From NCBI RefSeq assembly GCF_024462775.1, contig NZ_JANGCE010000012.1, positions 23,099 to 87,098 of the forward strand: DNA of 64,000 bases. Direction: 5' to 3'. Below the pieces are notes generated by a model. That model did no database searches, was not told where the DNA came from, and saw only the letters and a program-made list of their open reading frames with translations. The position numbers were made by a program, and so were the translations under genes. The DNA comes from Butyricicoccus faecihominis (GTDB lineage: Bacteria > Bacillota > Clostridia > Oscillospirales > Butyricicoccaceae). Below are positions 1 through 64,000 of the stretch, piece after piece (within the stretch, counting starts at the first letter, position 1; every line of letters begins with the position of its first letter).

Positions 1-43
1 GGCCGACAGGGTCCCGACAACCATTAGGAAAAGGAGTATTCGC

Positions 44-1174
44 ATGAAAAGATTTCTTTCTCTGCTTGCCGCCGCCGCGCTCTTCTCCACAATGCTTACC
101 GGCTGCGGTCCTCAAACGGGCGTGCCGTCCGGTACGGGCGGCGCGGACGCGAACACAGATGTGGCGGTGCAAAGCGAAACCACCGGCCCGGCGCAGCCGC
201 TCGCAGGCGCGAGCGTGGTGCTCAAACTGAGCCACGGCGATAACGACACCAGCATGCTAAAAAACACATGGAATTGCTACGCCCGTGTGTTCAAAAAGTC
301 CATCGAACTGTATTCCGGCGGCGAAATGACGCTTGAAATCTATCCAAACGATTCGCTTGGCAGCACGACCTCGTGCTTGGAGCAGTGCTCGCAGGGGACG
401 ATCGATATCGCGCTGTCCGCCTCGGTCGGCGCGTTGGCCGGTTGGGTGCCGAACGTGAGCGTGTTCGATATGCCCTACCTGATCGAAGACATCGATGTGT
501 GCAATCTGGTATGCGAGGGCGAGATCAAGGACGAGCTGAGCGCCCAGCTGCAAAGCGCCGCGAATATGCGCCTGCTCAGCCTGATCCAGACCGATTTCCG
601 CAACCTCGATACGTGGAAAGCGCCCGTGCGTTCGCTGGCCGACATGGCCGGCATGAAAATGCGCGTGCAGGAGATCGATCCGCACATCGCCATGGTGGAA
701 AGCTGGGGCGCGGTACCGTCCTCGGTCGCCTTCACGGAGCTGTATTCCGCGGCCTCGACCGGCGTGATCGACTGCTATGAAAACTGCAATTACACCCTGT
801 TCATGAACAACCTGTACGAAACGGTCAAATACATCACCGAGACCAAGCACGCCGCGAACGTTTGCATTTGCGCCATGAACGAGGATTCTTGGAACAAGCT
901 GACCCCGGAGCGGCAGGATATCATCCTGCGCGCCGAGATGGACGCGCGCCGCGCCACCAGCGGCGTGGTGGCCGCGAACAATGTGGATAACCTAAACGTT
1001 TTGGAAAGCAGCGGCATCGAGATCGTTTCGCTTACCGATGAAGAGCGCGCGGCCTTCCGGGACGCCTGCTTTGAAGCCGGCAAGGCGGCTGTGATGAACA
1101 AGGTGGACCCCGCGTTCTACGACCGCTTTACCAAGGCCTATGACGCCGCCGCCATGCTGATGGGACGCGCGTGA
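44..1174 (+). CDS. dctP: TRAP transporter solute-binding lipoprotein (DctP family)
   Basis: This 376-residue protein is the extracytoplasmic binding component of a TRAP transporter. It starts with a lipoprotein signal (basic start, hydrophobic core, LTGC lipobox with Cys21), so it should be lipid-anchored outside the membrane. The body has DctP-like features: KLSHG near residue 65, the 'SLGSTTSCLEQCSQGTIDIA' region, and the conserved Arg/Phe stretch MKMRVQE around residue 205. The ATG has a good AAAAGGAG site just upstream. The small and large TRAP permeases follow in the same direction, completing a three-part system driven by an ion gradient. Family assignment is firm; the substrate (usually a C4-dicarboxylate, sugar acid or similar anion) cannot be read from the sequence. 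Confidence 0.9.
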   Translation: MKRFLSLLAAAALFSTMLTGCGPQTGVPSGTGGADANTDVAVQSETTGPAQPLAGASVVLKLSHGDNDTSMLKNTWNCYARVFKKSIELYSGGEMTLEIYPNDSLGSTTSCLEQCSQGTIDIALSASVGALAGWVPNVSVFDMPYLIEDIDVCNLVCEGEIKDELSAQLQSAANMRLLSLIQTDFRNLDTWKAPVRSLADMAGMKMRVQEIDPHIAMVESWGAVPSSVAFTELYSAASTGVIDCYENCNYTLFMNNLYETVKYITETKHAANVCICAMNEDSWNKLTPERQDIILRAEMDARRATSGVVAANNVDNLNVLESSGIEIVSLTDEERAAFRDACFEAGKAAVMNKVDPAFYDRFTKAYDAAAMLMGRA

Positions 1175-1202
1175 GCGGCCGCCGCTTTGTGAGGATTACG
1201 CT

Positions 1203-1697
1203 ATGGATAAAATCAATAGGGTGCAAAGCGCGATCGCCCGCGTCTCGCTGGCGATCGCCGCGGCGGGTCTTTCCACCATCGCGGTATCGGTTTTTCTTTC
1301 GGTGCTGTGCCGCTATGTGCTGAAGATCAGCGCGATGTGGGTGGAGCAATATACCCGGTACATGCTGATCTGGGTCGTGTTTCTGGCGGCCAATGTGCTC
1401 ATCTACAAAAACACGCTCATGCGGGTGGACTTTGCGGACAAGATCTGGCCGAAGGCGTTTCTCCGGGTGCGCGAAGGGCTTTATACCGTGCTGTTCGTCG
1501 TCATCCTGTGCACGCTGACGTGGCAGGGCTGGCTGCAGGCGCAAAGCTACTGGGGCGTTCCCGTGACCGGGCTGCCGGTGGATAAGTTCTGGGTCTACCT
1601 GTCCGTGCCCGTCGGCTCGTTTCTGATGCTGGTGCAGTATTTGCTGAATTTGGCGGCGCTTTTTTGCGCACACAAAAGCGGAGGTGCGAACGAATGA
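1203..1697 (+). CDS. dctQ: TRAP transporter small permease (DctQ family)
   Basis: This 164-residue membrane protein has about four hydrophobic segments and the DctQ signature region around residues 45-60 (VEQYTRYMLIWVVFLAAN). In TRAP systems this subunit pairs with the large DctM permease. It lies 28 bases after the binding protein gene and its stop overlaps the DctM start as ATGA, which implies translational coupling and one operon. Confidence 0.9.
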   Translation: MDKINRVQSAIARVSLAIAAAGLSTIAVSVFLSVLCRYVLKISAMWVEQYTRYMLIWVVFLAANVLIYKNTLMRVDFADKIWPKAFLRVREGLYTVLFVVILCTLTWQGWLQAQSYWGVPVTGLPVDKFWVYLSVPVGSFLMLVQYLLNLAALFCAHKSGGANE

Positions 1698-2992
1698 GTA
1701 TGCAACTGATTCTGGTGCTGGTGATCCTGTTCGGCCTGCTCCTTGTCGGCTCGCCGGTGGTCATGGCGATCGGCACCGCCGCGATGAGCTACTTTGTGTT
1801 CAAGCCGGACATGCTGGGCAACCTGATGATGTACGCCCACCGGCTGTTCACCGGCATGGATAGCTTTATTTACATCTGCATTCCGCTGTTTATGCTCTCC
1901 GGCGAGCTGATGGGCCTGACCGGCCTGATGGACCGCGTGGTGGACTTTTGCCGCATCTTTGTCGGCCGCCTGCGCGGCGGCGTGGCGTATGTCAACGTGC
2001 TGGCCAGTATGCTGTTCGGCGGTATTTCGGGCTCCGCGCTGGCCGATATCGCCGCGCTTGGGCCGATTGAGATCTCCATGATGGAGGCGGACGGCTACGA
2101 GCGGGATTTTGCCGCCGCGCTGACCGCGACCTCCGCCATACAGGGGCCTGTGATCCCGCCGTCGATCCCGGCGGTCATGTTCGCCAGCCTGACGGCGGTT
2201 TCCGTGGGCGGCATGTTCATCGGCGGCGTGGTGCCCGGCATTATGCTGGGTCTGGGCCAAATCCTCGTGATCTTCTTTCTGGCGCGTAAGTTGCATTTTC
2301 CCAAGAGCGATGTCCGTTACAGTGCGAAAGAGGCGCTGCTTATCACGCTCAAATCCTTTTCCGCCATTTTTATGATCGTGATCGTGCTGGGCGGCATCAT
2401 TTCGGGCGTTTTCACCGCGACGGAAGCCTCGGCGATCTCGGTGGCCTACGTGCTGCTGCTCGATCTGCTGGTCTACCATAAGCTGAAGCCGCGCGATTTG
2501 TGGTCTTCCCTCAAAAACGCGGCGACCGGCTCGGCCTCGATCTTTCTGATCATCGGCTTTACCTCCATTATCAGCTGGATCTTGACCATGGAGAGCGTGC
2601 CGCTGATGATCAACAACTGGGTGGCCGCCGCCAATATTTCGCCCTATCTGCTGCTGTTTCTGGTCAACCTGTTTTTCCTGTTCAACGGCATGTGGATCTC
2701 GGATTCCGCGCAGCTCGTGCTCTTTGCGCCGATCTTTGCCCCGATCTTTCAGCAAATGGGCATTCATCCGATCCACTTTGGCGTAGTCATGGTCGTAAAC
2801 GTCATGATCGGCCTGATCACGCCGCCCTTTGGCGTGGGCCTGTACACCGCCGCCAGCGTCAGCGGCTGCGAGCTCAAGGATATCGTAAAGGCTTCGCTGC
2901 CGTTTACCGCGTCCTGCATCGTGGTACTCCTGCTGATCACCTACATCCCGAATCTTGTTTTGATGCTGCCGTGGCTGGCCGGGTATATTTGA
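1694..2992 (+). CDS. dctM: TRAP transporter large permease (DctM family)
   Basis: This 432-residue, strongly hydrophobic protein has many membrane spans and typical DctM motifs: the N-terminal LLVGSPVVMAIG, then MLFGGISGSALADIAALGPIEI and GLITPPFGVGLYTAASV near the C-terminus. It is the transport channel of the TRAP system. I chose the ATG at 1694 over an upstream in-frame codon at 1664 because it overlaps the DctQ stop (ATGA) and sits behind GGAGGTG. A perfect terminator hairpin follows immediately, so this gene ends the operon. Confidence 0.92.
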   Translation: MSMQLILVLVILFGLLLVGSPVVMAIGTAAMSYFVFKPDMLGNLMMYAHRLFTGMDSFIYICIPLFMLSGELMGLTGLMDRVVDFCRIFVGRLRGGVAYVNVLASMLFGGISGSALADIAALGPIEISMMEADGYERDFAAALTATSAIQGPVIPPSIPAVMFASLTAVSVGGMFIGGVVPGIMLGLGQILVIFFLARKLHFPKSDVRYSAKEALLITLKSFSAIFMIVIVLGGIISGVFTATEASAISVAYVLLLDLLVYHKLKPRDLWSSLKNAATGSASIFLIIGFTSIISWILTMESVPLMINNWVAAANISPYLLLFLVNLFFLFNGMWISDSAQLVLFAPIFAPIFQQMGIHPIHFGVVMVVNVMIGLITPPFGVGLYTAASVSGCELKDIVKASLPFTASCIVVLLLITYIPNLVLMLPWLAGYI

Positions 2993-3001
2993 TCCTTCTA
3001 C

Positions 3002-3040
3002 AAAAGGCTCCCTGTTTCTAAAACAGGGAGCCTTTTGCAG
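3002..3040 (+). terminator. Rho-independent terminator of the TRAP operon
   Basis: A perfect 16-bp inverted repeat (3002-3017 with 3021-3036) has a three-base CTA loop and ends in TTTT. It starts 10 bases after the DctM stop codon. Confidence 0.9.
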
Positions 3041-3181
3041 TTTTCAAATATTAATATGAATATATAGACAAATTCAAATGAATGGATCAAGTTAATGGAA
3101 AAAGAGCCATCGATTAATGGACAATATGCATAAAATAAAAGCAAAAACAATGAGATAATATACGAAAATGCGAGTGATGGG
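3041..3181. other. AT-rich intergenic stretch
   Basis: This non-coding stretch between the TRAP terminator and the next promoter is much more AT-rich than its surroundings. I see no ORF with a ribosome site and no clear RNA structure in it. Confidence 0.5.
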
Positions 3182-3210
3182 TTGACATAATTCATATTAT
3201 AAAATACTAT
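3182..3210 (+). promoter_or_regulatory. Sigma-70-type promoter of the isomerase/ABC operon
   Basis: A perfect -35 box TTGACA (3182-3187) and a TACTAT -10 box (3205-3210) are 17 bases apart, 47 bases before the IolE-like start codon. GGAGGA precedes that ATG. The LacI-type regulator encoded at the far end of the cluster is the natural candidate to act here, but I found no convincing operator palindrome. Confidence 0.75.
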
Positions 3211-3256
3211 ATAGGCACAACGTAACATTAATAAAATTTGAACGGAGGAATGTTTC

Positions 3257-4162
3257 ATGAAACCGCTATTTCAGAATGTCCGGTTCGGCGCGCACCCGAT
3301 CTGCTGGTGCAACGACGACATGCTCGACCTTGGCGACGAGTACTCCTTTGAAAACATCATCGACGAGGCGGCGGAAGCGGGCTATACCGGTATAGAGCTG
3401 GGCCGCAAATTCCCCAAGGAACCAAAGGCGCTCCGGCAGGCGCTGGACGCGCGCGGCCTGCAGTTGACTTCCGGCTGGTGCGATACCATGTTCGCCTGCG
3501 CCGAGCTGCGCGACAAGTATTTCGACATGTTCCGCGAAAAGGCGAAATTCCTGCGGGATTGCGGCTGCGACGTCGTCGTCGCGGCGGAGGGCACGGGCTC
3601 GCGCTGCTGGGACCCGCGCGAATACCGCGCCAAAAAGGGCGTGGAAAAGCTGGACGACGAACAGTGGAAGCTGTTTTTGGACGGCCTGAATGAAGCCGGG
3701 GATTTTGTAAACAGCCTTGGCATGAAGCTCGTCTACCATGTGCACACAGGCACCTGCTGCGAGACCTATGAGGAGACCCAGCGCCTCTGCGCCGGCACCG
3801 ACCCGGACAAGCTGCACCTGCTGGCCGATACCGGGCACCTGCACTACTGCGGGGTCGACCTTGCGCGGTTCTTCCATGATTTCGCGGACCGCATCGCCTA
3901 TGTGCACTTGAAGAACATCCGCGAGATCGTGCTCGACGTGGTGGAGGATTATGACATGGATTTCAATTCCTCGGTCAAATGCGGCATCTTCACCGTGCCG
4001 GGGGACGGCGGCATCGATTTTAGACCCATCATGCAGATCTTGGCGGACAAGGGGTACGAGGGCTGGATGATGGTGGAGGCGGAACAGTACCTGCCCAGCC
4101 CCAAGGCCCTGCACTTTATGAAAATGGCGCGCGCATACCTGCGCGAGATCACCGGCGTTTGA
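3257..4162 (+). CDS. Sugar phosphate isomerase/epimerase, IolE-like
   Basis: This 301-residue protein belongs to the xylose-isomerase-like TIM-barrel family. The opening GAHPICWCNDDM and the C-terminal VPGDGGIDFRPIMQ...YEGWMMVEAEQ closely resemble myo-inosose-2 dehydratase (IolE). Metal-ligand positions are visible as Glu46, the HVHTG histidines, DTGHLHYCG, HLK and the terminal VEAE. It is first in a catabolic operon with a PIG-L deacetylase, a sugar ABC transporter and a zinc dehydrogenase, so it probably isomerises, epimerises or dehydrates the imported polyol or sugar. No other inositol genes are present in the window, so I do not assign the IolE reaction firmly. Confidence 0.8.
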   Translation: MKPLFQNVRFGAHPICWCNDDMLDLGDEYSFENIIDEAAEAGYTGIELGRKFPKEPKALRQALDARGLQLTSGWCDTMFACAELRDKYFDMFREKAKFLRDCGCDVVVAAEGTGSRCWDPREYRAKKGVEKLDDEQWKLFLDGLNEAGDFVNSLGMKLVYHVHTGTCCETYEETQRLCAGTDPDKLHLLADTGHLHYCGVDLARFFHDFADRIAYVHLKNIREIVLDVVEDYDMDFNSSVKCGIFTVPGDGGIDFRPIMQILADKGYEGWMMVEAEQYLPSPKALHFMKMARAYLREITGV

Positions 4163-4197
4163 CGAAAACGGAACCGATAAAAAGGAGGCTGGAAAAA

Positions 4198-4881
4198 ATG
4201 AATGTACTGGCAATCGGCGCGCACCCGGATGATATCGACATTTACGCGGGCGGCACCATGCTGCGCTATGCGGAGCGCGGCGACACGGTAAAATTCTGCG
4301 TTGTGACGAGCGGCAACATCGGCCATTACGACTATGACCGCGCGGAGCTGGCCGCGAAGCGTAAGGCGGAGCAGCTGAACTCTGCGGCGGTCGCGGGCGC
4401 GGAGACCCTGTTTCTCGGCATGGACGAGCGCATCGTGGACGACAACCCGACGCGCGACGCGATCGTGAACGCGATCCGCTGGGCCGATCCCGATGTGATC
4501 TTCACGCATTGGCCCGACGATTCCAGCGTGGACCACCATGTGATCGGCACGATCGTAAAGCAGGCGCTGCTGTGCCTGAAATGGAAAAACCAGAAGACCG
4601 AGTACCCGCCAATCAGCAAGCTGCCCAAGGTGTTTTTCTGGGAGCCGAACGGCGGCTTCCACTACCAGCCCGAGCAATATGTCGACATCACGGATCAGAT
4701 GGAGCGCAAGCGCGCTATGCTGGCCTGTCACAAATCGCAGGTGGAGCTGGAACAGGACTATATGCACGCGATCGAGGCAATGGGCATGTACCGCGGCTTG
4801 CAGGCGGGCTATGCCTATGCGGAAGGGTTCAAGGCGCATCTCTCGTTTGAGAATCCGCCTGACTATAAGCTGCTGCCCTAG
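4198..4881 (+). CDS. PIG-L/LmbE family deacetylase
   Basis: This 227-residue protein carries the zinc-binding AHPDD motif at residues 8-12 and HWPDDSSVDHH around residue 105, the hallmarks of PIG-L/LmbE N-acetyl-sugar deacetylases. The ATG at 4198 is preferred because AAAGGAGG lies 8 bases upstream; a TTG at 4159 would overlap the previous gene. Its place between an IolE-like isomerase and a sugar importer suggests it removes an acyl group from an imported amino-sugar or glycoside. The substrate is unknown. Confidence 0.85.
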   Translation: MNVLAIGAHPDDIDIYAGGTMLRYAERGDTVKFCVVTSGNIGHYDYDRAELAAKRKAEQLNSAAVAGAETLFLGMDERIVDDNPTRDAIVNAIRWADPDVIFTHWPDDSSVDHHVIGTIVKQALLCLKWKNQKTEYPPISKLPKVFFWEPNGGFHYQPEQYVDITDQMERKRAMLACHKSQVELEQDYMHAIEAMGMYRGLQAGYAYAEGFKAHLSFENPPDYKLLP

Positions 4882-4942
4882 GGCGGCGCGCCGAACCGGG
4901 AAAGGAAAGAAACAAACCGCGTGATCGAAGGAGGGAACCCAC

Positions 4943-5941
4943 ATGAAAAAAAGACTATTGGCATTGGGACTGAGCTTGGGACTGATTCTGGCGTGCGCCG
5001 GCTGCGGAGGCGGCGACGGCGCGGGCGACGCGCCGCAGGGCGAACCGCAGGCCGACGCGCCTAAGGCTGCGGAAAAGCTGCTGCTCGGCGTATCGCTGCA
5101 AAACACGGGCGACGTGTTCGACCGTATCCTGTACGAAGGCATGATGGCGTACGGCGAGGAGCATAAGGACGAGATCGACCTACAGATTCTAAACGCCCAA
5201 GGCGACGTCAACACCCAGTTGACCAACGTCGATCAGCTGATCAACTCCAAGGTCAAGGCGCTGGTGCTGTGGCCGCGCGACGTGGACGCGCTCACGCCCG
5301 CGGTGGAGGCGGCGAACGCGGCCGGCATTCCGGTGGTCTGCGTCAACACCCGCACCAACGGCGGCGCGTATACCTATGTCGGCTCGAACGATGAGGAGGC
5401 CGGGCGCATTCAGGGCGAGTGGCTGGCCGAAAAGCTGCCGGAAAACGCGAAGTACTGCTATCTGATGGGGCCGATCGGCCATTCCGGACAGATCGGCCGG
5501 AAAAAGGGCATGCAGGCGGTTTTGGCAGAAAAACGCCCGGATATCGAGCTTTTGGCCGAACAGACCGCCGAGTGGGACCGCGCGAAAGCGATGAATATCA
5601 CGGACGACTGGCTCAAGAGCTTTCCCGAGGTGACCGCGATCGTCAGCCAAAACGACAACATGGCGCTCGGCGCGATCGAAGCCGTGCGCACGGCGGACAA
5701 GCTCGATTCCATCCTCGTCACCGGCACCGACGCGACCGAGGAAGCGTGCGCCAGCATCAAGGCGGGCGATCTGGCCATGTCGGTCTACCAGAACGCGCAC
5801 GATCAAGGCTATTTCAGCGCCGACGTTGCGCTGAAGCTCGCGCGGGGCGAATGGACGAAGGGCGATATGGATATTCCCTTTGAAGCGGTGGACGCGGAAA
5901 ACGTCGACCAGTACATTGTGCAGTATGAGGCCGCCGAGTAA
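4943..5941 (+). CDS. Sugar ABC transporter substrate-binding lipoprotein (RbsB-like)
   Basis: This 332-residue protein starts with a lipoprotein signal (lipobox ACAGC, Cys21), then a periplasmic-binding-protein fold of the ribose/galactose type. Visible features are GVSLQNTGDVF, VDQLINSKVKALVLWP, VVCVNTRTNGG and VSQNDNMALGAIEAV. It would capture a sugar outside the cell and deliver it to the ATPase and permease encoded next. GGAGGG precedes the ATG. Confidence 0.9.
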   Translation: MKKRLLALGLSLGLILACAGCGGGDGAGDAPQGEPQADAPKAAEKLLLGVSLQNTGDVFDRILYEGMMAYGEEHKDEIDLQILNAQGDVNTQLTNVDQLINSKVKALVLWPRDVDALTPAVEAANAAGIPVVCVNTRTNGGAYTYVGSNDEEAGRIQGEWLAEKLPENAKYCYLMGPIGHSGQIGRKKGMQAVLAEKRPDIELLAEQTAEWDRAKAMNITDDWLKSFPEVTAIVSQNDNMALGAIEAVRTADKLDSILVTGTDATEEACASIKAGDLAMSVYQNAHDQGYFSADVALKLARGEWTKGDMDIPFEAVDAENVDQYIVQYEAAE

Positions 5942-5992
5942 CGGCAGGTCCGGCGGCGCGCCATGGAGACGGCCTCGAATGGAGGGAACGGC

Positions 5993-7498
5993 ATGACCGA
6001 TCAAGCTGATGTGATACTCGAGCTGAAAAATATCGAAAAATCCTTTCCGGGCGTTCGCGTGCTCAAGCAGGTGTGCTTTACGCTGCGCAGGGGCACGGTG
6101 CACGCGATCGTCGGGGAAAACGGCGCGGGCAAATCGACGCTGATGAAGATTCTGAGCGGCATGTATCAGCCCGACGCCGGAGAGATCTGGCTGGAGGGCG
6201 AGCGGGTGCGCATCGCCAATGAAAGTCAGGGCATCGCGCGCGGCATTTCGATGATCTATCAGGAGCTCAATTCGGTGCTCGATATGACCGTGATGGAAAA
6301 CGTGTTTCTGGGGCGTGAGATCACGCGCTTGGGGCTGACCGACAAGGCCGAAATGCGCCGCCGGACGCGCGAGGCCCTCGCGGGGCTGGACATGGCCATC
6401 GACCCCGATACGATGATGCGCAGCCTTTCGGTGGCCAGCCGCCAGATGATCGAGATCGCCAAGGCGGTCTCGCGCGAAGCCAAGATCATCGTCATGGACG
6501 AGCCGACCTCCTCCATCTCGCAGCGCGAGGTGAGCGAGCTGTTCCGGCTGGTGCGGAAAATGAAGGCGCGCGGCATCTCCGTCATTTATATCTCGCACCG
6601 GTTGGAGGAACTGCCCGAGATCGCGGACGAGATCACGATCATCCGCGACGGCGCGTGCGTTTTTGGGGGCGCGGCGAACGCGGTGACGGAAGGCGAGATC
6701 ATCCGCCACATGGTCGGGCGCGAGCTGAACGACCTGTTCCCCAAGACCGAGGTGCCGATCGGCGAGGAGCTGCTTCGCGCCGAGAATTTTTCCAGCGCGG
6801 GCGTGTTCCGTCAAATCAGCTTTTCCGTGCGCCGCGGCGAGATACTCGGCTTTTCCGGGCTGATCGGCGCGGGCCGCACCGAGGTGATGCGCGCGATCTG
6901 CGGGCTGGACCCGTGCGATTCGGGCAGCGTGTTTCTGGCGGGCCGCCAAAAACGGATCAAAAACCCGACGGACGCGATCAAAAGCGGCATCGCCATGATC
7001 TCGGAGGACCGCCGCCGGTACGGTCTGGTGGTCATCCGCAGCATCCGCGAAAACATGATGCTCGCGCATATGAGGGCGTTTGCCGGCAAGCTGGGCCTGC
7101 TGAACAAGCATAGGGAGACCGGCGTGATCGGGGAGCAGATCGAGCGGCTGCACATCAAAACGAGCGATATCGAACTGCCCGCCTCGACCATGTCGGGCGG
7201 CAACCAGCAAAAGGTGGTGCTCGCCAAGTGGATGGTCCGGCCGCCGCAGGTGCTGATCATGGACGAACCGACCAAGGGCATCGACGTGGGCGCTAAGTAT
7301 GAGATCTACAAGCTGATGTGCGAGCTGGCCGGGGCGGGCATGGCGATCATCATGATCTCCTCCGAGCTGCCGGAAATTCTGGGCATGAGCGACCGCATCA
7401 TCGTCATGGCGGATGGAGAAAAGCGCGGCGAACTGACGCGGCGCGAGGCCACACAGGAAAAAATCATGGCTTTATCAGCGGGAGGGAGCAGGAAATGA
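5993..7498 (+). CDS. Sugar ABC transporter ATP-binding protein (RbsA/MglA type, two NBDs)
   Basis: This 501-residue protein contains two nucleotide-binding domains in tandem. The first has Walker A GENGAGKST and Walker B IIVMDEPTSS. The second has a degenerate P-loop GLIGAGRTE, signature SGGNQQK and Walker B VLIMDEPTKG. The degenerate second P-loop is normal for this family. The ATG at 5993 follows GGAGGG; an in-frame ATG at 5963 has a poorer site. Its stop overlaps the permease start (ATGA). Confidence 0.93.
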   Translation: MTDQADVILELKNIEKSFPGVRVLKQVCFTLRRGTVHAIVGENGAGKSTLMKILSGMYQPDAGEIWLEGERVRIANESQGIARGISMIYQELNSVLDMTVMENVFLGREITRLGLTDKAEMRRRTREALAGLDMAIDPDTMMRSLSVASRQMIEIAKAVSREAKIIVMDEPTSSISQREVSELFRLVRKMKARGISVIYISHRLEELPEIADEITIIRDGACVFGGAANAVTEGEIIRHMVGRELNDLFPKTEVPIGEELLRAENFSSAGVFRQISFSVRRGEILGFSGLIGAGRTEVMRAICGLDPCDSGSVFLAGRQKRIKNPTDAIKSGIAMISEDRRRYGLVVIRSIRENMMLAHMRAFAGKLGLLNKHRETGVIGEQIERLHIKTSDIELPASTMSGGNQQKVVLAKWMVRPPQVLIMDEPTKGIDVGAKYEIYKLMCELAGAGMAIIMISSELPEILGMSDRIIVMADGEKRGELTRREATQEKIMALSAGGSRK

Positions 7499-8469
7499 AA
7501 GCGAAACTCGGTGGTTTGAATTTCGGGCAGATGTTCCGAAAATGCGGTATTTACGTGATTCTGGCGCTGTTTATCATCATCAGCACCATCCTGCGGCCCG
7601 ATGTGTTCCTGACCAAAGCAAACCTGATCTCTATTTTGGTGCAGATCTCCATGACCACGATCTTGGCTTGCGGCGAATGCGCGCTGATCTTGGCCGGCAG
7701 CGTCGATCTGTCGGCGGGCTCGCTGGTCGCGCTCACCGGCACGGTCATGGTGGGCATGTATGAAAGCACGGGCAGCATTCTGGCCGGCCTTGCGGCGGCG
7801 CTGGTCATCGGCGCGGCGATCGGTCTGGTCAACGGTTTTATCATCACCCGGTTCGCGCTGCCCGCCTTTATCGTCACGCTGGGCACGCAGATCCTCTCGC
7901 GCGGCCTTGCGCTGGTCTACGCCAACGGCATGCCGATCCCGGTCACGGGCAGCTCGTTCCGCGTGCTGGGGCAGGGCAAGCTGTTCGGCCAGATCCCGTA
8001 CCCCATTTTAGTGTGCATCGCGGTGGTTCTCTTTTCGCTGGTGCTGGTCAACCGCACGGCCTATGGCCGCTCGCTCTACGCCATCGGCGGCAATGAGGAA
8101 GCCGCCAAGGCCTCGGGCATTAAAACCGCGCGCGTGCTCACGGTGGCGCACGTTTTCATGGGCCTGCTCGCGGCGATTACCGGCTATATCCTGATGAGCC
8201 GCACCAACGTCGGCCAGCCGTCCGCCGCGCTCAACTATGAGTTCGACGCGATCATCGGCGTGATTCTGGGCGGCACCAGCTTTTCCGGCGGCATCGGCAC
8301 GGTCGGCGGGGCCGTGGTCGGCTGCGTGGTGATGGGCGTGCTCGCCAACATCATGAACCTGATCAATATCTCGCCCAACTGGCAGTATGTGGTCAAAGGC
8401 ATCATCATTCTGTTCGCCGTGGTGCTCGATGCGACGACCAAAAAGCTGAGCCTTCGCGCCAAAGCCTGA
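7495..8469 (+). CDS. Sugar ABC transporter permease (RbsC-like)
   Basis: This 324-residue membrane protein has multiple spans and the RbsC-type motifs CALILAGSVDLSAGS, GLVNGFIITRFALPAFIVTLG, YAIGGNEEAAKASGI and the late GGTSFSGGIGTVGG. It forms the channel for the sugar importer. The ATG overlaps the ATPase stop and is preceded by GGAGGGAGCAGGA. Confidence 0.92.
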   Translation: MKAKLGGLNFGQMFRKCGIYVILALFIIISTILRPDVFLTKANLISILVQISMTTILACGECALILAGSVDLSAGSLVALTGTVMVGMYESTGSILAGLAAALVIGAAIGLVNGFIITRFALPAFIVTLGTQILSRGLALVYANGMPIPVTGSSFRVLGQGKLFGQIPYPILVCIAVVLFSLVLVNRTAYGRSLYAIGGNEEAAKASGIKTARVLTVAHVFMGLLAAITGYILMSRTNVGQPSAALNYEFDAIIGVILGGTSFSGGIGTVGGAVVGCVVMGVLANIMNLINISPNWQYVVKGIIILFAVVLDATTKKLSLRAKA

Positions 8470-8490
8470 TTTTCCAAAGGAGTGTAAGCA

Positions 8491-9543
8491 ATGAAAATGA
8501 AAGCGGTATATATGCACGGCCCGATGGACCTGCGGATCGGGGAGCGCGAGCTCGAACCGCTCCGCGAAAACGAGGTGCGCATCAAAATCGCGCGGTGCGG
8601 CATCTGCGGTTCCGATCTGGGCTGTTACAGCGGCAAAAGCAGCGAAGGGCGGTACGATATCGCGCCGTATATCCCGGGCCACGAATACGCGGGCACGGTG
8701 GTGGAGACCGGCCCCGCCGTGCGCGACCTTGCGGTGGGCGACCGCGTGACCGGCGATTGCAGCATGGGCTGCAACGCGTGCGAAAACTGCAAAAACGGCA
8801 AAATGCCCTCCGCCTGCCTGCACGGGGACGAGGTCGGCTTTCGGCCCTATACGCCGGGCGCCATGGCCGAATACCTGACGCTGAAGGAAGGCAACGTGCA
8901 TCGCCTGCCACCTGATTGGCCGTTTGAAATGGGTGCGTGGGTGGAAACCTTCTGCGTGGGTTATTTCAGCATTTGGGGCGGCAACGGCCATTTGGACGCC
9001 GCGGAGGATGTGCTGATTATCGGCGCGGGCTCGATCGGCCTGTGCGCCGCCATGACGGCCAAGGCTTCGGGCGCGCATGTGATCGCGGCCGATCCGCTCG
9101 CCTTCCGCCGCGACGTCATCCTGCGCTACGGCGCGGATGAAGCGCTCGACCCGACCGCGCCCGACTTCGCCGAACAGCTTAAAGGGCTGACGGGCGGCAC
9201 GGGCCCCAGCTATGTGGTGGAAGCCTCCGGCACGCCCGCCGGCGCGGAAAACGCGGTAAAGCTGGCGGCGGACGGCGCGCGGGTGCGGCTGGTCGGCATG
9301 TGCGAGCGGGATATCACCATCAAGCCCACCGATCTGATCTTTAAAAACCTGAGCGTCAGCGGCTTTAACGGCACCAAAAACGCCATGGTGCGCACGATCA
9401 AGTTCATGGACCGTATCCGGGACAGCTATGATTTCGCGGCGCTCAATACCAGCTTCTATCCCTATGAGCAGGCCAAGGCGGCGTTTGATTACGCCCTGCA
9501 AAACGCGGGGAGCGAGATCAAGGTGATGCTCACGTTCGACTAG
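8491..9543 (+). CDS. Zinc-dependent medium-chain dehydrogenase (polyol/sorbitol dehydrogenase-like)
   Basis: This 350-residue MDR-family enzyme has the catalytic-zinc motif CGICGSDLG, the GHEYAGTVVETG block, a structural-zinc cysteine cluster (CSMGCNACENCKNGKMPSAC, residues about 90-109) and a nucleotide-binding GAGSIG. Such enzymes oxidise a secondary alcohol of a polyol or sugar with NAD(P). It ends the catabolic operon, 21 bases after the permease and behind AAAGGAG. The exact substrate is not recognisable. Confidence 0.88.
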   Translation: MKMKAVYMHGPMDLRIGERELEPLRENEVRIKIARCGICGSDLGCYSGKSSEGRYDIAPYIPGHEYAGTVVETGPAVRDLAVGDRVTGDCSMGCNACENCKNGKMPSACLHGDEVGFRPYTPGAMAEYLTLKEGNVHRLPPDWPFEMGAWVETFCVGYFSIWGGNGHLDAAEDVLIIGAGSIGLCAAMTAKASGAHVIAADPLAFRRDVILRYGADEALDPTAPDFAEQLKGLTGGTGPSYVVEASGTPAGAENAVKLAADGARVRLVGMCERDITIKPTDLIFKNLSVSGFNGTKNAMVRTIKFMDRIRDSYDFAALNTSFYPYEQAKAAFDYALQNAGSEIKVMLTFD

Positions 9544-9646
9544 GGCGACGGCCGAAGCCCTGTTCCGTACTGCGGCTCCAATCGCGTTACGAGCGGCGAA
9601 TATGCCTGAAAACGCCCCAATTTGTGCAGAATATTGCGTGCCTTGC

Positions 9647-9675
9647 TTGAAAGTGCGCCGGTAAATCGGTATAAT
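9647..9675 (+). promoter_or_regulatory. Promoter of the LacI-family gene
   Basis: TTGAAA (9647-9652) and a consensus TATAAT (9670-9675) are separated by 17 bases, about 50 bases before the GTG start of the regulator. Confidence 0.75.
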
Positions 9676-9724
9676 AAATGGGGACATCATGAATAAATGG
9701 AATAAAGTTTGAGGGTAACCGAAA

Positions 9725-10711
9725 GTGAAAAGAGTAACGCTGAAGGAGATCGCGGACAGGCTGAACGTGTCCGTCAATACGGTTTCGCTGGTGCTGCGCA
9801 ACCAGCCGGGCATCAGCCGGGACACGCGGGAAGCTGTACTGAAAACAGCGGAGCAGCTCGGTTATCAGCCGCGCGCCGTGGCCGCGTGGAGGAATGTGCT
9901 GATCCTTTCCAACATCGAAAATACGGGCGACACCTATTTTTCTAACGAGTTTTTCAAGCAGATCAAGCTGGAACTGGAGCTGAACGGCTGTATCGCCGTT
10001 GCGCTGCACAATTTAAACGCGGTCAGCATCGAACGCATGCGCGAGGTGATCGACGAAAAGGGCGTCGAGGGCATCGTGGTGATCGACGAGATCGGCGAAC
10101 AGCACGCGCTGCTGTTGCAGCAGCTTGGGCTGCCGGTCGTGCTGTACAGCTTTTATTTTCCCAAAATACCGTTCAGCAGCGTGATGGAGGACAATATCAG
10201 CGCCATGAGCCTGATCGTGTCGCATCTGCGCGCCAAGGGGTATGCGCGCATCGGCTTTATCGGCAGTTTGGACAGCAGCAAATCCTTTGCCGAGCGCTGG
10301 CTGGGCACCATGCTCGCGCTCAAGGCGGAAGGCATGGAGGTGGACATGCGGCGCATGTTTATCGACCATACCTACAGCGAATGCTGCGACGTCGGCTTTT
10401 TAACGCAGCTTTTTACCGCCAGCCCGCTGCCGGACGCGCTGCTTTGCGGCAACGATAAAATCGCCATGGCCAGCATCAAGGCGCTGGGGCGGCTCGGCTA
10501 CGCCGTGCCGCGGGATATCGGCGTGGTCGGGTTCGACAATTCCGAGCTCGCGGGCCTGTGCATGCCGACGCTGACCACGGTCGATAACAATTCGCATTTG
10601 CAGGCGCGCACGGTCGTGCGCCGCCTGACCTATATGATGGACAGCGAGCGGCCGGTTCCGGTGGAACGCATCATCACCCCCGTCGCGCTGGTGCTGGGGG
10701 AATCCTGCTAA
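9725..10711 (+). CDS. LacI-family transcriptional regulator
   Basis: This 328-residue protein has an N-terminal LacI helix-turn-helix and hinge (VTLKEIADRLNVSVNTVSLVLR, then the QLGYQP hinge) followed by a sugar-sensing periplasmic-binding fold ending in DIGVVGFDNSELAGLCMPTLTTV. The start is GTG with GAGGG upstream. It has its own promoter and follows the sugar catabolic operon in the same direction, so it probably represses that operon and is released by the imported sugar or a breakdown product. Confidence 0.9.
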   Translation: MKRVTLKEIADRLNVSVNTVSLVLRNQPGISRDTREAVLKTAEQLGYQPRAVAAWRNVLILSNIENTGDTYFSNEFFKQIKLELELNGCIAVALHNLNAVSIERMREVIDEKGVEGIVVIDEIGEQHALLLQQLGLPVVLYSFYFPKIPFSSVMEDNISAMSLIVSHLRAKGYARIGFIGSLDSSKSFAERWLGTMLALKAEGMEVDMRRMFIDHTYSECCDVGFLTQLFTASPLPDALLCGNDKIAMASIKALGRLGYAVPRDIGVVGFDNSELAGLCMPTLTTVDNNSHLQARTVVRRLTYMMDSERPVPVERIITPVALVLGESC

Positions 10712-10784
10712 ACTTCTCTTTTTCTCTTTCTCTTCTCTAGGGCGCGCGGCGCGGCGGCTTTTTGGGCCCCCGCGCCGCGCGCCC
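10712..10784. repeat. Pyrimidine tract followed by a very GC-rich hairpin
   Basis: A 25-base T/C-only tract (10713-10738) is followed by a perfect 15-bp GC-only inverted repeat (10740-10754 with 10770-10784). No U-run follows, so it is not a classic terminator, though it may still halt transcripts. It abuts the repeat element that starts at 10783. Confidence 0.6.
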
Positions 10785-11189
10785 AATGTCATTAAGTTAA
10801 GAATGAGCAAGTAATAACTGGGCAGCAAATACCCTTTGGGCTCCCCCCGACGAGGGCATATGCGTAAACTTAAGCAGCGTATGCATAGCGCGCTCTTTGG
10901 GCTTCCCCCAACGAGGGGAAGCTGGGCCGCGCGAAGCGCGGGTCTGATGGGGGGCGTAAGAACCATTGGCATTGATGTGCGCAGTAACCTTCCAATGCGC
11001 TATTCGTTACGCCCCCCATTCGTCACGCGCCTACGGCGCGCGCCACCTTCCCCTCGTGGGGGGAAGGCCAGAAAACGGTCTTTGCCCCCGCGCATTGCTT
11101 AAGTTTACGCATATGCCCTCGTCGGGGGGAGGCCAAAGGGTGGTGCTATGCCGTATTGGAGTCGGTTATTCTTCATTTAATGACATTGG
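10783..11189. mobile_element. MITE-like repeat element, copy 1 (407 bp)
   Basis: The element is bounded by inverted CCAATGTCATT (10783-10793) and AATGACATTGG (11179-11189). Internally it is largely palindromic: the block beginning CCGACGAGGGCATATGCG near 10847 recurs inverted near 11120. It contains no credible gene. The same termini delimit the elements at 10.8, 20.6 and 44.0 kb, and the internal sequence recurs at the right edge of the window. It was probably mobilised by a transposase supplied elsewhere. Confidence 0.7.
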
Positions 11190-11241
11190 CCGCGCCCCAC
11201 TATTTTCCGGTGGAAAACTCCATACGGATTTCATAAAACCG

Positions 11242-11250
11242 TGCTATACT
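11242..11250 (+). promoter_or_regulatory. Extended -10 promoter of the two-component operon
   Basis: TGCTATACT is an extended -10 element (TG-N-TATACT), 26 bases before the GTG start. No good -35 box is visible, which is usual for extended -10 promoters. Confidence 0.5.
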
Positions 11251-11275
11251 GGTCGAAGAGCGAGGAGGCGATCGC

Positions 11276-11941
11276 GTGAAGCGGATTTTGGTGGTAGAGG
11301 ACGAACTGGAAATACAGGAGCTGCTGCTGGCGTACCTGCGCAGCGAGGGCTACGCGGTTACCCCGGCGGGGGACGGCATGCAGGCGGTGGACTTTTTTCG
11401 CCGGGAGCCGTTCGATCTGGTGCTGCTCGACGTGCTGCTGCCCAAGATAGACGGCTTCGGCGTGTGCGAGCTGATCCGGCGGGAATCCCGCGTGCCGGTG
11501 ATCATGCTCACCGCGCTGGACGGCGAAGCCGAACAGCTGCGCGGCTTTGATCTGGAAATAGACGACTATGTGACAAAGCCCTTTTCCATGCCCGTGCTGC
11601 TGCGCAAGATCGCGGCGGTGCTGCGCCGCGCGGGCGGGCAGACGGAGAGCAACCTGCTGCGCTACCGCGACCTGCTGCTCGATCTGGACGCGCGCGAATG
11701 CACGTTTCAGGGCGCGCCGGTCGAGCTGACCCAGCGCGAGTTCGACCTGCTCTGCGAGCTGGTGGGAAAGCCGGGCCGGGTGCACACGCGCGAGGTGCTT
11801 TTGAGCCGCCTGTGGGGCTATGACTTTTTGGGCGACGAGCGCATCGTGGACAGCCATATCAAGAACCTGCGCAAAAAGCTGCCCGCGGATTATATCGAAA
11901 CCATCAGGGGGGTGGGCTACCGTGCTGCGAAGGAAGCTTAG
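11276..11941 (+). CDS. OmpR/PhoB-family response regulator
   Basis: This 221-residue protein has a receiver domain (acidic pair EDE near residue 8, phospho-acceptor Asp52 in LVLLDVLLPK, the MLTALD segment, Lys in VTKPF) and a winged-helix DNA-binding domain (VELTQREFDLLCELV, then RVHTREVLLSRLWGYD and DSHIKNLRKKL). The GTG start follows GAGGAGG. The histidine kinase gene overlaps its 3' end, so the two form one system. The signal sensed is unknown. Confidence 0.93.
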   Translation: MKRILVVEDELEIQELLLAYLRSEGYAVTPAGDGMQAVDFFRREPFDLVLLDVLLPKIDGFGVCELIRRESRVPVIMLTALDGEAEQLRGFDLEIDDYVTKPFSMPVLLRKIAAVLRRAGGQTESNLLRYRDLLLDLDARECTFQGAPVELTQREFDLLCELVGKPGRVHTREVLLSRLWGYDFLGDERIVDSHIKNLRKKLPADYIETIRGVGYRAAKEA

Positions 11942-13430
11942 AGAAAGCCTTACGTTCCGCATTTTCAGCGTCACCTGCCTGCTGCTTCTGCTCGCGGGCG
12001 CGGTGACCTTCGGCTTCATCGTTTGGGCAACGCCCACCTCGTATCTGACCATCATGACCAGCGATCTGGATGAAAAGGCCGAGGTTTTGGCCGAGCGTCT
12101 GTCCGCCACCGCGTTTGACGACAGCGGACCCCTGCTGGACGCTTTTGTGCGGGACGAGGCGGACGTGATGATCGTCGGCCCGGATGGAAAAATCGTGCAA
12201 ACGCCGTCCAACCTCGCGGTCAGCCCGGTGTACGAGGATGATGATGAGAATGTCGTGGTCGTTTCCATCGGCGGGGGAGAGGATACGCTCGCCGTTTCGT
12301 CTGACGTTTCCGGTGCGGTCGCGGAAACGGTCTCTGTGCTCACCTCGTCGGATGCATCGGGTGAAATGACCTACGCCTTTGAATATCCCGACCGGCAGGG
12401 GGAATACACCATGGTGGTGTCGCCCCGCGTGCGGGTGGCGACCAATCAGGCGGTATCGGCGCTCGGCAAGGTCGCGCCTTGGCTGCTGGCCGTTATGCTG
12501 GTCTTTTCCGTTTTGTGCGCGCTGTTTTATTCCCGCTATATCACGCGGCCCATCGTGCGGCTGAGCGGCATTTCCCAGCGCATGGCGGAGCTGGATTTTG
12601 ACTGGAAATGCGGCGAAAAGCGGCTGGATGAGATCGGCGTTTTAGGCCGCAGTCTGGATGAGCTGTCCGGCCGCCTGTCCGCCGCGCTGGGCGACCTGCA
12701 AACCGCGAATGAAACGCTCAAAAGCGATATCGACCGCGAACGCGAGCTCGAACGGCAGCGGCTGCAATTTTTCTCCGCCGCCTCGCACGAGCTGAAAACC
12801 CCGGTGACCATCTTGAAGGGCCAGCTGACCGGCATGCTCGAAGGGGTGGACGTGTATCAGGACCGCGACGCCTATCTGGCAAAATCCCTGCGCGTGACCG
12901 CTCGCATGGAAGCGCTGGTGCAGGAGATTCTCACCGTGTCGCGCATCGAATCGAACGGGTTCGCGCTGCGGGAGCAGCCGACGGACTTGGGCGAAGCGGT
13001 AAGCGCCCAGCTCGCGCTGGATGAGGATTTGATCGAGCTAAAGGGCCTAGCGCTCACCGCCGAACTGCCCACGGGCACGATCGTTTCGGCCGACCCCGTT
13101 TTGCTGCGCAAGGTGCTGGATAACATATTGTCCAACGCGGTGTTTTACGCGCCGGAGGGGGCGAAGCTGCGCGTCGCCCTGCAAACGGAGCCGGAGGAGG
13201 CCGTGCTGACCGTGGAAAACAGCGGCTCGCACATACCGGAGGACGCGCTGGCCCATGTGTTCGAGGCCTTTTACCGGGCGGATAGCTCGCGCAACCGCCG
13301 CACCGGCGGCAGCGGGCTGGGTCTGTACATCGTCAAGATGATACTCGACCGCCACGGCGCCGGCTACGCCATACAAAACACGGCGGACGGCGTGCGGTTC
13401 ACCATCCGCTGGCCGAAAAAACTACCCTAA
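11922..13430 (+). CDS. Sensor histidine kinase (partner of the preceding regulator)
   Basis: This 502-residue membrane kinase starts at a GTG (11922) inside the end of the regulator gene. An N-terminal membrane span, an extracellular sensor region of about 130 residues, and a second span near residues 185-205 are followed by a HAMP-like segment. The dimerisation/phosphoacceptor box is SHELKTP with His289. The catalytic domain shows N box LDNILSNAVFY, G1 VENSGSHIP, F box FEAFYRAD and G2 GGSGLGLYI. The sensor part has no motif I recognise. Confidence 0.9.
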   Translation: MLRRKLRESLTFRIFSVTCLLLLLAGAVTFGFIVWATPTSYLTIMTSDLDEKAEVLAERLSATAFDDSGPLLDAFVRDEADVMIVGPDGKIVQTPSNLAVSPVYEDDDENVVVVSIGGGEDTLAVSSDVSGAVAETVSVLTSSDASGEMTYAFEYPDRQGEYTMVVSPRVRVATNQAVSALGKVAPWLLAVMLVFSVLCALFYSRYITRPIVRLSGISQRMAELDFDWKCGEKRLDEIGVLGRSLDELSGRLSAALGDLQTANETLKSDIDRERELERQRLQFFSAASHELKTPVTILKGQLTGMLEGVDVYQDRDAYLAKSLRVTARMEALVQEILTVSRIESNGFALREQPTDLGEAVSAQLALDEDLIELKGLALTAELPTGTIVSADPVLLRKVLDNILSNAVFYAPEGAKLRVALQTEPEEAVLTVENSGSHIPEDALAHVFEAFYRADSSRNRRTGGSGLGLYIVKMILDRHGAGYAIQNTADGVRFTIRWPKKLP

Positions 13431-13440
13431 CAAAATAGGA

Positions 13441-13476
13441 AAGGCTGTTGCAACATGGGTTGCAACAGCCTTTTTT
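13441..13476. terminator. Terminator between convergent genes
   Basis: A perfect 14-bp stem (13441-13454 with 13459-13472) with a four-base loop runs into a T-run on the + strand. It ends the two-component operon and sits just beyond the stop of the convergent ketimine-reductase-like gene. Confidence 0.88.
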
Positions 13477-13479
13477 AGC

Positions 13480-14442
13480 TTATACACTTTGATACACGGT
13501 GATGGCCATGGCCACATCCAACACACAGGAGCCGACGCTTTCGTACAGGGTGATCTCGCCGTCGCTTTGGCGGCCGGGAATGTTTTTTACCAGCACGTCG
13601 CCCACGCTGCCGCGCACCTTGTCACGCGCGATCAGGCCCTGCGCAAGGGGAATCAGAATATCGCCCGCGGCGGCCCACAGCCCGTCCACATGCTCGGTGA
13701 CGACAAAGCTTGCTTGCTCAACGGTCTGCGCGTCGATCTCCTGCATCGTGGGGGTGAACGAGCCAATGGCGTTCACATGTGTGCCGGGGCGGAGCGCCGC
13801 GCCGTCAAAAACGGGCGTGCGCGAGGGGGTGGCGGTACAGACGATATCGGAGCCCTCCACGCACTGTTCGCCGCTGCCGCACGGGATGATCTCGTACGGG
13901 CGGTTGCGGGCGGCGGCGATCCGTTTGGCAAAAGCGTTCATGCGCTCCGTGGAGCGGTCGAAAATGCGAAGCTCGGTGAGGGGGCGGACCTCCTGAATGG
14001 CCAATGCCTGCGTAAAGGCCTGCGTGCCGGTGCCGATGATGCCGAGCCTGCACGCGTCCCGCCGCGCCAAAAGCCCGGTGGCGACCCCGGCGCTCGCGCC
14101 GGTTTTCAGCGCGGTCAGGTAATTGGCGCCGATCAGGGCCAGCTGCTCGCCGTTTTGCGTGGAATACAGGCTGATGGTGGATTGGTCGCAGGGCAGCCCT
14201 GCTTTCACATTGTCCGGAAACACGGCTGAAAATTTGGAGCCGAAGATCGGCATATTGGTACAGACGGCGGTGAGCCATTGCCCCATGTTTTTTTCACTGC
14301 CCACCGGCATGACGATGCGGCCGCCGGGGTACATTTCCCCCCTGACGCAGGCGCGGTAGGCGTTTTCCACGGTTTGCAGCGCGGTTTTCATATCGAGCGC
14401 CGCGGCGGCCTGCTCTTCCGGGATGATCTTCATGTTTTTCAT
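13480..14442 (-). CDS. Ornithine cyclodeaminase/mu-crystallin family protein (probable ketimine reductase)
   Basis: This 320-residue protein has the family's NAD(P)-binding motif GIIGTGTQA (about residue 135), preceded by ALKTGASAGVATGLLA, and the EIDAQTV...FVVTEHVDG segment. Members act as ornithine cyclodeaminase, alanine dehydrogenase or delta-1-pyrroline-2-carboxylate reductase. It lies 15 bases downstream of a proline-racemase-family gene in the same operon. In known hydroxyproline pathways that pairing favours pyrroline-2-carboxylate (ketimine) reductase, which is inference here. AAAGGAG precedes the ATG. Confidence 0.82.
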   Translation of the reverse strand: MKNMKIIPEEQAAAALDMKTALQTVENAYRACVRGEMYPGGRIVMPVGSEKNMGQWLTAVCTNMPIFGSKFSAVFPDNVKAGLPCDQSTISLYSTQNGEQLALIGANYLTALKTGASAGVATGLLARRDACRLGIIGTGTQAFTQALAIQEVRPLTELRIFDRSTERMNAFAKRIAAARNRPYEIIPCGSGEQCVEGSDIVCTATPSRTPVFDGAALRPGTHVNAIGSFTPTMQEIDAQTVEQASFVVTEHVDGLWAAAGDILIPLAQGLIARDKVRGSVGDVLVKNIPGRQSDGEITLYESVGSCVLDVAMAITVYQSV

Positions 14443-14457
14443 AAGAAACGCTCCTTT

Positions 14458-15510
14458 TTACGCCCAGATATCGCCGACCGTAAAACCGTTCGGGAAGGGG
14501 TCGGTCGGGTCGAGCACATAGGTGTTGTAGCCGTAGATCCACGATTGTCCGCCCACGGTGGGCACCACCGCGTCGTAATCGCCGATCTTGGTCTCTTCCA
14601 CCAGTTCGCCGGTGTAGACGATGCCGAGTATGCCCTCGTGCCGGAACTTTTGGTGCAGGGGGAGCTGGCCCTTCGCGTGCAGCACCGCCATTTTCGCGCA
14701 GGTGCCGGTGCCGCAGGGGCAGCGGTCGAGCGCGGCGGTCCAAGTGGCGGGATTGTCCAGATCGACAAGGCCGCTGCCGACGCGAACGGAATTTTTCCAG
14801 TCTGCCGCCGGGTTATCGGTGGGGCCGGACAGCTCCACATTGGTGATGCCGATGCCGGGATAATCCGGGTGGGCGACCGGAAGCTGCTCCTGCGCCGCGC
14901 CGAGGATGAGCGACGTGACGCGGGCGATCTCCGCGCCGTGCGACGGGATCAGCTCCAGCCCCGGGAACTGCCGCACATCCGCGATCACGTAGAACATGCC
15001 GCCCCACGCCACGTCCACCGTCACCTTGCCCAGATGCGGCACCTCGATCTCCCGATCCAGATAGACCGCGAAGGCGGGCACGTTGCGGAAGGTGACCTGC
15101 GTGACCTTGCCGCCCTGACATTCGGCCTTGATGCGGATCAGCCCGGCGGGGGCTTCCAGCGTAAACTCTGTGACCGGCTCCTGCATGGGCAGCATACCGG
15201 TTTCCAGCAGCACGGTGGCGACGGAAATGGTGTTGCCGCCGGACATGACAGGGTATTCCACCTGCTCCATAATGATAAAGCCCGCGTCGGCCTCCGGGTG
15301 CTTGGGGGGCACCAGCAGGTTGACGCACATCGGCGGATAGCCCCGCGGCTCGCGGCACATCAGCATGCGCACCTGATCGTCGTTTTGTTCCAGCCATTTC
15401 ATTTGTTCGTATACGGTGGCCCCGGGAATATGCGGCACGCCGCCTGTGATTACGCGCATGGGTTCGCCGGAATGGGTCTCAACCGTGGTAAAAATCCTCT
15501 GAAAGCTCAT
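14458..15510 (-). CDS. Proline racemase superfamily protein (hydroxyproline epimerase/dehydratase-like)
   Basis: This 350-residue protein has the superfamily fold markers VRMLMCREPRGYP and the two active-site blocks. The first catalytic Cys is replaced by Ser90 (VMSGGNTI instead of the usual M-C-G-H), while the second is kept as Cys266 in PCGTGTCAK. Such Cys substitutions separate true proline racemases from hydroxyproline epimerases and dehydratases. With the ketimine reductase partner, a hydroxyproline- or proline-type substrate is likely, but which reaction is open. AAGGAGG lies before the ATG. Confidence 0.85.
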   Translation of the reverse strand: MSFQRIFTTVETHSGEPMRVITGGVPHIPGATVYEQMKWLEQNDDQVRMLMCREPRGYPPMCVNLLVPPKHPEADAGFIIMEQVEYPVMSGGNTISVATVLLETGMLPMQEPVTEFTLEAPAGLIRIKAECQGGKVTQVTFRNVPAFAVYLDREIEVPHLGKVTVDVAWGGMFYVIADVRQFPGLELIPSHGAEIARVTSLILGAAQEQLPVAHPDYPGIGITNVELSGPTDNPAADWKNSVRVGSGLVDLDNPATWTAALDRCPCGTGTCAKMAVLHAKGQLPLHQKFRHEGILGIVYTGELVEETKIGDYDAVVPTVGGQSWIYGYNTYVLDPTDPFPNGFTVGDIWA

Positions 15511-15796
15511 GACGGTACCTCCTTTTTGATAGTTTTACAATAGTAGACCCGCGGGGGCAAAGCAAGCCGCACTTTGCACAAAACACGCCCTGCTGTTTTT
15601 CCACTTTGCACAGTGGCCCAAAGGATTTTGAACCTGTAACGCAAGTGGTCCTTTATTTCGCGTACCACTGGACGTTTCTGTTTTCCACAAATTTTTATGG
15701 AAAGCTTCGTGAAATATGCCCAAGGTGGGTGGGAAAACTTGCGGCCCCGTCCGGTACGCCTTATAATGAAAAATAACGGCAAGGGGGATTGTGAAA
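15511..15796. promoter_or_regulatory. Divergent control region of the proline-racemase operon and GntR gene
   Basis: For the GntR gene, TTGCGG (15739-15744) and TATAAT (15762-15767) are 17 bases apart. Two imperfect inverted repeats, CCACT...AGTGG (15601-15616) and GTGGTC...GTACCAC (15645-15668), lie on the racemase side and are candidate operators. The minus-strand promoter itself was not identified with confidence. Confidence 0.5.
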
Positions 15797-16528
15797 ATGA
15801 AACACCAATGTATTGAGGAAGATATCCGGGGCCTGATTCTTTCCGGCGACGGGGTGGCGGCGGACGGGCAGCTTTGCAGCGAGCGCGATCTGGCCGCCCG
15901 GTTTCGGGTCAGCCGTTCCACGGTTCGCAAAGCGATTGATTCCCTGTGCAGCCAAGGCTGGCTGATCCGCTTCCACGGCCGGGGAACCTATGTGAAGAAT
16001 ATGAAGGATTTTCACTGTTCCCAGTCGCTCTATTCGGTCACGCGGTGCGCCCAGCACTATGAGGAGCTGGGCATGCAGCCGCTCGTTACGGTATTGGAAC
16101 AGGCGGTGGTGCCCGCGAACCAAACCATTGCGTCCTATTTGAAAATCGCGGAAGGCGATCCGGTTCTAAAGCTGCAAAAGCTCTATCAGGCGAACCGCCT
16201 GATCCTCAATCTATCGGTCTCGTATCTGTCGCCGGCGGATTTTCCGGGTATCGAAAATCAGGATTTTTCCATACCGATCTGTGAGGTGCTCCGCGCCCGG
16301 TACGGCGCGTACCCCAGAAAAACGGAAAACACCATCGAAGCCGTGCTGCCCTCTGCGGAGATCGCCAAAAACCTAAAGATCACGGAAACAACGCCCATTT
16401 TGCTGTTTGAATCGCTCACGACCGGCATCATGAACGGGCGTTATTTGCCGCTGGAATATTATAAGACCTATCACCGCACGGATCACCTGCGCTTTCGCTT
16501 TGATCAGGAACACGAAGCGGTGGACTGA
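15797..16528 (+). CDS. GntR-family regulator, HutC type
   Basis: This 243-residue protein has an N-terminal GntR winged helix (LCSERDLAARFRVSRSTVRKAIDSL...GRGTYV) and a C-terminal ligand-sensing UTRA domain (EGDPVLKLQKLY, LPLEYYKTYHRTDHLRFRF). The ATG at 15797 lies 9 bases after GGGGG and is preferred to a GTG at 15791. It is divergent from the racemase/ketimine-reductase operon and probably controls it in response to the amino-acid substrate. The ABC genes downstream could also be co-transcribed. Confidence 0.88.
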   Translation: MKHQCIEEDIRGLILSGDGVAADGQLCSERDLAARFRVSRSTVRKAIDSLCSQGWLIRFHGRGTYVKNMKDFHCSQSLYSVTRCAQHYEELGMQPLVTVLEQAVVPANQTIASYLKIAEGDPVLKLQKLYQANRLILNLSVSYLSPADFPGIENQDFSIPICEVLRARYGAYPRKTENTIEAVLPSAEIAKNLKITETTPILLFESLTTGIMNGRYLPLEYYKTYHRTDHLRFRFDQEHEAVD

Positions 16529-16632
16529 AACCGCCGTTTCTCCACACAAAACACAAATAGGCTTCAAGGGCGGTTCAAAGTCCGGCGGTATCCTTATCTC
16601 GTACTCCAAACGAGAAAGGATGCCTGAACCTT

Positions 16633-17489
<857 letters not shown>

Positions 17490-17493
<4 letters not shown>

Positions 17494-19694
17494 AAACGCT
17501 GCATTTCCTTTGGGTAGAGTGGGGGCGGCTGCTGCGCCGCCCGGCGCTGCTCGCGGTAGCGGTGCTGTCGCTTTTGTCGCCCATTCTGGGGCTGACGATC
17601 TACCGCCCGCTTTTTTCGGCCAACGCGGATACCTACGCGACCACCATGTCCGGCATGTACATCGCGAACCCCGCGCTGGCGGGCGGCCTGCTCGGCGCGT
17701 TCCTGTTCGCCGCGCTCACCGTTTTGGAGCTGGACCGCACGCGGCGGCACCGCGTCGATCTGCTGGTGGACGCGGTGATCTCGCCGCTCACCGCCGCCAT
17801 CGTGCGGCTGCTCGCGCTCATGGCCGCCGCCGTCACGGTGCAGGCGGTGGTGGCGCTTATTTGGCTGCCCTTTACCATGCTCGCGGTGGGCGCGGTGTTT
17901 TCGCTGAAAACCTATTTGCTCTGCTACTTTGTCTTGATGTTCGGCGCGCTGCCGCTCGCTATTTTGTTTGCCGCCGCCGCGTACCAGATCACCGCGCGGG
18001 CCGATCTTTCCATCGCGCTGTTTATCGCGTTTGCCGCGCTCAGTCTCACCGTATGGAGCGGTAATTGGCTTCTTCGCTGGCTGAATCCGTCGGTTTTCGC
18101 GGTATCGGACGATTTTTCCAACAACCGGCTGTTTTACACCATCCTCTATATGCGCCTAACTTGGCTGCTCGCGCTTTTGGGTGTGTGGATCGTGTCGTAC
18201 CTGTGCGTGCGGCGGTACGGCCGGGGCGCGTTCGGCTCGCTCCGCGTCAATCTGCGCCGGGCGTACCGGCCCGTCCTCGCGGCGCTGCTGCTCTTTGCGA
18301 GCGGCGCGGCCTATGCCCGGCAGCCGTTTTTCGATCACAGCGTGCCCTATGACGAAAACAGCGCGTTTTACCAAACAGAATCGGATGGAGCGGTCACTTG
18401 CTCCGCGCGCTATGCCGATGTGCGCCCCGATGTCCGCACGGGCGAGCTTTTCGGAACGGCCACCTACCAGCTGCATAATCAAGGCGGAAAGCCGTGCACG
18501 GCCGAGTTTGCGACCGATCCCGGCTACGCCATCGATTTCGTGACGGCAAACGGCGCGCCCGCGCCCTTTACCATCGGCGAATGGGAGGAGCAAAACGCAA
18601 AAACCTTTACCGTGGAGCTGCCCGCGGACGCGGAAATAGAACTGCGGATCGCCTACGGCGGTTACCCGCAGGATTGGAACATCGTCAGCGAAATACCGGG
18701 CGACCCGGAGATCAGCGATACCTATATGCGGCTGGAAAATTGGGTGCTCGCGCCCACGCCGCAGGATGTGGGGTACGCAGGGGAAGGGCCTGTGCCCGCT
18801 ATTATGGATCTGACGCTGCCCGCCGGTATGCAGGCCGTGCAGTTCGGCGACGCAAAAACCGAGCGCCGGAGCGAGAACGCGGATGGCACGGCCACTTGGC
18901 GCATCACGGACACCGGCTATAACATGATCGTTTACGCGGGCGATTACGTGACCGAGCAGATCGAGGCGGCGGGGCTGACCATCGACCTGTACATCGGCCG
19001 CAAGCACAAGGAGATCATGGAGCAGGTGGGCGCGAAGGAATCCATCCGGCGGGTGATCGAGTACTGTTCCGAAAAATACGGCCCGCTTTCCTTCTACGCG
19101 GACGGCAGGTTCAAGCTGATCCAGACCCGCGTGGCGGGCGGCGGCTATGCCGGGCGCGGGGCCAGCTCGATGAACGAACTGGATTTCACCGCGAATAATC
19201 TTAAGGATACCGGAAAGGGCGGCGTCGCGGGCGAAGTCGTCATTCACGAGCTGGTGCACCAATGGTGGGGCCTTGGCAATATGTTCGATGAAGAAGATTT
19301 GTGGTCGTCCGAAGGGCTGACCGTCTACACCACCTATCGCATCGCCAAGGAGCTTTACGGTGAAGCGTACGCCAAGTCGAACTATATCGACCGTTGGCAG
19401 GAGCAAGCGGATGATTACTATCAAAATTTCTACGTGCGCCACCCCGAATATCTGGACGCGCTGCCCGAAGCGTTCCAGCTGGGGATCGCCGCAAGCCTTA
19501 CCGGTACGCGCCGCTACGCCGAAATGCCGCTGAAAATATTAAAGGCGGAGCAGCTCGTCGGCGGGGAGCAAGCCATGGACAAGATCCTTTACGACCTTTT
19601 CCAGCGCGAGATCGATTATACGAATCCGTACCTGACCTATCAGCAATTTTTAGACGCCTGCGGGCTGACGGAGGAGGAGCTTGACCTTGGGTAA
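17490..19694 (+). CDS. ABC permease fused to an M1-like metallopeptidase domain
   Basis: This 734-residue protein has two parts. Residues 1-280 carry about six membrane spans in an ABC-2-like permease arrangement. Residues 290-734 form an extracytoplasmic domain with a gluzincin zinc site: HELVHQWW (His586, Glu587, His590) followed 18 residues later by Glu in SSEGLTVYTTY. The usual GxMEN exopeptidase loop of M1 enzymes is replaced by SSMNEL. Similar permease/M1 fusions exist in other bacteria. It probably both exports or senses and cleaves a peptide, but the substrate is unknown. Confidence 0.85.
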
Positions 19695-20418
19695 AATATA
19701 TCGCTATGAGCTGAAACGCCTGCTTTTCAATAAGTTTTTCATCGGCATACTCGCGGTGACGCTGTTTTACGCCTATCAGGTGTTAACGCTTGAGGTGGTG
19801 CGGGGCATAGCCCACACCGCGCCGTTTTCGGCATGGAGCTTTGGGTATTATCTGGCGCGGGTGCTGCCGCTCGTCTGCATCGGCGAATTATTCTTTCTCA
19901 CCTTTTTTGTTTCCAAGGCGGAAAAGCGCGTGGCGGTGCTGACGAACGCCACGCCCGTAAACGCGCGGCGTTACCTGCTCACGCGCAGTCTGGCCGCGCT
20001 TACGGGCACGGCGCTGCTCGCCGGGACCGTGCTGGTTCTGGGCGTGCTCTTTCTTTACCGGCTGTTTGGAGCGCAGGCTTACGGCGCGCTCGTTCTTCCG
20101 GCTATTTTGGTGCTTTTGCCCGCCATTCTGTTCTGCTTGGGGCTGGGCTGGCTGCTGGGGCGCGCGCACCCGGCGGGGGTGTACGGGGCCATGGTGCTGG
20201 CGCTTTTGCTCAGTGTAGCGCCCCTGCCGATCGAAGCGGGGTTTTCCCTCAGCGCCTTCTTTGCAAAAATGCCGCTCGGCACGTCCATGCTCGACCCGGC
20301 GTTCGCCGCGCCGCTCGCCATGCTGCTCATGCGGCTGTGCTATCTGCTCCTCGGCCTTGCCGCGCTGCTTTGGTGCTGCCGGGGCGCGGGTGTCGGTGGT
20401 TCGCTTCGCTCCCAATGA
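19687..20418 (+). CDS. ABC transporter permease, second subunit
   Basis: This 243-residue protein has about six hydrophobic spans and an ABC-2-type start (GKIYRYELKRLLFNKFFIG). It overlaps the end of the permease-peptidase gene, so the three genes form one exporter. Candidate starts are TTG codons at 19681 and 19687; 19687 has better spacing from GGAGGAG (19672-19678). The last nine residues are encoded by the first unit of a tandem DNA repeat, suggesting that the repeat has replaced the original C-terminus. Confidence 0.8.
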   Translation: MGKIYRYELKRLLFNKFFIGILAVTLFYAYQVLTLEVVRGIAHTAPFSAWSFGYYLARVLPLVCIGELFFLTFFVSKAEKRVAVLTNATPVNARRYLLTRSLAALTGTALLAGTVLVLGVLFLYRLFGAQAYGALVLPAILVLLPAILFCLGLGWLLGRAHPAGVYGAMVLALLLSVAPLPIEAGFSLSAFFAKMPLGTSMLDPAFAAPLAMLLMRLCYLLLGLAALLWCCRGAGVGGSLRSQ

Positions 20419-20539
20419 AATGCGCGGCGGTAGCCGCGAGGTTGGTGGTTCGCTTCGCTCACAATATTAATGCGCGGAGGTAGCCGCGGGGTTGGAGGTT
20501 CGCTGCGCTCACAATATAATGCGCGGCGGTAGCTGCGAG
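20392..20539. repeat. Three tandem ~49-bp repeats at the 3' end of the permease gene
   Basis: Three imperfect units (20392-20440, 20441-20490, 20491-20539) each read approximately GTTGGTGGTTCGCTTCGCTC, then an A/T-rich ACAATAT stretch, then GCGCGGCGGTAGCCGCGAG. The first unit overlaps the coding end of the permease gene. A GC-rich hairpin (GGCCGCGTGA with TCACGCGGCC) follows at 20541-20562. Confidence 0.8.
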
Positions 20540-20609
20540 CGGCCGCGTGAGGTCACGCGGCCCTACGTAGGGTGAAACGCTTGTCTATGCGTAGGGCGGG
20601 GTGACCTCA

Positions 20610-20868
20610 CCAATGTCATTTAGTTAAGCGTAATGCAAAGGCAAAAGCCGCGAATGACCGAAATAGTAGGGCGCGACGCCCTCGGCGCGCCGAACTCGGG
20701 AGAGCGTTACACCATCAGAAACCATGCTTCTCCGCTTGGCCTATCGGCCTGTTTGGTGCTTTCGCATACCCCGCCGCTTCGCTCCCGGCGCGCCGAGGCG
20801 TCGCGCCCTACAATCTCAGTGAATCCCTTGTTTTTTCCTATGCGTTTCCCTTATCTGAATGACATTGG
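20610..20868. mobile_element. MITE-like repeat element, copy 2 (259 bp)
   Basis: The element is bounded by CCAATGTCATT (20610-20620) and AATGACATTGG (20858-20868). An inner GC-rich inverted repeat begins GTAGGGCGCG and ends CGCGCCCTAC. It is the same family as the element at 43985-45546, in inverted orientation, where blocks such as TTTCCTATGCGTTTCCC match. The flanks GGCGGGGTGA and TCACCCCGCC are complementary, so it sits inside a larger hairpin. No gene is present. Confidence 0.75.
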
Positions 20869-20910
20869 CGACTCACCCCGCCGTTGACCGAGGGTACGAT
20901 TATCACATAC

Positions 20911-20961
20911 AAAAACAGCTAGACTATGTTCCTTTGTAAGAACACGGCCTAGCTGTTTTTT
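20911..20961. terminator. Terminator downstream of the AT-rich island
   Basis: A 12-bp stem (20911-20922 with 20949-20960) encloses an inner TGTTC/GAACA pairing, with T-runs on both strands. It ends the XRE gene on the minus strand and may act in both directions. Confidence 0.75.
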
Positions 20962-20971
20962 CGTTGTAAAG

Positions 20972-21355
20972 TTATTCTTGCGCCTGCTCGTCTTCGGTGG
21001 TATCCGCGTCTTCGTCCTTACTGGCAAGTGCAATCCCCCAACAATAGCAATTAAACATTTTTGTAGCTATTTGCGCATGCTTGCCGGGAAGTCTGGATAA
21101 ACGAGATTCAATAGATGTAACATCAGAAATTTCAATTTCATCTTTTATAAGAGCGTCGCATGGTACAAGAAGCACATCGCTTAATCTGCGCAGCACTGGT
21201 ACAGACAAACCCACAATACCACGCTCGACACCTGAGATATATTGAGGAGTCATGCTAAGGCATTCTGCTAATTGTTCTTGTGTCAAACCTGCCGCCTCAC
21301 GAGCGATCTTAACACGAAGGCCTGTTTTAATATCTTCCTCTTGTTTATTAGCCAA
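20972..21355 (-). CDS. XRE-family helix-turn-helix regulator
   Basis: This 127-residue protein has a Cro/C1-type HTH in its first 65 residues (KIAREAAGLTQEQLAECL, MTPQYISGVERG) and an unrecognised, acidic C-terminal tail. I chose TTG (21355) because GAGGTGAG lies 7 bases before it; the GTG at 21364 is itself part of that ribosome site. It is AT-rich compared with the flanking genes and lies with a second XRE gene, suggesting acquired DNA. Confidence 0.75.
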   Translation of the reverse strand: MANKQEEDIKTGLRVKIAREAAGLTQEQLAECLSMTPQYISGVERGIVGLSVPVLRRLSDVLLVPCDALIKDEIEISDVTSIESRLSRLPGKHAQIATKMFNCYCWGIALASKDEDADTTEDEQAQE

Positions 21356-21398
21356 TACTCTCACCTCAATTTATACTTGTAGTTTAGATGAGATTGGG

Positions 21399-21439
21399 AG
21401 TATAATACCAGATATACACAATATGAATTTAAATCATAT
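21399..21439 (-). promoter_or_regulatory. Promoter and possible operator of the XRE gene
   Basis: On the minus strand, TTCATA (21422-21427) and TATACT (21399-21404) are 17 bases apart. An inverted repeat ATATGA/TCATAT (21421-21426 with 21434-21439) overlaps the -35 box and could be a binding site for one of the XRE proteins. Confidence 0.4.
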
Positions 21440-21459
21440 TTAAAATTGATATGCATCAT

Positions 21460-21780
21460 TTACTGTGCTGCAAGTCGGTGGATTAGGTTTAACAATAGTA
21501 TCAAATCGTCATATGAGAGCGGACGCATGTCATCCAATGCTTTGCGTATAAGCTGCGGATATAAAGTGTCAGAATCGAAAAATTGCATAGGTGTAATGTC
21601 AAAGTATTCACAAATATTTAAAAATTGTGCCATGGATGGTAAAGACTTGCCGGAACTGATTCCTTGAATATAATTTCTACTCTGACCTAAGTCTAAGCTC
21701 ATTTGATATTCGGAAATGTCTTTTTTCATACGAAGCTCAGTAATTCTATTGCGGATATATGTCGTGTAGTCAGTATTCAT
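21460..21780 (-). CDS. Small XRE-like helix-turn-helix protein
   Basis: This 106-residue protein has an HTH of Cro/C1 type (residues about 10-65: ITELRMKKDISEYQMSLDLGQSRNYIQGISSGKSLPS), followed by ICEYFDITPMQFF, common in phage- or element-borne regulators. The ATG at 21780 follows GAGGTG; an in-frame codon at 21801 has no site. It precedes the other XRE gene on the same strand and is divergent from two unknown genes. Confidence 0.75.
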   Translation of the reverse strand: MNTDYTTYIRNRITELRMKKDISEYQMSLDLGQSRNYIQGISSGKSLPSMAQFLNICEYFDITPMQFFDSDTLYPQLIRKALDDMRPLSYDDLILLLNLIHRLAAQ

Positions 21781-21965
21781 TTTGTTTTCACCTCTACACA
21801 ATCATACGGTTTTTTTTTACCCTAATAGCCAACTTAGAATATGCATATATAGTGAATATATTCGGTATACGCAAAGTTTAAAAGTGAAATTCATATTTGT
21901 ATAAGTTTTTATTGCTCGATTTAATATTGAAATGATCAAATGGGGAAACAAGGGAGTGAATTGTA

Positions 21966-22544
21966 ATGATAACAAAAATAACACAACAGGAATTGCACCA
22001 AATCCGGTATTATGACATGACCGATAAGCTGGTGGGAAAAAGCAATGCCACAGATTATAAAACACTGGTGTGTCAAATGATGGAGCAGTTTCAGGACCAC
22101 TCGGTATTTCGTGCGGTCATCCGTCGCCTAGACGCTGAATTAAACGACTGGCTGGTGGAATCCAGCGAACAGAATATAAACGCTATATGGCCGGTAAGGG
22201 TACACTCAGAAATAAAGCTATGGAAAGTTACATTTTATGATGCTGGTGATAGGATCATCACGGATAAAACACAACCTTGGTGCCCGCATCCCAAAGAAAA
22301 TCAGCGTGATCTAGTACGGTTTGGCGCTCTCTATTGTGTTTTATCAAACGCGATGGAAGGGGTGAGCCCGATTCTTGCTATACAAAGCAACGCGGCGCAT
22401 GTACTTTATAACGGTAAAGCACATGTGTCGCACAAAAGGTCGGGAAAACTTTTTGAACAGGCCCTTGCCGAAGACTGGGCGGAAACCGAGAACCTTAAAA
22501 TAGAGGCGGGGAGGGAAACTAGTGAAGCTGAAAAACAGGATTAA
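21966..22544 (+). CDS. Unknown protein, 192 residues
   Basis: I do not recognise this protein. It is hydrophilic, without a signal peptide or membrane span, and ends in a charged tail (ENLKIEAGRETSEAEKQD). GGGAG lies 8 bases before the ATG, and a possible promoter TTGTAT (21897-21902)/TTTAAT (21920-21925) lies upstream. Base composition is AT-richer than the main chromosome genes, like the adjoining XRE genes. It overlaps the following membrane gene by 23 bases, so they are probably expressed together. Confidence 0.65.
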   Translation: MITKITQQELHQIRYYDMTDKLVGKSNATDYKTLVCQMMEQFQDHSVFRAVIRRLDAELNDWLVESSEQNINAIWPVRVHSEIKLWKVTFYDAGDRIITDKTQPWCPHPKENQRDLVRFGALYCVLSNAMEGVSPILAIQSNAAHVLYNGKAHVSHKRSGKLFEQALAEDWAETENLKIEAGRETSEAEKQD

Positions 22545-22815
22545 CGAACAGTCCCTTGAGGAAGATACATTCTTTTTACCGGATTTCTTAGATTACTGCA
22601 TGGCGCGATATTGGTATGTGTTCCTGCCCGGCACAGCTATGGGTATTCTTCTGGGATTGCAGATAGACCGCTTCGCTCAGTCACAACCGCTTATCGCTAT
22701 TTTATATGCCTGTGGACAAATGGATACTTTCGGAGCGCTGGCTACTGGTTTTATTGCTGTTTATATTCCATTGTTCATTTTGTTCTATTTTGTGCTAAAG
22801 TTGAAGAAAAAATAA
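22522..22815 (+). CDS. Small two-span membrane protein of unknown function
   Basis: This 97-residue protein starts at GTG after GGGAGGG and overlaps the preceding unknown gene. Two hydrophobic segments (about residues 32-46 and 66-92) are visible, and the C-terminus is basic (KLKKK). I do not recognise the family. A terminator follows directly. The overlap suggests it works with, or is regulated with, the 192-residue protein. Confidence 0.65.
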   Translation: MKLKNRINEQSLEEDTFFLPDFLDYCMARYWYVFLPGTAMGILLGLQIDRFAQSQPLIAILYACGQMDTFGALATGFIAVYIPLFILFYFVLKLKKK

Positions 22816-22855
22816 AAGAAAGGATGTTGCGTTTATACCGCAACATCCTTTCTTT
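22815..22855. terminator. Terminator between the island and the cysteine-rich gene
   Basis: A perfect 17-bp stem (22815-22831 with 22839-22855) with a seven-base loop begins at the last base of the stop of the membrane gene and faces the convergent cysteine-rich protein gene. Confidence 0.85.
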
Positions 22856-22866
22856 CATATAAACGC

Positions 22867-23163
22867 TTATTTTTCCTCGCTCTGCATCTTTTTCACGATA
22901 TCCTGAAAGCGGCCTGTGATATAGCCGTAGTTGTTTCGCTGATGCGGCGCCATGCAGGCGCTGCAATCCTTAATGCCGTTTTCGGTATAGGTAAAGTTGC
23001 CGCCGCAGTCGCGGCCCAGCGCGTAAAGCGGGCAATAGCAGAACAGGCAGTTAAAATCCTCCGGCTTGTCGGTCTTGTGGCAGGGGAAGAACTCGCACGC
23101 GGTGTTTTGAAAAAAGGCGAAGCCCTTTCCGCGCCAATATTCGTTTCCATTTTCCGGACACAT
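22867..23163 (-). CDS. Cysteine-rich small metal-binding protein (PF04071-like)
   Basis: This 98-residue protein has nine cysteines in a zinc- or metal-binding layout: Cys2, then CEFFPCH, CLFCYC, DCGG and DCSACMAPH. It matches my recollection of the 'cysteine-rich small domain' family (PF04071), which often occurs beside cobalamin or metal genes. It is divergent from the cobalamin operon. GGAGG precedes the ATG. The function is unknown; binding of a metal such as zinc or cobalt is inference. Confidence 0.75.
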   Translation of the reverse strand: MCPENGNEYWRGKGFAFFQNTACEFFPCHKTDKPEDFNCLFCYCPLYALGRDCGGNFTYTENGIKDCSACMAPHQRNNYGYITGRFQDIVKKMQSEEK

Positions 23164-23204
23164 GGCTTGGCACCTCCAATAATTTTTTGCAATACTGCAC
23201 AGTC

Positions 23205-23233
23205 ATATTAGCACAGGCGGGGTAAAATTTCAA
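23205..23233 (-). promoter_or_regulatory. Promoter of the cysteine-rich protein gene
   Basis: On the minus strand TTGAAA (23228-23233) and TAATAT (23205-23210) are exactly 17 bases apart, about 42 bases before the ATG. Confidence 0.7.
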
Positions 23234-23278
23234 GGGGTAAAAATATTGCAAAACCGCGCTATTTTTGGCGATAAGCTA

Positions 23279-23307
23279 TTTACATGCGGGTTATAAAAAG
23301 ATATAAT
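23279..23307 (+). promoter_or_regulatory. Promoter of the cobalamin operon
   Basis: TTTACA (23279-23284) and a consensus TATAAT (23302-23307) are separated by 17 bases, just before the cobalamin riboswitch, so the transcript would begin at or near its 5' side. Confidence 0.75.
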
Positions 23308-23313
23308 AAAAAG

Positions 23314-23485
23314 CGATCGGGAAGCTTCCGCCACTTTGTGGACGGAAGAGGAAGTCGGGTGAGAATCCCGCGCAGTCCCGCTGCCGTATTAGGCGAGCCC
23401 TCGCACAAAATGCCACTGGGGTGCTTTGCACCTTGGGAAGGCGTGCGCCGGGCGATGACCCTTGAGCCGGAATACGATCCGATCG
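23314..23485 (+). promoter_or_regulatory. Cobalamin (B12) riboswitch
   Basis: A 7-bp closing stem (23314-23320 with 23479-23485) encloses the expected conserved blocks in order: the GGAAGTCGGGTGAGAATCCC region, GCAGTCCCGCTGCC, TGCCACTGGG with GGGAAGGC, and the B12-box-like GAGCCGGAATAC at 23464-23475. Adenosylcobalamin-class aptamers of this kind shut down synthesis and transport genes when the cofactor is plentiful. It precedes cbiM. The expression platform is not obvious: a GCGCTC/GAGCGC hairpin (23563-23577) lies near a T-run at 23587. Confidence 0.9.
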
Positions 23486-23529
23486 ATAGGTTTTCACACT
23501 CTACGGAAGATAGGGGGGTGTCATTTTTT

Positions 23530-23559
23530 ATGACCAATTTGAACCGGCCCAGCGGCTAA
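23530..23559 (+). CDS. Possible short leader ORF between riboswitch and cbiM
   Basis: A nine-codon ORF (MTNLNRPSG) has a GGGGGG-type ribosome site 8 to 13 bases upstream of its ATG. It lies in the presumed expression platform of the riboswitch. It may be translated and coupled to control, or be a chance ORF. Confidence 0.3.
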
Positions 23560-23629
23560 AACGGGCGCTCCGGGAGCGCAAACGGATTTTTTAAGACAAA
23601 AACTAACCGCTGACAAAGGAAGGTGCCAA

Positions 23630-24352
23630 ATGAACAAAAAAATAAAAATGCTGTCGCTTTTCGCGGCAGTCGCCTGCGCGCTTACGTTCAGCGCACAGGC
23701 CATGCATATCGCGGAAGGGTATTTGCCCGTATCGTGGTGCATCGGCTGGTACGCCGTGTGCATCCCGTTTATCGCGGCGGGCCTGCATTCCATCCGCAAA
23801 AAATTGCAGATCAGCCCCCGTTCGATCACCCTGCTGGCCATGTGCGGCGCGTTCGCGTTCGTGCTGTCCGCGCTCAAGATTCCCTCGGTCACCGGCTCGT
23901 GCTCGCATATGACGGGCGTCGGCCTTGGCGCGATCCTGTTCGGGCCCGCCGCCACCAGCGTGCTCGGCCTGATCGTTTTGCTGTTTCAGGCCATTCTGCT
24001 CGCGCACGGCGGCCTGACCACCCTTGGCGCGAACGTGTTTTCCATGGCGATCGTCGGCCCGTTCGTTTCCTACGGCATTTACCGCTTCATGCGGAAAACC
24101 AAGCTGCCCGCGGCTGTGGGCGTGTTCTTCGCGGCGTTCCTAGGCGATCTGCTTACCTATGTGACCACCGCCTTTGAAATGGCCTTTGCGCACAACGCCA
24201 TCGGCTTTTCCGAAAGCCTTGCCACCTTCCTCGGCATTTTCGCCGTCACGCAGATCCCGCTCGCCATTGCGGAGGGCCTGCTCACCGTCGTGGTGTTCAA
24301 TGTGCTGGAAAAGTATACGGCAAACGAGCTGCGCGACCTGCGCGTGCTTTGA
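23630..24352 (+). CDS. cbiM: Cobalt ECF transporter substrate-specific component CbiM
   Basis: This 240-residue protein has a cleavable-looking signal ending before MHIAEGYLP, the conserved mature N-terminus whose Met-His binds cobalt in CbiM/NikM proteins. Several membrane spans follow, with [21 protein letters not shown] and [21 protein letters not shown] motifs. It is the first gene after the cobalamin riboswitch and starts the cbiMNQO cobalt importer, supplying the metal for the chelatase encoded at the end of the locus. Confidence 0.95.
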
Positions 24353-24367
24353 GGGAGGAACGAACTG

Positions 24368-24658
24368 ATGAAAACAACTGCGATTTGGAAAAAGAACCTG
24401 CTGCTCATCCTGCTCGTTATCGTTTTGGCGGTGGCCCCGCTTTACCTGCGCCGCGGCGCCGAGTTTGGCGGCGCGGACGGCGAAGCGATGGACGCGGTGG
24501 AAACCATCCACCCCGGCTATGAAAGCTGGGCCGAGCCGCTGCTCGAACCCGCCAGCGGCGAGATCGAATCCCTTTTGTTCGCCTTGCAGGCCGCGCTGGG
24601 CGCGGGCGTCATAGGCTTTGTATTGGGCCGCGTGACCGCGCGCGGCAAAAAAGAATGA
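24368..24658 (+). CDS. cbiN: Cobalt transport protein CbiN
   Basis: This 96-residue protein has two membrane spans (about residues 9-26 and 70-88) flanking an outward loop with the CbiN-type GADGEAMDAVETIHPGYESW segment. It is the small accessory subunit of the cobalt ECF transporter. It follows cbiM by 15 bases and overlaps cbiQ by four bases. Confidence 0.93.
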   Translation: MKTTAIWKKNLLLILLVIVLAVAPLYLRRGAEFGGADGEAMDAVETIHPGYESWAEPLLEPASGEIESLLFALQAALGAGVIGFVLGRVTARGKKE

Positions 24659-25440
24659 TTGGAACCGACCGCTATTCTTACCGATCGCGCCTAAAGGACG
24701 TCGACCCGACGGCCAAGCTCACCGTCAGCTTGGTCAGCATTGTGTTGTGCCTCGGCACCGGCGGCATGCTGGCAAGCGTTACGGCGATTCTGGTCTTTGC
24801 CGCCCTTCTTTATTGGAAGGGCGGCACGCCCGCCGGCGATTTCTTCCGGCTGCTCCGCGTGCCGTTCTGGTTTCTCGTGGTCGGCGCGGTTACGGTGGTG
24901 CTCGCCCGGTTCCCGGATCGTACGGGGGTTTTATGGGGCGCCGCGATCGGCGGCAGCGTGTACGGTGTGTCGGCCGCGTCGCTCCTCGCGGGCGCGCGGC
25001 TGGTCGTCCGCGCGCTGGGCTGTGTGGCGAGCGTTTACTTTACCGTGCTGTCCACACCGGTGACCGATCTGCTGCTCGCCCTCAAGCGCCTGCACGTGCC
25101 GAAGCTGCTGCTCACGCTGATGGAGCTGATCTACCGCTTCATCTTCGTTTTGACCGAAACGGCGGAGCGCATGCGCGTGGCGCAGCAGGCGCGTCTGGGC
25201 TACGGCACCCTGCGGCAGAGCTTTCACTCGTTCGGCACGCTCTTGGCCATGGTGTTCATGCGCGCCTACCGCCGGGCCGACCGCATCTACGTTTCGCTTG
25301 AAGCGCGCGGGTATGAGGGCGAGGTGCAAACGCTGCCGCCCCATTACCAAAGCGGGCGCACGGTTTATCTGTGGTGCGTGGGGCTGACCTGTGCGCAGCT
25401 TGCCGCGTACCTGCTGGAAAGGGGGCTTACGCCTGTATGA
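24655..25440 (+). CDS. cbiQ: Cobalt ECF transporter T component CbiQ
   Basis: This 261-residue transmembrane coupling protein shows several spans and the Ala-Arg-Gly-type coupling motif YVSLEARGYEG near residue 210-220, which contacts the ATPase. VDPTAKLTVSL near the start is typical. It connects CbiM to the CbiO ATPase and overlaps its neighbours on both sides. Confidence 0.93.
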   Translation: MIGTDRYSYRSRLKDVDPTAKLTVSLVSIVLCLGTGGMLASVTAILVFAALLYWKGGTPAGDFFRLLRVPFWFLVVGAVTVVLARFPDRTGVLWGAAIGGSVYGVSAASLLAGARLVVRALGCVASVYFTVLSTPVTDLLLALKRLHVPKLLLTLMELIYRFIFVLTETAERMRVAQQARLGYGTLRQSFHSFGTLLAMVFMRAYRRADRIYVSLEARGYEGEVQTLPPHYQSGRTVYLWCVGLTCAQLAAYLLERGLTPV

Positions 25441-26279
25441 ACGCGATAGAAGCGGAAAGCCTTACCTATGTGTATGAGGATGGAACAAAGGCCCTTTCGG
25501 ACCTGCGCCTCGCTGCGGCCGAGGGCGAGATCACCGGCATTTTGGGCGCGAACGGCGCGGGCAAATCCACGCTGTTTTTGTGCCTGAACGGGGTGTTGCG
25601 TCCCACGGGCGGCACGGTGCGCGTCGGCGGTTCGCCGGTGTCGTACGGCCGCAAGGGGCTGCAAAATCTGCGCCAGCAGGTCGGCATCGTGTTTCAGGAC
25701 CCGGACGATCAGCTTTTCTCGGCCGACGTGTACCGCGATATTTCGTTTGGCGCGGTCAATCTGGGCCTGCCGGAAAGCGAGGTGCGCGCGCGCGTCGAAC
25801 GCGCGATGGAGCGCACCGGCGTGATGGCCCTAAAGGACAAGCCGACGCACGCCCTGTCCTTTGGTCAGAAAAAGCGCGTGGCGATCGCGGGCGTGCTCGT
25901 CATGCGGCCCAAGGTGCTCATTCTGGATGAGCCAACCGCCGGGCTGGACCCGGAGGGCGTTGCCGATATTTTAAAGCTGTGCCGCGAATTTCAGCGCGAT
26001 CAGGGCATGACCATTTTGCTCGCCACGCACGATATCGATCTGGTGCCGCTCTACTGCGACCGGGCGTATATCATGGCGGAAGGGCGCATGGCGGCCTGCG
26101 GCACGCCGGAAGAGCTGTTCCGCGATCCGGCGCTGCTGCGCGAAAACCATCTGCGCCTGCCCAGAATTTCGCACCTGATGGAGATACTCCACAATGAGGA
26201 CGGCTGCGCGGTGGATACCGCCGCCGCGACCATCGGCCGCGCCCGGCGCGAGATCAAGCGCCTGACCGGAATAGAGTGA
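25437..26279 (+). CDS. cbiO: Cobalt ECF transporter ATPase CbiO
   Basis: This 280-residue ATPase has Walker A GANGAGKST, Q-loop VFQDPDDQLFS (typical of ECF ATPases), signature LSFGQKKRV, Walker B VLILDEPTAGLDPEG and switch His ATHDID. It powers cobalt uptake with CbiMNQ. The ATG overlaps the cbiQ stop; an earlier in-frame start lies inside cbiQ and is not credible. Confidence 0.95.
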   Translation: MNAIEAESLTYVYEDGTKALSDLRLAAAEGEITGILGANGAGKSTLFLCLNGVLRPTGGTVRVGGSPVSYGRKGLQNLRQQVGIVFQDPDDQLFSADVYRDISFGAVNLGLPESEVRARVERAMERTGVMALKDKPTHALSFGQKKRVAIAGVLVMRPKVLILDEPTAGLDPEGVADILKLCREFQRDQGMTILLATHDIDLVPLYCDRAYIMAEGRMAACGTPEELFRDPALLRENHLRLPRISHLMEILHNEDGCAVDTAAATIGRARREIKRLTGIE

Positions 26280-26296
26280 TTGGAAAGGAATTTGCC

Positions 26297-27430
26297 GTGG
26301 AGCAGTATGTTGTAAAAAACCAAAAAAAGCTGCGCCGCGGCGTGACCACGGGCAGCTGTGCGGCGGCGGCGGCCGAAGCCGCTGCGCGCCTGCTGCTGAC
26401 GGGGCGCGCGCCCTCGGCAATCCTTTTGCCCGTGCCCGCGGGCGAAACCCTTGCGCTGACGCCGGAGGAGGCTGCGCTTTTGGAGGGCGCGGCCTCTTGC
26501 GCCGTGCGCAAGGACGCGGGCGACGACCCGGACGTGACCGACGGCATCCGCATTTTCGCGCGGGTGGAAAAGCGGCCCCACGGCACCGCGATACAGGGCG
26601 GCGCGGGCGTGGGCCGCGTGACGAAGCCCGGCCTGTCGCTGCCCGTTGGCGAAAGCGCCATAACCCCCGGCCCGCGCGCGCAGATCGAGGCGGCTGTTCG
26701 CCGCGCGGCGGCGGAAAACGGGTACGGGGGCGGCTTTCTCGTCACCATTTCCGCGGAAAACGGCGCGGAGATCGCCCTGCGGACCTATAACCCGCACCTT
26801 GGCATCGTGGGCGGCATTTCAATTCTCGGCACGAGCGGCATCGTCGAACCGATGAGCGAAGCGGCCCTGATGGAGACCACGCATTTGGAGCTGAAAAGCG
26901 TTTATGAGCAGGGGGCCCGCGTGGCGCTCCTGTGCCCCGGCAACTACGGGGCGGATTTCGCGCGGGAAGCGCTGGGGCTCGATCTGTCGCGCGCGGTCAA
27001 GTGCTCCAATTTCATCGGGGACGCGCTCGATCACGCGGCCTATTTGGGCTTCCCGGAGATTTTGCTCATCGGCCACGTGGGCAAGCTCGTAAAGCTCGCC
27101 GCCGGGGTGATGAACACGCATTCCGCCGTGGCGGACGGGCGGCGCGAGGTGTTCACAGCGAACGCCGCGCTGTGCGGCGCGCCCCTGCCCGTGCTGGAAG
27201 CGCTGATGGCGGCGGTATCGACCGACGCGTGCATTGAAATACTGGACGCGGCCGGCCTGCGGGAGCCGGTGCTGGCCCGCGTCGGTCTTGCGGTGGAAGA
27301 GCAATTATCGCGCCGCCTCGCCGGCAAGGCGCGGGGCGAATATATGATGTTTTCCAGCAGGCACGGCCTGCTCGCGCGGTCGCCCGGCGCGGTGGCGCTC
27401 GTTCAAAAATTAAAGGAAACGGCAGGATAG
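26297..27430 (+). CDS. cbiD: Cobalt-precorrin-5B C1-methyltransferase CbiD
   Basis: This 377-residue enzyme of the anaerobic corrin pathway methylates C1 of cobalt-precorrin-5B. The family signature RRGVTTGSCAAAAA opens the protein, with PGNYGADFA and FIGDALDHAAYLGFPEILLIGHVGKLVKLAAGVMNTHS later. GTG 26297, 7 to 8 bases after GGAAAGGA, is preferred to the GTG at 26276. It is diagnostic of the oxygen-independent route. Confidence 0.93.
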   Translation: MEQYVVKNQKKLRRGVTTGSCAAAAAEAAARLLLTGRAPSAILLPVPAGETLALTPEEAALLEGAASCAVRKDAGDDPDVTDGIRIFARVEKRPHGTAIQGGAGVGRVTKPGLSLPVGESAITPGPRAQIEAAVRRAAAENGYGGGFLVTISAENGAEIALRTYNPHLGIVGGISILGTSGIVEPMSEAALMETTHLELKSVYEQGARVALLCPGNYGADFAREALGLDLSRAVKCSNFIGDALDHAAYLGFPEILLIGHVGKLVKLAAGVMNTHSAVADGRREVFTANAALCGAPLPVLEALMAAVSTDACIEILDAAGLREPVLARVGLAVEEQLSRRLAGKARGEYMMFSSRHGLLARSPGAVALVQKLKETAG

Positions 27431-27433
27431 AGC

Positions 27434-28126
27434 ATGAAACAAGGCATTTTATACGGCGTGGGCGTCGGCCCCGGCGACCCGGAGCTATTGACCCTAAAGG
27501 CGGCGCGCATTCTGCGTCAGTGCGATGTGATCGCCGCCCCGCGCGCGGGCGCGGGCGCGCAGGCGGCGCTTACCATCGCCGCGCCCTACGCGGCGGGAAA
27601 GCCGGTGCTGCACTGTGATACCCCGATGACGCGCGACGCGGAAACGCTTGCCCGCAGCCACGACAAGGCGGCGGACGATATCTGCGCCCTGCTGGGGCAG
27701 GGCAAGACCGTCGCCTTTTTAACGCTGGGCGACCCCTCGGTCTATTCGACCTATGCCTATGTGCACGACCGCGTGCGAGAGCGGGGCTTTGCGGCGGAGC
27801 TGGTGCCCGGCGTGCCTTCGTTCTGCGCGGCGGCGGCGGCACTGGGCCGCCCCTTATGCGTGGGCGAGGAAATGCTGCATATCATCCCCGCTTCCCACGG
27901 GGCGACGGAGCAGGGGCTCGATCTGCCCGGCTCCAAGGTGCTGATGAAGGCGGGGCGCGAAATCCTATCCGTGCGCGACGAGCTTGCGCGCCGGGGCGAA
28001 ATACAAAACGCGGCGCTCGTCGAGCGCGTCGGCATGGAGGGCGAGCGCATCGTGAACGATCTGTCCGCGCTCGCCGATCCGACCGGCTACTTTTCCATTA
28101 TTTTGGTCAGGGGGGACAAGGCATGA
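27434..28126 (+). CDS. cbiL: Cobalt-precorrin-2 C20-methyltransferase CbiL
   Basis: This 230-residue S-adenosylmethionine-dependent tetrapyrrole methyltransferase opens with GVGVGPGDPELLTLKAARIL and has AFLTLGDPSVYSTY, both typical of the C20 enzyme. It adds the first corrin-committed methyl group after cobalt insertion. Its stop overlaps the cbiF start. Confidence 0.93.
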   Translation: MKQGILYGVGVGPGDPELLTLKAARILRQCDVIAAPRAGAGAQAALTIAAPYAAGKPVLHCDTPMTRDAETLARSHDKAADDICALLGQGKTVAFLTLGDPSVYSTYAYVHDRVRERGFAAELVPGVPSFCAAAAALGRPLCVGEEMLHIIPASHGATEQGLDLPGSKVLMKAGREILSVRDELARRGEIQNAALVERVGMEGERIVNDLSALADPTGYFSIILVRGDKA

Positions 28127-28878
28127 TCTACTTTGTCGGCGCGGGCTCGGGCGCGCCCGATCTTATCACCGTGCGCGGCGCAAAGCTGCTGTCGCAGGCG
28201 GATGTGATCGTTTACGCGGGCTCGCTTGTCAACCCCGCGCTGCTGGGCTATCAAAAAGAGGGCTGCAAGGTATACGACAGCGCCAAAATGACGCTGGAGC
28301 AGGTGATCGGCGTGATGGCGCCCGCCGCGAAAGCGGGGCAGACCGTCGTGCGCCTGCACACGGGCGACCCGTCGGTATACGGCGCGCACCGCGAGCAGAT
28401 GGACGAGCTGGACCGGCTGGGGCTTGCATACGAAATTTGCCCCGGCGTTTCCTCGTTTTGCGGCGCGGCGGCGGCGCTGAAAGCCGAATACACGCTGCCC
28501 GGCGTCAGCCAGACCGTGATCCTGACGCGCATGGAGGGCCGCACGCCCGTGCCCGCGCGGGAATCGATCGAGGAGCTGGCCGCGCACGGGGCCACCATGG
28601 TGATTTTCCTGTCCGCCGGGCAGGTGGACGCGCTGTCCCGGCGGCTGATCGCGGGCGGCTACGCGCCCGAAACCCCGGCGGCCATTGTCTACAAGGCCAC
28701 GTGGCCGGATGAAAAGGTCATCCGCACGACCGTCGCGGGCCTGCCCGAGGCCGCGCGGGCGGAGGGCGTGACCAAAACGGCGCTCATCACGGTGGGCGGC
28801 TTTCTGGGCGATCATTACGACCGCTCCAAGCTGTACGACCCCGCGTTCACCACGGGCTACCGGAAGGCGGAAGCATGA
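28123..28878 (+). CDS. cbiF: Cobalt-precorrin-4 C11-methyltransferase CbiF
   Basis: This 251-residue methyltransferase has VGAGSGAPDLITVRGAKLL, YAGSLVNP, TGDPSVYGAHREQMDEL and LTRMEGRTPVP, characteristic of CbiF/CobM. It methylates C11 of cobalt-precorrin-4. The ATG overlaps the cbiL stop (ATGA), so the long upstream frame extension is not used. Confidence 0.94.
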   Translation: MIYFVGAGSGAPDLITVRGAKLLSQADVIVYAGSLVNPALLGYQKEGCKVYDSAKMTLEQVIGVMAPAAKAGQTVVRLHTGDPSVYGAHREQMDELDRLGLAYEICPGVSSFCGAAAALKAEYTLPGVSQTVILTRMEGRTPVPARESIEELAAHGATMVIFLSAGQVDALSRRLIAGGYAPETPAAIVYKATWPDEKVIRTTVAGLPEAARAEGVTKTALITVGGFLGDHYDRSKLYDPAFTTGYRKAEA

Positions 28879-29894
28879 CGCATCTTAAGATTGTTTCGTT
28901 TACCGACCGGGGCGCGGCGCTGGGCAAGCGCCTCGCGGGGCTGCTGCCGGATGTGCTGACCGAGCGGTACGACCGCGCGGGCGACCCCTCTTTGCGGCAA
29001 ACGTTTTTATCGCGCTTTGCGCAGCAGGCCATGGTGGATTCGGGCGGCATCGTTTTTATCGGCGCGGCGGGCATCGCGGTGCGCGCGGTCGCGCCCTATC
29101 TCGCGGGCAAATCGCTCGACCCGGCGGTGCTCGTCGTCGACGAGGGCGGTCGGTTCGTCATCCCGCTGCTGTCCGGCCACCTTGGCGGGGCAAACGCGCT
29201 GGCGGAGCGCATCGCGGCCCTTTTGGGCGCGTTGCCCATTATCACCACCGCGACGGACGGGCGCGGCGCGTTCGCGGTCGATACATGGGCCAAGGAAAAG
29301 GGCCTTGCGGTCTATGACCCGGAAAATATCAAATGGATTTCGGCGGCGCTTTTGCGGGGCGAAACGGTCGGCCTTGCCTCGGCCTTCCCGGTGGAGGGGC
29401 GGCTGCCGCGCGGCGTCAGCCTTTCCGGCCCGGCGCAGTGCGGGTTTGCGATCGGGTTCGACCTTGCCGCAAAGCCGTTTCCGCACACGCTGCATCTGGT
29501 GCCGCGCATCGTCCATCTGGGCGTCGGCTGCCGCCGCGGCGTGGACCGGGCGAGGATAGAAGCGGTTTGCGCCGAAGCGCTGCGCGCGGCGGGCGCGCCG
29601 CTTTTGGCCGTCGCGGGCGTGCACTCGGTCGACCGTAAGCGCGACGAAGCGGGGCTGCTTCACTTCTGCGACGGGCTGGGGCTGCCGTTCACCGTCTATA
29701 CGGCGGCGCAGCTCTCGGCGGTAAGCGGTACGTTTTCCGCGTCGGCGTTTGTAAAGGAGACCGTGGGCGCCGACAATGTGTGCGAACGCGCGGCGGTTAA
29801 GGGCGCGGGCGGCGGGGCGCTCATCTGCCGCAAAACGGCGCGGGACGGGGTTACAGCCGCCGTCGCCGTTTCGGATTGGAGGGTATCGTTTTGA
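28875..29894 (+). CDS. cbiG: Cobalt-precorrin-5A hydrolase CbiG
   Basis: This 339-residue enzyme opens the delta-lactone ring of cobalt-precorrin-5A, releasing acetaldehyde in the anaerobic pathway. Recognisable parts are GIVFIGAAGIAVRAVAPYL, VIPLLSGHLGGANALA and the C-terminal LGVGCRRGV and VKGAGGGALI segments. It overlaps cbiF and hemA. Confidence 0.93.
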   Translation: MTHLKIVSFTDRGAALGKRLAGLLPDVLTERYDRAGDPSLRQTFLSRFAQQAMVDSGGIVFIGAAGIAVRAVAPYLAGKSLDPAVLVVDEGGRFVIPLLSGHLGGANALAERIAALLGALPIITTATDGRGAFAVDTWAKEKGLAVYDPENIKWISAALLRGETVGLASAFPVEGRLPRGVSLSGPAQCGFAIGFDLAAKPFPHTLHLVPRIVHLGVGCRRGVDRARIEAVCAEALRAAGAPLLAVAGVHSVDRKRDEAGLLHFCDGLGLPFTVYTAAQLSAVSGTFSASAFVKETVGADNVCERAAVKGAGGGALICRKTARDGVTAAVAVSDWRVSF

Positions 29895-31090
29895 ATCTTT
29901 TGATGGTGGGCGTGGATTTTACGCGCGCGGATATCGCGCTGCGCGAGCCGCTCTCCTTTGTGCGCGGGCAGGTGCTGGCGCTGCTGCCGCGCATTGCGGA
30001 AAAGCCCGGCGTTTCGGGCTGCGCGCTGCTGGCCACCTGCAACCGCACCGAGCTGTACGTGCATCTTATGGACGGGGCCGAGGCGGACGCGCTTTCCTTG
30101 CTTTGCGCCGCCGCGGGCGTGCCGCCGGAAAGCTACCGCGCCGCGGCGCAGGTGCTGCGCGGCAACGCCGTCGCGCGCCATCTGGCCGAGGTCGCCGCGG
30201 GCGTGCAGAGCCAGATATATGGGGACGACCAGATCGTTTCGCAGGTGCGGGACGCGGCCGCGCTCGCGCGGCAGGCGGGCGCGATGGACGCGGTGATGGA
30301 CACCCTGTTCCGCCGCGCCGTGACCGCGGGCAAGCGCGTGCGCACCGAAACGCGGCTGCGCGGCGTGCCGCCCTCGGCGGCCCAGCGCGCGATAGCGCGC
30401 GCGGAAACGTTTTTCGGCGGCCTTGCGGGCAAACGGGCCGTGGTGATCGGCAACGGCGAAATGGGCCGCCTGTCCGCCGCGCTGCTGCGGGACGCGGGCT
30501 GCGCGGTCACGATCACGCTGCGCACCTACCGGCACGGCGAGACCGTGGTGCCCGCGGGCTGCGCCACCCACCCGTACGACGACCGCGCCGCCCTGCTGGA
30601 CGGGGCCGATCTCGCCGTTTCGGCGACGACCAGCCCGCATCTGACCATCGCGGCGGAGCAGGTGCGCGCCATGAAACACCCGCCGCGTTTGCTGATCGAC
30701 CTTGCCATGCCGCGCGATATCGACGGGGCGGCGGCGGGCGGGGGGGTGGCGGTTTGGAACCTCGACGATCTGGGCCGCGCGGCGGATGAAAACGCGGCGG
30801 ACCGCGCCAGAGCCATGGAGATCGTCGGGGAGGAGCTCGCGGCGTTTGCCGAATGGCACGCTTACCGCCGGTCGCTCCCCGTGATCGACGAGGTAAAGGG
30901 TACCGCCCTGCGGCGCCTGCGGTTCGACCATGACTTTTCGGCGCTTTATGAGGAAAACGATGTGGACGGTCTGCTGGAGCTGGCGGTCGGTAAAACGGTC
31001 GATTTGCTTTTGGGCGGCATGAAGGAAGCGGTCAGCCCCGAGCGGCTGACCGACTGTCTGGCCCGTATGAGAAAGGGAATGAACGGATGA
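29891..31090 (+). CDS. hemA: Glutamyl-tRNA reductase HemA
   Basis: This 399-residue enzyme makes glutamate-1-semialdehyde from glutamyl-tRNA, the first committed tetrapyrrole step. The catalytic cysteine lies in LLATCNRTELYV (Cys in the ATCNRTE motif), followed by a Rossmann-type VVIGNGEMGRLSAALL and LLIDLAMPRDID. The likely start is TTG 29891, 8 bases after GGAGG and overlapping the cbiG stop. Its place inside the cobalamin operon means precursor supply is under the same riboswitch. Confidence 0.92.
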   Translation: MNLLMVGVDFTRADIALREPLSFVRGQVLALLPRIAEKPGVSGCALLATCNRTELYVHLMDGAEADALSLLCAAAGVPPESYRAAAQVLRGNAVARHLAEVAAGVQSQIYGDDQIVSQVRDAAALARQAGAMDAVMDTLFRRAVTAGKRVRTETRLRGVPPSAAQRAIARAETFFGGLAGKRAVVIGNGEMGRLSAALLRDAGCAVTITLRTYRHGETVVPAGCATHPYDDRAALLDGADLAVSATTSPHLTIAAEQVRAMKHPPRLLIDLAMPRDIDGAAAGGGVAVWNLDDLGRAADENAADRARAMEIVGEELAAFAEWHAYRRSLPVIDEVKGTALRRLRFDHDFSALYEENDVDGLLELAVGKTVDLLLGGMKEAVSPERLTDCLARMRKGMNG

Positions 31091-31812
31091 TCTATGTAAT
31101 CGGCCTAGGCCCGGGCGGCGCGGCGCAAATGACGGCGCGCGCGAAAAACGCCCTAGCCCGGTGCGACACCGTGGCGGGCTACGGCCTGTATCTGGACTTG
31201 ATCGAAGAGCTGACGGCGGGAAAAACGCGCATCGCCACCGGCATGACGCGCGAGACCGAACGCTGCCGGCAGGCGCTGGATGCGGCGCGGGCGGGGCATA
31301 CGGTGGCCGTTGTTTCCTCGGGCGACGCGGGCGTTTACGGCATGGCCGGGCTGGTTTTGGAGCTGGCGGGCGAGCGGCCAGACGTTGCGATCGAAGTCAT
31401 CCCCGGCGTAACGGCGGCGCTTTCGGGCGGGGCCGTGCTCGGCGCGCCCATGACGAACGATTTCGCGTGCATCAGCCTGTCCGACCTGATGACGCCGTGG
31501 GCGGTTATCGAAAAGCGCCTGCGCGCCGCGGCGGAGGGCGATTTCTGCATCGCCCTGTACAACCCGATGAGCAAGAAACGGCGGGATCAGCTGCCGCGCG
31601 CCTGCGATATCCTGCTTGCCGCGCGCGCGCCGGAAACCGTGTGCGGGCTGACGCGAAACATCGGCCGCGAAGGAGAAACATATGATTTGTTAACGCTCCG
31701 CGAACTGCGGGACGCGGCGGTCGATATGCTGACCACCGTGTTCGTCGGCAATTCGCAGACCCGCGTGATCGCGGGCCGCATGGTGACGCCCCGGGGGTAC
31801 CGGATCGAATGA
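31087..31812 (+). CDS. cbiH: Cobalt-factor III C17-methyltransferase CbiH
   Basis: This 241-residue methyltransferase has VIGLGPGGAAQMTARAKNAL, SSGDAGVYGMAGLVLEL, VIPGVTAA and ALYNPMSKKRRDQL, the typical CbiH/CobJ set. It catalyses C17 methylation with ring contraction. It overlaps hemA and the following gene by four bases each. Confidence 0.94.
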   Translation: MIYVIGLGPGGAAQMTARAKNALARCDTVAGYGLYLDLIEELTAGKTRIATGMTRETERCRQALDAARAGHTVAVVSSGDAGVYGMAGLVLELAGERPDVAIEVIPGVTAALSGGAVLGAPMTNDFACISLSDLMTPWAVIEKRLRAAAEGDFCIALYNPMSKKRRDQLPRACDILLAARAPETVCGLTRNIGREGETYDLLTLRELRDAAVDMLTTVFVGNSQTRVIAGRMVTPRGYRIE

Positions 31813-33011
31813 GCGTTTTTGTTTTTGCGGGCACGAGCGAGGGGCGCGCGCTGCTGAAATTCCTTTCCGCGCGCGGCGTTTGCGCCACGGCCTTCGTGGC
31901 GACGGCGTATGGCGAGCAGGTGCTCGAACCCATGCCCGGCGTTACCGTGCACGCGGGCAGGCTTTCGCAGCCGGAAATGGAGCGGGTGCTCGCGGCGGGC
32001 GCCGTCTGTATCGACGCGACGCACCCCTACGCGAGCGAGGTCAGCCGCCTGCTCGAAGCGGCGTGCGCGAATACGGGCGCGGAATATTTGCGCCTTGTCC
32101 GTCCCGCGCTTACGCGGCAAGGGGCCGATACCGTGCCCGATACCGAAAGCGCCGTTCGCTGGCTGAACGACCACCCCGGCCGCGTGCTGCTGACGACGGG
32201 CAGCAAGGAGCTTGCCGCCTACACGGCGGTAAAGGGCTTTGCGGAGCGGATATATCCGCGCGTGCTGCCCACGGCGGCGGTGATCGAAGCGTGCGTGGCG
32301 CTGGGCTTTCCGCCCGCGCATCTCATTGCCATGCAGGGCCCGTTTTCGCGGGAACTGAACGCCGCCTTGCTGCGGCAGGTCGGCGCGGAGATTCTTGTTA
32401 CCAAGGATACGGGCCGCGCGGGCGGCTTTGCGGAAAAACTTAACGCCGCGCGGGACGCGGGCGCGCGGGTGCTGGTCGTTTCCCGGCCGCGCGAGGAAGC
32501 GGGCCGCACCCTTTCGGAGATGCGGGACTATCTGACCGCGCGCCTTGGTCTCGCCAAGGCATTGCCGGAAGCGCCGCGCTTTCCGCTATTTGTTTCGCTC
32601 GCGGGGCGGCTGTGTGTGATCTTCGGCGCGGGGAAAATAGCGGCGCGCCGCGCTTCTGTCCTTCGGCGCTTTGGGGCGGAAGTGCGCGTGATCGCGCCCG
32701 AAAGCCCCGCGGGGCTTGCCCTTTACGCGGCGCGCGGGTACGAGCCGGGCGATCTGACGGGCGCGTTTCTCGCGGTCGCGGCGACGAGCGACCGGGCGGT
32801 GAACGCCCGCGTCGCGGCGGACTGCCGGGCCGCGGGCGTGCCGTGCAGCGTGGCCGACCGCGCCGGGGAATCCACCTTCTTTTTCCCGGCCATCTGCGAG
32901 GGGAACGGCCTTGTCGCGGGCGTGGTGTCGGACGGCGCGCACCACGAAAAGACCGCCCTCATGGCAAAGCGCATCCGCGCCGTATTGGAGGAAACCGATG
33001 AAAACGATTAA
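31809..33011 (+). CDS. cbiJ: Fusion of cobalt-precorrin-6A reductase (CbiJ) and precorrin-2 dehydrogenase
   Basis: This 400-residue protein has two domains. Residues 1-250 match CbiJ/CobK (FVFAGTSEGRALLKFL, IDATHPYASEVSRLL, ILVTKDTGRAGGFAEKL). Residues 260-400 match the CysG N-terminal/SirC precorrin-2 dehydrogenase (CVIFGAGKIAARRASVLRRFGA, VAATSDRAVNARVAADC, FFFPAICEGNGLVAGV). The second part would make sirohydrochlorin, the substrate of the CbiK chelatase. Joining two non-consecutive NAD(P)H steps in one chain is unusual. It overlaps hemC by 14 bases. Confidence 0.88.
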   Translation: MSVFVFAGTSEGRALLKFLSARGVCATAFVATAYGEQVLEPMPGVTVHAGRLSQPEMERVLAAGAVCIDATHPYASEVSRLLEAACANTGAEYLRLVRPALTRQGADTVPDTESAVRWLNDHPGRVLLTTGSKELAAYTAVKGFAERIYPRVLPTAAVIEACVALGFPPAHLIAMQGPFSRELNAALLRQVGAEILVTKDTGRAGGFAEKLNAARDAGARVLVVSRPREEAGRTLSEMRDYLTARLGLAKALPEAPRFPLFVSLAGRLCVIFGAGKIAARRASVLRRFGAEVRVIAPESPAGLALYAARGYEPGDLTGAFLAVAATSDRAVNARVAADCRAAGVPCSVADRAGESTFFFPAICEGNGLVAGVVSDGAHHEKTALMAKRIRAVLEETDEND

Positions 33012-33864
33012 AATCGGCAGCCGGGACAGCCGCCTTGCGGTGTGTCAGGCGCAGGAGGTGCTGAACCGCCTTGGCGGCGGCACGCTCACCACCATGAAAA
33101 CGCTGGGCGATAAGATTCTGGACCGCACGCTCGACAAGGTGGGCGGCAAGGGCCTGTTCGTCAAGGAGCTGGATCTGGCGCTGCTCGACGGGCGCATCGA
33201 CCTTGCCGTGCACAGCCTGAAGGATGTGCCGATGGAGCTGCCCGAGGGCCTTACGCTTTTGGCCTTTCCGCCGCGCGCGGACGCGCGGGACGCGCTCGTT
33301 TTGCCGGAAAGCGGCGTTTGGGATCAAACGAGGCCCATCGGCTGCTCGGCGGCCCGGCGGCAGGCGCAGCTTGGCGCGCTGTTCCCCGAAATAGAGGTGC
33401 GGCCCGTGCGCGGCAACGTGCAAACAAGGCTTGCAAAGCTGGAAGCGGGGCAGTACGGCGCGCTGGTGCTCGCGGCGGCGGGGCTGCAGCGCCTTGGTCT
33501 TTCGCACCGCGTCAGCCGTGTGTTCACGCCGGAGGAAATGCTGCCCGCCGCAGGGCAGGGCATTCTCGCGGTGGAGGGCCGCGCGGGCGAGTGGGCGGAG
33601 GAGACGCGCCTTTTGGACGATGCGTCCGCGCGCGCCTGCGCCATGGCCGAGCGCGCCTTTGTCCGCACGCTGGACGGCGGCTGCTTTTCGCCCATCGCGG
33701 CCTATGCCGAAACCGAAGAAGGGCTGCTGCACCTGCGCGGCCTGTATGTAACGGGCGAGGGGCGCGCCGTGCGCGGCGCGCTGACAGGCGCGTGTGACAG
33801 CGCCGAAACGCTGGGCAGAACGCTTGCCCTACAACTCAAATGGGAAGCGGAGGGGCGCATATGA
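32998..33864 (+). CDS. hemC: Porphobilinogen deaminase HemC
   Basis: This 288-residue enzyme assembles hydroxymethylbilane from four porphobilinogens. Typical parts are KIGSRDSRLAVCQAQEV, DKVGGKGLFVKELDLALL, AVHSLKDVPMELPEGL and the dipyrromethane cofactor cysteine in LDGGCFSPIAAYAE. The ATG at 32998 lies inside the end of the previous gene, with GGAGGAAACC before it. Confidence 0.95.
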   Translation: MKTIKIGSRDSRLAVCQAQEVLNRLGGGTLTTMKTLGDKILDRTLDKVGGKGLFVKELDLALLDGRIDLAVHSLKDVPMELPEGLTLLAFPPRADARDALVLPESGVWDQTRPIGCSAARRQAQLGALFPEIEVRPVRGNVQTRLAKLEAGQYGALVLAAAGLQRLGLSHRVSRVFTPEEMLPAAGQGILAVEGRAGEWAEETRLLDDASARACAMAERAFVRTLDGGCFSPIAAYAETEEGLLHLRGLYVTGEGRAVRGALTGACDSAETLGRTLALQLKWEAEGRI

Positions 33865-35357
33865 CAGGGCTTGTCACACTCGTCGGCGCGGGGCCGGGCG
33901 ATAAGGGCTTGCTGACGCTGGCGGGAGCGGAAGCGCTCCGCGCGGCGGAAGCGGTCGTATTCGACCGGCTGGTCGATCCTTCGATCCTCGCGCTCATCCC
34001 GGCGGGGGCCGAAACGGTCGATGTGGGCAAGCGGCAGGGCAGCCACCCCGTGCCGCAGGATGAGATCAACAGGGTTCTCGTCCGGCTCGCTGAAAGCGGC
34101 AAAAACACCGTGCGCCTTAAGGGAGGGGATTGCTATCTCTTTGGCCGCGGGGGCGAGGAATGCGAGTATTTGCGGGAACACGGCGTGCCGTTTCGCGTCA
34201 TTCCGGGCGTTACCTCGGCGCTGGCCGCGCCCGCGTTCGCGGGTATCCCGGTCACGCACCGCGATTTTGCTTCCTCGGTGCATCTCATAACGGCGCACGC
34301 GCGGGCGGGCAAGCCGCTCGAAATAGATTTTGAGGCGCTCGTGCGCCTGCGCGGCACGCTGGTGTTTTTCATGGGTCTTGCGGCGCTTAGCGATGTGATG
34401 CGGGGCCTGATTGCCGCCGGTATAGACCCCGAAACGCCCGCCGCCGTCATTGAAAACGGCGCGCGCGCCCGTCAGCGCAAGGTTGTGGCGACGGCTTCGT
34501 CGCTCACGGAAGCGGTGCGCGCGGCCGATGTGCAAAGCCCGGCGCTCATCGTCGTCGGCCCGGTTTGCGGCCTGTCGGACGCGCTCGATTGGTTTTCGGC
34601 GCTGCCGCTTTTTGGCAAGACCGTGGCGGTGACAAGGCCGCGCGACCGGGCGGGCACGCTGTCGGACCGCCTGCGCGCGCTCGGCGCGGAGGTGGTCGAG
34701 TGCCCGGTGATCGAAACGCGCGAGATAGAGGACGGCGCGGCCCTTTCCTCAGCCCTGCGGGAAACGTGGAATTGGGTCGTGCTGACCAGCCCGGCGGGCG
34801 TGCCCGCGATGGTGCGCGCGCTCACGCGGCAGGGGCGCGATCTGCGCGCGCTTTACGGCTGCCGCTTCGCCGTGATCGGCAAGGGAACGGAAGCGGCGCT
34901 TGCAAAGCTCGGCGTTCGGGCCGACCTGTGTCCCGCGCGGTACGACGGCGCGCACCTTGCGCGCGCGCTTGTTGCGGCGGCCAAACCGGGCGACCGCGTG
35001 CTGCTGCTGCGCGCGAAGGAAGGTTCGCCCGCGCTGCCCGAGGCGCTCCGCGCGGTGGGCCTGCCGTTTGCCGATGTGCCGGTTTACGAGACCGTGTACC
35101 GGGAAGAGGGCGCGGAGGCGCTGCGCGCCCTGCTCGCCGCCGGAAGGCTCTATGCCGCGACCTTTACCAGCGCGTCCACGGTCACGGGCTTTGTCCGCGT
35201 GTGCGGCGGCGCGCCGCTTTCCGGCTTTATCGCCGTGTGCATCGGCGAACAGACCGCCAAAGCCGCCCGCGCGCACGGTATGCGCGTGCAAACAGCGAAA
35301 AACGCGACGATCGACGACCTGATCGCCTGCTTGATGGAGGGAAACAAACATGTTTAA
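33861..35357 (+). CDS. cobA-hemD: Bifunctional uroporphyrinogen-III C-methyltransferase/synthase (CobA-HemD)
   Basis: This 498-residue fusion has a SUMT domain at residues 1-245 (VGAGPGDKGLLTLAG, FDRLV, VRLKGGDCYLFGRGGEE, FFMGLAAL) and a uroporphyrinogen-III synthase domain at residues 250-498 (VAVTRPRDRAGTLSDRLRALGAEV, VVLTSPAGVPAM, TFTSASTVTGFV). One chain therefore closes the macrocycle and makes precorrin-2. This fusion is common in Clostridia. It overlaps hemC (ATGA) and hemB. Confidence 0.94.
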   Translation: MTGLVTLVGAGPGDKGLLTLAGAEALRAAEAVVFDRLVDPSILALIPAGAETVDVGKRQGSHPVPQDEINRVLVRLAESGKNTVRLKGGDCYLFGRGGEECEYLREHGVPFRVIPGVTSALAAPAFAGIPVTHRDFASSVHLITAHARAGKPLEIDFEALVRLRGTLVFFMGLAALSDVMRGLIAAGIDPETPAAVIENGARARQRKVVATASSLTEAVRAADVQSPALIVVGPVCGLSDALDWFSALPLFGKTVAVTRPRDRAGTLSDRLRALGAEVVECPVIETREIEDGAALSSALRETWNWVVLTSPAGVPAMVRALTRQGRDLRALYGCRFAVIGKGTEAALAKLGVRADLCPARYDGAHLARALVAAAKPGDRVLLLRAKEGSPALPEALRAVGLPFADVPVYETVYREEGAEALRALLAAGRLYAATFTSASTVTGFVRVCGGAPLSGFIAVCIGEQTAKAARAHGMRVQTAKNATIDDLIACLMEGNKHV

Positions 35358-36336
35358 CGATACGATCCGCCCGCGCCGCCTGCGCGCTTCAGACAGCCTG
35401 CGGCGCATGGCGCGCGAAACGCGCCTGTCGCCGGACAGCCTGATCTGGCCCATCTTCGTGCGCGAAGGCACGCATATCTATGAGGAGATCCCCTCGCTGC
35501 CCGGCCAGTATCACTATTCGCCGGACGAATTGGGGCGCGCGGTCGAACGCGCGCGCGCGCACGGCGTTTCTCGCCTGATCCTGTTCGGCCTGCCCGAAGA
35601 GAAGGACGAGATCGGTTCGGGCGCGTGGGCCGAAAACGGGATTGTGCAGCAGGGCCTGCGCGCACTGCGCGCGCTCGACCCCTCGCTCTACCTCATCACC
35701 GATGTGTGCATGTGCGAATACACCTCGCACGGCCACTGCGGCATCCTGTGCGGGCACGATGTGGACAACGATCAAACGACCGAGCGGCTGGCGCAGATCG
35801 CGGTCAGCCATGTGCGGGCGGGCGCGGACATGGTCGCCCCCTCGGACATGATGGACGGCCGCGTGGCCGCCATCCGCCGCGCGCTCGATGAAAACGGCTT
35901 TGTAAACACGCCCATCATGTCCTACGCGGCCAAGTACGCTTCTTTTTTCTACGGCCCGTTCCGCGACGCGGCTGGCTCGGCCCCGTCCTTTGGCGACCGC
36001 CGCTCCTACCAAATGGACTGGCACAATGGCCGCGAGGCCATGCGCGAGTGCGCGCTCGACGTGCAGGAGGGCGCGGATATCCTGATGATCAAGCCCGCCA
36101 TGTCCTACCTCGATCTGGTCTATCAGTGCAAACAGCGGTTTGAACTGCCGGTCGCGGCCTATTCGGTATCGGGCGAGTACGCCATGATCAAGGCGGCGGC
36201 AAAGGCCGGTCTCATCGACGAGTACGGCGTGATGTGCGAATCGGCCGTCGGCATGTTCCGCGCGGGCGCGGATATTTTGATCACGTACTTCGCTCCCGAA
36301 CTGGCGGACGCGATGCGGAAAGGGGATATCGGCTGA
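35350..36336 (+). CDS. hemB: Delta-aminolevulinic acid dehydratase HemB
   Basis: This 328-residue enzyme condenses two 5-aminolevulinates to porphobilinogen. Visible motifs are the metal-site cysteines in TDVCMCEYTSHGHCG, VAPSDMMDGRV, the Lys in MSYAAKYASFFYGPFRDAAGS and the Schiff-base lysine region LMIKPAMSYLD. The ATG follows TGGAGGG and overlaps the previous gene. Confidence 0.96.
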   Translation: MFNDTIRPRRLRASDSLRRMARETRLSPDSLIWPIFVREGTHIYEEIPSLPGQYHYSPDELGRAVERARAHGVSRLILFGLPEEKDEIGSGAWAENGIVQQGLRALRALDPSLYLITDVCMCEYTSHGHCGILCGHDVDNDQTTERLAQIAVSHVRAGADMVAPSDMMDGRVAAIRRALDENGFVNTPIMSYAAKYASFFYGPFRDAAGSAPSFGDRRSYQMDWHNGREAMRECALDVQEGADILMIKPAMSYLDLVYQCKQRFELPVAAYSVSGEYAMIKAAAKAGLIDEYGVMCESAVGMFRAGADILITYFAPELADAMRKGDIG

Positions 36337-37619
36337 TGACAAACTCGGAACAGCTTTTTGAACGCGCCAAGCAGGTGCTGCCCGGCGGCGTCAATTCGCC
36401 GGTGCGCGCGTTCCGCGCGGTGGGCGGCAAGCCGCGCTTCATTGAAAAGGCCCTCGGCAGCCATGTTTTGGACGCGGACGGGCTGGAATACATCGATTAC
36501 GTCGGCTCTTGGGGGCCGATGGTGCTGGGCCACAGCCACCCGGATATTCTCGCGGCCGTGCACGAGCGCATGCTCTCCGGCCTGTCCTTCGGCGCGCCGA
36601 CGGCGCTCGAGGTCGAAATGGCCGAGCGCATGGTGGAAATGGTGCCGCATATCGAAATGGTGCGCATGGTCAATTCCGGCACCGAGGCCGTGATGAGCGC
36701 CGTGCGTCTGGCGCGCGGCGCGACCGGACGGGACAAGCTCATCAAGTTCGACGGCTGCTACCACGGCCATTCGGACGCGATGCTGGTCGGCGCGGGCTCG
36801 GGCGCGCTCACGCAGGGCGTGCCGGATTCCAAGGGCGTGACGGGCGGCGCGGCGCGGGACACGCTGCTCGCGCAGTATAACGATCTGGATTCTGCCCGCG
36901 CTTTGTTTGACGCCAACCCCGGGGCGGTCGCCGCCGTCATCGTCGAGCCGGTCGCGGCCAATATGGGCGTGGTGCCGCCAAAGCCGGGCTTTCTAGAAGG
37001 GCTGCGCGCGCTCTGCGACCAACACGGCGCGCTTTTGATCTTTGACGAGGTGATCACCGGCTTCCGGCTGGCAAAGGGCGGCGCGCAGGAGTATTTCAGC
37101 GTCAGAGCCGATCTTACTACCTTTGGCAAAATCATCGGCGGCGGCATGCCGGTCGGCGCGTACGCGGGCCCGCGTGAGCTGATGGAGCAGGTCGCGCCCT
37201 GCGGGCCGGTCTATCAGGCGGGCACGCTGTCGGGCAACCCGGTCGCCATGGCGGCGGGAATCAAGCAGCTGGAAATCTTAAACGAGCACCCGGACTGCTA
37301 CGAGGTCATGGAGACCTCGGCCCTGTATTTGGCGAACCACCTGCGCGAAAGCGCCAAAAAGCATGGCGTGCCCATGCAGGTCAATCAAGTCGGTTCTTTG
37401 CTTTGCGCCTACTTTACGGCGGAGCCGGTCGATTGCTTCGCGGCGGCGCGGCGCGCGGATACGGCCCAATACGCCGCGTACTTTAACGGCATGCTGGCGC
37501 GCGGGGTCTATCTCGCGCCCAGCCAGTTTGAGGCGATGTTCGTTTCGAGCGCGCACACGGTCAGTGATTTGGCGTTTACCGTAAAGGCGGCGGAGGAAAC
37601 GCTGGCCGAGATGCAGTAA
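36336..37619 (+). CDS. hemL: Glutamate-1-semialdehyde 2,1-aminomutase HemL
   Basis: This 427-residue PLP enzyme converts glutamate-1-semialdehyde to 5-aminolevulinate. It shows LPGGVNSPVRAFRAVGG, GHSHPDI, FDGCYHGHSDAML, LIFDEVITGFR and the PLP lysine in TTFGKIIGGGMPVGAY. The ATG overlaps the hemB stop (TGATG). Together with hemA, hemB, hemC and hemD it completes the route to uroporphyrinogen III. Confidence 0.96.
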   Translation: MTNSEQLFERAKQVLPGGVNSPVRAFRAVGGKPRFIEKALGSHVLDADGLEYIDYVGSWGPMVLGHSHPDILAAVHERMLSGLSFGAPTALEVEMAERMVEMVPHIEMVRMVNSGTEAVMSAVRLARGATGRDKLIKFDGCYHGHSDAMLVGAGSGALTQGVPDSKGVTGGAARDTLLAQYNDLDSARALFDANPGAVAAVIVEPVAANMGVVPPKPGFLEGLRALCDQHGALLIFDEVITGFRLAKGGAQEYFSVRADLTTFGKIIGGGMPVGAYAGPRELMEQVAPCGPVYQAGTLSGNPVAMAAGIKQLEILNEHPDCYEVMETSALYLANHLRESAKKHGVPMQVNQVGSLLCAYFTAEPVDCFAAARRADTAQYAAYFNGMLARGVYLAPSQFEAMFVSSAHTVSDLAFTVKAAEETLAEMQ

Positions 37620-37639
37620 AACTTTTGGAGGGCAACAAA

Positions 37640-38833
37640 ATGGAGCGGCGGTTTTTCATCATAGGCGCGGGTATGGGCGCGCGGGACGGGCTGACGGGCG
37701 AGGCGAAGCGCGCGCTGGACGCGGCGGACGCGGTGTTTGCCACGGCGCGCCTTGCCGGCTTGCGCGCGGACGCGAAAATCTGTCCGCTCGGCGAGCTGGC
37801 CGAACGGGCCGTTTCATCCGGCGCGGCAAGCGCCGCGCTGCTCGTATCCGGCGATGTGGGCTTTTTCAGCGCCGCGCCCCGGCTGCGGCAGGCGCTGCTG
37901 CCGCACGGCGCGGTAACGCTCTTTTGCGGCCTATCCAGCATGCAGGTGTTTTGCGCGAAGCTTGGCATGGCGTACGAGGATGCGTTCGCCGTCAGCCTGC
38001 ACGGGCGGCGCGGCAGCCTGCTCGGCCCTGTCAGCTATCATGAAAAGGTGTTCGCGCTCACCGGCGGGGAAAACCGCGCGGACGCGCTGTGCGCGGGGCT
38101 GGCCGAAGCCGGGCTGGGGCGCCTGACGGTGCATCTCGGCGAAAACCTCGGCGCGGCGGACGAGCGCGTTACCACGGGCACGGCCGCGTCGCTCGCGGGC
38201 GCGGGCTGCGGCGACCTTGCCGTGCTGCTCGTGGAAAACCCGGCGGCGGCGGACGCTTCCGCGCCCATCCGCGATACCATGCTCACGCGCGGCAAGGCGC
38301 CCATGACCAAGGAAGAGGTGCGCTGGGTCGCGCTCGCCAAGCTCGCGGTGCGGCCGCGCGATACCGTGTGGGATGTGGGCGCGGGCACGGGCGCGATGAC
38401 GCTGGAGCTGGCCCGCCGCGCGCACTTGGGCCTGACCTACGCGGTTGAACGAAACCCCGAAGCGCTGGCGCTGCTGCGGGAAAACCGCGTAAAGCTCGGC
38501 GGGTACAATGTTCTGCCTGTGCCGGGCCTTGCGCCGGAAGCGCTGCACGCGCTGCCCGCGCCGGACTGTGTGTTCGTCGGCGGCAGCGGCGGGGCGCTCG
38601 CCGGGATTTTGCGCGCGGCGCGGGAAAAGAACCCCAAGGTGCGCGTCGCGGTCACGGCGGTTTCGCTGGAAACCGTGGGCGAAGCGCTGGGCGCGCTGAG
38701 GGAAGCGGGCTTTGCTAATATCGAAACGGTGCAGCTTGCGGCGGCGCGCGGGCAGACCGCGGGCAGCCACACGCTGATGCGGGCGAACAACCCGGTCTAT
38801 CTGTTTACAGGGGGCGGCGCGCATGGCGAATGA
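37640..38833 (+). CDS. cbiET: Fused cobalt-precorrin-7 methyltransferase/decarboxylase CbiET
   Basis: This 397-residue protein joins CbiE (residues 1-200; FIIGAGMGARDGLTGEAKRAL, VSGDVGFFS) with CbiT (residues 205-397; ALAKLAVRPRDTVWDVGAGTGAMTLELAR, the AdoMet site, and VFVGGSGGALAGIL). It methylates C5 and C15 and decarboxylates the C12 acetate. The ATG at 37640 has GGAGGGC before it. CbiE-CbiT fusion, as in CobL, is common. Confidence 0.93.
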   Translation: MERRFFIIGAGMGARDGLTGEAKRALDAADAVFATARLAGLRADAKICPLGELAERAVSSGAASAALLVSGDVGFFSAAPRLRQALLPHGAVTLFCGLSSMQVFCAKLGMAYEDAFAVSLHGRRGSLLGPVSYHEKVFALTGGENRADALCAGLAEAGLGRLTVHLGENLGAADERVTTGTAASLAGAGCGDLAVLLVENPAAADASAPIRDTMLTRGKAPMTKEEVRWVALAKLAVRPRDTVWDVGAGTGAMTLELARRAHLGLTYAVERNPEALALLRENRVKLGGYNVLPVPGLAPEALHALPAPDCVFVGGSGGALAGILRAAREKNPKVRVAVTAVSLETVGEALGALREAGFANIETVQLAAARGQTAGSHTLMRANNPVYLFTGGGAHGE

Positions 38834-40172
38834 CGCGGCGCGGCTGCTCATTGGCGGCACGGGTTCGGGCTGCGGCAAAACCACGGTGACGAGCGCGGTT
38901 TTACGCGCGCTTGCCCGGCGCGGCGAAAAGCTGCACGCCTTCAAATGCGGGCCGGATTATATCGATCCCATGTTCCACACCGCGGCGATCGGCGTGCCCA
39001 GCCGCAACCTCGACCTGTTCTTTGTGAAGGGCAAAACGGCAAGGGCCATGCTGGCGGACTGCATCCCCGCCGGCGGCGTGGGCGTGGTAGAGGGCGCGAT
39101 GGGCTTTTACGACGGCGTTTCGGGCGATACGGACGAGGCCTCCGCCGCCCATCTCGCGCGGGAAACGGAAACGCCCGCCGTGCTGGTCGCCAGACCGCGC
39201 GGTCAGTCGCTTTCGCTCGCGGCGGAGCTTTCCGGTTTTCGCACCTTTGGAGAAAACACGCTGGCGGGCGTTGTTTTAAACGACGTAACGCGGGCCATGT
39301 ACCCCTATTATAAGAAAATAGCGGAAAAGGCGGGGCTGCGCGTATTCGGCCATCTGCCGCCCGTGGCCGAGGCCGCGATACCGGACCGGCACCTCGGCCT
39401 TGTCACGGCGGGCGAAATAGAGGATTTACAGCGAAAGCTCGACCTGCTGGCCGACGCGGCGGAGTCCTGCATCGATCTTGACGGGCTTGTGGCGCTCGCC
39501 CACCGCGCGCCGCCGCTTATGGACAAGCTTGAAACGCCGCCGCCTGTCACGGCGGGGGCGGTGCGCATCGCGGTCGCGCGGGACGAGGCGTTTTGCTTTT
39601 ATTACGAGGATAACTTCGATCTGCTGCGCGCGATGGGGGCCAAGCTTGTTTTCTTTTCCCCCTTGCGCGACCGGGCGCTGCCCGCCGGGGCGGACGGCCT
39701 GTACCTCGGCGGCGGCTATCCGGAGCTGCACGCCGACGCGCTGCAAAAAAATAAAAGCATGCGGGAAAGCGTGCGGCGCGCGGTGGCGGGCGGTCTGCCC
39801 ACGGTCGCGGAATGCGGCGGCTTTCTCTACCTGCACCAAACGCTGTGCGGCCGGGAGATGGCGGGCGCGCTATGCGGCGCGGCCGATATGACCGCGCGCC
39901 TACAGCCCTTCGGCTATGTGACGCTGCACGCCGCGCGGGACAATTTGCTTTGCCCCGCAGGCGGACAAATCCGCGCGCATGAATTTCATTACGCGGCGTC
40001 CAGCCTTGCCGGGGACGGCTTTACGGCGCGCAAGCCGAATGGCCGCGCGTGGCCCTCGGCGGTATCTTCGCCCACGCTGTACGCGGGCTTTCCGCATTTG
40101 TATTTTCGCTCGAATCCGCTTTTTGCGGAGAATTTTATCCGCCGGTGCGCGGGGATGGAGGCTAAACGATGA
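38823..40172 (+). CDS. cbiA: Cobyrinate a,c-diamide synthase CbiA
   Basis: This 449-residue glutamine amidotransferase has an N-terminal ATP-binding domain (IGGTGSGCGKTTVTSAVL, FKCGPDYIDPMFH) and a C-terminal glutaminase-like domain (YLGGGYPELHA, TVAECGGFLYLHQTL, with the catalytic Cys in AECGG). It amidates the a and c side chains of cobyrinate. It overlaps cbiET by 11 bases and cobT by four. Confidence 0.95.
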   Translation: MANDAARLLIGGTGSGCGKTTVTSAVLRALARRGEKLHAFKCGPDYIDPMFHTAAIGVPSRNLDLFFVKGKTARAMLADCIPAGGVGVVEGAMGFYDGVSGDTDEASAAHLARETETPAVLVARPRGQSLSLAAELSGFRTFGENTLAGVVLNDVTRAMYPYYKKIAEKAGLRVFGHLPPVAEAAIPDRHLGLVTAGEIEDLQRKLDLLADAAESCIDLDGLVALAHRAPPLMDKLETPPPVTAGAVRIAVARDEAFCFYYEDNFDLLRAMGAKLVFFSPLRDRALPAGADGLYLGGGYPELHADALQKNKSMRESVRRAVAGGLPTVAECGGFLYLHQTLCGREMAGALCGAADMTARLQPFGYVTLHAARDNLLCPAGGQIRAHEFHYAASSLAGDGFTARKPNGRAWPSAVSSPTLYAGFPHLYFRSNPLFAENFIRRCAGMEAKR

Positions 40173-41227
40173 ACATCAAAGAGTGCGCGGCGGCCATTCG
40201 CCCCCCTTGCGGGGAGAGCGAGCAGGCGGCTAGACGCCGCTTTTCCGATATCGCGATCCCGCTGGGCAGCTTGGGGCTGCTGGAGGACGCGGTCGTGCGG
40301 CTCGCGGGCATGCAGCGCACGGCGCGGCCAAAGCTCGCAAAGCGCGCGGCGGTGGTATTCTGCGCGGATAACGGCGTGGTCGCGCAGGGCGTGACGCAGT
40401 GCGGGCAGGAGATCACCGCGCTGGTCACCGAAAACCTCAGTAAAGGCAGCACCTCGGTCTGCTGCATGGCGCGCCGCGCCGGTCTGGACGTGGTGCCGGT
40501 CGATATCGGCGTGGCACAGCCCGTTTCGGGTGCGAAAATCCGGCAGCGCTGTGTGCGGCGCGGCACGGCCGATATGACGAAAGGCCCCGCCATGACGCGG
40601 GACGAGTGCGTCCGCGCGGTCGAGACCGGCATCGCCGTCGCGGACGAGCTCGCGGGGGAGGGGTACGCCCTTTTCGCAGCGGGTGAAATGGGCATCGGCA
40701 ACACGACGACGAGCGCGGCGATCGCCGCCGTGCTCACCGGCGCGCCGGCCTCCGAGATCACCGGGCGCGGCGCGGGCCTCTCCACCGAGGGGCTAAAGAA
40801 AAAGATAAGCGCCATCGAGACCGCGATCGCCCTGAACCGTCCCGACGCCGCCGACCCGCTGGATGTGCTGCACAAGGTGGGCGGGCTGGATATCGCGGGT
40901 CTCGCGGGCTTGTATCTGGGCGCGGCGGCGCACGGCCTGCCCACCGTGCTGGACGGGCTGATCTCCTGCGTGGCGGCGCTCATCGCGGTGCGGCTGTGCC
41001 CGGCGGTTAAGGCGTATCTGATCGCCTCGCATGTATCCGCCGAACCGGCGGGCCGCCGGGTGCTGGAGGAGCTGGGGCTTTCGCCGCTCATCTGCGCCGG
41101 TATGCGCCTTGGCGAGGGCACGGGCGCGGTGGCGGGCGTGGCGCTCATCGATCTGGCCCTCGCGGCGTACGACAACATGCCGAGCTTTGCGGAGATCGGC
41201 ATGCAAGCGTACCAGCCGCTCACCTGA
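40169..41227 (+). CDS. cobT: Nicotinate-nucleotide-dimethylbenzimidazole phosphoribosyltransferase CobT
   Basis: This 352-residue enzyme activates the lower-ligand base with nicotinate mononucleotide. Family signs are IPLGSLGLLEDAVVRLAGMQ, FCADNGVVAQGVTQCGQE, AGEMGIGNTTTSAAIAAVL, the LPTVLDGLISCVAAL region and EPAGRRVLEELGLSPL. No lower-ligand synthesis gene (bza or bluB) is present, so the base must come from elsewhere in the genome or from outside. Confidence 0.96.
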   Translation: MNIKECAAAIRPPCGESEQAARRRFSDIAIPLGSLGLLEDAVVRLAGMQRTARPKLAKRAAVVFCADNGVVAQGVTQCGQEITALVTENLSKGSTSVCCMARRAGLDVVPVDIGVAQPVSGAKIRQRCVRRGTADMTKGPAMTRDECVRAVETGIAVADELAGEGYALFAAGEMGIGNTTTSAAIAAVLTGAPASEITGRGAGLSTEGLKKKISAIETAIALNRPDAADPLDVLHKVGGLDIAGLAGLYLGAAAHGLPTVLDGLISCVAALIAVRLCPAVKAYLIASHVSAEPAGRRVLEELGLSPLICAGMRLGEGTGAVAGVALIDLALAAYDNMPSFAEIGMQAYQPLT

Positions 41228-41232
41228 CCGCC

Positions 41233-41763
41233 ATGCTGCTGCTCATCACAGGGGGCGCGGCCTCGGGCAAGTCGGCGCACGCCGAGCGCCTGCTTTGCTC
41301 TGCCGCGCCGGGGGACAAGCTCTACCTTGCCACCATGGAGCCGTTCGGCGAAGCGGCCCAAAACCGCATCGCCCGCCACCGGGCGCTGCGCGCGGGCAAG
41401 GGCTTTCATACCGCCGAGCGCCCGTTGGGGCTGGAAGACATGGCTTTTGAAAAATCGTATGACGGCGTTTTGCTCGAGGACCTCGGCAATCTGCTGGCGA
41501 ACGAGATGTTCGCGCCGAACGGCGCGGGTGATCGGGCGGAAGCCGCGATTTTGCGCGGTATCGACCATGTGCGGGCGCACTGCGATACGCTTGCCATCGT
41601 GACGGACGAGATATTTTCGGACGGCCTCGCGTATCCGGCGGAGACGATGCGGTATATGCACCTGCTGGCCCGGCTGAACGCCGCGCTGGCCCGGCGCGCG
41701 GACGCGGTGTACGAATCGGTTTGCGGCATTTTGCTGCCCATAAAGGAGGGGAAGGACACTTGA
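41233..41763 (+). CDS. cobU: Adenosylcobinamide kinase/guanylyltransferase CobU (divergent)
   Basis: This 176-residue protein has the CobU P-loop TGGAASGKSAHAE and the guanylylation-histidine region RIARHRALR. The usual 'NEVGxGIVP' segment is altered to TDEIFSDGLAYP, but the C-terminal MRYMHLLARLNAALARRADAVYESVCGILL still fits the family. It would phosphorylate and guanylylate adenosylcobinamide. A second, shorter CobU-like protein is encoded just after cobS. Confidence 0.85.
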   Translation: MLLLITGGAASGKSAHAERLLCSAAPGDKLYLATMEPFGEAAQNRIARHRALRAGKGFHTAERPLGLEDMAFEKSYDGVLLEDLGNLLANEMFAPNGAGDRAEAAILRGIDHVRAHCDTLAIVTDEIFSDGLAYPAETMRYMHLLARLNAALARRADAVYESVCGILLPIKEGKDT

Positions 41764-42548
41764 AAAGCGTGGTAAGCGGCTTTCTGGTCGCGTTTTCCCT
41801 CTATTCGGCCATTCCCGTGCCGCAGGTGAATTGGGAAAAGAAAACCATGCGCTGGGCGCTGAGCTTTTTGCCGCTGGTCGGCTTGCTGATCGGCGCGGCG
41901 CAGTGGCTTTGGTTTGGGTTCTGCGCCAAGCATGGCGCGGCGGGGCTTTTCTATGCCGTGGGCGCCATGCTGCTGCCGCTCGTCCTTTCGGGCGGCATCC
42001 ATCTGGATGGCTTCACGGACACGTGCGACGCGCTCTGCTCGCACGCGGACCGTGAAAAAAAGCTGCAAATCATGAAGGACCCGCACGTCGGCGCGTTCGG
42101 GCCCCTGTGGCTGGCGGCCTTTTTGCTGGCCGAAACGGCCTGTTTTGCCCAGCTTTACCAGAAGCCCGCGCTCCTGCCGTTCGCCCTTACGGGCTTTGCG
42201 CTCGCGCGCGCGCTCGGCGGGCGGGAGATCGTCGCGCTTCCCTGCGCCAAGGAATCCGGCCTTGCCCATCTATTCGCGGAGGGGAGCGATAAAAAAGCCG
42301 TCGCGGCGACGCTGCTGCTCGAAGCGGCGGTTCTTTTCGCCGCCGCCGTTCTTTGGCTGCGCGCGTCGCCCGGCGGCGTGGGCGCGGTTTGCGTGGGGGC
42401 GCTTGTTTTGCTGGCCGGGTATTGGCGGCATGGCAGGCTGTGCCGGGAGGTATTCGGCGGAATCACGGGCGATTTGGCGGGCTTTTTCATTTCGCTGGCC
42501 GAGCTTTTTTGCCTATTTTTCGCCGCTGTGGGAGGACTTTTGTTATGA
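41760..42548 (+). CDS. cobS: Cobalamin synthase CobS (adenosylcobinamide-GDP ribazoletransferase)
   Basis: This 262-residue membrane protein has several spans and the CobS signature GGIHLDGFTDTCDALCSHADREKKLQIMKDP. It joins GDP-cobinamide to the alpha-ribazole nucleotide. TTG at 41760 is the likely start: it overlaps the cobU stop and follows AAAGGAGGGG by about 9 bases. An ATG at 41721 lies inside cobU without a good site. Confidence 0.94.
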   Translation: MKSVVSGFLVAFSLYSAIPVPQVNWEKKTMRWALSFLPLVGLLIGAAQWLWFGFCAKHGAAGLFYAVGAMLLPLVLSGGIHLDGFTDTCDALCSHADREKKLQIMKDPHVGAFGPLWLAAFLLAETACFAQLYQKPALLPFALTGFALARALGGREIVALPCAKESGLAHLFAEGSDKKAVAATLLLEAAVLFAAAVLWLRASPGGVGAVCVGALVLLAGYWRHGRLCREVFGGITGDLAGFFISLAELFCLFFAAVGGLLL

Positions 42549-42874
42549 CCGTGCTGTTTACCGGGGGCGCTTATCAGGGCAAGGCGGCGCTGGCCAAGCG
42601 CCTGTATCCGGCCTTGCCGCTGGAAACGAATTTGCAGGACCGGGTCCGCGAGGAACTGGAAAACGGCCGCGACCCGATGGCGCTCAAAGCCCGCCTTTTG
42701 GGTAAGGCGGTCACCTGCGACGAGACCGGCTGCGGCGTGGTGCCGGTCGACCCGGCCATGGAGGGCTGGCGCGAAGCCGTGGGGCGGCTGTGCTGCGCGC
42801 TCGCCGCGGAGGCGGACGCCGTGGTTCGCGTGACCGCGGGCGTGCCGCAATGGATCAAGGGGGAAGCGCCGTGA
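42545..42874 (+). CDS. Short CobU-like P-loop protein
   Basis: This 109-residue protein keeps pieces of CobU: an altered P-loop GGAYQGKAALAK (lacking the usual Ser/Thr after Lys) and DETGCGVVPVDP followed by EAVGRLCCALAAEADAVVRVTAGVPQWIK, which resembles the CobU C-terminal half better than the neighbouring full-length CobU does. It lacks the middle histidine region. It overlaps cobS and cbiB by four bases each, so it is translated as part of the operon. It may be a regulatory or partner subunit of CobU, or a remnant. Confidence 0.75.
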   Translation: MTVLFTGGAYQGKAALAKRLYPALPLETNLQDRVREELENGRDPMALKARLLGKAVTCDETGCGVVPVDPAMEGWREAVGRLCCALAAEADAVVRVTAGVPQWIKGEAP

Positions 42875-43833
42875 CCATTACCTTTGCCGTGATTCTCGGA
42901 TTTTTGCTGGACGCCGCCTTGGGCGACCCAAAGGGCGCTTGGCACCCGGCCTGCCTGATTGGGCGGCTGGTTTCGCTGTTGGAGCGGGCGCTGCGGCGGC
43001 TGTTCCCCAAAACGCCGCGCGGCGAGACCGCGGCGGGCGTTTTGCTGTGGCTTTTGACGTGTGGGGTAAGCTTTGCGTTGCCCTTTTTCGCGCTGCGTCT
43101 GCTGTCCCGCCGGCATTTTTGGCTGGCCTTTGCGCTGCAAACGGCGCTTTGCTGGCTGCTGTTCGCGCGTAAAAGTCTCATGCGCGCGGGCGAGCATGTG
43201 CGCCGGGCGCTCAGCGTTTCGCTTGAGGAGGGACGAACGGCCGTTTCTTGGTACGTGGGCCGCGACACGGGCGAGCTGGACGAGGCGGGCGTGACCAAGG
43301 CGGCGGTTGAGACCGTGGCCGAAAACCTGACCGACGGCGTGGTTTCGCCCTTGGTGTTCATGCTGCTCGGCGGCGCGCCGCTCGGCATGCTGTACAAGGC
43401 GGTGAACACGCTCGATTCCATGGTCGGCTATCACAATGAAAAGTACGAGTACTTTGGCAAGTTTGCGGCCAAAATGGATGATATCTGCAACTTTATCCCC
43501 GCCAGACTGGCCGCCGTGTGTTTGATCGCCGCGGCGGGGCTTTTACGGTTTGACAGCCGGAACGCGCTGCGCGTTTGCCGCCGCGACCGGTCAAAGCACA
43601 AAAGCCCGAACGCCGGACAGACCGAAGCCGCCTGCGCGGGCGCGCTGCATGTGCAGCTCGGCGGGGATGCGAAGTATTTCGGCAAGGTGGTCAAAAAACA
43701 GGCCTTCGGCGACCCGGACCGCCGCATCGCCCCGATCGATATCACCCGCGCGTGTGATCTGATGACCATGGCGAGCGTGCTGGCGCTCACGCTGTGCTGC
43801 GCGGTGCGGCAGCTGCTTACGTGGCCGATGTAA
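42871..43833 (+). CDS. cbiB: Adenosylcobinamide-phosphate synthase CbiB
   Basis: This 320-residue membrane protein has LLDAALGDPKGAWHP at the start and the family block VTKAAVETVAENLTDGVVSPLVF, LYKAVNTLDSMVGYHNEKYEYFG and SPNAGQTEAACAGALHVQLGG. It attaches the aminopropanol arm to cobyric acid. The GTG at 42871 follows AAGGGGGAAG and overlaps the previous stop. It is the last gene before the inserted elements. Confidence 0.93.
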   Translation: MTITFAVILGFLLDAALGDPKGAWHPACLIGRLVSLLERALRRLFPKTPRGETAAGVLLWLLTCGVSFALPFFALRLLSRRHFWLAFALQTALCWLLFARKSLMRAGEHVRRALSVSLEEGRTAVSWYVGRDTGELDEAGVTKAAVETVAENLTDGVVSPLVFMLLGGAPLGMLYKAVNTLDSMVGYHNEKYEYFGKFAAKMDDICNFIPARLAAVCLIAAAGLLRFDSRNALRVCRRDRSKHKSPNAGQTEAACAGALHVQLGGDAKYFGKVVKKQAFGDPDRRIAPIDITRACDLMTMASVLALTLCCAVRQLLTWPM

Positions 43834-43984
43834 CAGATTTCGATCGAAACCACGCTTTCGATCGAGTATTCCGGCTGCGGCGCGCGCCTTTCAGGCACAC
43901 TTCTACGCCGGTTTGTTAGCTCGTAGGCCTCAATCCATTGACCGACGCTGTGCGTCGATCAAATGCAAAACCGTGATACATGCT
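43834..43984. other. Intergenic stretch after cbiB
   Basis: No gene is visible. A perfect 12-bp palindrome TTTCGATCGAAA (43838-43849) is followed by a related CTTTCGATCGAG. GACGCTGTGCGTC also forms a small hairpin near 43954. There is no convincing terminator. Confidence 0.45.
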
Positions 43985-44056
43985 CAATGTCATTTAGATA
44001 AGGGAAACGCATAGGAAAAAACAAGGGGTTCACCGAGCTAGTAGGGCGCGCCGCCC

Positions 44057-45352
44057 TGTATAGCCCACATGGTATACAATATGTCCAAGCACATGGTATA
44101 CAGTTTATGTGGCCCAATAAATGTGCTTAGAAGTAATTATACTCTCGCTGAGATTGATGGAAGCCACACGGAAGGAGCCATAGTGGAGGTCAACAGAATT
44201 CTCCCCCGAATCCGTAAGTTGGAGGTAGGTTCCAGCGAAAGCCTCAGAGAGATAGTAGCGATGCCTGCAAATGCTAACGTAGCCCTTGTAGTTGACTCTT
44301 CTAAGCCTAGCTCCATCAGGATAATCAGGTTCCGGAGGCTGCTGAAGGAACGGCCTGCTGCTGACTTTATAGTGCTTGGCAGGGACATCAAGGGCAAGCG
44401 CGGTGTGGGGACGTTCGTAGTTGTACTCATACTGCCAGTCGTCAAATGCCCGTTGCGCATCACATAAGTTAAGCATTGTGCGGTGCCTAAGCAATTCTTC
44501 CTTCAACGTACGGTGAAAACGTTCCTCCTTGCCTTGGGTCTGCGGGTGCATGGGGCGGCCATGGATCGGCCGGATGTTCAGACGCATCATCCACACATCG
44601 AACATGGTGATACCCCCCTTGCTGTCGCCCCAGAGCTTCCCATTATCGCACAACAGTTCATGCGGTAGACCGTACATCTCGAAAACTTGGACAAGGGCAG
44701 GATAAAACCTTTCGTAGGACAATGAGTCCTCAGCCTTTAGGCACAGAGAAAACCGGGAGTGGTCATCCAAAATCGTCAGTGGATAGCACCGCTGCCCATT
44801 GAGCATCGTAAAGTCGCCTTTGTAGTCCATTTGCCACAAATCGTTGGGGCATTCTCTGGCAAAGCGATTAATGGGCTTGTGTTTCTGGCTGATTTCCGGT
44901 TCGATTCGCTCGTTTCGCTTAAGAATATTGCCGATTGTGCTTTTACATGGCAGTTCTGTGTAACCTTTATTTTGCAAATATCGCTCCAGCTTTCTGGGCC
45001 CCCACGCCGGATGTTCATCCCGCGCGGACAATATCAGTTCTTGCGTTGCTGCCGATGTCTGGGTTCTTTGATGCGTCGGTGCCCGACCGCGGTCGGTCAG
45101 TTCCTCTCCAGCCTGAAACCTTCGTAACCACTTATAACCTGTTTTTCGTGTGATTTCGTGTTTTCTACATAGAGCGCTAAAACTTATCTCTCGTTGCTGC
45201 GCCTCCCTTACAAACGTTTCTCGTTCTGACTTTACTGTTTTCTCTTTCCACGGCATAAGCAATTCTCCTTTTCCCACTTATACCGTTATTTTACTCCTAA
45301 ACTGTATACCATGTGCTTGGACAAACTGTTTACTATGTGACTGGGCTATACA
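44057..45352. mobile_element. IS481-type insertion sequence (1296 bp)
   Basis: The ends are inverted: TGTATAGCCCA on the left (44057-44067) and its complement on the right (45342-45352), with a second imperfect inner block that contains GTCCAAGCACATGGTATAC near each end. A four-base direct repeat GCCC flanks it (44053-44056 and 45353-45356). The interrupted sequence can be rebuilt from the uninterrupted copy at 20.6 kb. It carries one intact transposase gene, so it may be active. Confidence 0.85.
44105..45256 (-). CDS. IS481-family transposase
   Basis: This 383-residue DDE transposase has an N-terminal helix-turn-helix (ISFSALCRKHEITRKTGYKWLRRF) and a catalytic core with Asp in WQMDYKGDF, Asp in LLCDNG and Glu in QGKEERFHRTLKEEL. 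The family-typical YNYERPHTAL follows. The ATG at 45256 has GGAGAA 7 bases upstream and gives the start MPWKEKTV; the longer frame start at 45277 is less likely. It appears intact. It is transcribed against the cobalamin operon. Confidence 0.92.
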   Translation of the reverse strand: MPWKEKTVKSERETFVREAQQREISFSALCRKHEITRKTGYKWLRRFQAGEELTDRGRAPTHQRTQTSAATQELILSARDEHPAWGPRKLERYLQNKGYTELPCKSTIGNILKRNERIEPEISQKHKPINRFARECPNDLWQMDYKGDFTMLNGQRCYPLTILDDHSRFSLCLKAEDSLSYERFYPALVQVFEMYGLPHELLCDNGKLWGDSKGGITMFDVWMMRLNIRPIHGRPMHPQTQGKEERFHRTLKEELLRHRTMLNLCDAQRAFDDWQYEYNYERPHTALALDVPAKHYKVSSRPFLQQPPEPDYPDGARLRRVNYKGYVSICRHRYYLSEAFAGTYLQLTDSGENSVDLHYGSFRVASINLSESIITSKHIYWAT

Positions 45353-45546
45353 GCCCTCGGCGCGCCGTTCTCGAAGGGACGTAACACTTCCTGAGAAACC
45401 ATGTCCCTTCGCTCGGCCGTACCGGCCTGTTTCATGCTCTCACTTATCCCAGTGCTTCGCTCTCGGCGCGCCGAGGGCGGCGCGCCCTACTTTTTATGTG
45501 ATGGCGTTACCATTTTGCTTTGCCTGACCTTATCTTAATGACATTG

Positions 45547-45630
45547 GTCACTTCGCTCCGCCGGACCGGCGTGTTTTTCGCGCCCATGTGGGTCGGCGCT
45601 TCGTTATTTGATAGGAAAGGGGTAAACTAC
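45547..45630. other. Gap between the mobile elements and cobD
   Basis: This short stretch contains the cobD ribosome site (AGGAAAGGGG) but no clear promoter, riboswitch or terminator. Transcription of cobD onwards may depend on readthrough or on promoter activity of the inserted elements. Confidence 0.4.
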
Positions 45631-46713
45631 ATGCAATATCAGCACGGGGGCGATGTGTATTCCTATGCCGAAGGGCACGGGGGCGCGCTGCCGACCGATC
45701 TTTCGGCGAATATCAACCCCTATGGGCCGCCCGAAAGCGTTTTAGCAGCGCTGCATGACGCGGTGGCGTTCTGCGGCCGGTACCCCGACCCCTATTGCCG
45801 CGCGGCGCGGCGCGCGGTCGGCGCGCGGGAGGGGATAGACCCCGCGTGGATCTACCCCGGCAACGGCGCGGCCGACGTGCTCGACCGGCTGGCGCTTGTT
45901 TTACGCCCGAAAACCGCGCTGCTGCTCGCACCCACCTTCGCCGAATATGAGCGCGCGCTCGGCGCGTGCGAAACGCGCTTTCACGCCCTGCGCGAGGACG
46001 AGGGCTTCGCGCTGACCGAGCGCATCCTGACCGACCTTTCGCCCGCGCCGGACGCGGTGTTCCTCTGCAACCCGAACAACCCGACCGGCCGCGCCGCCGA
46101 TCCCGCGCTGATGCGGAAAATCGCGGCGGTTTGCGAAAAAAACGATATCTGGCTGATCGTGGACGAGTGTTTTTCGGATTTCCTGACCGATGAAGCGCGG
46201 CATACGCTGAAGGATCTGCTGCCGCGCCATCAAAAGCTGGTGCTGCTGCGCGCCTACACCAAAATGTACGCCGTGCCCGGCGTGCGCTTCGGTTGGTGCA
46301 TGACGGCGAACCGTGATTTGATCGAAGCGCTGTATCAGGCGGGCCAGCCGTGGAACGTTTCGGTGTTCGCGCAGGCCTGCGCGGTCGCGGCGGCGGGCGA
46401 AGCGGCGTTCGCGCGGGATTCCGCGCAAAGAATCGCGGCGGAGCGGGCGTTTTTAAGAACCGAACTGGGCGCGCGGGGGCTTTGGGTTTGCCCGGGCGAA
46501 GCAAACTACCTGCTCTTCCGCGCTCATGACGAGTCGCTTGCCGAAAAGCTTGCGGCGCGGGGCGTACTGGTGCGGGATTGCTCCAATTACCGGGGCCTCG
46601 CGCGCGGCTATTACCGCACCGCCGTGCGCGGGCGGGCGGAGAGCGCGGCGCTTCTGGCCGCGCTCGACACGCTGAACGAGGGAGGAATGGACGGATGGCA
46701 AAAGCGATCATGA
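45631..46713 (+). CDS. cobD: Threonine-phosphate decarboxylase CobD
   Basis: This 360-residue PLP enzyme makes (R)-1-aminopropan-2-yl phosphate, the linker used by CbiB. It has HGGDVYSYAEGHG at the start, LSANINPYGPP, GNGAADVLDRLAL, CNPNNPTGR, VDECFSDFL and the PLP lysine in RAYTKMYAVPGVRFGW. The ATG at 45631 follows GGAAAGGGG. It is the first cobalamin gene after the insertion and overlaps cbiP by 19 bases. Confidence 0.93.
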   Translation: MQYQHGGDVYSYAEGHGGALPTDLSANINPYGPPESVLAALHDAVAFCGRYPDPYCRAARRAVGAREGIDPAWIYPGNGAADVLDRLALVLRPKTALLLAPTFAEYERALGACETRFHALREDEGFALTERILTDLSPAPDAVFLCNPNNPTGRAADPALMRKIAAVCEKNDIWLIVDECFSDFLTDEARHTLKDLLPRHQKLVLLRAYTKMYAVPGVRFGWCMTANRDLIEALYQAGQPWNVSVFAQACAVAAAGEAAFARDSAQRIAAERAFLRTELGARGLWVCPGEANYLLFRAHDESLAEKLAARGVLVRDCSNYRGLARGYYRTAVRGRAESAALLAALDTLNEGGMDGWQKRS

Positions 46714-48194
46714 TACAGGGCACGGCGTCCAACACGGGTAAAAGCCTGCTGACCGCCGCGCTTTGCCGTATTTTTTGGCAGGACGGCCTGCGCGCCGCGC
46801 CGTTCAAGGCGCAAAACATGGCGCTCAATTCCTTTATCACGGCGGATGGATTCGAGATCGGCCGGGCGCAGGCCATGCAGGCCGAGGCCGCCGGTATCCC
46901 GCCCGATGTGCGCATGAATCCGGTACTGCTCAAACCGTCGAGCGACGTCGGCTCGCAGGTGATCGTGAACGGCGTGGCGCGCGGCCACTATACGGCGCGG
47001 GAGTATTGGGCCCAAAAAAAAGCGCTGATTCCCGCCGTGCGGCAGGCGTATGAAAGCCTCGCCGCCGAATACGACGTGATCGTGATCGAGGGCGCGGGCA
47101 GCCCGGCGGAGATCAATTTAAAGCAGGATGATTTCGTCAACATGGGCATGGCGCGGATCGCAAACGCGCCCGTGCTGCTCGTCGGCGATATCGACCGGGG
47201 CGGCGTGTTCGCCGCGCTGTACGGCACGGTCATGCTGCTGGAGGAGGCGGAGCGCGCGCGCATTCGCGGGCTGATCGTCAACAAGTTCCGGGGCGACCCG
47301 GAGATACTAAAGCCGGGGCTTGGGCAGCTCGAAGCGCTCACCGGCAAGCCGGTCGCGGGCGTGGTGCCGTGGACGCCGCTCGATCTCGACGAGGAGGATT
47401 CGCTGTCCGATACGCTGCGGCAGGACGGCGGGCGGGAGCCCTTATGCGTCGCGGTCGTGCGGCTGCCGCGTCTGTCGAATTTTACGGATTTTGCGGCGCT
47501 GGGCCATGTGCCGGGCGTTGGCGTGCGCTATGCCGCCCGTCCGCAGGAGCTTATGAACGCCGATCTGATCATTTTGCCCGGCACCAAAAGTACGCTGTCG
47601 GATTTAAAGTGGCTGCGCGAAAGCGGCATGGAAGCCGCGATTTTAAAGCGACACGCGGCGGGCGCGCCGGTGTTCGGCGTGTGTGGCGGCTACCAGATGC
47701 TGGGCGAAACGATCAGCGACCCCGAAGGGGCCGAGGGCGGCGGCGAAATGCGCGGCCTTGGCCTATTGCCGGTCGATACCGTGTTCCGCCCGGAAAAAAC
47801 GACCGTGCAGGCGGCGGGCGCGCTGCAAACCGTAGCGGGCGCGCTCGCGCCCCTTTCCGGCATGGCGGTGCAGGGGTACGAGATCCACATGGGCGAAACG
47901 GTTCGCCGTCCGGGCGCGCGGCCGCTGGTCACGCTGCGGCGCGGCGAAATGGAAATAGAGGACGGCTGTCAGGCGGAAAACGCCTATGGCACCTATCTGC
48001 ACGGCGTGTTCGACGGGGAGGGCGTCGCCCCGCGGCTGGCCGAAACGCTTGCCGAAAAACGCGGCGTCACGCTCGCCGCCGCGCCCGTCAGCGAGGCGCA
48101 GTATAAGCAAACGCAGTATGACAAGCTGGCGGATACCGTGCGCGCGTCGCTCGATATGGCGCTTGTGTACCGTATTTTGGAGGAAAACGCATGA
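46695..48194 (+). CDS. cbiP: Cobyric acid synthase CbiP
   Basis: This 499-residue amidotransferase has the ATP-binding QGTASNTGKSLLTAALCRIF and PFKAQNMALNS, IEGAGSPAEINL, GDIDRGGVFAALYGT, and a glutaminase domain with VFGVCGGYQMLGE (catalytic Cys) and GYEIHMGET. It amidates the b, d, e and g side chains. The ATG at 46695 lies inside the end of cobD behind GGAGGAATGG. Confidence 0.95.
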   Translation: MAKAIMIQGTASNTGKSLLTAALCRIFWQDGLRAAPFKAQNMALNSFITADGFEIGRAQAMQAEAAGIPPDVRMNPVLLKPSSDVGSQVIVNGVARGHYTAREYWAQKKALIPAVRQAYESLAAEYDVIVIEGAGSPAEINLKQDDFVNMGMARIANAPVLLVGDIDRGGVFAALYGTVMLLEEAERARIRGLIVNKFRGDPEILKPGLGQLEALTGKPVAGVVPWTPLDLDEEDSLSDTLRQDGGREPLCVAVVRLPRLSNFTDFAALGHVPGVGVRYAARPQELMNADLIILPGTKSTLSDLKWLRESGMEAAILKRHAAGAPVFGVCGGYQMLGETISDPEGAEGGGEMRGLGLLPVDTVFRPEKTTVQAAGALQTVAGALAPLSGMAVQGYEIHMGETVRRPGARPLVTLRRGEMEIEDGCQAENAYGTYLHGVFDGEGVAPRLAETLAEKRGVTLAAAPVSEAQYKQTQYDKLADTVRASLDMALVYRILEENA

Positions 48195-48826
48195 ACATGA
48201 ATTTAACGCCCGCCGAGATCGAGCGGCGCAGCTTTGAGATCATCGCGGAGGAGCTGGGCGGCCGCACCTTCCCGGAGGGCATACGCGAGGTGGTGTGCCG
48301 CGTCATCCACACCAGCGCGGATTTTGACTATGCGGAAAACCTGCGCTTTTCGCCGGACGCGGTGGAGCGCGGCAAAGCCGCCCTGCTTGCGGGCGCGACG
48401 GTCGTGACCGATACCAACATGGCTTTCGCGGGCGTCAACAAGGCGGCGCTGCAAACGTGCGGCGCGGCGGCGCGCTGCTTCATGGCGGAGGAGGACGTTG
48501 CGCGCGAAGCGAAGGCGCGCGGCGTGACCCGCGCCGTGGTTTCGATGGAGCGGGCGGCGGCGCTCGAAGGGCCGGTGATCTTCGCCATCGGCAACGCGCC
48601 CACCGCGCTCATTCGGCTGCACGAGCTGATACGCGCGGGCGCGGCGTCGCCCGCGCTCGTGATCGGCGTGCCGGTCGGCTTTGTCAACGTGGTGGAAGCC
48701 AAGGAGTTGTTTGTAGGCGGCGCAACGCCGCATATCATCGCGCGCGGACGCAAGGGCGGCTCCAATGTGGCGGCCGCCATCGTCAACGCGCTGCTGTATC
48801 AGATCACCAAGCGGGAGGGATTCTAA
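48191..48826 (+). CDS. cbiC: Cobalt-precorrin-8 methylmutase CbiC
   Basis: This 211-residue enzyme moves a methyl group from C11 to C12 to give cobyrinate. The catalytic histidine lies in VCRVIHTSADFDY, followed by TDTNMAFAGVNK and FAIGNAPTALIRLHEL and VIGVPVGFVNVVEAKE. The ATG overlaps the cbiP stop; an ATG two codons later is a possible alternative start. Confidence 0.95.
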   Translation: MNMNLTPAEIERRSFEIIAEELGGRTFPEGIREVVCRVIHTSADFDYAENLRFSPDAVERGKAALLAGATVVTDTNMAFAGVNKAALQTCGAAARCFMAEEDVAREAKARGVTRAVVSMERAAALEGPVIFAIGNAPTALIRLHELIRAGAASPALVIGVPVGFVNVVEAKELFVGGATPHIIARGRKGGSNVAAAIVNALLYQITKREGF

Positions 48827-48829
48827 AGT

Positions 48830-49597
48830 ATGGGCAAAAAAGCATTGGCGGCGGTCAGCTTCGGCACCAGCTACCCGGAAGCGCGCGAGGCGATCAGCCG
48901 GATCGAGCGGGCGCTCGCCGCGGCCCGGCCCGAGCACCGGCTGTTCCGCGCGTTTACCTCGGGCATGGTGGCGGACCGGATCGAACGGGAAGAGGGCGTG
49001 CGCATTCCGAGCCCCGCGGCGCTCTTGGAGCGGCTCGCGGCGGAAGGGTACGACGAGGTGCTCTGCCAGAGCCTGCACGTGATCCCCGGGTTTGAATACG
49101 AAAAGCTGCAAAAGGCGATCGAGCCGTATGCGGCGCGGTTTAAAAAGCTGACGCTCGGCAAGCCGCTTTTGTGGGACACAAAGGATTATTTGCGCCTTTC
49201 TCGCGCGCTGCTCGCGCATATGCCGAAGCTTGACGCGGACGAAGCGTTCGTTTGGATGGGCCACGGCACCGACCACCCGGCGAACGCGGCGTACGCGCTG
49301 CTGGAAAACACCTTCCGCTTTGACGGGGCGGAGCGCGTGTACGTCGCCACGGTCGAAGGGTTCCCGAATTTCGATTATGTGCTGCGCCGCCTGCACCGGC
49401 AGGGCGTGAGCCGCGTGCGGCTGGCTCCGCTGATGGTCGTCGCGGGCGATCACGCGCAGAACGATCTAGCCGGGCCGGAGGAGGATAGCTGGAAGTCCGT
49501 TTTGGAGAGCGAGGGCTACCACGTCCAGTGCGATCTGCGCGGCCTTGGCGAATACGAAGAGGTGGCCGCGCTGTTCGCGGCGCATCTGCCCGCGTAA
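48830..49597 (+). CDS. cbiK: Sirohydrochlorin cobaltochelatase CbiK
   Basis: This 255-residue chelatase inserts cobalt into sirohydrochlorin, starting the anaerobic branch. VSFGTSYPEAREAIS at the start, WMGHGTDHPAN with the metal-binding His, and VVAGDHAQNDLAGPEEDSWK match CbiK. No signal peptide is present, so it is cytoplasmic. It is the last gene of the cobalamin locus; no terminator is obvious after it. Confidence 0.95.
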   Translation: MGKKALAAVSFGTSYPEAREAISRIERALAAARPEHRLFRAFTSGMVADRIEREEGVRIPSPAALLERLAAEGYDEVLCQSLHVIPGFEYEKLQKAIEPYAARFKKLTLGKPLLWDTKDYLRLSRALLAHMPKLDADEAFVWMGHGTDHPANAAYALLENTFRFDGAERVYVATVEGFPNFDYVLRRLHRQGVSRVRLAPLMVVAGDHAQNDLAGPEEDSWKSVLESEGYHVQCDLRGLGEYEEVAALFAAHLPA

Positions 49598-49735
49598 GAA
49601 CGAAGCGCCCACGCCCGCGTCCCGGAATATTTCGACAAAAGCCGCGTAAAAATCCAAAAATACACTTGATTACTCCTTAAAAGAATGATAAACTTTTTTT
49701 AACAAGAAAAGGGTTCGTTAAAAACTGAAACCGTG
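49598..49735. promoter_or_regulatory. Region between cbiK and the c-di-GMP riboswitch
   Basis: A weak promoter candidate TTGATT (49666-49671)/TAAACT (49689-49694) with 17-base spacing lies before the riboswitch. Otherwise nothing is recognisable. Confidence 0.4.
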
Positions 49736-49823
49736 AATAGTAAAACCGGGGAAATCCGGCGACACAAAGCTACAGGGCCTACCCTCCCTTTTGGGGAGCA
49801 CGGCTGCCAGCTGCCGCACAAAC
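49736..49823 (+). promoter_or_regulatory. Cyclic di-GMP-I (GEMM-I) riboswitch
   Basis: The conserved GEMM-I core is visible in order: AAAACC, a GGGGAAATCC tetraloop stem, CGACACAAAGCTACAGGGCC with following TA, a variable CCCTCC...GGGGAG hairpin, then CGGCTGCCAGCTGCCG. This matches the aptamer that binds cyclic di-GMP in many Clostridia. The 5' pairing strand of P1 is weak. It lies about 90 bases before the M60 peptidase start with an intrinsic terminator between them, so c-di-GMP should control whether the gene is transcribed. Confidence 0.88.
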
Positions 49824-49835
49824 AGGCGTCCCATG

Positions 49836-49874
49836 GGGCTGTTTTCTGTCATTGTGCAGAAAGCAGCCCTTTTT
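49836..49874 (+). terminator. Terminator in the riboswitch expression platform
   Basis: A 13-bp stem (49836-49848 with 49857-49869, one G-T pair) with an eight-base loop is followed by TTTTT. It lies between the c-di-GMP aptamer and the ribosome site of the metallopeptidase gene. Whether ligand binding favours or prevents it cannot be read with certainty. Confidence 0.85.
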
Positions 49875-49915
49875 GCAACCTATTAAGCGGGAGAAAGAGA
49901 GATGGAGTGAGAGAG

Positions 49916-52900
49916 ATGAAGGTACAAAAGCGATTTTTATCCGTTCTTTTGGCGGGCGCCATGCTCGTATCGCCGGTTCTGCCGGCGGCAAGGGCTGTGG
50001 ACGAGCCGGCAAGGCGCGGCGAAACGGGTGTTCGAGGCGGCATCAGCGCGACGCTGCGGCTGGATTATGCCCAGAAGCTGGATGAGATCAAAGAGCGAAA
50101 CGTCAGCGTCACCCTGATGAAAACGCAGGGCGGCAAAGTAACGGAAACGCTGGGCACCGTCGCGCTGGGGGACGGCGCGCGGACAGGGGCGCTCGACGCG
50201 GTTGTTTCCGCCCGCAATGCCGACGGCGGCGAGCTGGGCGGCGGCGAATGGCCCGGCTATCTGGACGTGTCCTTCGGCGATCTGCCGCGGGGAACATACA
50301 GCCTGCGCTTTTCCGGCACGGGGTATACGACCCATGAGCAGCCGGTCGATATGGATACTTACGCGCAGTCCGTCGTGCTCGGCACCGGCGACGGCACCTT
50401 TGGCCTTGGCGATGTGAACGGCGACGATAAGGTGGACGGCGCGGATTGGGACGAGCTGTCCGGCGCGCTGGGCGCCGTGGAAGAGGAGCAAATCCGGCAG
50501 TATGATCTGAACGGCGACGGCAAGATCGATATCATCGACCTTGCCTATATCAGCCGCCAGAGCCACGCCGAGGGCGAAGCCGAAACCTATAACACCGTGC
50601 TGCTCGCGCCGCCCGTGCAAGCGGAGGCGTTAAAAAACGAACTGGAACAAACGCTTGTTATAACGGGCGACGTTGCAAACCTGTTTCAGGAAAATACCGA
50701 ACCGGTCAAGCTGACCCCTAAGGAGGACGGCAAGCTCGCCATCCCGATCGAGCTGGACAAGCCTGTTGATATGGAGGTGATCGAGATCGCGACGCCCGAA
50801 CAGGACGGCGCGATACAAAAGGGCACCGTCATCGTCGAGGATAAGCAGGGAACAAAGACCGAATATCCCTTTGACAACACCCTGCCCGAGGGCGTGCACG
50901 CCATTGGCCGGTCGGCCGGGAGCAACGTGGTCACGATCAACCTTGGCGGTAAGGTGGCGGTTAAGAAGGTCACGATCTCGGTCACGCAGACCGCAAGCGG
51001 CAACTACGCCGTGGTCGATACCATCCGCTTTTTGCAGGATATCGTGCCGGAAAACCCCGTCGCGCCGAACAGCGTGGTCAAAACCGTGACCGCCGCGGAG
51101 GGGGACGCGCAGGTCACCCTGAAATGGGGCGAGCTGCCCAATGTAACGGGCTATAAGGTGCTGTGCAGCCTCAAGGAGGGCGGCGAGCCCAAGGAGCTGC
51201 ATGTGGACGTGCCCACCGCCGTGGTAACGGGGCTTAAAAACCTGCAAACCTACGCGTTTACCGTCACCCCCACAAATGGAGAGTGGGAGGGCAAGCCGTC
51301 TCAGGTCGTCGAAGCCACGCCGCAGCCCGCCAAAGCGCCGGACGCGCCCGACATGGTCAGCGTGCAGGCGCTCGACGGCGCGCTGAACGTTACATGGGGC
51401 AAATCCAAGAACGCGACCGCGTACGAGGTCTATTATACGGATAAACAAAATGCTTCGGTAAAGGATTATGTCCGCGCGGGCGGCGCGCTCTCCGCAACCC
51501 ATACGTCTGTTACCGGGCTAACGAACGATACGACGTATTATCTCTACGTCGTGGCCGTGAACGATGCCGGAAAAAGCGCTCCCTCCAAGATCGTGTCCGG
51601 CACGCCGGCGGCGGTCAAGTACGGCGAACCCGCGGGCCTGCCCACGCAGCTGACCCGTATCACGCGCGATCAGGTGCAAAGCATCGCGTTGAAGGATACC
51701 GGCAACGTCAGCACATCCAAGAGCACCAAACCCTTTACGACGGATTATCTGATGGATGGGGATTATCAAACCAACTGGACCTCGCAGTCTTGGGGCGACG
51801 GCAACTATACCCGCAGCAAGCAGCTCATTTACACCTTCAAAGACCCGGTGGATCTAAGCTATGTGATCTATGTGCCCCGGGCAGACGGCTATGAGAACTG
51901 CATGCGCCTGTACGGCGTAACGGTCTGGGACGAGGGCGACGACCTTGCCGGGCCGGGTACCGTGCTGGTTACGATGAACGGCAAAAACCAAACGCCGGTA
52001 AACGGTAAAATGGGCTCCGCGAAGGACGGCTACTTCGTCGCGCTGCCGTTCCCCGCGACCAAGGGCATCAAAAAGCTGGCCGTTGATATCGAGCAGACGG
52101 GGTACGGCGCGGTCGGCCTGTCTGAGGTCCTCTTCTTTGCGTACGATGAAACCAAGGATCTGGACAAGCAGATCGACGGCCTGTTTGAAGATCAGGCCCA
52201 TACCAAGCTGCGCGCGGACGTGACGGCGCAGCAGATCAGCGATCTTTCCGCGGCGCTTGCCGGGGACGAGGGCTACTATCTCTATCCGAATACCATGAAG
52301 GACGAGCTGAAGCTGGCGCAGGAGCTGCTCGCCGGCCAGAGCGCGGGCGTGGTGCTGCGCGGCGTCACGGCGCGCAGCAGCAGCGCGGATTCTGCGAAGT
52401 ACGGGCAGGGCGGCAGCGATCTGCAGCCGCTGGGCGCGGCGGCAAAGGCCGGGCAGGAGATCACGGTCTATGCCGAGGGCATTCCAGCGGGCGAAAGCGT
52501 CGCCCTGTGGGCAACGCAGTTCCACGCCGAGGCCGCCGCATGGCAGGCCAAGGTGGGCGAGCTGCAAAATGGGCGCAATGTGCTCACGGTGCCGCAGATC
52601 GGCAGCCAGACCACGCCGCGCGGCGGCAGCCTGTACTTTACCTATCATGGCGCGAACGGCGGGCAGATCACGCTGCACACGCGCCGGGCGACCGACGTGC
52701 CTGTTTTGGAGCTGGGCGACTGGTATACGCTGGACGAAGCCGGGCGCAAGGCGGTGCTCACGGCTTATATACAGGAGCTTACCGCGTACACCAAGACGAT
52801 CGCCGCGAACGGCAAGCAAAACAACTGCCTGAACGTGACCGAGCTTTCCCTCCCCACGGTGCTGCTTTCCCTGCCCGCCACGGCCGTGATGGATAATACC

Positions 52901-54835
52901 GCGAAGGGCGGCGCGGAAGAACAGGTGCGGATCCTGTACGACAATGTGCTTGCGTGGGAACAGCTGATGCATATCGCCAAGACGACGCAGGGCATCGACA
53001 ATACCTATGAAAAGAATGATATGACCTCCCGCCAGAATATCCGCTATATGCAGATGTTCGCAGGCGCGTTCATGTATGCCGCGGGCAGCCATGTGGGCGT
53101 GGAGTACGGCTCGTGCGGCGGGCTGGTATGCGGCAAGCCCGTGGACGATGCGACGGCAGAGAAAAACAAGCTGTTCGGCTGGGGCGTTGCCCATGAGATC
53201 GGCCATAATATGGACAAGCTGGGCAAGGCCGAATGCACGAACAATATCTACTCGCTCATGGTGCAGACCTTCGACGGTAAGGATAATACCCTGCCCTCCC
53301 GCTTGGAGGGCGGCAAGTACCCGCAGATCTTCACCAAGGTTGCGGAAGGCTACCCCGGCGCGTCGGGCGACGTCTTTGTGCAGCTCGGCATGTATTGGCA
53401 GCTGCATCTGGCCTATGACAATGGACAAAACGATGCAAACGGCCCCATGGATTTCTACAACCGCTTCTTCAAGAGTTGGAAAGCGGGAACGTACTTCGGC
53501 GATGCAACAAGCTACGACGACAAGGTGGCGCTGACCGCCGCCGGAACCGCAAACAAAGACCTGACCGAGTTCTTCACCCGCTGGGGCATGCAGCTAAGCG
53601 AAAGCACGAAAACCAAGCTTAAGGACTATGAAAAGGAGCCGCGCGCCATCTGGTATCTGGACGACAACAGCCGCCGCGACCGTTTAAACAGCGTGCCGCA
53701 GGGCGCCGGCAGCATTATTGCCACGGCGAAAAAAGAGGGCGATCATCAGGTGGTTCTCTCCATGCGCGCCGATATGACAGCGGGTAAGGTACGGGGCTAT
53801 GAGATTCGGCGAAACGATACCGTGATCGGCTTTACGACTGAAACCACCTTTACCGATGTGATCGGTTCGGCCAACCACATGAACTTTGCCTACACCGTGC
53901 AGGCCTACGATTCGCTGGGCAACGCCATTGGCGACGCGGTGCATGCGGGGGATATCCGCGTGGCCTACGATAAAACGCTGCGCGCCGATCAGTACACGAT
54001 CGACCGCGACGTAGACACCGTGACGGTCACCCTGACCAATGGGCCAACCGCCGTGTCCGGCGTCAAGCTGGTCAGCGAAAAGGCGCTCCCGCAAACCGGC
54101 GGCTACACCGTTACCGTGACAACGGAGCACGGCGATGTGGTGGCAAAGCAGGGGGATTACGGCAAGAATGAAGCGGTGGACGATGCGGACAGCTACCTTG
54201 CCTACTTTAACAAGCCCGGTACGGACTCCGCGGACAGCCGCATCTGGACGTATGATGCGACGAAGGTCGTCATGACGAATGTGCCGGAAAACGCGGCCGT
54301 ACAGCTCATCAGCTACGCCGGGGACGACGTGGCCTTTACCGAGGGCGGCGCGGCAGGTATCCTCAGCGCGGATTATGTATACGGCACGGAAACGGATGAC
54401 GTGATCAAAGCGGGCACGCTTGTGATCACCGGCACCTATCGCGGCGACCCTGTTTACAACACCCTGCGCGTTAAGGGCGAATTTACCGACAGCGCGCTGG
54501 ATGCGAACGGGGAACCGCAAGAGAAAACCACTCTTCGCTATCTGGACGGTTACGCGCTCTTCTTCGCGGAGATACCAGAGGATAAGGAAGTAAGCGATAT
54601 CAGCGACGGCGTCTTTATTTTCGTACCCAATGTGCAGCGGGAAGCGGAACTGCAAGGCGGGCAGTCGCACTGCGAGGGCGGCAGCCTGCTGCCCAGCCGC
54701 ATGATGGCGGAGCTGAGCCGCACGGACGATCCAAATAGCGCGGAAAACCAGTACCTAACGGCCAGCACTAGCTGGATCAGCGCGCCCGGCGGGGATAACC
54801 TGCCCACCATAGAACTGAAGGGGGCGATGGAATAA
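49916..54835 (+). CDS. Secreted M60-family metallopeptidase with dockerin-like, FN3 and F5/8C-like modules
   Basis: This 1639-residue protein has a Sec signal (residues 1-28, ...PVLPAARA). Next come a dockerin-like pair of calcium loops at about 161-215 (GDVNGDDKVDGADW and DLNGDGKIDIIDLAY), two fibronectin-III-like modules at about 388-570, an F5/8C-like carbohydrate-binding region at about 575-745, and an M60 domain at about 840-1235 with the zinc site VAHEIGHN (His1093) and downstream Glu in AECTNNIYS. M60 enzymes cleave mucins and other O-glycoproteins. The real start is the ATG at 49916, after the riboswitch; an upstream in-frame GTG would run through the aptamer. Its stop overlaps the SLH gene. 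Confidence 0.88.
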   Translation: MKVQKRFLSVLLAGAMLVSPVLPAARAVDEPARRGETGVRGGISATLRLDYAQKLDEIKERNVSVTLMKTQGGKVTETLGTVALGDGARTGALDAVVSARNADGGELGGGEWPGYLDVSFGDLPRGTYSLRFSGTGYTTHEQPVDMDTYAQSVVLGTGDGTFGLGDVNGDDKVDGADWDELSGALGAVEEEQIRQYDLNGDGKIDIIDLAYISRQSHAEGEAETYNTVLLAPPVQAEALKNELEQTLVITGDVANLFQENTEPVKLTPKEDGKLAIPIELDKPVDMEVIEIATPEQDGAIQKGTVIVEDKQGTKTEYPFDNTLPEGVHAIGRSAGSNVVTINLGGKVAVKKVTISVTQTASGNYAVVDTIRFLQDIVPENPVAPNSVVKTVTAAEGDAQVTLKWGELPNVTGYKVLCSLKEGGEPKELHVDVPTAVVTGLKNLQTYAFTVTPTNGEWEGKPSQVVEATPQPAKAPDAPDMVSVQALDGALNVTWGKSKNATAYEVYYTDKQNASVKDYVRAGGALSATHTSVTGLTNDTTYYLYVVAVNDAGKSAPSKIVSGTPAAVKYGEPAGLPTQLTRITRDQVQSIALKDTGNVSTSKSTKPFTTDYLMDGDYQTNWTSQSWGDGNYTRSKQLIYTFKDPVDLSYVIYVPRADGYENCMRLYGVTVWDEGDDLAGPGTVLVTMNGKNQTPVNGKMGSAKDGYFVALPFPATKGIKKLAVDIEQTGYGAVGLSEVLFFAYDETKDLDKQIDGLFEDQAHTKLRADVTAQQISDLSAALAGDEGYYLYPNTMKDELKLAQELLAGQSAGVVLRGVTARSSSADSAKYGQGGSDLQPLGAAAKAGQEITVYAEGIPAGESVALWATQFHAEAAAWQAKVGELQNGRNVLTVPQIGSQTTPRGGSLYFTYHGANGGQITLHTRRATDVPVLELGDWYTLDEAGRKAVLTAYIQELTAYTKTIAANGKQNNCLNVTELSLPTVLLSLPATAVMDNTAKGGAEEQVRILYDNVLAWEQLMHIAKTTQGIDNTYEKNDMTSRQNIRYMQMFAGAFMYAAGSHVGVEYGSCGGLVCGKPVDDATAEKNKLFGWGVAHEIGHNMDKLGKAECTNNIYSLMVQTFDGKDNTLPSRLEGGKYPQIFTKVAEGYPGASGDVFVQLGMYWQLHLAYDNGQNDANGPMDFYNRFFKSWKAGTYFGDATSYDDKVALTAAGTANKDLTEFFTRWGMQLSESTKTKLKDYEKEPRAIWYLDDNSRRDRLNSVPQGAGSIIATAKKEGDHQVVLSMRADMTAGKVRGYEIRRNDTVIGFTTETTFTDVIGSANHMNFAYTVQAYDSLGNAIGDAVHAGDIRVAYDKTLRADQYTIDRDVDTVTVTLTNGPTAVSGVKLVSEKALPQTGGYTVTVTTEHGDVVAKQGDYGKNEAVDDADSYLAYFNKPGTDSADSRIWTYDATKVVMTNVPENAAVQLISYAGDDVAFTEGGAAGILSADYVYGTETDDVIKAGTLVITGTYRGDPVYNTLRVKGEFTDSALDANGEPQEKTTLRYLDGYALFFAEIPEDKEVSDISDGVFIFVPNVQREAELQGGQSHCEGGSLLPSRMMAELSRTDDPNSAENQYLTASTSWISAPGGDNLPTIELKGAME

Positions 54836-56451
54836 TGCGGAAACGGATTCTTTGCGCGCTGACCGCGTTGCTTCTTGTCTGCCCCCTGATGACGCACCCG
54901 GCCCTTGCGGCCGGGGCGCAGGGCGCGCTTACGCTGGCCTGTGCCCGCGAGGACGATGGGATCGTTCTTTTCGTGGACGGGCTGGATGGCAAAACCAATA
55001 TCTATGCCGTGCAGCTCGATCTTACGCTGGACGGGCTGCACCCGGACGCCAGACTGATACCGGCCAGCGCGGATGTGCAGACCCCGGAAAAGAGCGCTAT
55101 AACGGAAAATGGCAAAACACACCTGACCGTCTATCTCGATTCGCAGGTGCCAATAAACGAGGGGAAAACGCTGCCCCTCGGTACGCTGACCGCGTCAGAC
55201 AGCGTGCCGCTGCCTGAAAAGGCGGAGCTGATTTTACTGGATCTATCGCTGCGAAAGGTCGCGTTTGCCGGCGCGCCCGCGGTCAGTTTGCCCGGCGGGG
55301 AGGATTCCGGCAACACCGGCGGCGACAGCGGCAGCACCGGCGGTGATTCGGGCAACACAGGAGGTGACAGCGGCAACACCGGCGGCGGCAGTACCGGCGG
55401 CGCGGGCGGTGGCGGCGGTTCGTCGGGCGGCGGAGGCGGCGCGGGCAGCGCCGCCGAAACAGCCGGTAGCAACGAAACCGTTTCCGCCGGTTCGCAGGGG
55501 CAGGCGATCCTGACCCAAAAACAGCTCGAAAAAGTAAAGACATTGACCGTACAAAGCGGGGAAGCCTCTGTTTTCCTGCCGGAGAGCGCGGTCAAGGCGC
55601 TGCGGCAGGCGGGGACGGACGTGACGCTGACCCTCACTGCCGACGGTGCGGAGGGGCAGAGCAAAACCACACGGGCGCAAACCGGCGGCGCGCCGGTATA
55701 TGTCTTTTCCAACGAGGCGGGGGGCAAGTATGTTGCGCTCGGCGGCGGCGTACAGCTCACCGCGCCGTTTGCTGGGAAGGGAACGCCCGTGGCCTATTCG
55801 CTCGGCGCGAACGGGAACCTGTCCCGGATGGGCGCGCTGACCGCGCAAAACGGCAGCGTGACGCTGGAACTGCCATCCGCCACAGCGGTGGCTGTTCTGG
55901 ATATCCGGCACCGCTTTGCCGACGTCGGCGGCTGGTACGAGGGGTATGTCAACACAATGGCGGCCAAGGGCGTCATGTCCGGTCTGGACGAGAAAACCTT
56001 CGCGCCCCAAAAGAATATGACGCGGGCCGAGCTGGTCACCACGCTGGCGCGTATCAGCGGGGGCAGCCTGCCGGAAGGCGCGGCTGCGGGCTTTGCGGAT
56101 GTACCGGCGAACGCTTGGTACGCCCCCTATGTGGCGTGGGCGCATGAAAACGGCGTGGCGAACGGCATGACCGCAACCACGTTTGCGCCCGGCGGCGCGC
56201 TCACCCGTGAGCAGCTCGCGGTCATGCTGGTGCGTTTTGCCGGTATGCAGGGAACAACGCTTTCGCAGGAGCAGCAGGCGGCGGAATTTGCGGATGCCGC
56301 CACAGTATCCGGCTACGCGGCGGAAGCGGTGCGGCTGATGCAGCGTTCGGGCATCATCAGCGGCCGGGGCGATGGACGCTTTGACCCCAAGGGCACGGCC
56401 ACCCGCGCCGAATGCGCGAAAATGCTTGCGGTCCTGATGGAAGAGCTCTGA
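54835..56451 (+). CDS. Secreted SLH-domain surface protein
   Basis: This 538-residue protein has a Sec signal ending near ALAAGA, an N-terminal beta-rich domain (about 30-150), a Gly/Ser/Thr-rich linker of GGDSGNT repeats (about 158-205), a middle domain, and three S-layer homology repeats from about 360 to the end (FADVGGWYEGYVNTMAAKGV, FADVPANAWYAPYVAWAHEN, YAAEAVRLMQRSGIISG). SLH domains bind pyruvylated wall polymers. The N-terminal domain (YAVQLDLTLDGLHPDARL) could be cohesin-like. Its ATG begins at the last base of the peptidase stop, so both are made together. Confidence 0.85.
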   Translation: MRKRILCALTALLLVCPLMTHPALAAGAQGALTLACAREDDGIVLFVDGLDGKTNIYAVQLDLTLDGLHPDARLIPASADVQTPEKSAITENGKTHLTVYLDSQVPINEGKTLPLGTLTASDSVPLPEKAELILLDLSLRKVAFAGAPAVSLPGGEDSGNTGGDSGSTGGDSGNTGGDSGNTGGGSTGGAGGGGGSSGGGGGAGSAAETAGSNETVSAGSQGQAILTQKQLEKVKTLTVQSGEASVFLPESAVKALRQAGTDVTLTLTADGAEGQSKTTRAQTGGAPVYVFSNEAGGKYVALGGGVQLTAPFAGKGTPVAYSLGANGNLSRMGALTAQNGSVTLELPSATAVAVLDIRHRFADVGGWYEGYVNTMAAKGVMSGLDEKTFAPQKNMTRAELVTTLARISGGSLPEGAAAGFADVPANAWYAPYVAWAHENGVANGMTATTFAPGGALTREQLAVMLVRFAGMQGTTLSQEQQAAEFADAATVSGYAAEAVRLMQRSGIISGRGDGRFDPKGTATRAECAKMLAVLMEEL

Positions 56452-56457
56452 TCAAAT

Positions 56458-56508
56458 AAAACAGCGGAGGAAAAACGCCGGTTCACGGTGTTTTTCCTCC
56501 GCTGTTTT
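56458..56508. terminator. Terminator after the SLH gene
   Basis: A long perfect stem (16 bp, 56461-56476 with 56490-56505, extendable by A/T pairs) ends in a T-run. It lies between the SLH gene and the convergent PHP gene and may serve both. Confidence 0.9.
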
Positions 56509-56513
56509 TCGTT

Positions 56514-57413
56514 TTAAAGCAGGCTTTGCAGGTCGCCCAGCATTTCCTCGTCCGTAAGGGGGCAGCCGTGCCCGCCGAGCCGGATGGAGGGCTTGGTCTT
56601 GCCGTGGTAATCGCTGCCGCAGGTGACAAACAGGCCGGCGGCCCTTACCTTGTCCGCGTAAAAGCGGCGCTCATCGTCCGTGTGGTAGCTGCTGTACGCT
56701 TCCACGCCGTCAATACCGGTTTTGAGAAGCCCCTCCAGCAGTTCGTCATGGCCTTTCAGGTTGACGCCGGGGTGGGCCAGCACGGCGCGGCCGCCGTTCC
56801 GGTGAATCAGCGCGACCGTGTCCGGCAGCGTCGGAAAGGCAATGGGCGCGTAACAGGGCTTGCCCTGCGAATAAAAGTCCCAATAGAAATTGACAAAGGG
56901 ATTATCCGAACGCGCGCCGCCCGGCCGGTAGGGCATAAGCAGCGGGTGCTCCGCGTATTCCGGCTTGCCCAGCAGCACCTCGCCGAACATTTCGCCCGTC
57001 CATATGCTCTGGTGGAACATGCCCTCGGCCAGCTTGTTCAGATCGGCTTCCGTGATGGCAAAGCCGAGCCGCCTCGTCGCTTCCAGCATGATGTGGGACG
57101 CTTTTTCGCCCTGCGCTTCGATGTTCTGCTCGATCCCGGCGAAATCCTCCGACGCGGCGTCGATCCCATAGCCGAGCACATGGAAATTCACGCCCGCAAA
57201 GGTGCAGTCGATCTCGATCGAGGGGATATAGGTGATACCGGCCGCCGCCGCGGCAGCCGCGCCTTCCGCGTTCGCGCGCGCGCAGTTGTGATCCGATATG
57301 GCCATGATTTTTATGCCGCGTTCCGCGCACTGCCGCACCAGCTCCGCCGGGGAAAACTCGCCGTCGTCGCTGTAATGGCTGTGCATGTGCAGGTCGATAC
57401 ATTCTCCGTGCAT
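56514..57413 (-). CDS. PHP-domain metal-dependent phosphoesterase
   Basis: This 299-residue protein has the PHP signature set: DLHMHSHYSDDGEFSP at the start, AISDHNC, PSIEIDC, AVLAHPGV and TCGSDYHGKTKP near the end. These histidines and aspartates bind a metal cluster. Members include 3',5'-nucleoside bisphosphate phosphatases. I start at the ATG 57413 because AAAGGA (57427-57432) is too close to the ATG at 57425. The exact substrate is not known. Confidence 0.87.
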   Translation of the reverse strand: MHGECIDLHMHSHYSDDGEFSPAELVRQCAERGIKIMAISDHNCARANAEGAAAAAAAGITYIPSIEIDCTFAGVNFHVLGYGIDAASEDFAGIEQNIEAQGEKASHIMLEATRRLGFAITEADLNKLAEGMFHQSIWTGEMFGEVLLGKPEYAEHPLLMPYRPGGARSDNPFVNFYWDFYSQGKPCYAPIAFPTLPDTVALIHRNGGRAVLAHPGVNLKGHDELLEGLLKTGIDGVEAYSSYHTDDERRFYADKVRAAGLFVTCGSDYHGKTKPSIRLGGHGCPLTDEEMLGDLQSLL

Positions 57414-57514
57414 GGTAGGTGCCATCCTTTCTCGTTTCGTAAGCTTACCCTAAGCATAGCTTATTTTGCCGCTGAATGCAAGGTGGATGAAGCTGGAATC
57501 TCCCGTTTTTCGCT

Positions 57515-57543
57515 TTGCAATCGCCGCCGAATCCTGCTATACT
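57515..57543 (+). promoter_or_regulatory. Promoter of the DUF4317 gene
   Basis: TTGCAA (57515-57520) and TATACT (57538-57543) are separated by 17 bases, about 43 bases before the ATG. Confidence 0.75.
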
Positions 57544-57585
57544 GGTAATGCACGAAAATCCCACTGCGAAAGGAATAGGACAGCG

Positions 57586-58839
57586 ATGAACATCACCAAA
57601 CGAGACGTGCTGGAGCTGCGCCGCAGGCTGAAAAAGACCGAGTGCTCGATCACCCGGATCTGCGGCTGCTATGTAAACAGCGGCAAGCAGACCGTTCTGA
57701 AATTCGACGAGCCGTTTTTGGATCTGGACGACGAGGAGTTTTTTAAATACTTAGAGATCGCCAAGAAAACGCTTTCCGGTTCGCTCGGCGCGAACCTGCT
57801 GGAGCTGGAATTCGACCGCACGGACGAAGCCGTGGAGCGGCAGCAATATCTGCTCGCCTTAAAGCAAAGCAAGCTGAAAAACGAGGAGCTAATCGACCGG
57901 CTGTACGAGCAGATCATCGAGCATTACGCCTATGCGGGCAATTACCTCATTCTTATTTACCATGATGTGTACGACGTGATGACCAAAACCACGGATAACA
58001 TCAAGGTGGACGAGTCCGAGGAGGTCTATGAGTACCTGATCTGCTCGATCTGCCCGGTCGAGCTGTCCAAGCCCGGCCTTGGCTACCGCGAGGAGGAGAA
58101 CCGCATCGGCGCGCGCGAGCGCGACTGGGTGGTCGGCCTGCCCGATCTGGGCTTTGTCTATCCCGCGTTCAGCGACCGGGGCAGCGATGTCAACGCGGTG
58201 ATGTACTATGTCAAGACCGGCAAGGAGTCCCATCCCGAACTGGTCGAGCAGGTGCTCGGCTGCATCAGCCAGCGCACGGCGGCGGAGGAAAAGAAGGTAT
58301 TCCACGAGGTTATTCAAAACGCCTTTGAGGAAGACGAGGACGAGGCGGACACGGCCCTATTGAAGATACAAAAAACGATCAGCGGTTTGGTGCTCGAATC
58401 CGAAGAGGATGAAGAAAGCGCCCCCGTCAGCCTGACGCGCGAAACGGTTTCCGGCCTGCTGGCCGAAGCCGAGGTGCCGGACGAGGCGCGCGAGCGCATC
58501 GAGCGCTCCTATGTGGAGGCGTTTGGCGATATGCCGCCGGTGGCGCACAACATCGTCGATAAAAAAATGGCGGAGGAAGCCGCGCGCCGCGAGCAAACCA
58601 TGGCGCTCCAGCAAAAGGTAGAGGTCTTGCAGCAGCGGCTGCAAGAGGCGACGGGCGACCGCGCGGACGGAGAAAACCCGCCGTGGGCGGACGGGCAGCA
58701 CAAGGAGATCATTTTGCAGCTGCCGGAGGACAAGCTGGACGCGGTCGAGACCCGCGTGCTGGACGGCCAAAAATGCATCGTGATCCCGGTGGAGGAGGGC
58801 GAATCCGCCCGCATCAACGGCGTGGAAAAAGAAATATAA
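57586..58839 (+). CDS. DUF4317 family protein
   Basis: This 417-residue soluble protein opens with MNITKRDVLELRRRLKK...CSITRICGCYVN, as in the DUF4317 proteins of Clostridia. It is acidic, without a signal peptide or membrane span; residues about 345-370 look coiled-coil (AARREQTMALQQKVEVLQQRL as successive heptads). The function is unknown. It has its own promoter and terminator, so it is a single-gene unit. AAAGGAAT lies before the ATG at 57586. Confidence 0.82.
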   Translation: MNITKRDVLELRRRLKKTECSITRICGCYVNSGKQTVLKFDEPFLDLDDEEFFKYLEIAKKTLSGSLGANLLELEFDRTDEAVERQQYLLALKQSKLKNEELIDRLYEQIIEHYAYAGNYLILIYHDVYDVMTKTTDNIKVDESEEVYEYLICSICPVELSKPGLGYREEENRIGARERDWVVGLPDLGFVYPAFSDRGSDVNAVMYYVKTGKESHPELVEQVLGCISQRTAAEEKKVFHEVIQNAFEEDEDEADTALLKIQKTISGLVLESEEDEESAPVSLTRETVSGLLAEAEVPDEARERIERSYVEAFGDMPPVAHNIVDKKMAEEAARREQTMALQQKVEVLQQRLQEATGDRADGENPPWADGQHKEIILQLPEDKLDAVETRVLDGQKCIVIPVEEGESARINGVEKEI

Positions 58840-58847
58840 TTTTTGCG

Positions 58848-58883
58848 TTGCCACATTGCGGATGCTTGTCCGCAATGTGGCAA
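58848..58883 (+). terminator. Terminator after the DUF4317 gene
   Basis: A perfect 15-bp stem (58848-58862 with 58869-58883) with a six-base loop and a short T-tract follows the stop codon. Confidence 0.8.
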
Positions 58884-58902
58884 TTTCAATTCAAAAAAAC
58901 TC

Positions 58903-58931
58903 TTGCTTTTTGATCAATTATCCGGTACAAT
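58903..58931 (+). promoter_or_regulatory. Promoter of the rsgA leader
   Basis: TTGCTT (58903-58908) and TACAAT (58926-58931) are 17 bases apart, about 45 bases before the first short leader ORF and 340 bases before rsgA. Confidence 0.7.
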
Positions 58932-58976
58932 AAAGAAAATCTATGTTTTGTGTTTATTTAGAAGGAGTGAGACTTT

Positions 58977-59009
58977 GTGTCGGCTATTGTTATGGCGGCT
59001 TGTCCCTAA
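58977..59009 (+). CDS. Leader peptide 1 (10 residues) upstream of rsgA
   Basis: A GTG-started ORF encoding MSAIVMAACP has a strong AAGGAG site (58962-58967) 9 bases upstream. It lies before two intrinsic terminators and is a candidate sensor of ribosome stalling in an attenuator. Confidence 0.5.
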   Translation: MSAIVMAACP

Positions 59010-59067
59010 AACAGAATAGTAACGATCTTTCGTGAATACTGTCGCGTGGGTTATCCACGTATTGCAG

Positions 59068-59091
59068 GGCACGTCTGGCGTGTCTTTTTTT
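59068..59091 (+). terminator. Leader terminator 1
   Basis: A 6-bp GC-rich stem (59068-59073 with 59079-59084) with a five-base loop is followed by seven T residues, all before the rsgA start. Confidence 0.7.
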
Positions 59092-59124
59092 GCGCCCATT
59101 TTGCGCAATCCGGCACAATAGATG

Positions 59125-59170
59125 AAATCCCGCGGAGACAGGCTGAAAGGTCTGTTTCCGCGGGATTTTT
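59125..59170 (+). terminator. Leader terminator 2
   Basis: A long stem (59125-59141 with 59152-59168) with a GCTGAAAGGT-type loop runs into TTTTT. It sits between the two short leader ORFs. Confidence 0.8.
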
Positions 59171-59216
59171 GCGCTCTTTTTTAGGGATAAGCGACATTTT
59201 GGAAAGGAGAATACCC

Positions 59217-59243
59217 ATGAAAATAATACGCAATACGGGCTAG
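59217..59243 (+). CDS. Leader peptide 2 (8 residues) upstream of rsgA
   Basis: An ATG-started ORF encoding MKIIRNTG has AAAGGAGA 6 bases upstream. It ends at a small ACGGGC/GCCCGT hairpin, after which the rsgA ribosome site AGGAGG lies partly in a GTCTC/GAGAC hairpin (59251-59267). The layout suggests translational control as well as transcription attenuation. Confidence 0.5.
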   Translation: MKIIRNTG

Positions 59244-59272
59244 AGCGCCCGTCTCTCAGGAGGAGACCAAAC

Positions 59273-60661
59273 ATGAATATCAAAAAATACGGCTTTCCGT
59301 CATCACATATCAGCGGCCAGAACGGCACCCCGGCGCGTATCACAGCCGTGCACCGCGGCTTTTTTGAGATCGTCTGCGATTACGGCACGGGCCTTGCCGG
59401 CCTGAAAACCGGCGCCTACCGCACGGGCGGGGAAAATTTGCCCACCACGGGCGATTTTGTTCTGATCGATTGGCAGGCAAACGGTGAAAGCCGCATTTTG
59501 AAGACCCTGCCGCGCAAAACCTATTTTGCCCGTCTCGACCCATCCTCGTCCGGCCATGGCGAGCAGGCGGTAGCGGCGAATTTTGACTATGTGTTCCTGC
59601 TGCAATCGCTGGACCGCGATTTTAATCCGCGCAGGCTCGAACGGTATCTGACGCTTTCGTGGCAGTCCGGCGCTACGCCGGTCGTACTGCTGACCAAGGC
59701 GGACGGCACGGCGGACGCGGCGTCGTATCTCCGCGCCGTGCAAACGTCCGCGATCGGCGTGGAGGTATACGCGGTGAGCGCGAAAACCGGGGAAGGGCTG
59801 GATCGTTTGCAGCCTTATTTGCAGTCCGGCAAGACCATTGTATTTCTCGGTTCGTCCGGCGTGGGCAAGTCCACGCTGGTGAACGCGCTCGCGGGCGAGG
59901 CTGTGATGGAGACCGGCGGCATCCGTGAAAAGGATGGGCGGGGCAGACACACGACCAGCCGCCGCCAGCTTCTTTTGCTGCAAAGCGGCGTGATGGTGAT
60001 CGACACGCCGGGCATGCGCGAGCTGGGGCTTTGGAACGCGGAGGGCGGCGTGGAAAAAAGCTTTGCCGATGTGGAACAGTTTTTGGGAAGCTGCAAGTTC
60101 AGCGATTGCCGCCACCAGAGCGAGCCGGGCTGCGCGATAAAAAAAGCCCTGCGTGCGGGCGAACTGTCCTATGACCGCTGGGAGAGCTACCAGAAGCTGC
60201 ACATTGAAGCGCAGTACGCGGATGATAAGATCGGCTATTTGCGCCAAAAGGAGCAGCGCTTTAAGGAGATCGCCAAGCTGCAAAAAACGATGCTTGCGCA
60301 GGACTACCGGCACGCGCCCTGCACGGATAGCTTTATTTGCAAGGTATGCGGCGCGCCGGTATCGCCGCAGGATACGGGCAGCCGCCACCGCAACCATTGC
60401 CCGCACTGCCTGTCCAGCGTGCATTTGGATAACCGGCCCGGCGACCGGGCTTCGCTCTGCAAAGGGATCATGGACCCCGTCGCCGTGTGGGCGCGCGGGA
60501 ACGAGGAATGGGCGCTGATTCACCGCTGCCGCACATGCGGCACACTGCATTCCAACCGCATCGCGGCGGACGACAACGAGGCGCTGCTGCTTGAAATTGC
60601 GAACAAACCGCTATCCGCCACGCCCTTTGCCGATCCGGATGAAACGGACGGCGCGTGGTAA
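59273..60661 (+). CDS. rsgA: RsgA-type ribosome-associated GTPase fused to an RNHCP zinc-finger domain
   Basis: This 462-residue protein has an OB-like N-terminus, a circularly permuted GTPase with G4 LLTKAD, P-loop GSSGVGKSTLVNAL, switch GRGRHTTSRRQL and G3 DTPGMRELG, then the RsgA zinc motif CKFSDCRHQSEPGCAIKKAL. After residue 355 comes an RNHCP domain (CKVCG...SRHRNHCPHCLSS...CRTCGTLHSNRIAADDN) with paired cysteines. RsgA acts late in 30S maturation. It is behind an unusual leader with two short ORFs and two terminators, which suggests induction when ribosomes are disturbed. Confidence 0.9.
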   Translation: MNIKKYGFPSSHISGQNGTPARITAVHRGFFEIVCDYGTGLAGLKTGAYRTGGENLPTTGDFVLIDWQANGESRILKTLPRKTYFARLDPSSSGHGEQAVAANFDYVFLLQSLDRDFNPRRLERYLTLSWQSGATPVVLLTKADGTADAASYLRAVQTSAIGVEVYAVSAKTGEGLDRLQPYLQSGKTIVFLGSSGVGKSTLVNALAGEAVMETGGIREKDGRGRHTTSRRQLLLLQSGVMVIDTPGMRELGLWNAEGGVEKSFADVEQFLGSCKFSDCRHQSEPGCAIKKALRAGELSYDRWESYQKLHIEAQYADDKIGYLRQKEQRFKEIAKLQKTMLAQDYRHAPCTDSFICKVCGAPVSPQDTGSRHRNHCPHCLSSVHLDNRPGDRASLCKGIMDPVAVWARGNEEWALIHRCRTCGTLHSNRIAADDNEALLLEIANKPLSATPFADPDETDGAW

Positions 60662-60700
60662 GCGCGCGGAATCCCGGCAAAAAGAGCGTTTCAGATCGAC

Positions 60701-60740
60701 AACAAAGGGCGTATCGCTAAAAAGCGATACGCCCTTTGTT
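60701..60740. terminator. Terminator between rsgA and the VOC gene
   Basis: A perfect 18-bp stem (60701-60718 with 60723-60740) with an AAAA loop lies between two convergent genes and probably works in both directions. Confidence 0.88.
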
Positions 60741-60750
60741 ATGCATATTT

Positions 60751-61221
60751 TTATGCATTGAGATTTGGTGCAAACGGCCTTACGCTTTCAAGGGGGAACA
60801 TCGTGCGTTCGGCGACTTCTTCAGCCGATAGGCCCTGACGGAAAAAGCGTTTGATTACCGTATTCATATCCTCTGCAATCTCCACAATATGCATGTCCGG
60901 GTCATATATCCGAAAATCGCGCTGCCCCCATGGGTATTCCTTAATTTCATGCACCCATTGTAAGCCGGATATGGCTTTCATTGCGGCGTACGCCTCGTCC
61001 AGATCGGCCACTTCAAAATAGATTTGAAAGCTGTGCGACCGCGCCTTCACGCTATCCGCCGCCAAGCCGACGAGTTCGGCATACTCCTGTTGCAGAGAAA
61101 AACCTGCAAAAGCGACATGCGCGCCCATGTCCATGACGGCGGTTTGGTGTAGCGCTTTTTCATAAAAGCGCTTTGAGGCGGCGATATCCTTCACCGCTAA
61201 AAGGCAACCCTGATACTTCAT
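60751..61221 (-). CDS. VOC (glyoxalase/dioxygenase) superfamily protein
   Basis: This 156-residue protein has a single vicinal-oxygen-chelate domain: YQGCLLAVKDIAASKRFYEKAL, SFQIYFEVADLDEAYAAMK and WGQRDFRIYDPDMHIVEIAE, the last with a typical metal-ligand Glu. About 30 extra residues follow. It is encoded three bases after the stop of an AraC-type regulator gene, with AAAGGAGG before the ATG, so the two form an operon. Substrate unknown; resistance or detoxification roles are common. Confidence 0.85.
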   Translation of the reverse strand: MKYQGCLLAVKDIAASKRFYEKALHQTAVMDMGAHVAFAGFSLQQEYAELVGLAADSVKARSHSFQIYFEVADLDEAYAAMKAISGLQWVHEIKEYPWGQRDFRIYDPDMHIVEIAEDMNTVIKRFFRQGLSAEEVAERTMFPLESVRPFAPNLNA

Positions 61222-61224
61222 TTT

Positions 61225-62046
61225 TCAATCCTCCTTTGAGGATATTGTAGGGTATATCTCCGTTCCGTCATAGTAAAAATCGGACATGGTCTTACAATAC
61301 TCTTGCGGCGTTACGCCGCTGATCGCCTTGAAATCCTTATCAAAATGGGCTTGGTCGAAATAACCGGCTTGCTGCGACAAGGCGGCAAAATAGCAAGGCG
61401 CGCTTTGCATATGCTTTAATACATAGTTAAAGCGGGTCAAGCGCGCATAGTGTTTCATGTTCATGCCGATTTGGGCAAGAAACAAGCGGTTGAGCTGCCG
61501 TTCGCTGTAACCGGATCGCCGCGCCACTTCATTCACCTGCGCTTGTCCATGGCTGTCGGCGATCATGGCGGCGGCCAATAACAAAGCGTCCGAAACGACT
61601 GGTCGCTCCATCCGTTCATATAATATTTTTTCGCATCTCTGTACCAGCTCCGCTGTGGTTTTCGCCCTGACAAAGGCATGATGCAGCGAAGCGAAAAGCG
61701 CGCTGTCGATGTCGGCAAGCGAAAGGCGTTTGCCCGCGAGCGCCGCTTGGCTTTGACGCGTGATCTGGTACAGGCCATAGGGGGAAAGCGAAATGAGCAG
61801 CAGGACTTGGTAACGGTTGGGTTCCGCGCCCAACAAAACAGGGGATATGGATGCGCCCCACAGCTCGGCGGCGACAGCGGTCCCATCGAAGGCGAGCGAC
61901 AGGGTTCCGCAAGCGTTCGGCATTAGCGTGTACCGCGCCGCAAACGTGTCGCTCTTTGGAAATACGACGTTATAATACTGGATATAATTCCGCAGCCCCA
62001 CAGGAGAGGGGAAGAGCTGAAATTGCCTGTCATTTGGAAAGATCAA
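61225..62046 (-). CDS. AraC-family transcriptional regulator
   Basis: This 273-residue protein has an N-terminal sensing region and a C-terminal double helix-turn-helix (VNEVARRSGYSERQLNRLF and YFAALSQQAGYFDQAHFDKDFKAISGVTPQEY). The likely start is TTG 62046, 7 bases after AGAAGGGG. It precedes the VOC gene in the same operon and may control it. The inducer is unknown. Confidence 0.87.
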   Translation of the reverse strand: MIFPNDRQFQLFPSPVGLRNYIQYYNVVFPKSDTFAARYTLMPNACGTLSLAFDGTAVAAELWGASISPVLLGAEPNRYQVLLLISLSPYGLYQITRQSQAALAGKRLSLADIDSALFASLHHAFVRAKTTAELVQRCEKILYERMERPVVSDALLLAAAMIADSHGQAQVNEVARRSGYSERQLNRLFLAQIGMNMKHYARLTRFNYVLKHMQSAPCYFAALSQQAGYFDQAHFDKDFKAISGVTPQEYCKTMSDFYYDGTEIYPTISSKED

Positions 62047-62073
62047 ATCGTTTCCCCTTCTTCCTTAAAAAGT

Positions 62074-62251
62074 AAAACGGCGCGTTGCAAAATAAAAGAG
62101 TTTCCGTATGTCATTCTGAAACGAAGTGAAGAATCTCGCGCGAACGCGCGGGTTTTACGTAGGTCTCGCGCGTGCGCGCGAGATTCTTCGTCACTTTGCT
62201 CCTCAGAATGACATGTATTGGAACATTTCTTATTTTGCAACGCGCCGTTTT
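62074..62251 (-). repeat. pncB terminator hairpin split by a palindromic repeat
   Basis: Perfect 22-bp inverted arms (62074-62095 and 62230-62251) start 12 bases after the pncB stop codon and run into a T-run on the minus strand, as in an intrinsic terminator. Between them lies a separate imperfect palindrome (about 62107-62216) bounded by TGTCATTCTGA and TCAGAATGACA with GAAGAATCTCGCGCG inside. The simplest reading is a small repeat inserted in the terminator loop. Confidence 0.75.
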
Positions 62252-62263
62252 GGTCTATCGTTT

Positions 62264-63706
62264 TTAGATGCGGCAGCTTTCCAGAAGCTGATTTTTGACC
62301 TGCCAAAGGTTTTTGGAAAGGTCGACGAAATAGGTCTGCGGGTTCTCAAAGCGCTTGACCTGATCCCAAAGCGTTTCAAGTTCGGCGGCGCAATAGGCGC
62401 GGATATCGTCGATATCCGGGCATTTATACACGCAGCGGCCCTTTTTGAAAAGCTGCACGCGCAGCGGCCGGGCGGTAAAGTCGGTCACAATCTTCTGCTT
62501 CCATGTGTGGATGGGGTGGAACAGGGTATAGGGACGCTTTTCATCGATCGTTTCGTCGTGAATGGTGATCACATCGCCCACGGCTTTACCGGTTTGGTTA
62601 TCAAACAGGCGGTAAACGTGCTTAAAGTGCGGCGTGGTGATCTTTTCAACGTTTTCCGATACTTTGATCTTGGGTACGACATCGCCCTCGGCGTTTTCGA
62701 CCGCGGCAAGCTTGTACACGCCGCCGAACACGGGCTCGGACTTAGAGGTGATGAGCCGCTCGCCGATGCCGAAGGAATCGATCCGCGCGCCCTGCGTGAT
62801 CAAATCGCGCACCAGATACTCGTCGAGCGAGTTGGAAGCCATGATCTGCATATCGGGGAAGCCCGCCTCGTCCAGCATTTCGCGCGCGCGAATGGACAGA
62901 TAGGCGATATCGCCCGAATCAAGGCGGATGCCGCGCGGGCGGACACCCGTTTTTTCGATCATCTCCCGCGCGACGCGGATCGCGTTCGGCACGCCGCTTT
63001 TCAGCACATTATAGGTATCGACCAAAAAGACGCAGTTATCCGGATAAATATCGGCGTAAGCCTTGAAGGCGTCGTATTCGCAATCGAACATCTGCACCCA
63101 AGAGTGCGCCATCGTGCCGCCCGCGGGGATCTTATAATCCCGGTCGGCCAGCACGCAGGCGGTACCCTGACAGCCGCCGATGTAGGCCGCGCGCGCGCCG
63201 TAAATCGCGCCGTCGTAGCCCTGCGCGCGGCGGGAGCCGAATTCCAGCACCACGCGGCCCTGCGCGGCGCGGGTGATGCGGCTGGCCTTGGTGGCAATCA
63301 GCGTTTGGTGGTTGATGGTGAGCAGCACCATGGTCTCCACGAATTGGGCCTGAATCATCGGCCCCGCGACCGTAACGAGCGGTTCGCCGGGGAAAACGGG
63401 CGTGCCCTCGGGCACGGCCCATACGTCGCATTCAAACTTAAAATTGCGCAAATAATCGAGGAAGGCCTCGGAAAAGCAGTTTCGCCCGCGCAGATAGGCA
63501 AGGTCGTCCTCGGTGAAGTGCAGGTTTTTGAAGTATTCAATCAGCTGCTGCACGCCGGCCATGATCGCGTACCCGCCGCCATCCGGCACGCGGCGAAAAA
63601 ACATATCGAAATAAGCGCGGCGATCGGCCATTCCTTTCTCAAAGTAGCCGTGCGCCATCGTAAATTCGTAAAAGTCGGTCAGCATCGTGAGATTTTTCTC
63701 GGTCAT
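62264..63706 (-). CDS. pncB: Nicotinate phosphoribosyltransferase PncB
   Basis: This 480-residue enzyme makes nicotinate mononucleotide from nicotinate and PRPP in NAD salvage. Motifs include LTMLTDFYEFTMAHGYF, LTINHQTLIATKASRI, EFGSRRAQGYDGA, MAHSWVQMF (phosphoenzyme-type His), VDTYNVLKSG and GIRLDSGDIAYLS. The ATG at 63706 follows AGGGGG; the longer frame to 63757 is unlikely. It would also supply NaMN, the co-substrate of CobT. Confidence 0.94.
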   Translation of the reverse strand: MTEKNLTMLTDFYEFTMAHGYFEKGMADRRAYFDMFFRRVPDGGGYAIMAGVQQLIEYFKNLHFTEDDLAYLRGRNCFSEAFLDYLRNFKFECDVWAVPEGTPVFPGEPLVTVAGPMIQAQFVETMVLLTINHQTLIATKASRITRAAQGRVVLEFGSRRAQGYDGAIYGARAAYIGGCQGTACVLADRDYKIPAGGTMAHSWVQMFDCEYDAFKAYADIYPDNCVFLVDTYNVLKSGVPNAIRVAREMIEKTGVRPRGIRLDSGDIAYLSIRAREMLDEAGFPDMQIMASNSLDEYLVRDLITQGARIDSFGIGERLITSKSEPVFGGVYKLAAVENAEGDVVPKIKVSENVEKITTPHFKHVYRLFDNQTGKAVGDVITIHDETIDEKRPYTLFHPIHTWKQKIVTDFTARPLRVQLFKKGRCVYKCPDIDDIRAYCAAELETLWDQVKRFENPQTYFVDLSKNLWQVKNQLLESCRI

Positions 63707-63771
63707 TACAGCAGTCCCCCTGCTATTTTTATTCATCCGGCGTATCTGTCTTGACATGCCATATTACTCTC

Positions 63772-63800
63772 ATAATAGACCTTTTTGGACTAAAGTGCAA
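63772..63800 (-). promoter_or_regulatory. Promoter of pncB
   Basis: On the minus strand TTGCAC (63795-63800) and TATTAT (63772-63777) are 17 bases apart, about 65 bases before the ATG. Confidence 0.7.
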
Positions 63801-63887
63801 GACCAAGTTTGCGTAAAATGCCCCGCTGTGGGTTCAATGTCGTTTCGTGACGGACAAGCAAGCGAAAAAAAGGCGATAAACGCCTCG

Positions 63888-64000
63888 TAGGCTCCCCTCC
63901 GACGAGGGCATATGCGTAAACTTAAGCAACACGCGATCTGGCCTTCCCCCACGAGGGGAAGGTGGCGCGCGCCGTAGGCGCGTGACGAATGGGGGGCGTA
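63888..64000. repeat. Partial copy of the 10.8-kb repeat element at the window edge
   Basis: The blocks GACGAGGGCATATGCG, TAAACTTAAGCA, the CCACGAGGGGAAGGTGGCGC region and GACGAATGGGGGGCGTA match the interior of the element at 10783-11189. The copy is cut by the end of the window. Confidence 0.75.

Follow-up and report, generated by a model that had tools for sequence, protein, structure and literature searches.

A candidate c-di-GMP-I riboswitch before genes for a dockerin-bearing M60 metallopeptidase and an SLH protein with a predicted cohesin fold in Butyricicoccus faecihominis

Results

The leader: aptamer and terminator-like hairpin

The window analysed here, a stretch of 64,000 nucleotides from the genome of Butyricicoccus faecihominis, carries on its forward strand a two-gene unit preceded by a riboswitch aptamer and a terminator-like hairpin. 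The aptamer (49729..49818, +) belongs to the c-di-GMP-I (GEMM-I) class: a cmscan search at the gathering threshold returned a match to Rfam RF01051 at 49729-49818 (+) that spans the full model (1-87) and scores 61.6 bits against a cut-off of 35 (E 1.2e-9). An earlier reading made from the letters of the DNA (the sequence-only reading) had placed a GEMM-I core upstream of an M60 gene, and this holds; its coordinates proved correct to within a few bases. Our own covariance model, R1, was trained on 24 aptamers of the family, both c-di-GMP-I aptamers of this genome included, and gives the B. faecihominis aptamer, itself one of those training sequences, 74 bits. In the alignment of the 24, C13 and G36 are near-invariant (at least 90%); U13 and A36 stand at these positions here, so that the base pair is retained through a double change. 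The aptamer of the second genome of the species (G004) differs by one base.

Between the aptamer and the ribosome site lies a hairpin with a T-run resembling an intrinsic terminator (49835..49874, +), located by folding and by a stem/T-run scan. The hairpin itself (49835-49869) has a stem of 14 bp (14-15 pairs) followed directly by TTTTT, folds with -24.9 kcal/mol (z -5.25, with none of 200 shuffles equally stable) and is identical in G004; such sites average 0.03 per simulated 64-kb strand (n = 100). The sequence-only reading had proposed an intrinsic terminator at this place. A generic terminator scan did not report the leader hairpin at 49835-49874, probably because the T-run is drawn into the maximal stem. 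Folded as a whole, the leader is no more than mildly unusual (z -1.36). The ORF upstream of the leader ends at 49597.

Folds of the growing transcript and base-pair probabilities gave no clear antiterminator in the leader. The 5' arm of the terminator pairs upstream in the growing transcript, with a mean probability of ~0.5-0.7, before the 3' arm emerges, and this pairing does not tell which state c-di-GMP favours. A candidate antiterminator, in which GCACAA would pair with UUGUGC of the terminator loop, was dropped as unsupported by the folds.

The M60 metallopeptidase and its dockerin

The first gene (49916..54835, +) encodes an M60 metallopeptidase of 1639 aa and runs from ATG 49916 to TAA 54833-54835. 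This start is preferred because GGAG, the likely ribosome-binding site (49904..49907, +), stands 8 bases upstream; the mechanical start, GTG 49733 (1700 aa), was rejected, since aptamer and terminator would then lie inside the ORF. By eye, the N-terminus is signal-peptide-like. The Pfam match to PF13402 (64 bits against a cut-off of 25.8) is unique in a genome-wide search, and the protein also carries two fn3 domains and an F5/8C match below the Pfam cut-off. Its catalytic domain (52955..53587, +), delimited by Pfam and the ortholog alignment, contains HEIGH at residues 1093-1097; H1093, E1094 and H1097 are invariant in 12 aligned orthologs, as is E1106, which we take to be the third ligand of the M60 metal site. 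The large M60 peptidase of the sequence-only reading is confirmed, and the label "mucin-type" given to it rests on homology: the nearest solved structures belong to M60 proteins, among them several designated as glycopeptidases, with 7jfs the closest (E 1.8e-36) and 6xsz also among the closest. By this relationship, mucin or other O-glycoproteins are the likely substrate; M60 mucinases are treated in PMC9325726.

Residues 164-214 of the same protein (50405..50557, +) match the type I dockerin family PF00404 with 34 bits against a cut-off of 22.9, the sole dockerin match in the B. faecihominis genome. At E<=0.01, PF00404 also matches 10 of the 12 aligned M60 orthologs. Positions 1 and 12 of both calcium loops, four positions in all, are Asp in every one of 63 aligned dockerins, the set comprising that of B. 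faecihominis and 62 of the 79 dockerin segments from relatives.

The SLH partner protein

The second gene (54835..56451, +) encodes a protein of 538 aa with three SLH domains. It starts at ATG 54835, and the M60 stop and the SLH start have one base in common (TAATG), the overlap that had been noted from the letters. The three SLH domains (55912..56430, +; PF00395, 120 bits in three stretches), a cell-wall anchor by family, agree with the SLH protein previously expected downstream, and the PDB S-layer protein Sap matches residues 366-532. The genome has one match to the pyruvyl-transferase family, to which CsaB, the enzyme needed for SLH anchoring, belongs. A terminator-like hairpin with a T-run (56462..56509, +; hairpin 56462-56504), found by the terminator scan and the stem/T-run scan, closes the two-gene unit.

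The N-terminal domain of the partner (residues 26-152; 54910..55290, +) is predicted to adopt the nine-stranded sandwich fold of cohesins. Among the best 22 structural matches of the predicted domain, ranked by Z, 20 bear the name of a cohesin and 2 that of a cellulosome scaffold complex. At the level of sequence, the cohesin family PF00963 gave no match at E<=1 in the partner protein, nor at E<=0.5 in 13 aligned members, and hhalign of the domain against cohesin returned a probability of 0.3. The protein has no recognised catalytic domain. The earlier suggestion of a likely surface-anchoring partner gains weight from the dockerin of the enzyme and from the cohesin fold predicted for the SLH protein.

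Distribution of the pair and of the switch

Of 87 genomes of the family, 15 have an M60 ortholog. A profile of the cohesin-like domain matches 14 of the 87, all among the 15 with M60 and all adjoining the M60 gene; the single M60 genome without a match (G028) is represented by a contig-end fragment. None of the 72 family genomes lacking M60 was matched by the profile (Fisher p 2.8e-15 for cohesin-like domain versus M60, kinship ignored).

A public set was formed from the best 80 of at least 239 relatives with M60 loci; six of the 80 loci (L086, L106, L114, L132, L138 and L140) are the same as loci of the family set, and the HMMs applied to all 80 were built from family members. Within these best relatives, the dockerin segment is present in 79 of 80, the exception being a truncated ORF of 735 aa, and 74 of the 80 have a cohesin-like/SLH gene downstream of M60. 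The remaining six lie at contig ends: one (L117) keeps the cohesin-like part up to the end, and five contigs stop before the gene. The downstream gene, with its start called mechanically, begins between -170 and +35 of the M60 stop in 69 of the 74 (-591, 60, 82, 126 and 486 in the others). Two loci, L047 and L048, were considered as M60 genes without a partner and rejected as such when longer sequence revealed the partner in both. The alignment of cohesin-like domains, A3, consists of that of B. faecihominis and 71 of 75 domains, with L070, L082, L084 and L097 left out.

The riboswitch precedes M60 only in the two genomes of the species B. faecihominis, among 15 family loci in 14 genomes surveyed upstream, a count that omits the fragmentary G048 locus. 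No sense-strand c-di-GMP-I aptamer was found before M60 at the 80 best public loci, 9 of which barely test its absence because they have fewer than 700 bases upstream. On this comparison of sequences, the M60/SLH pair appears to be old and the switch local, the switch not being conserved along with the pair. At one public locus (L118 5264-5353, -) a c-di-GMP-I aptamer is oriented divergently from the M60 gene and precedes an adhesin-like ORF of 1051 aa with, by eye, an LPXTG-like C-terminus.

c-di-GMP-I aptamers elsewhere

The B. faecihominis genome has 24 GGDEF and 10 EAL matches and only two c-di-GMP-I aptamers, both preceding SLH-protein loci. The second aptamer (L003 8708-8792, -) is upstream of the gene for an SLH protein of 2187 aa (L003 2016-8579, -). 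A GCAGC/GCTGC hairpin with a T-run separates the two.

The sister species G012 has a c-di-GMP-I aptamer (62.7 bits) followed by four same-strand ORFs (L160 782-19730). Two of them encode dockerin proteins, one with CotH (23.7 bits at a cut-off of 22.9) and the other with fn3 (31.6 bits); a third encodes an SLH protein. In the product of the remaining ORF, a dockerin match narrowly misses the cut-off (22.0), and one to Peptidase_MA_2 stays far under its own (18.9 versus 32.4). The SLH protein (L160 13676-14164), whose N-terminal domain is unassigned, is named cohesin-like by eye only, because neither hhalign with A3 nor a PDB sequence search gave a match. Between the aptamer and the first ORF, local folding yields a 12-bp hairpin followed by UUUU (-19.3 kcal/mol); in the fold of the whole leader, the arm of that hairpin is paired differently. 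Taken together, this cluster and the M60 locus indicate that the combination of an aptamer with dockerin and SLH genes recurs in the genus with unrelated genes.

A survey of the family gave at least 48 c-di-GMP-I matches, 46 of them over the cut-off, with the downstream region examined at 28 loci (one without an ORF). The Pfam scan covered 18 of 22 chosen downstream ORFs; the L032 gene was scanned within L160, and L010, L012 and L033 were left out. Seven of the 18 scanned targets have no Pfam family, and the others include flagellar, prepilin-peptidase, MucBP and SLH proteins. Close tandem pairs of c-di-GMP-I aptamers were seen in several genomes of the family, at G022:C21, G065:C4, G065:C93, G081:C17, G074:C35, G055:C105, G055:C28, G055:C220 and G085:C90. 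Elsewhere in the window lie a cobalamin riboswitch (23301-23497, 80.6 bits) and an ORF judged by eye to be integrase/transposase-like (44105-45277, -), upstream of ORFs that resemble cobalamin-biosynthesis genes.

A Pfam cohesin elsewhere in the genome, and coevolution

The only Pfam cohesin of the genome is part of an SLH protein of 2041 aa (L007 5267-11392, -) with two phosphoesterase domains, lectin-like domains and FIVAR; it scores 33.9 bits in the genome search and 26.9 in the scan of the whole protein, at a cut-off of 24.1. The cohesin-like profile finds one domain in the genome, which is 96.87% complete. A multi-cohesin scaffoldin serving several dockerin enzymes was not found, as the genome-wide search gave one dockerin and one Pfam cohesin match. 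The coevolution test, made on 73 cohesin-dockerin pairs, did not support docking on the neighbour: by mutual information, 248 of 303 slices of the M60 protein outscored the dockerin. By partial mirror-tree, 25 of the 303 slices stood above it. When slices were taken from the SLH part of the partner itself, their scores fell slightly below that of the dockerin.

Discussion

On balance, we lean toward a reading in which the c-di-GMP-I aptamer and the terminator-like hairpin control a two-gene unit, comprising an M60 protein that bears a type I dockerin and an SLH protein predicted to contain a cohesin fold, and in which c-di-GMP likely turns OFF the surface display of a docked protease. Binding of c-di-GMP would stabilise the aptamer, favour the terminator and lower M60 and its partner together. 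Once made, the dockerin would plug into the cohesin-like domain of the neighbour, the SLH domains would keep the complex on the wall, and the docked enzyme would cut mucin-type glycoproteins close to the cell. At low c-di-GMP the cell surface would carry the protease, which could cut mucus for foraging or for departure; sessile cells, with high c-di-GMP, would lack it there. We infer the binding of the ligand, docking on the neighbour, wall anchoring of the complex by SLH domains and the mucin or O-glycoprotein substrate. The sequence-only reading as a whole is supported in part: the aptamer, the terminator-like hairpin, the M60 and SLH proteins and the gene overlap are real, and its attach-or-detach or mucus-foraging switch is a hypothesis.

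The same parts could also make an ON switch, in which c-di-GMP blocks termination and sessile cells attached to mucus make the docked protease to forage. The direction is not readable from the computed folds, which leaves room for such a switch; yet a terminator immediately 3' of the aptamer is the usual layout of OFF switches, and we consider the ON direction unlikely. It also runs against the class I c-di-GMP switches of C. difficile, uniformly "off" in reporter tests, the zmpI one included (PMC6200980), and it is by analogy with these that the OFF direction is assigned here, the folds not deciding. The sequence-only reading had stated this parallel correctly. One C. difficile gene behind a class I switch went up, which the authors credit to its promoter (PMC6200980).

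A different question is what the dockerin binds. It might dock on the Pfam cohesin of the 2041-aa SLH phosphatase encoded elsewhere, leaving the adjacent SLH protein with another role. The cohesin of the phosphatase is a Pfam member on a protein with SLH domains, the domain of the neighbour is not recognisable as a cohesin by sequence, and the coevolution test does not favour the neighbour; however, 14 of the 15 family genomes with M60 have the adjacent cohesin-like domain and the profile found it in none of the 72 others, and docking on the phosphatase seems to us quite improbable. The lack of a sequence-level cohesin match and of a coevolution signal would also suit an N-terminal domain that is a beta-sandwich of other function, such as carbohydrate binding, with the dockerin acting as a calcium-stabilised spacer and the two genes merely co-expressed; sandwich folds draw many moderate structural matches. 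We regard this, too, as improbable. The three alternatives are not mutually exclusive, and the likelihoods we attach to them need not add to one.

Beyond the favoured reading, of a docked protease switched off by c-di-GMP, we entertain more tentatively the idea that c-di-GMP directly gates surface cohesin-dockerin assembly. The genus would then have placed riboswitches independently before two unrelated dockerin/SLH sets, namely M60 with its one-cohesin SLH dock and the CotH/fn3/peptidase-like/SLH cluster of G012, and the cohesin family of the M60 dock would be too diverged for the sequence models tried while being conserved across many Oscillospirales-type genomes.

Should the favoured reading hold, it is a second messenger that determines whether a gut commensal displays a docked protease, likely one that cuts mucin, and the way in which lifestyle control by c-di-GMP bears on mucus use becomes directly testable. 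Separately, the analysis describes a minimal predicted docking module of one enzyme and one anchor in many related genomes, which escapes sequence annotation because the socket does not register there as a cohesin.

Comparison with known systems

The RNA class and the domains are known; in the open-licence PMC literature (titles and abstract openings, with most subscription papers outside), we found no description of the docking pair and its wiring, whether as a c-di-GMP riboswitch on a cohesin-dockerin system or as M60 with an SLH cohesin. The B. faecihominis enzyme has the Peptidase_M60 domain and HExxH in common with ZmpB/ZmpC and BT4244-type mucinases, its closest chains being those of 7jfs and 6xsz, and differs from them by its predicted docking partner and its riboswitch. 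SLH-anchored cellulosome scaffoldins such as OlpA and SdbA combine SLH domains with a cohesin as a surface dock. The partner protein resembles them in this combination; unlike them, it is no multi-enzyme scaffoldin, and it is cohesin-like by predicted fold only.

In C. difficile, Cdi-1-12 lies upstream of zmpI, so that, as here, an aptamer of the same class precedes a zinc metalloprotease gene, and it acts as an "off" switch; the protease cleaves that bacterium's own surface proteins, which c-di-GMP induces (PMC6200980). In B. faecihominis the enzyme is instead an M60 protein that carries fn3 and a dockerin, and a cohesin-like SLH protein is encoded in the same unit. The nearest published idea that we found concerns Clostridium papyrosolvens, where a putative riboswitch for oligosaccharides precedes the xyl-doc dockerin genes; this 5'-UTR, speculated to be a riboswitch, terminates transcription before genes for dockerin enzymes, as the present leader would (PMC5815224). 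That leader differs in its proposed ligand, an oligosaccharide, with c-di-GMP unmentioned in the account of it, and in its targets, which are cellulosomal hemicellulases and no surface-docked protease (PMC5815224). Riboswitch-linked dockerins appear as a design idea in PMC12484212, and c-di-GMP has been considered in cellulose breakdown by Fibrobacter, which is without cohesins and dockerins (PMC6851124).

In the single-cohesin (X82)/dockerin system of C. perfringens, all five cohesins are on glycoside hydrolase proteins (PMC12997984), whereas here an M60 peptidase bears the dockerin, and the protein with the cohesin-like module has SLH domains and no recognised catalytic domain. The Limousia mucinolysome resembles what is proposed for the present locus in pairing cohesin-dockerin organisation with mucin breakdown in gut bacteria, and it has dockerin-bearing peptidases (PMC12997984); in a word search, the main text on it does not contain M60, SLH or c-di-GMP. 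The mucinolysome has 3-6 scaffoldins, up to 12 cohesins and many dockerin enzymes (PMC12997984), whereas B. faecihominis has one dockerin enzyme and one partner with a single cohesin-like domain.
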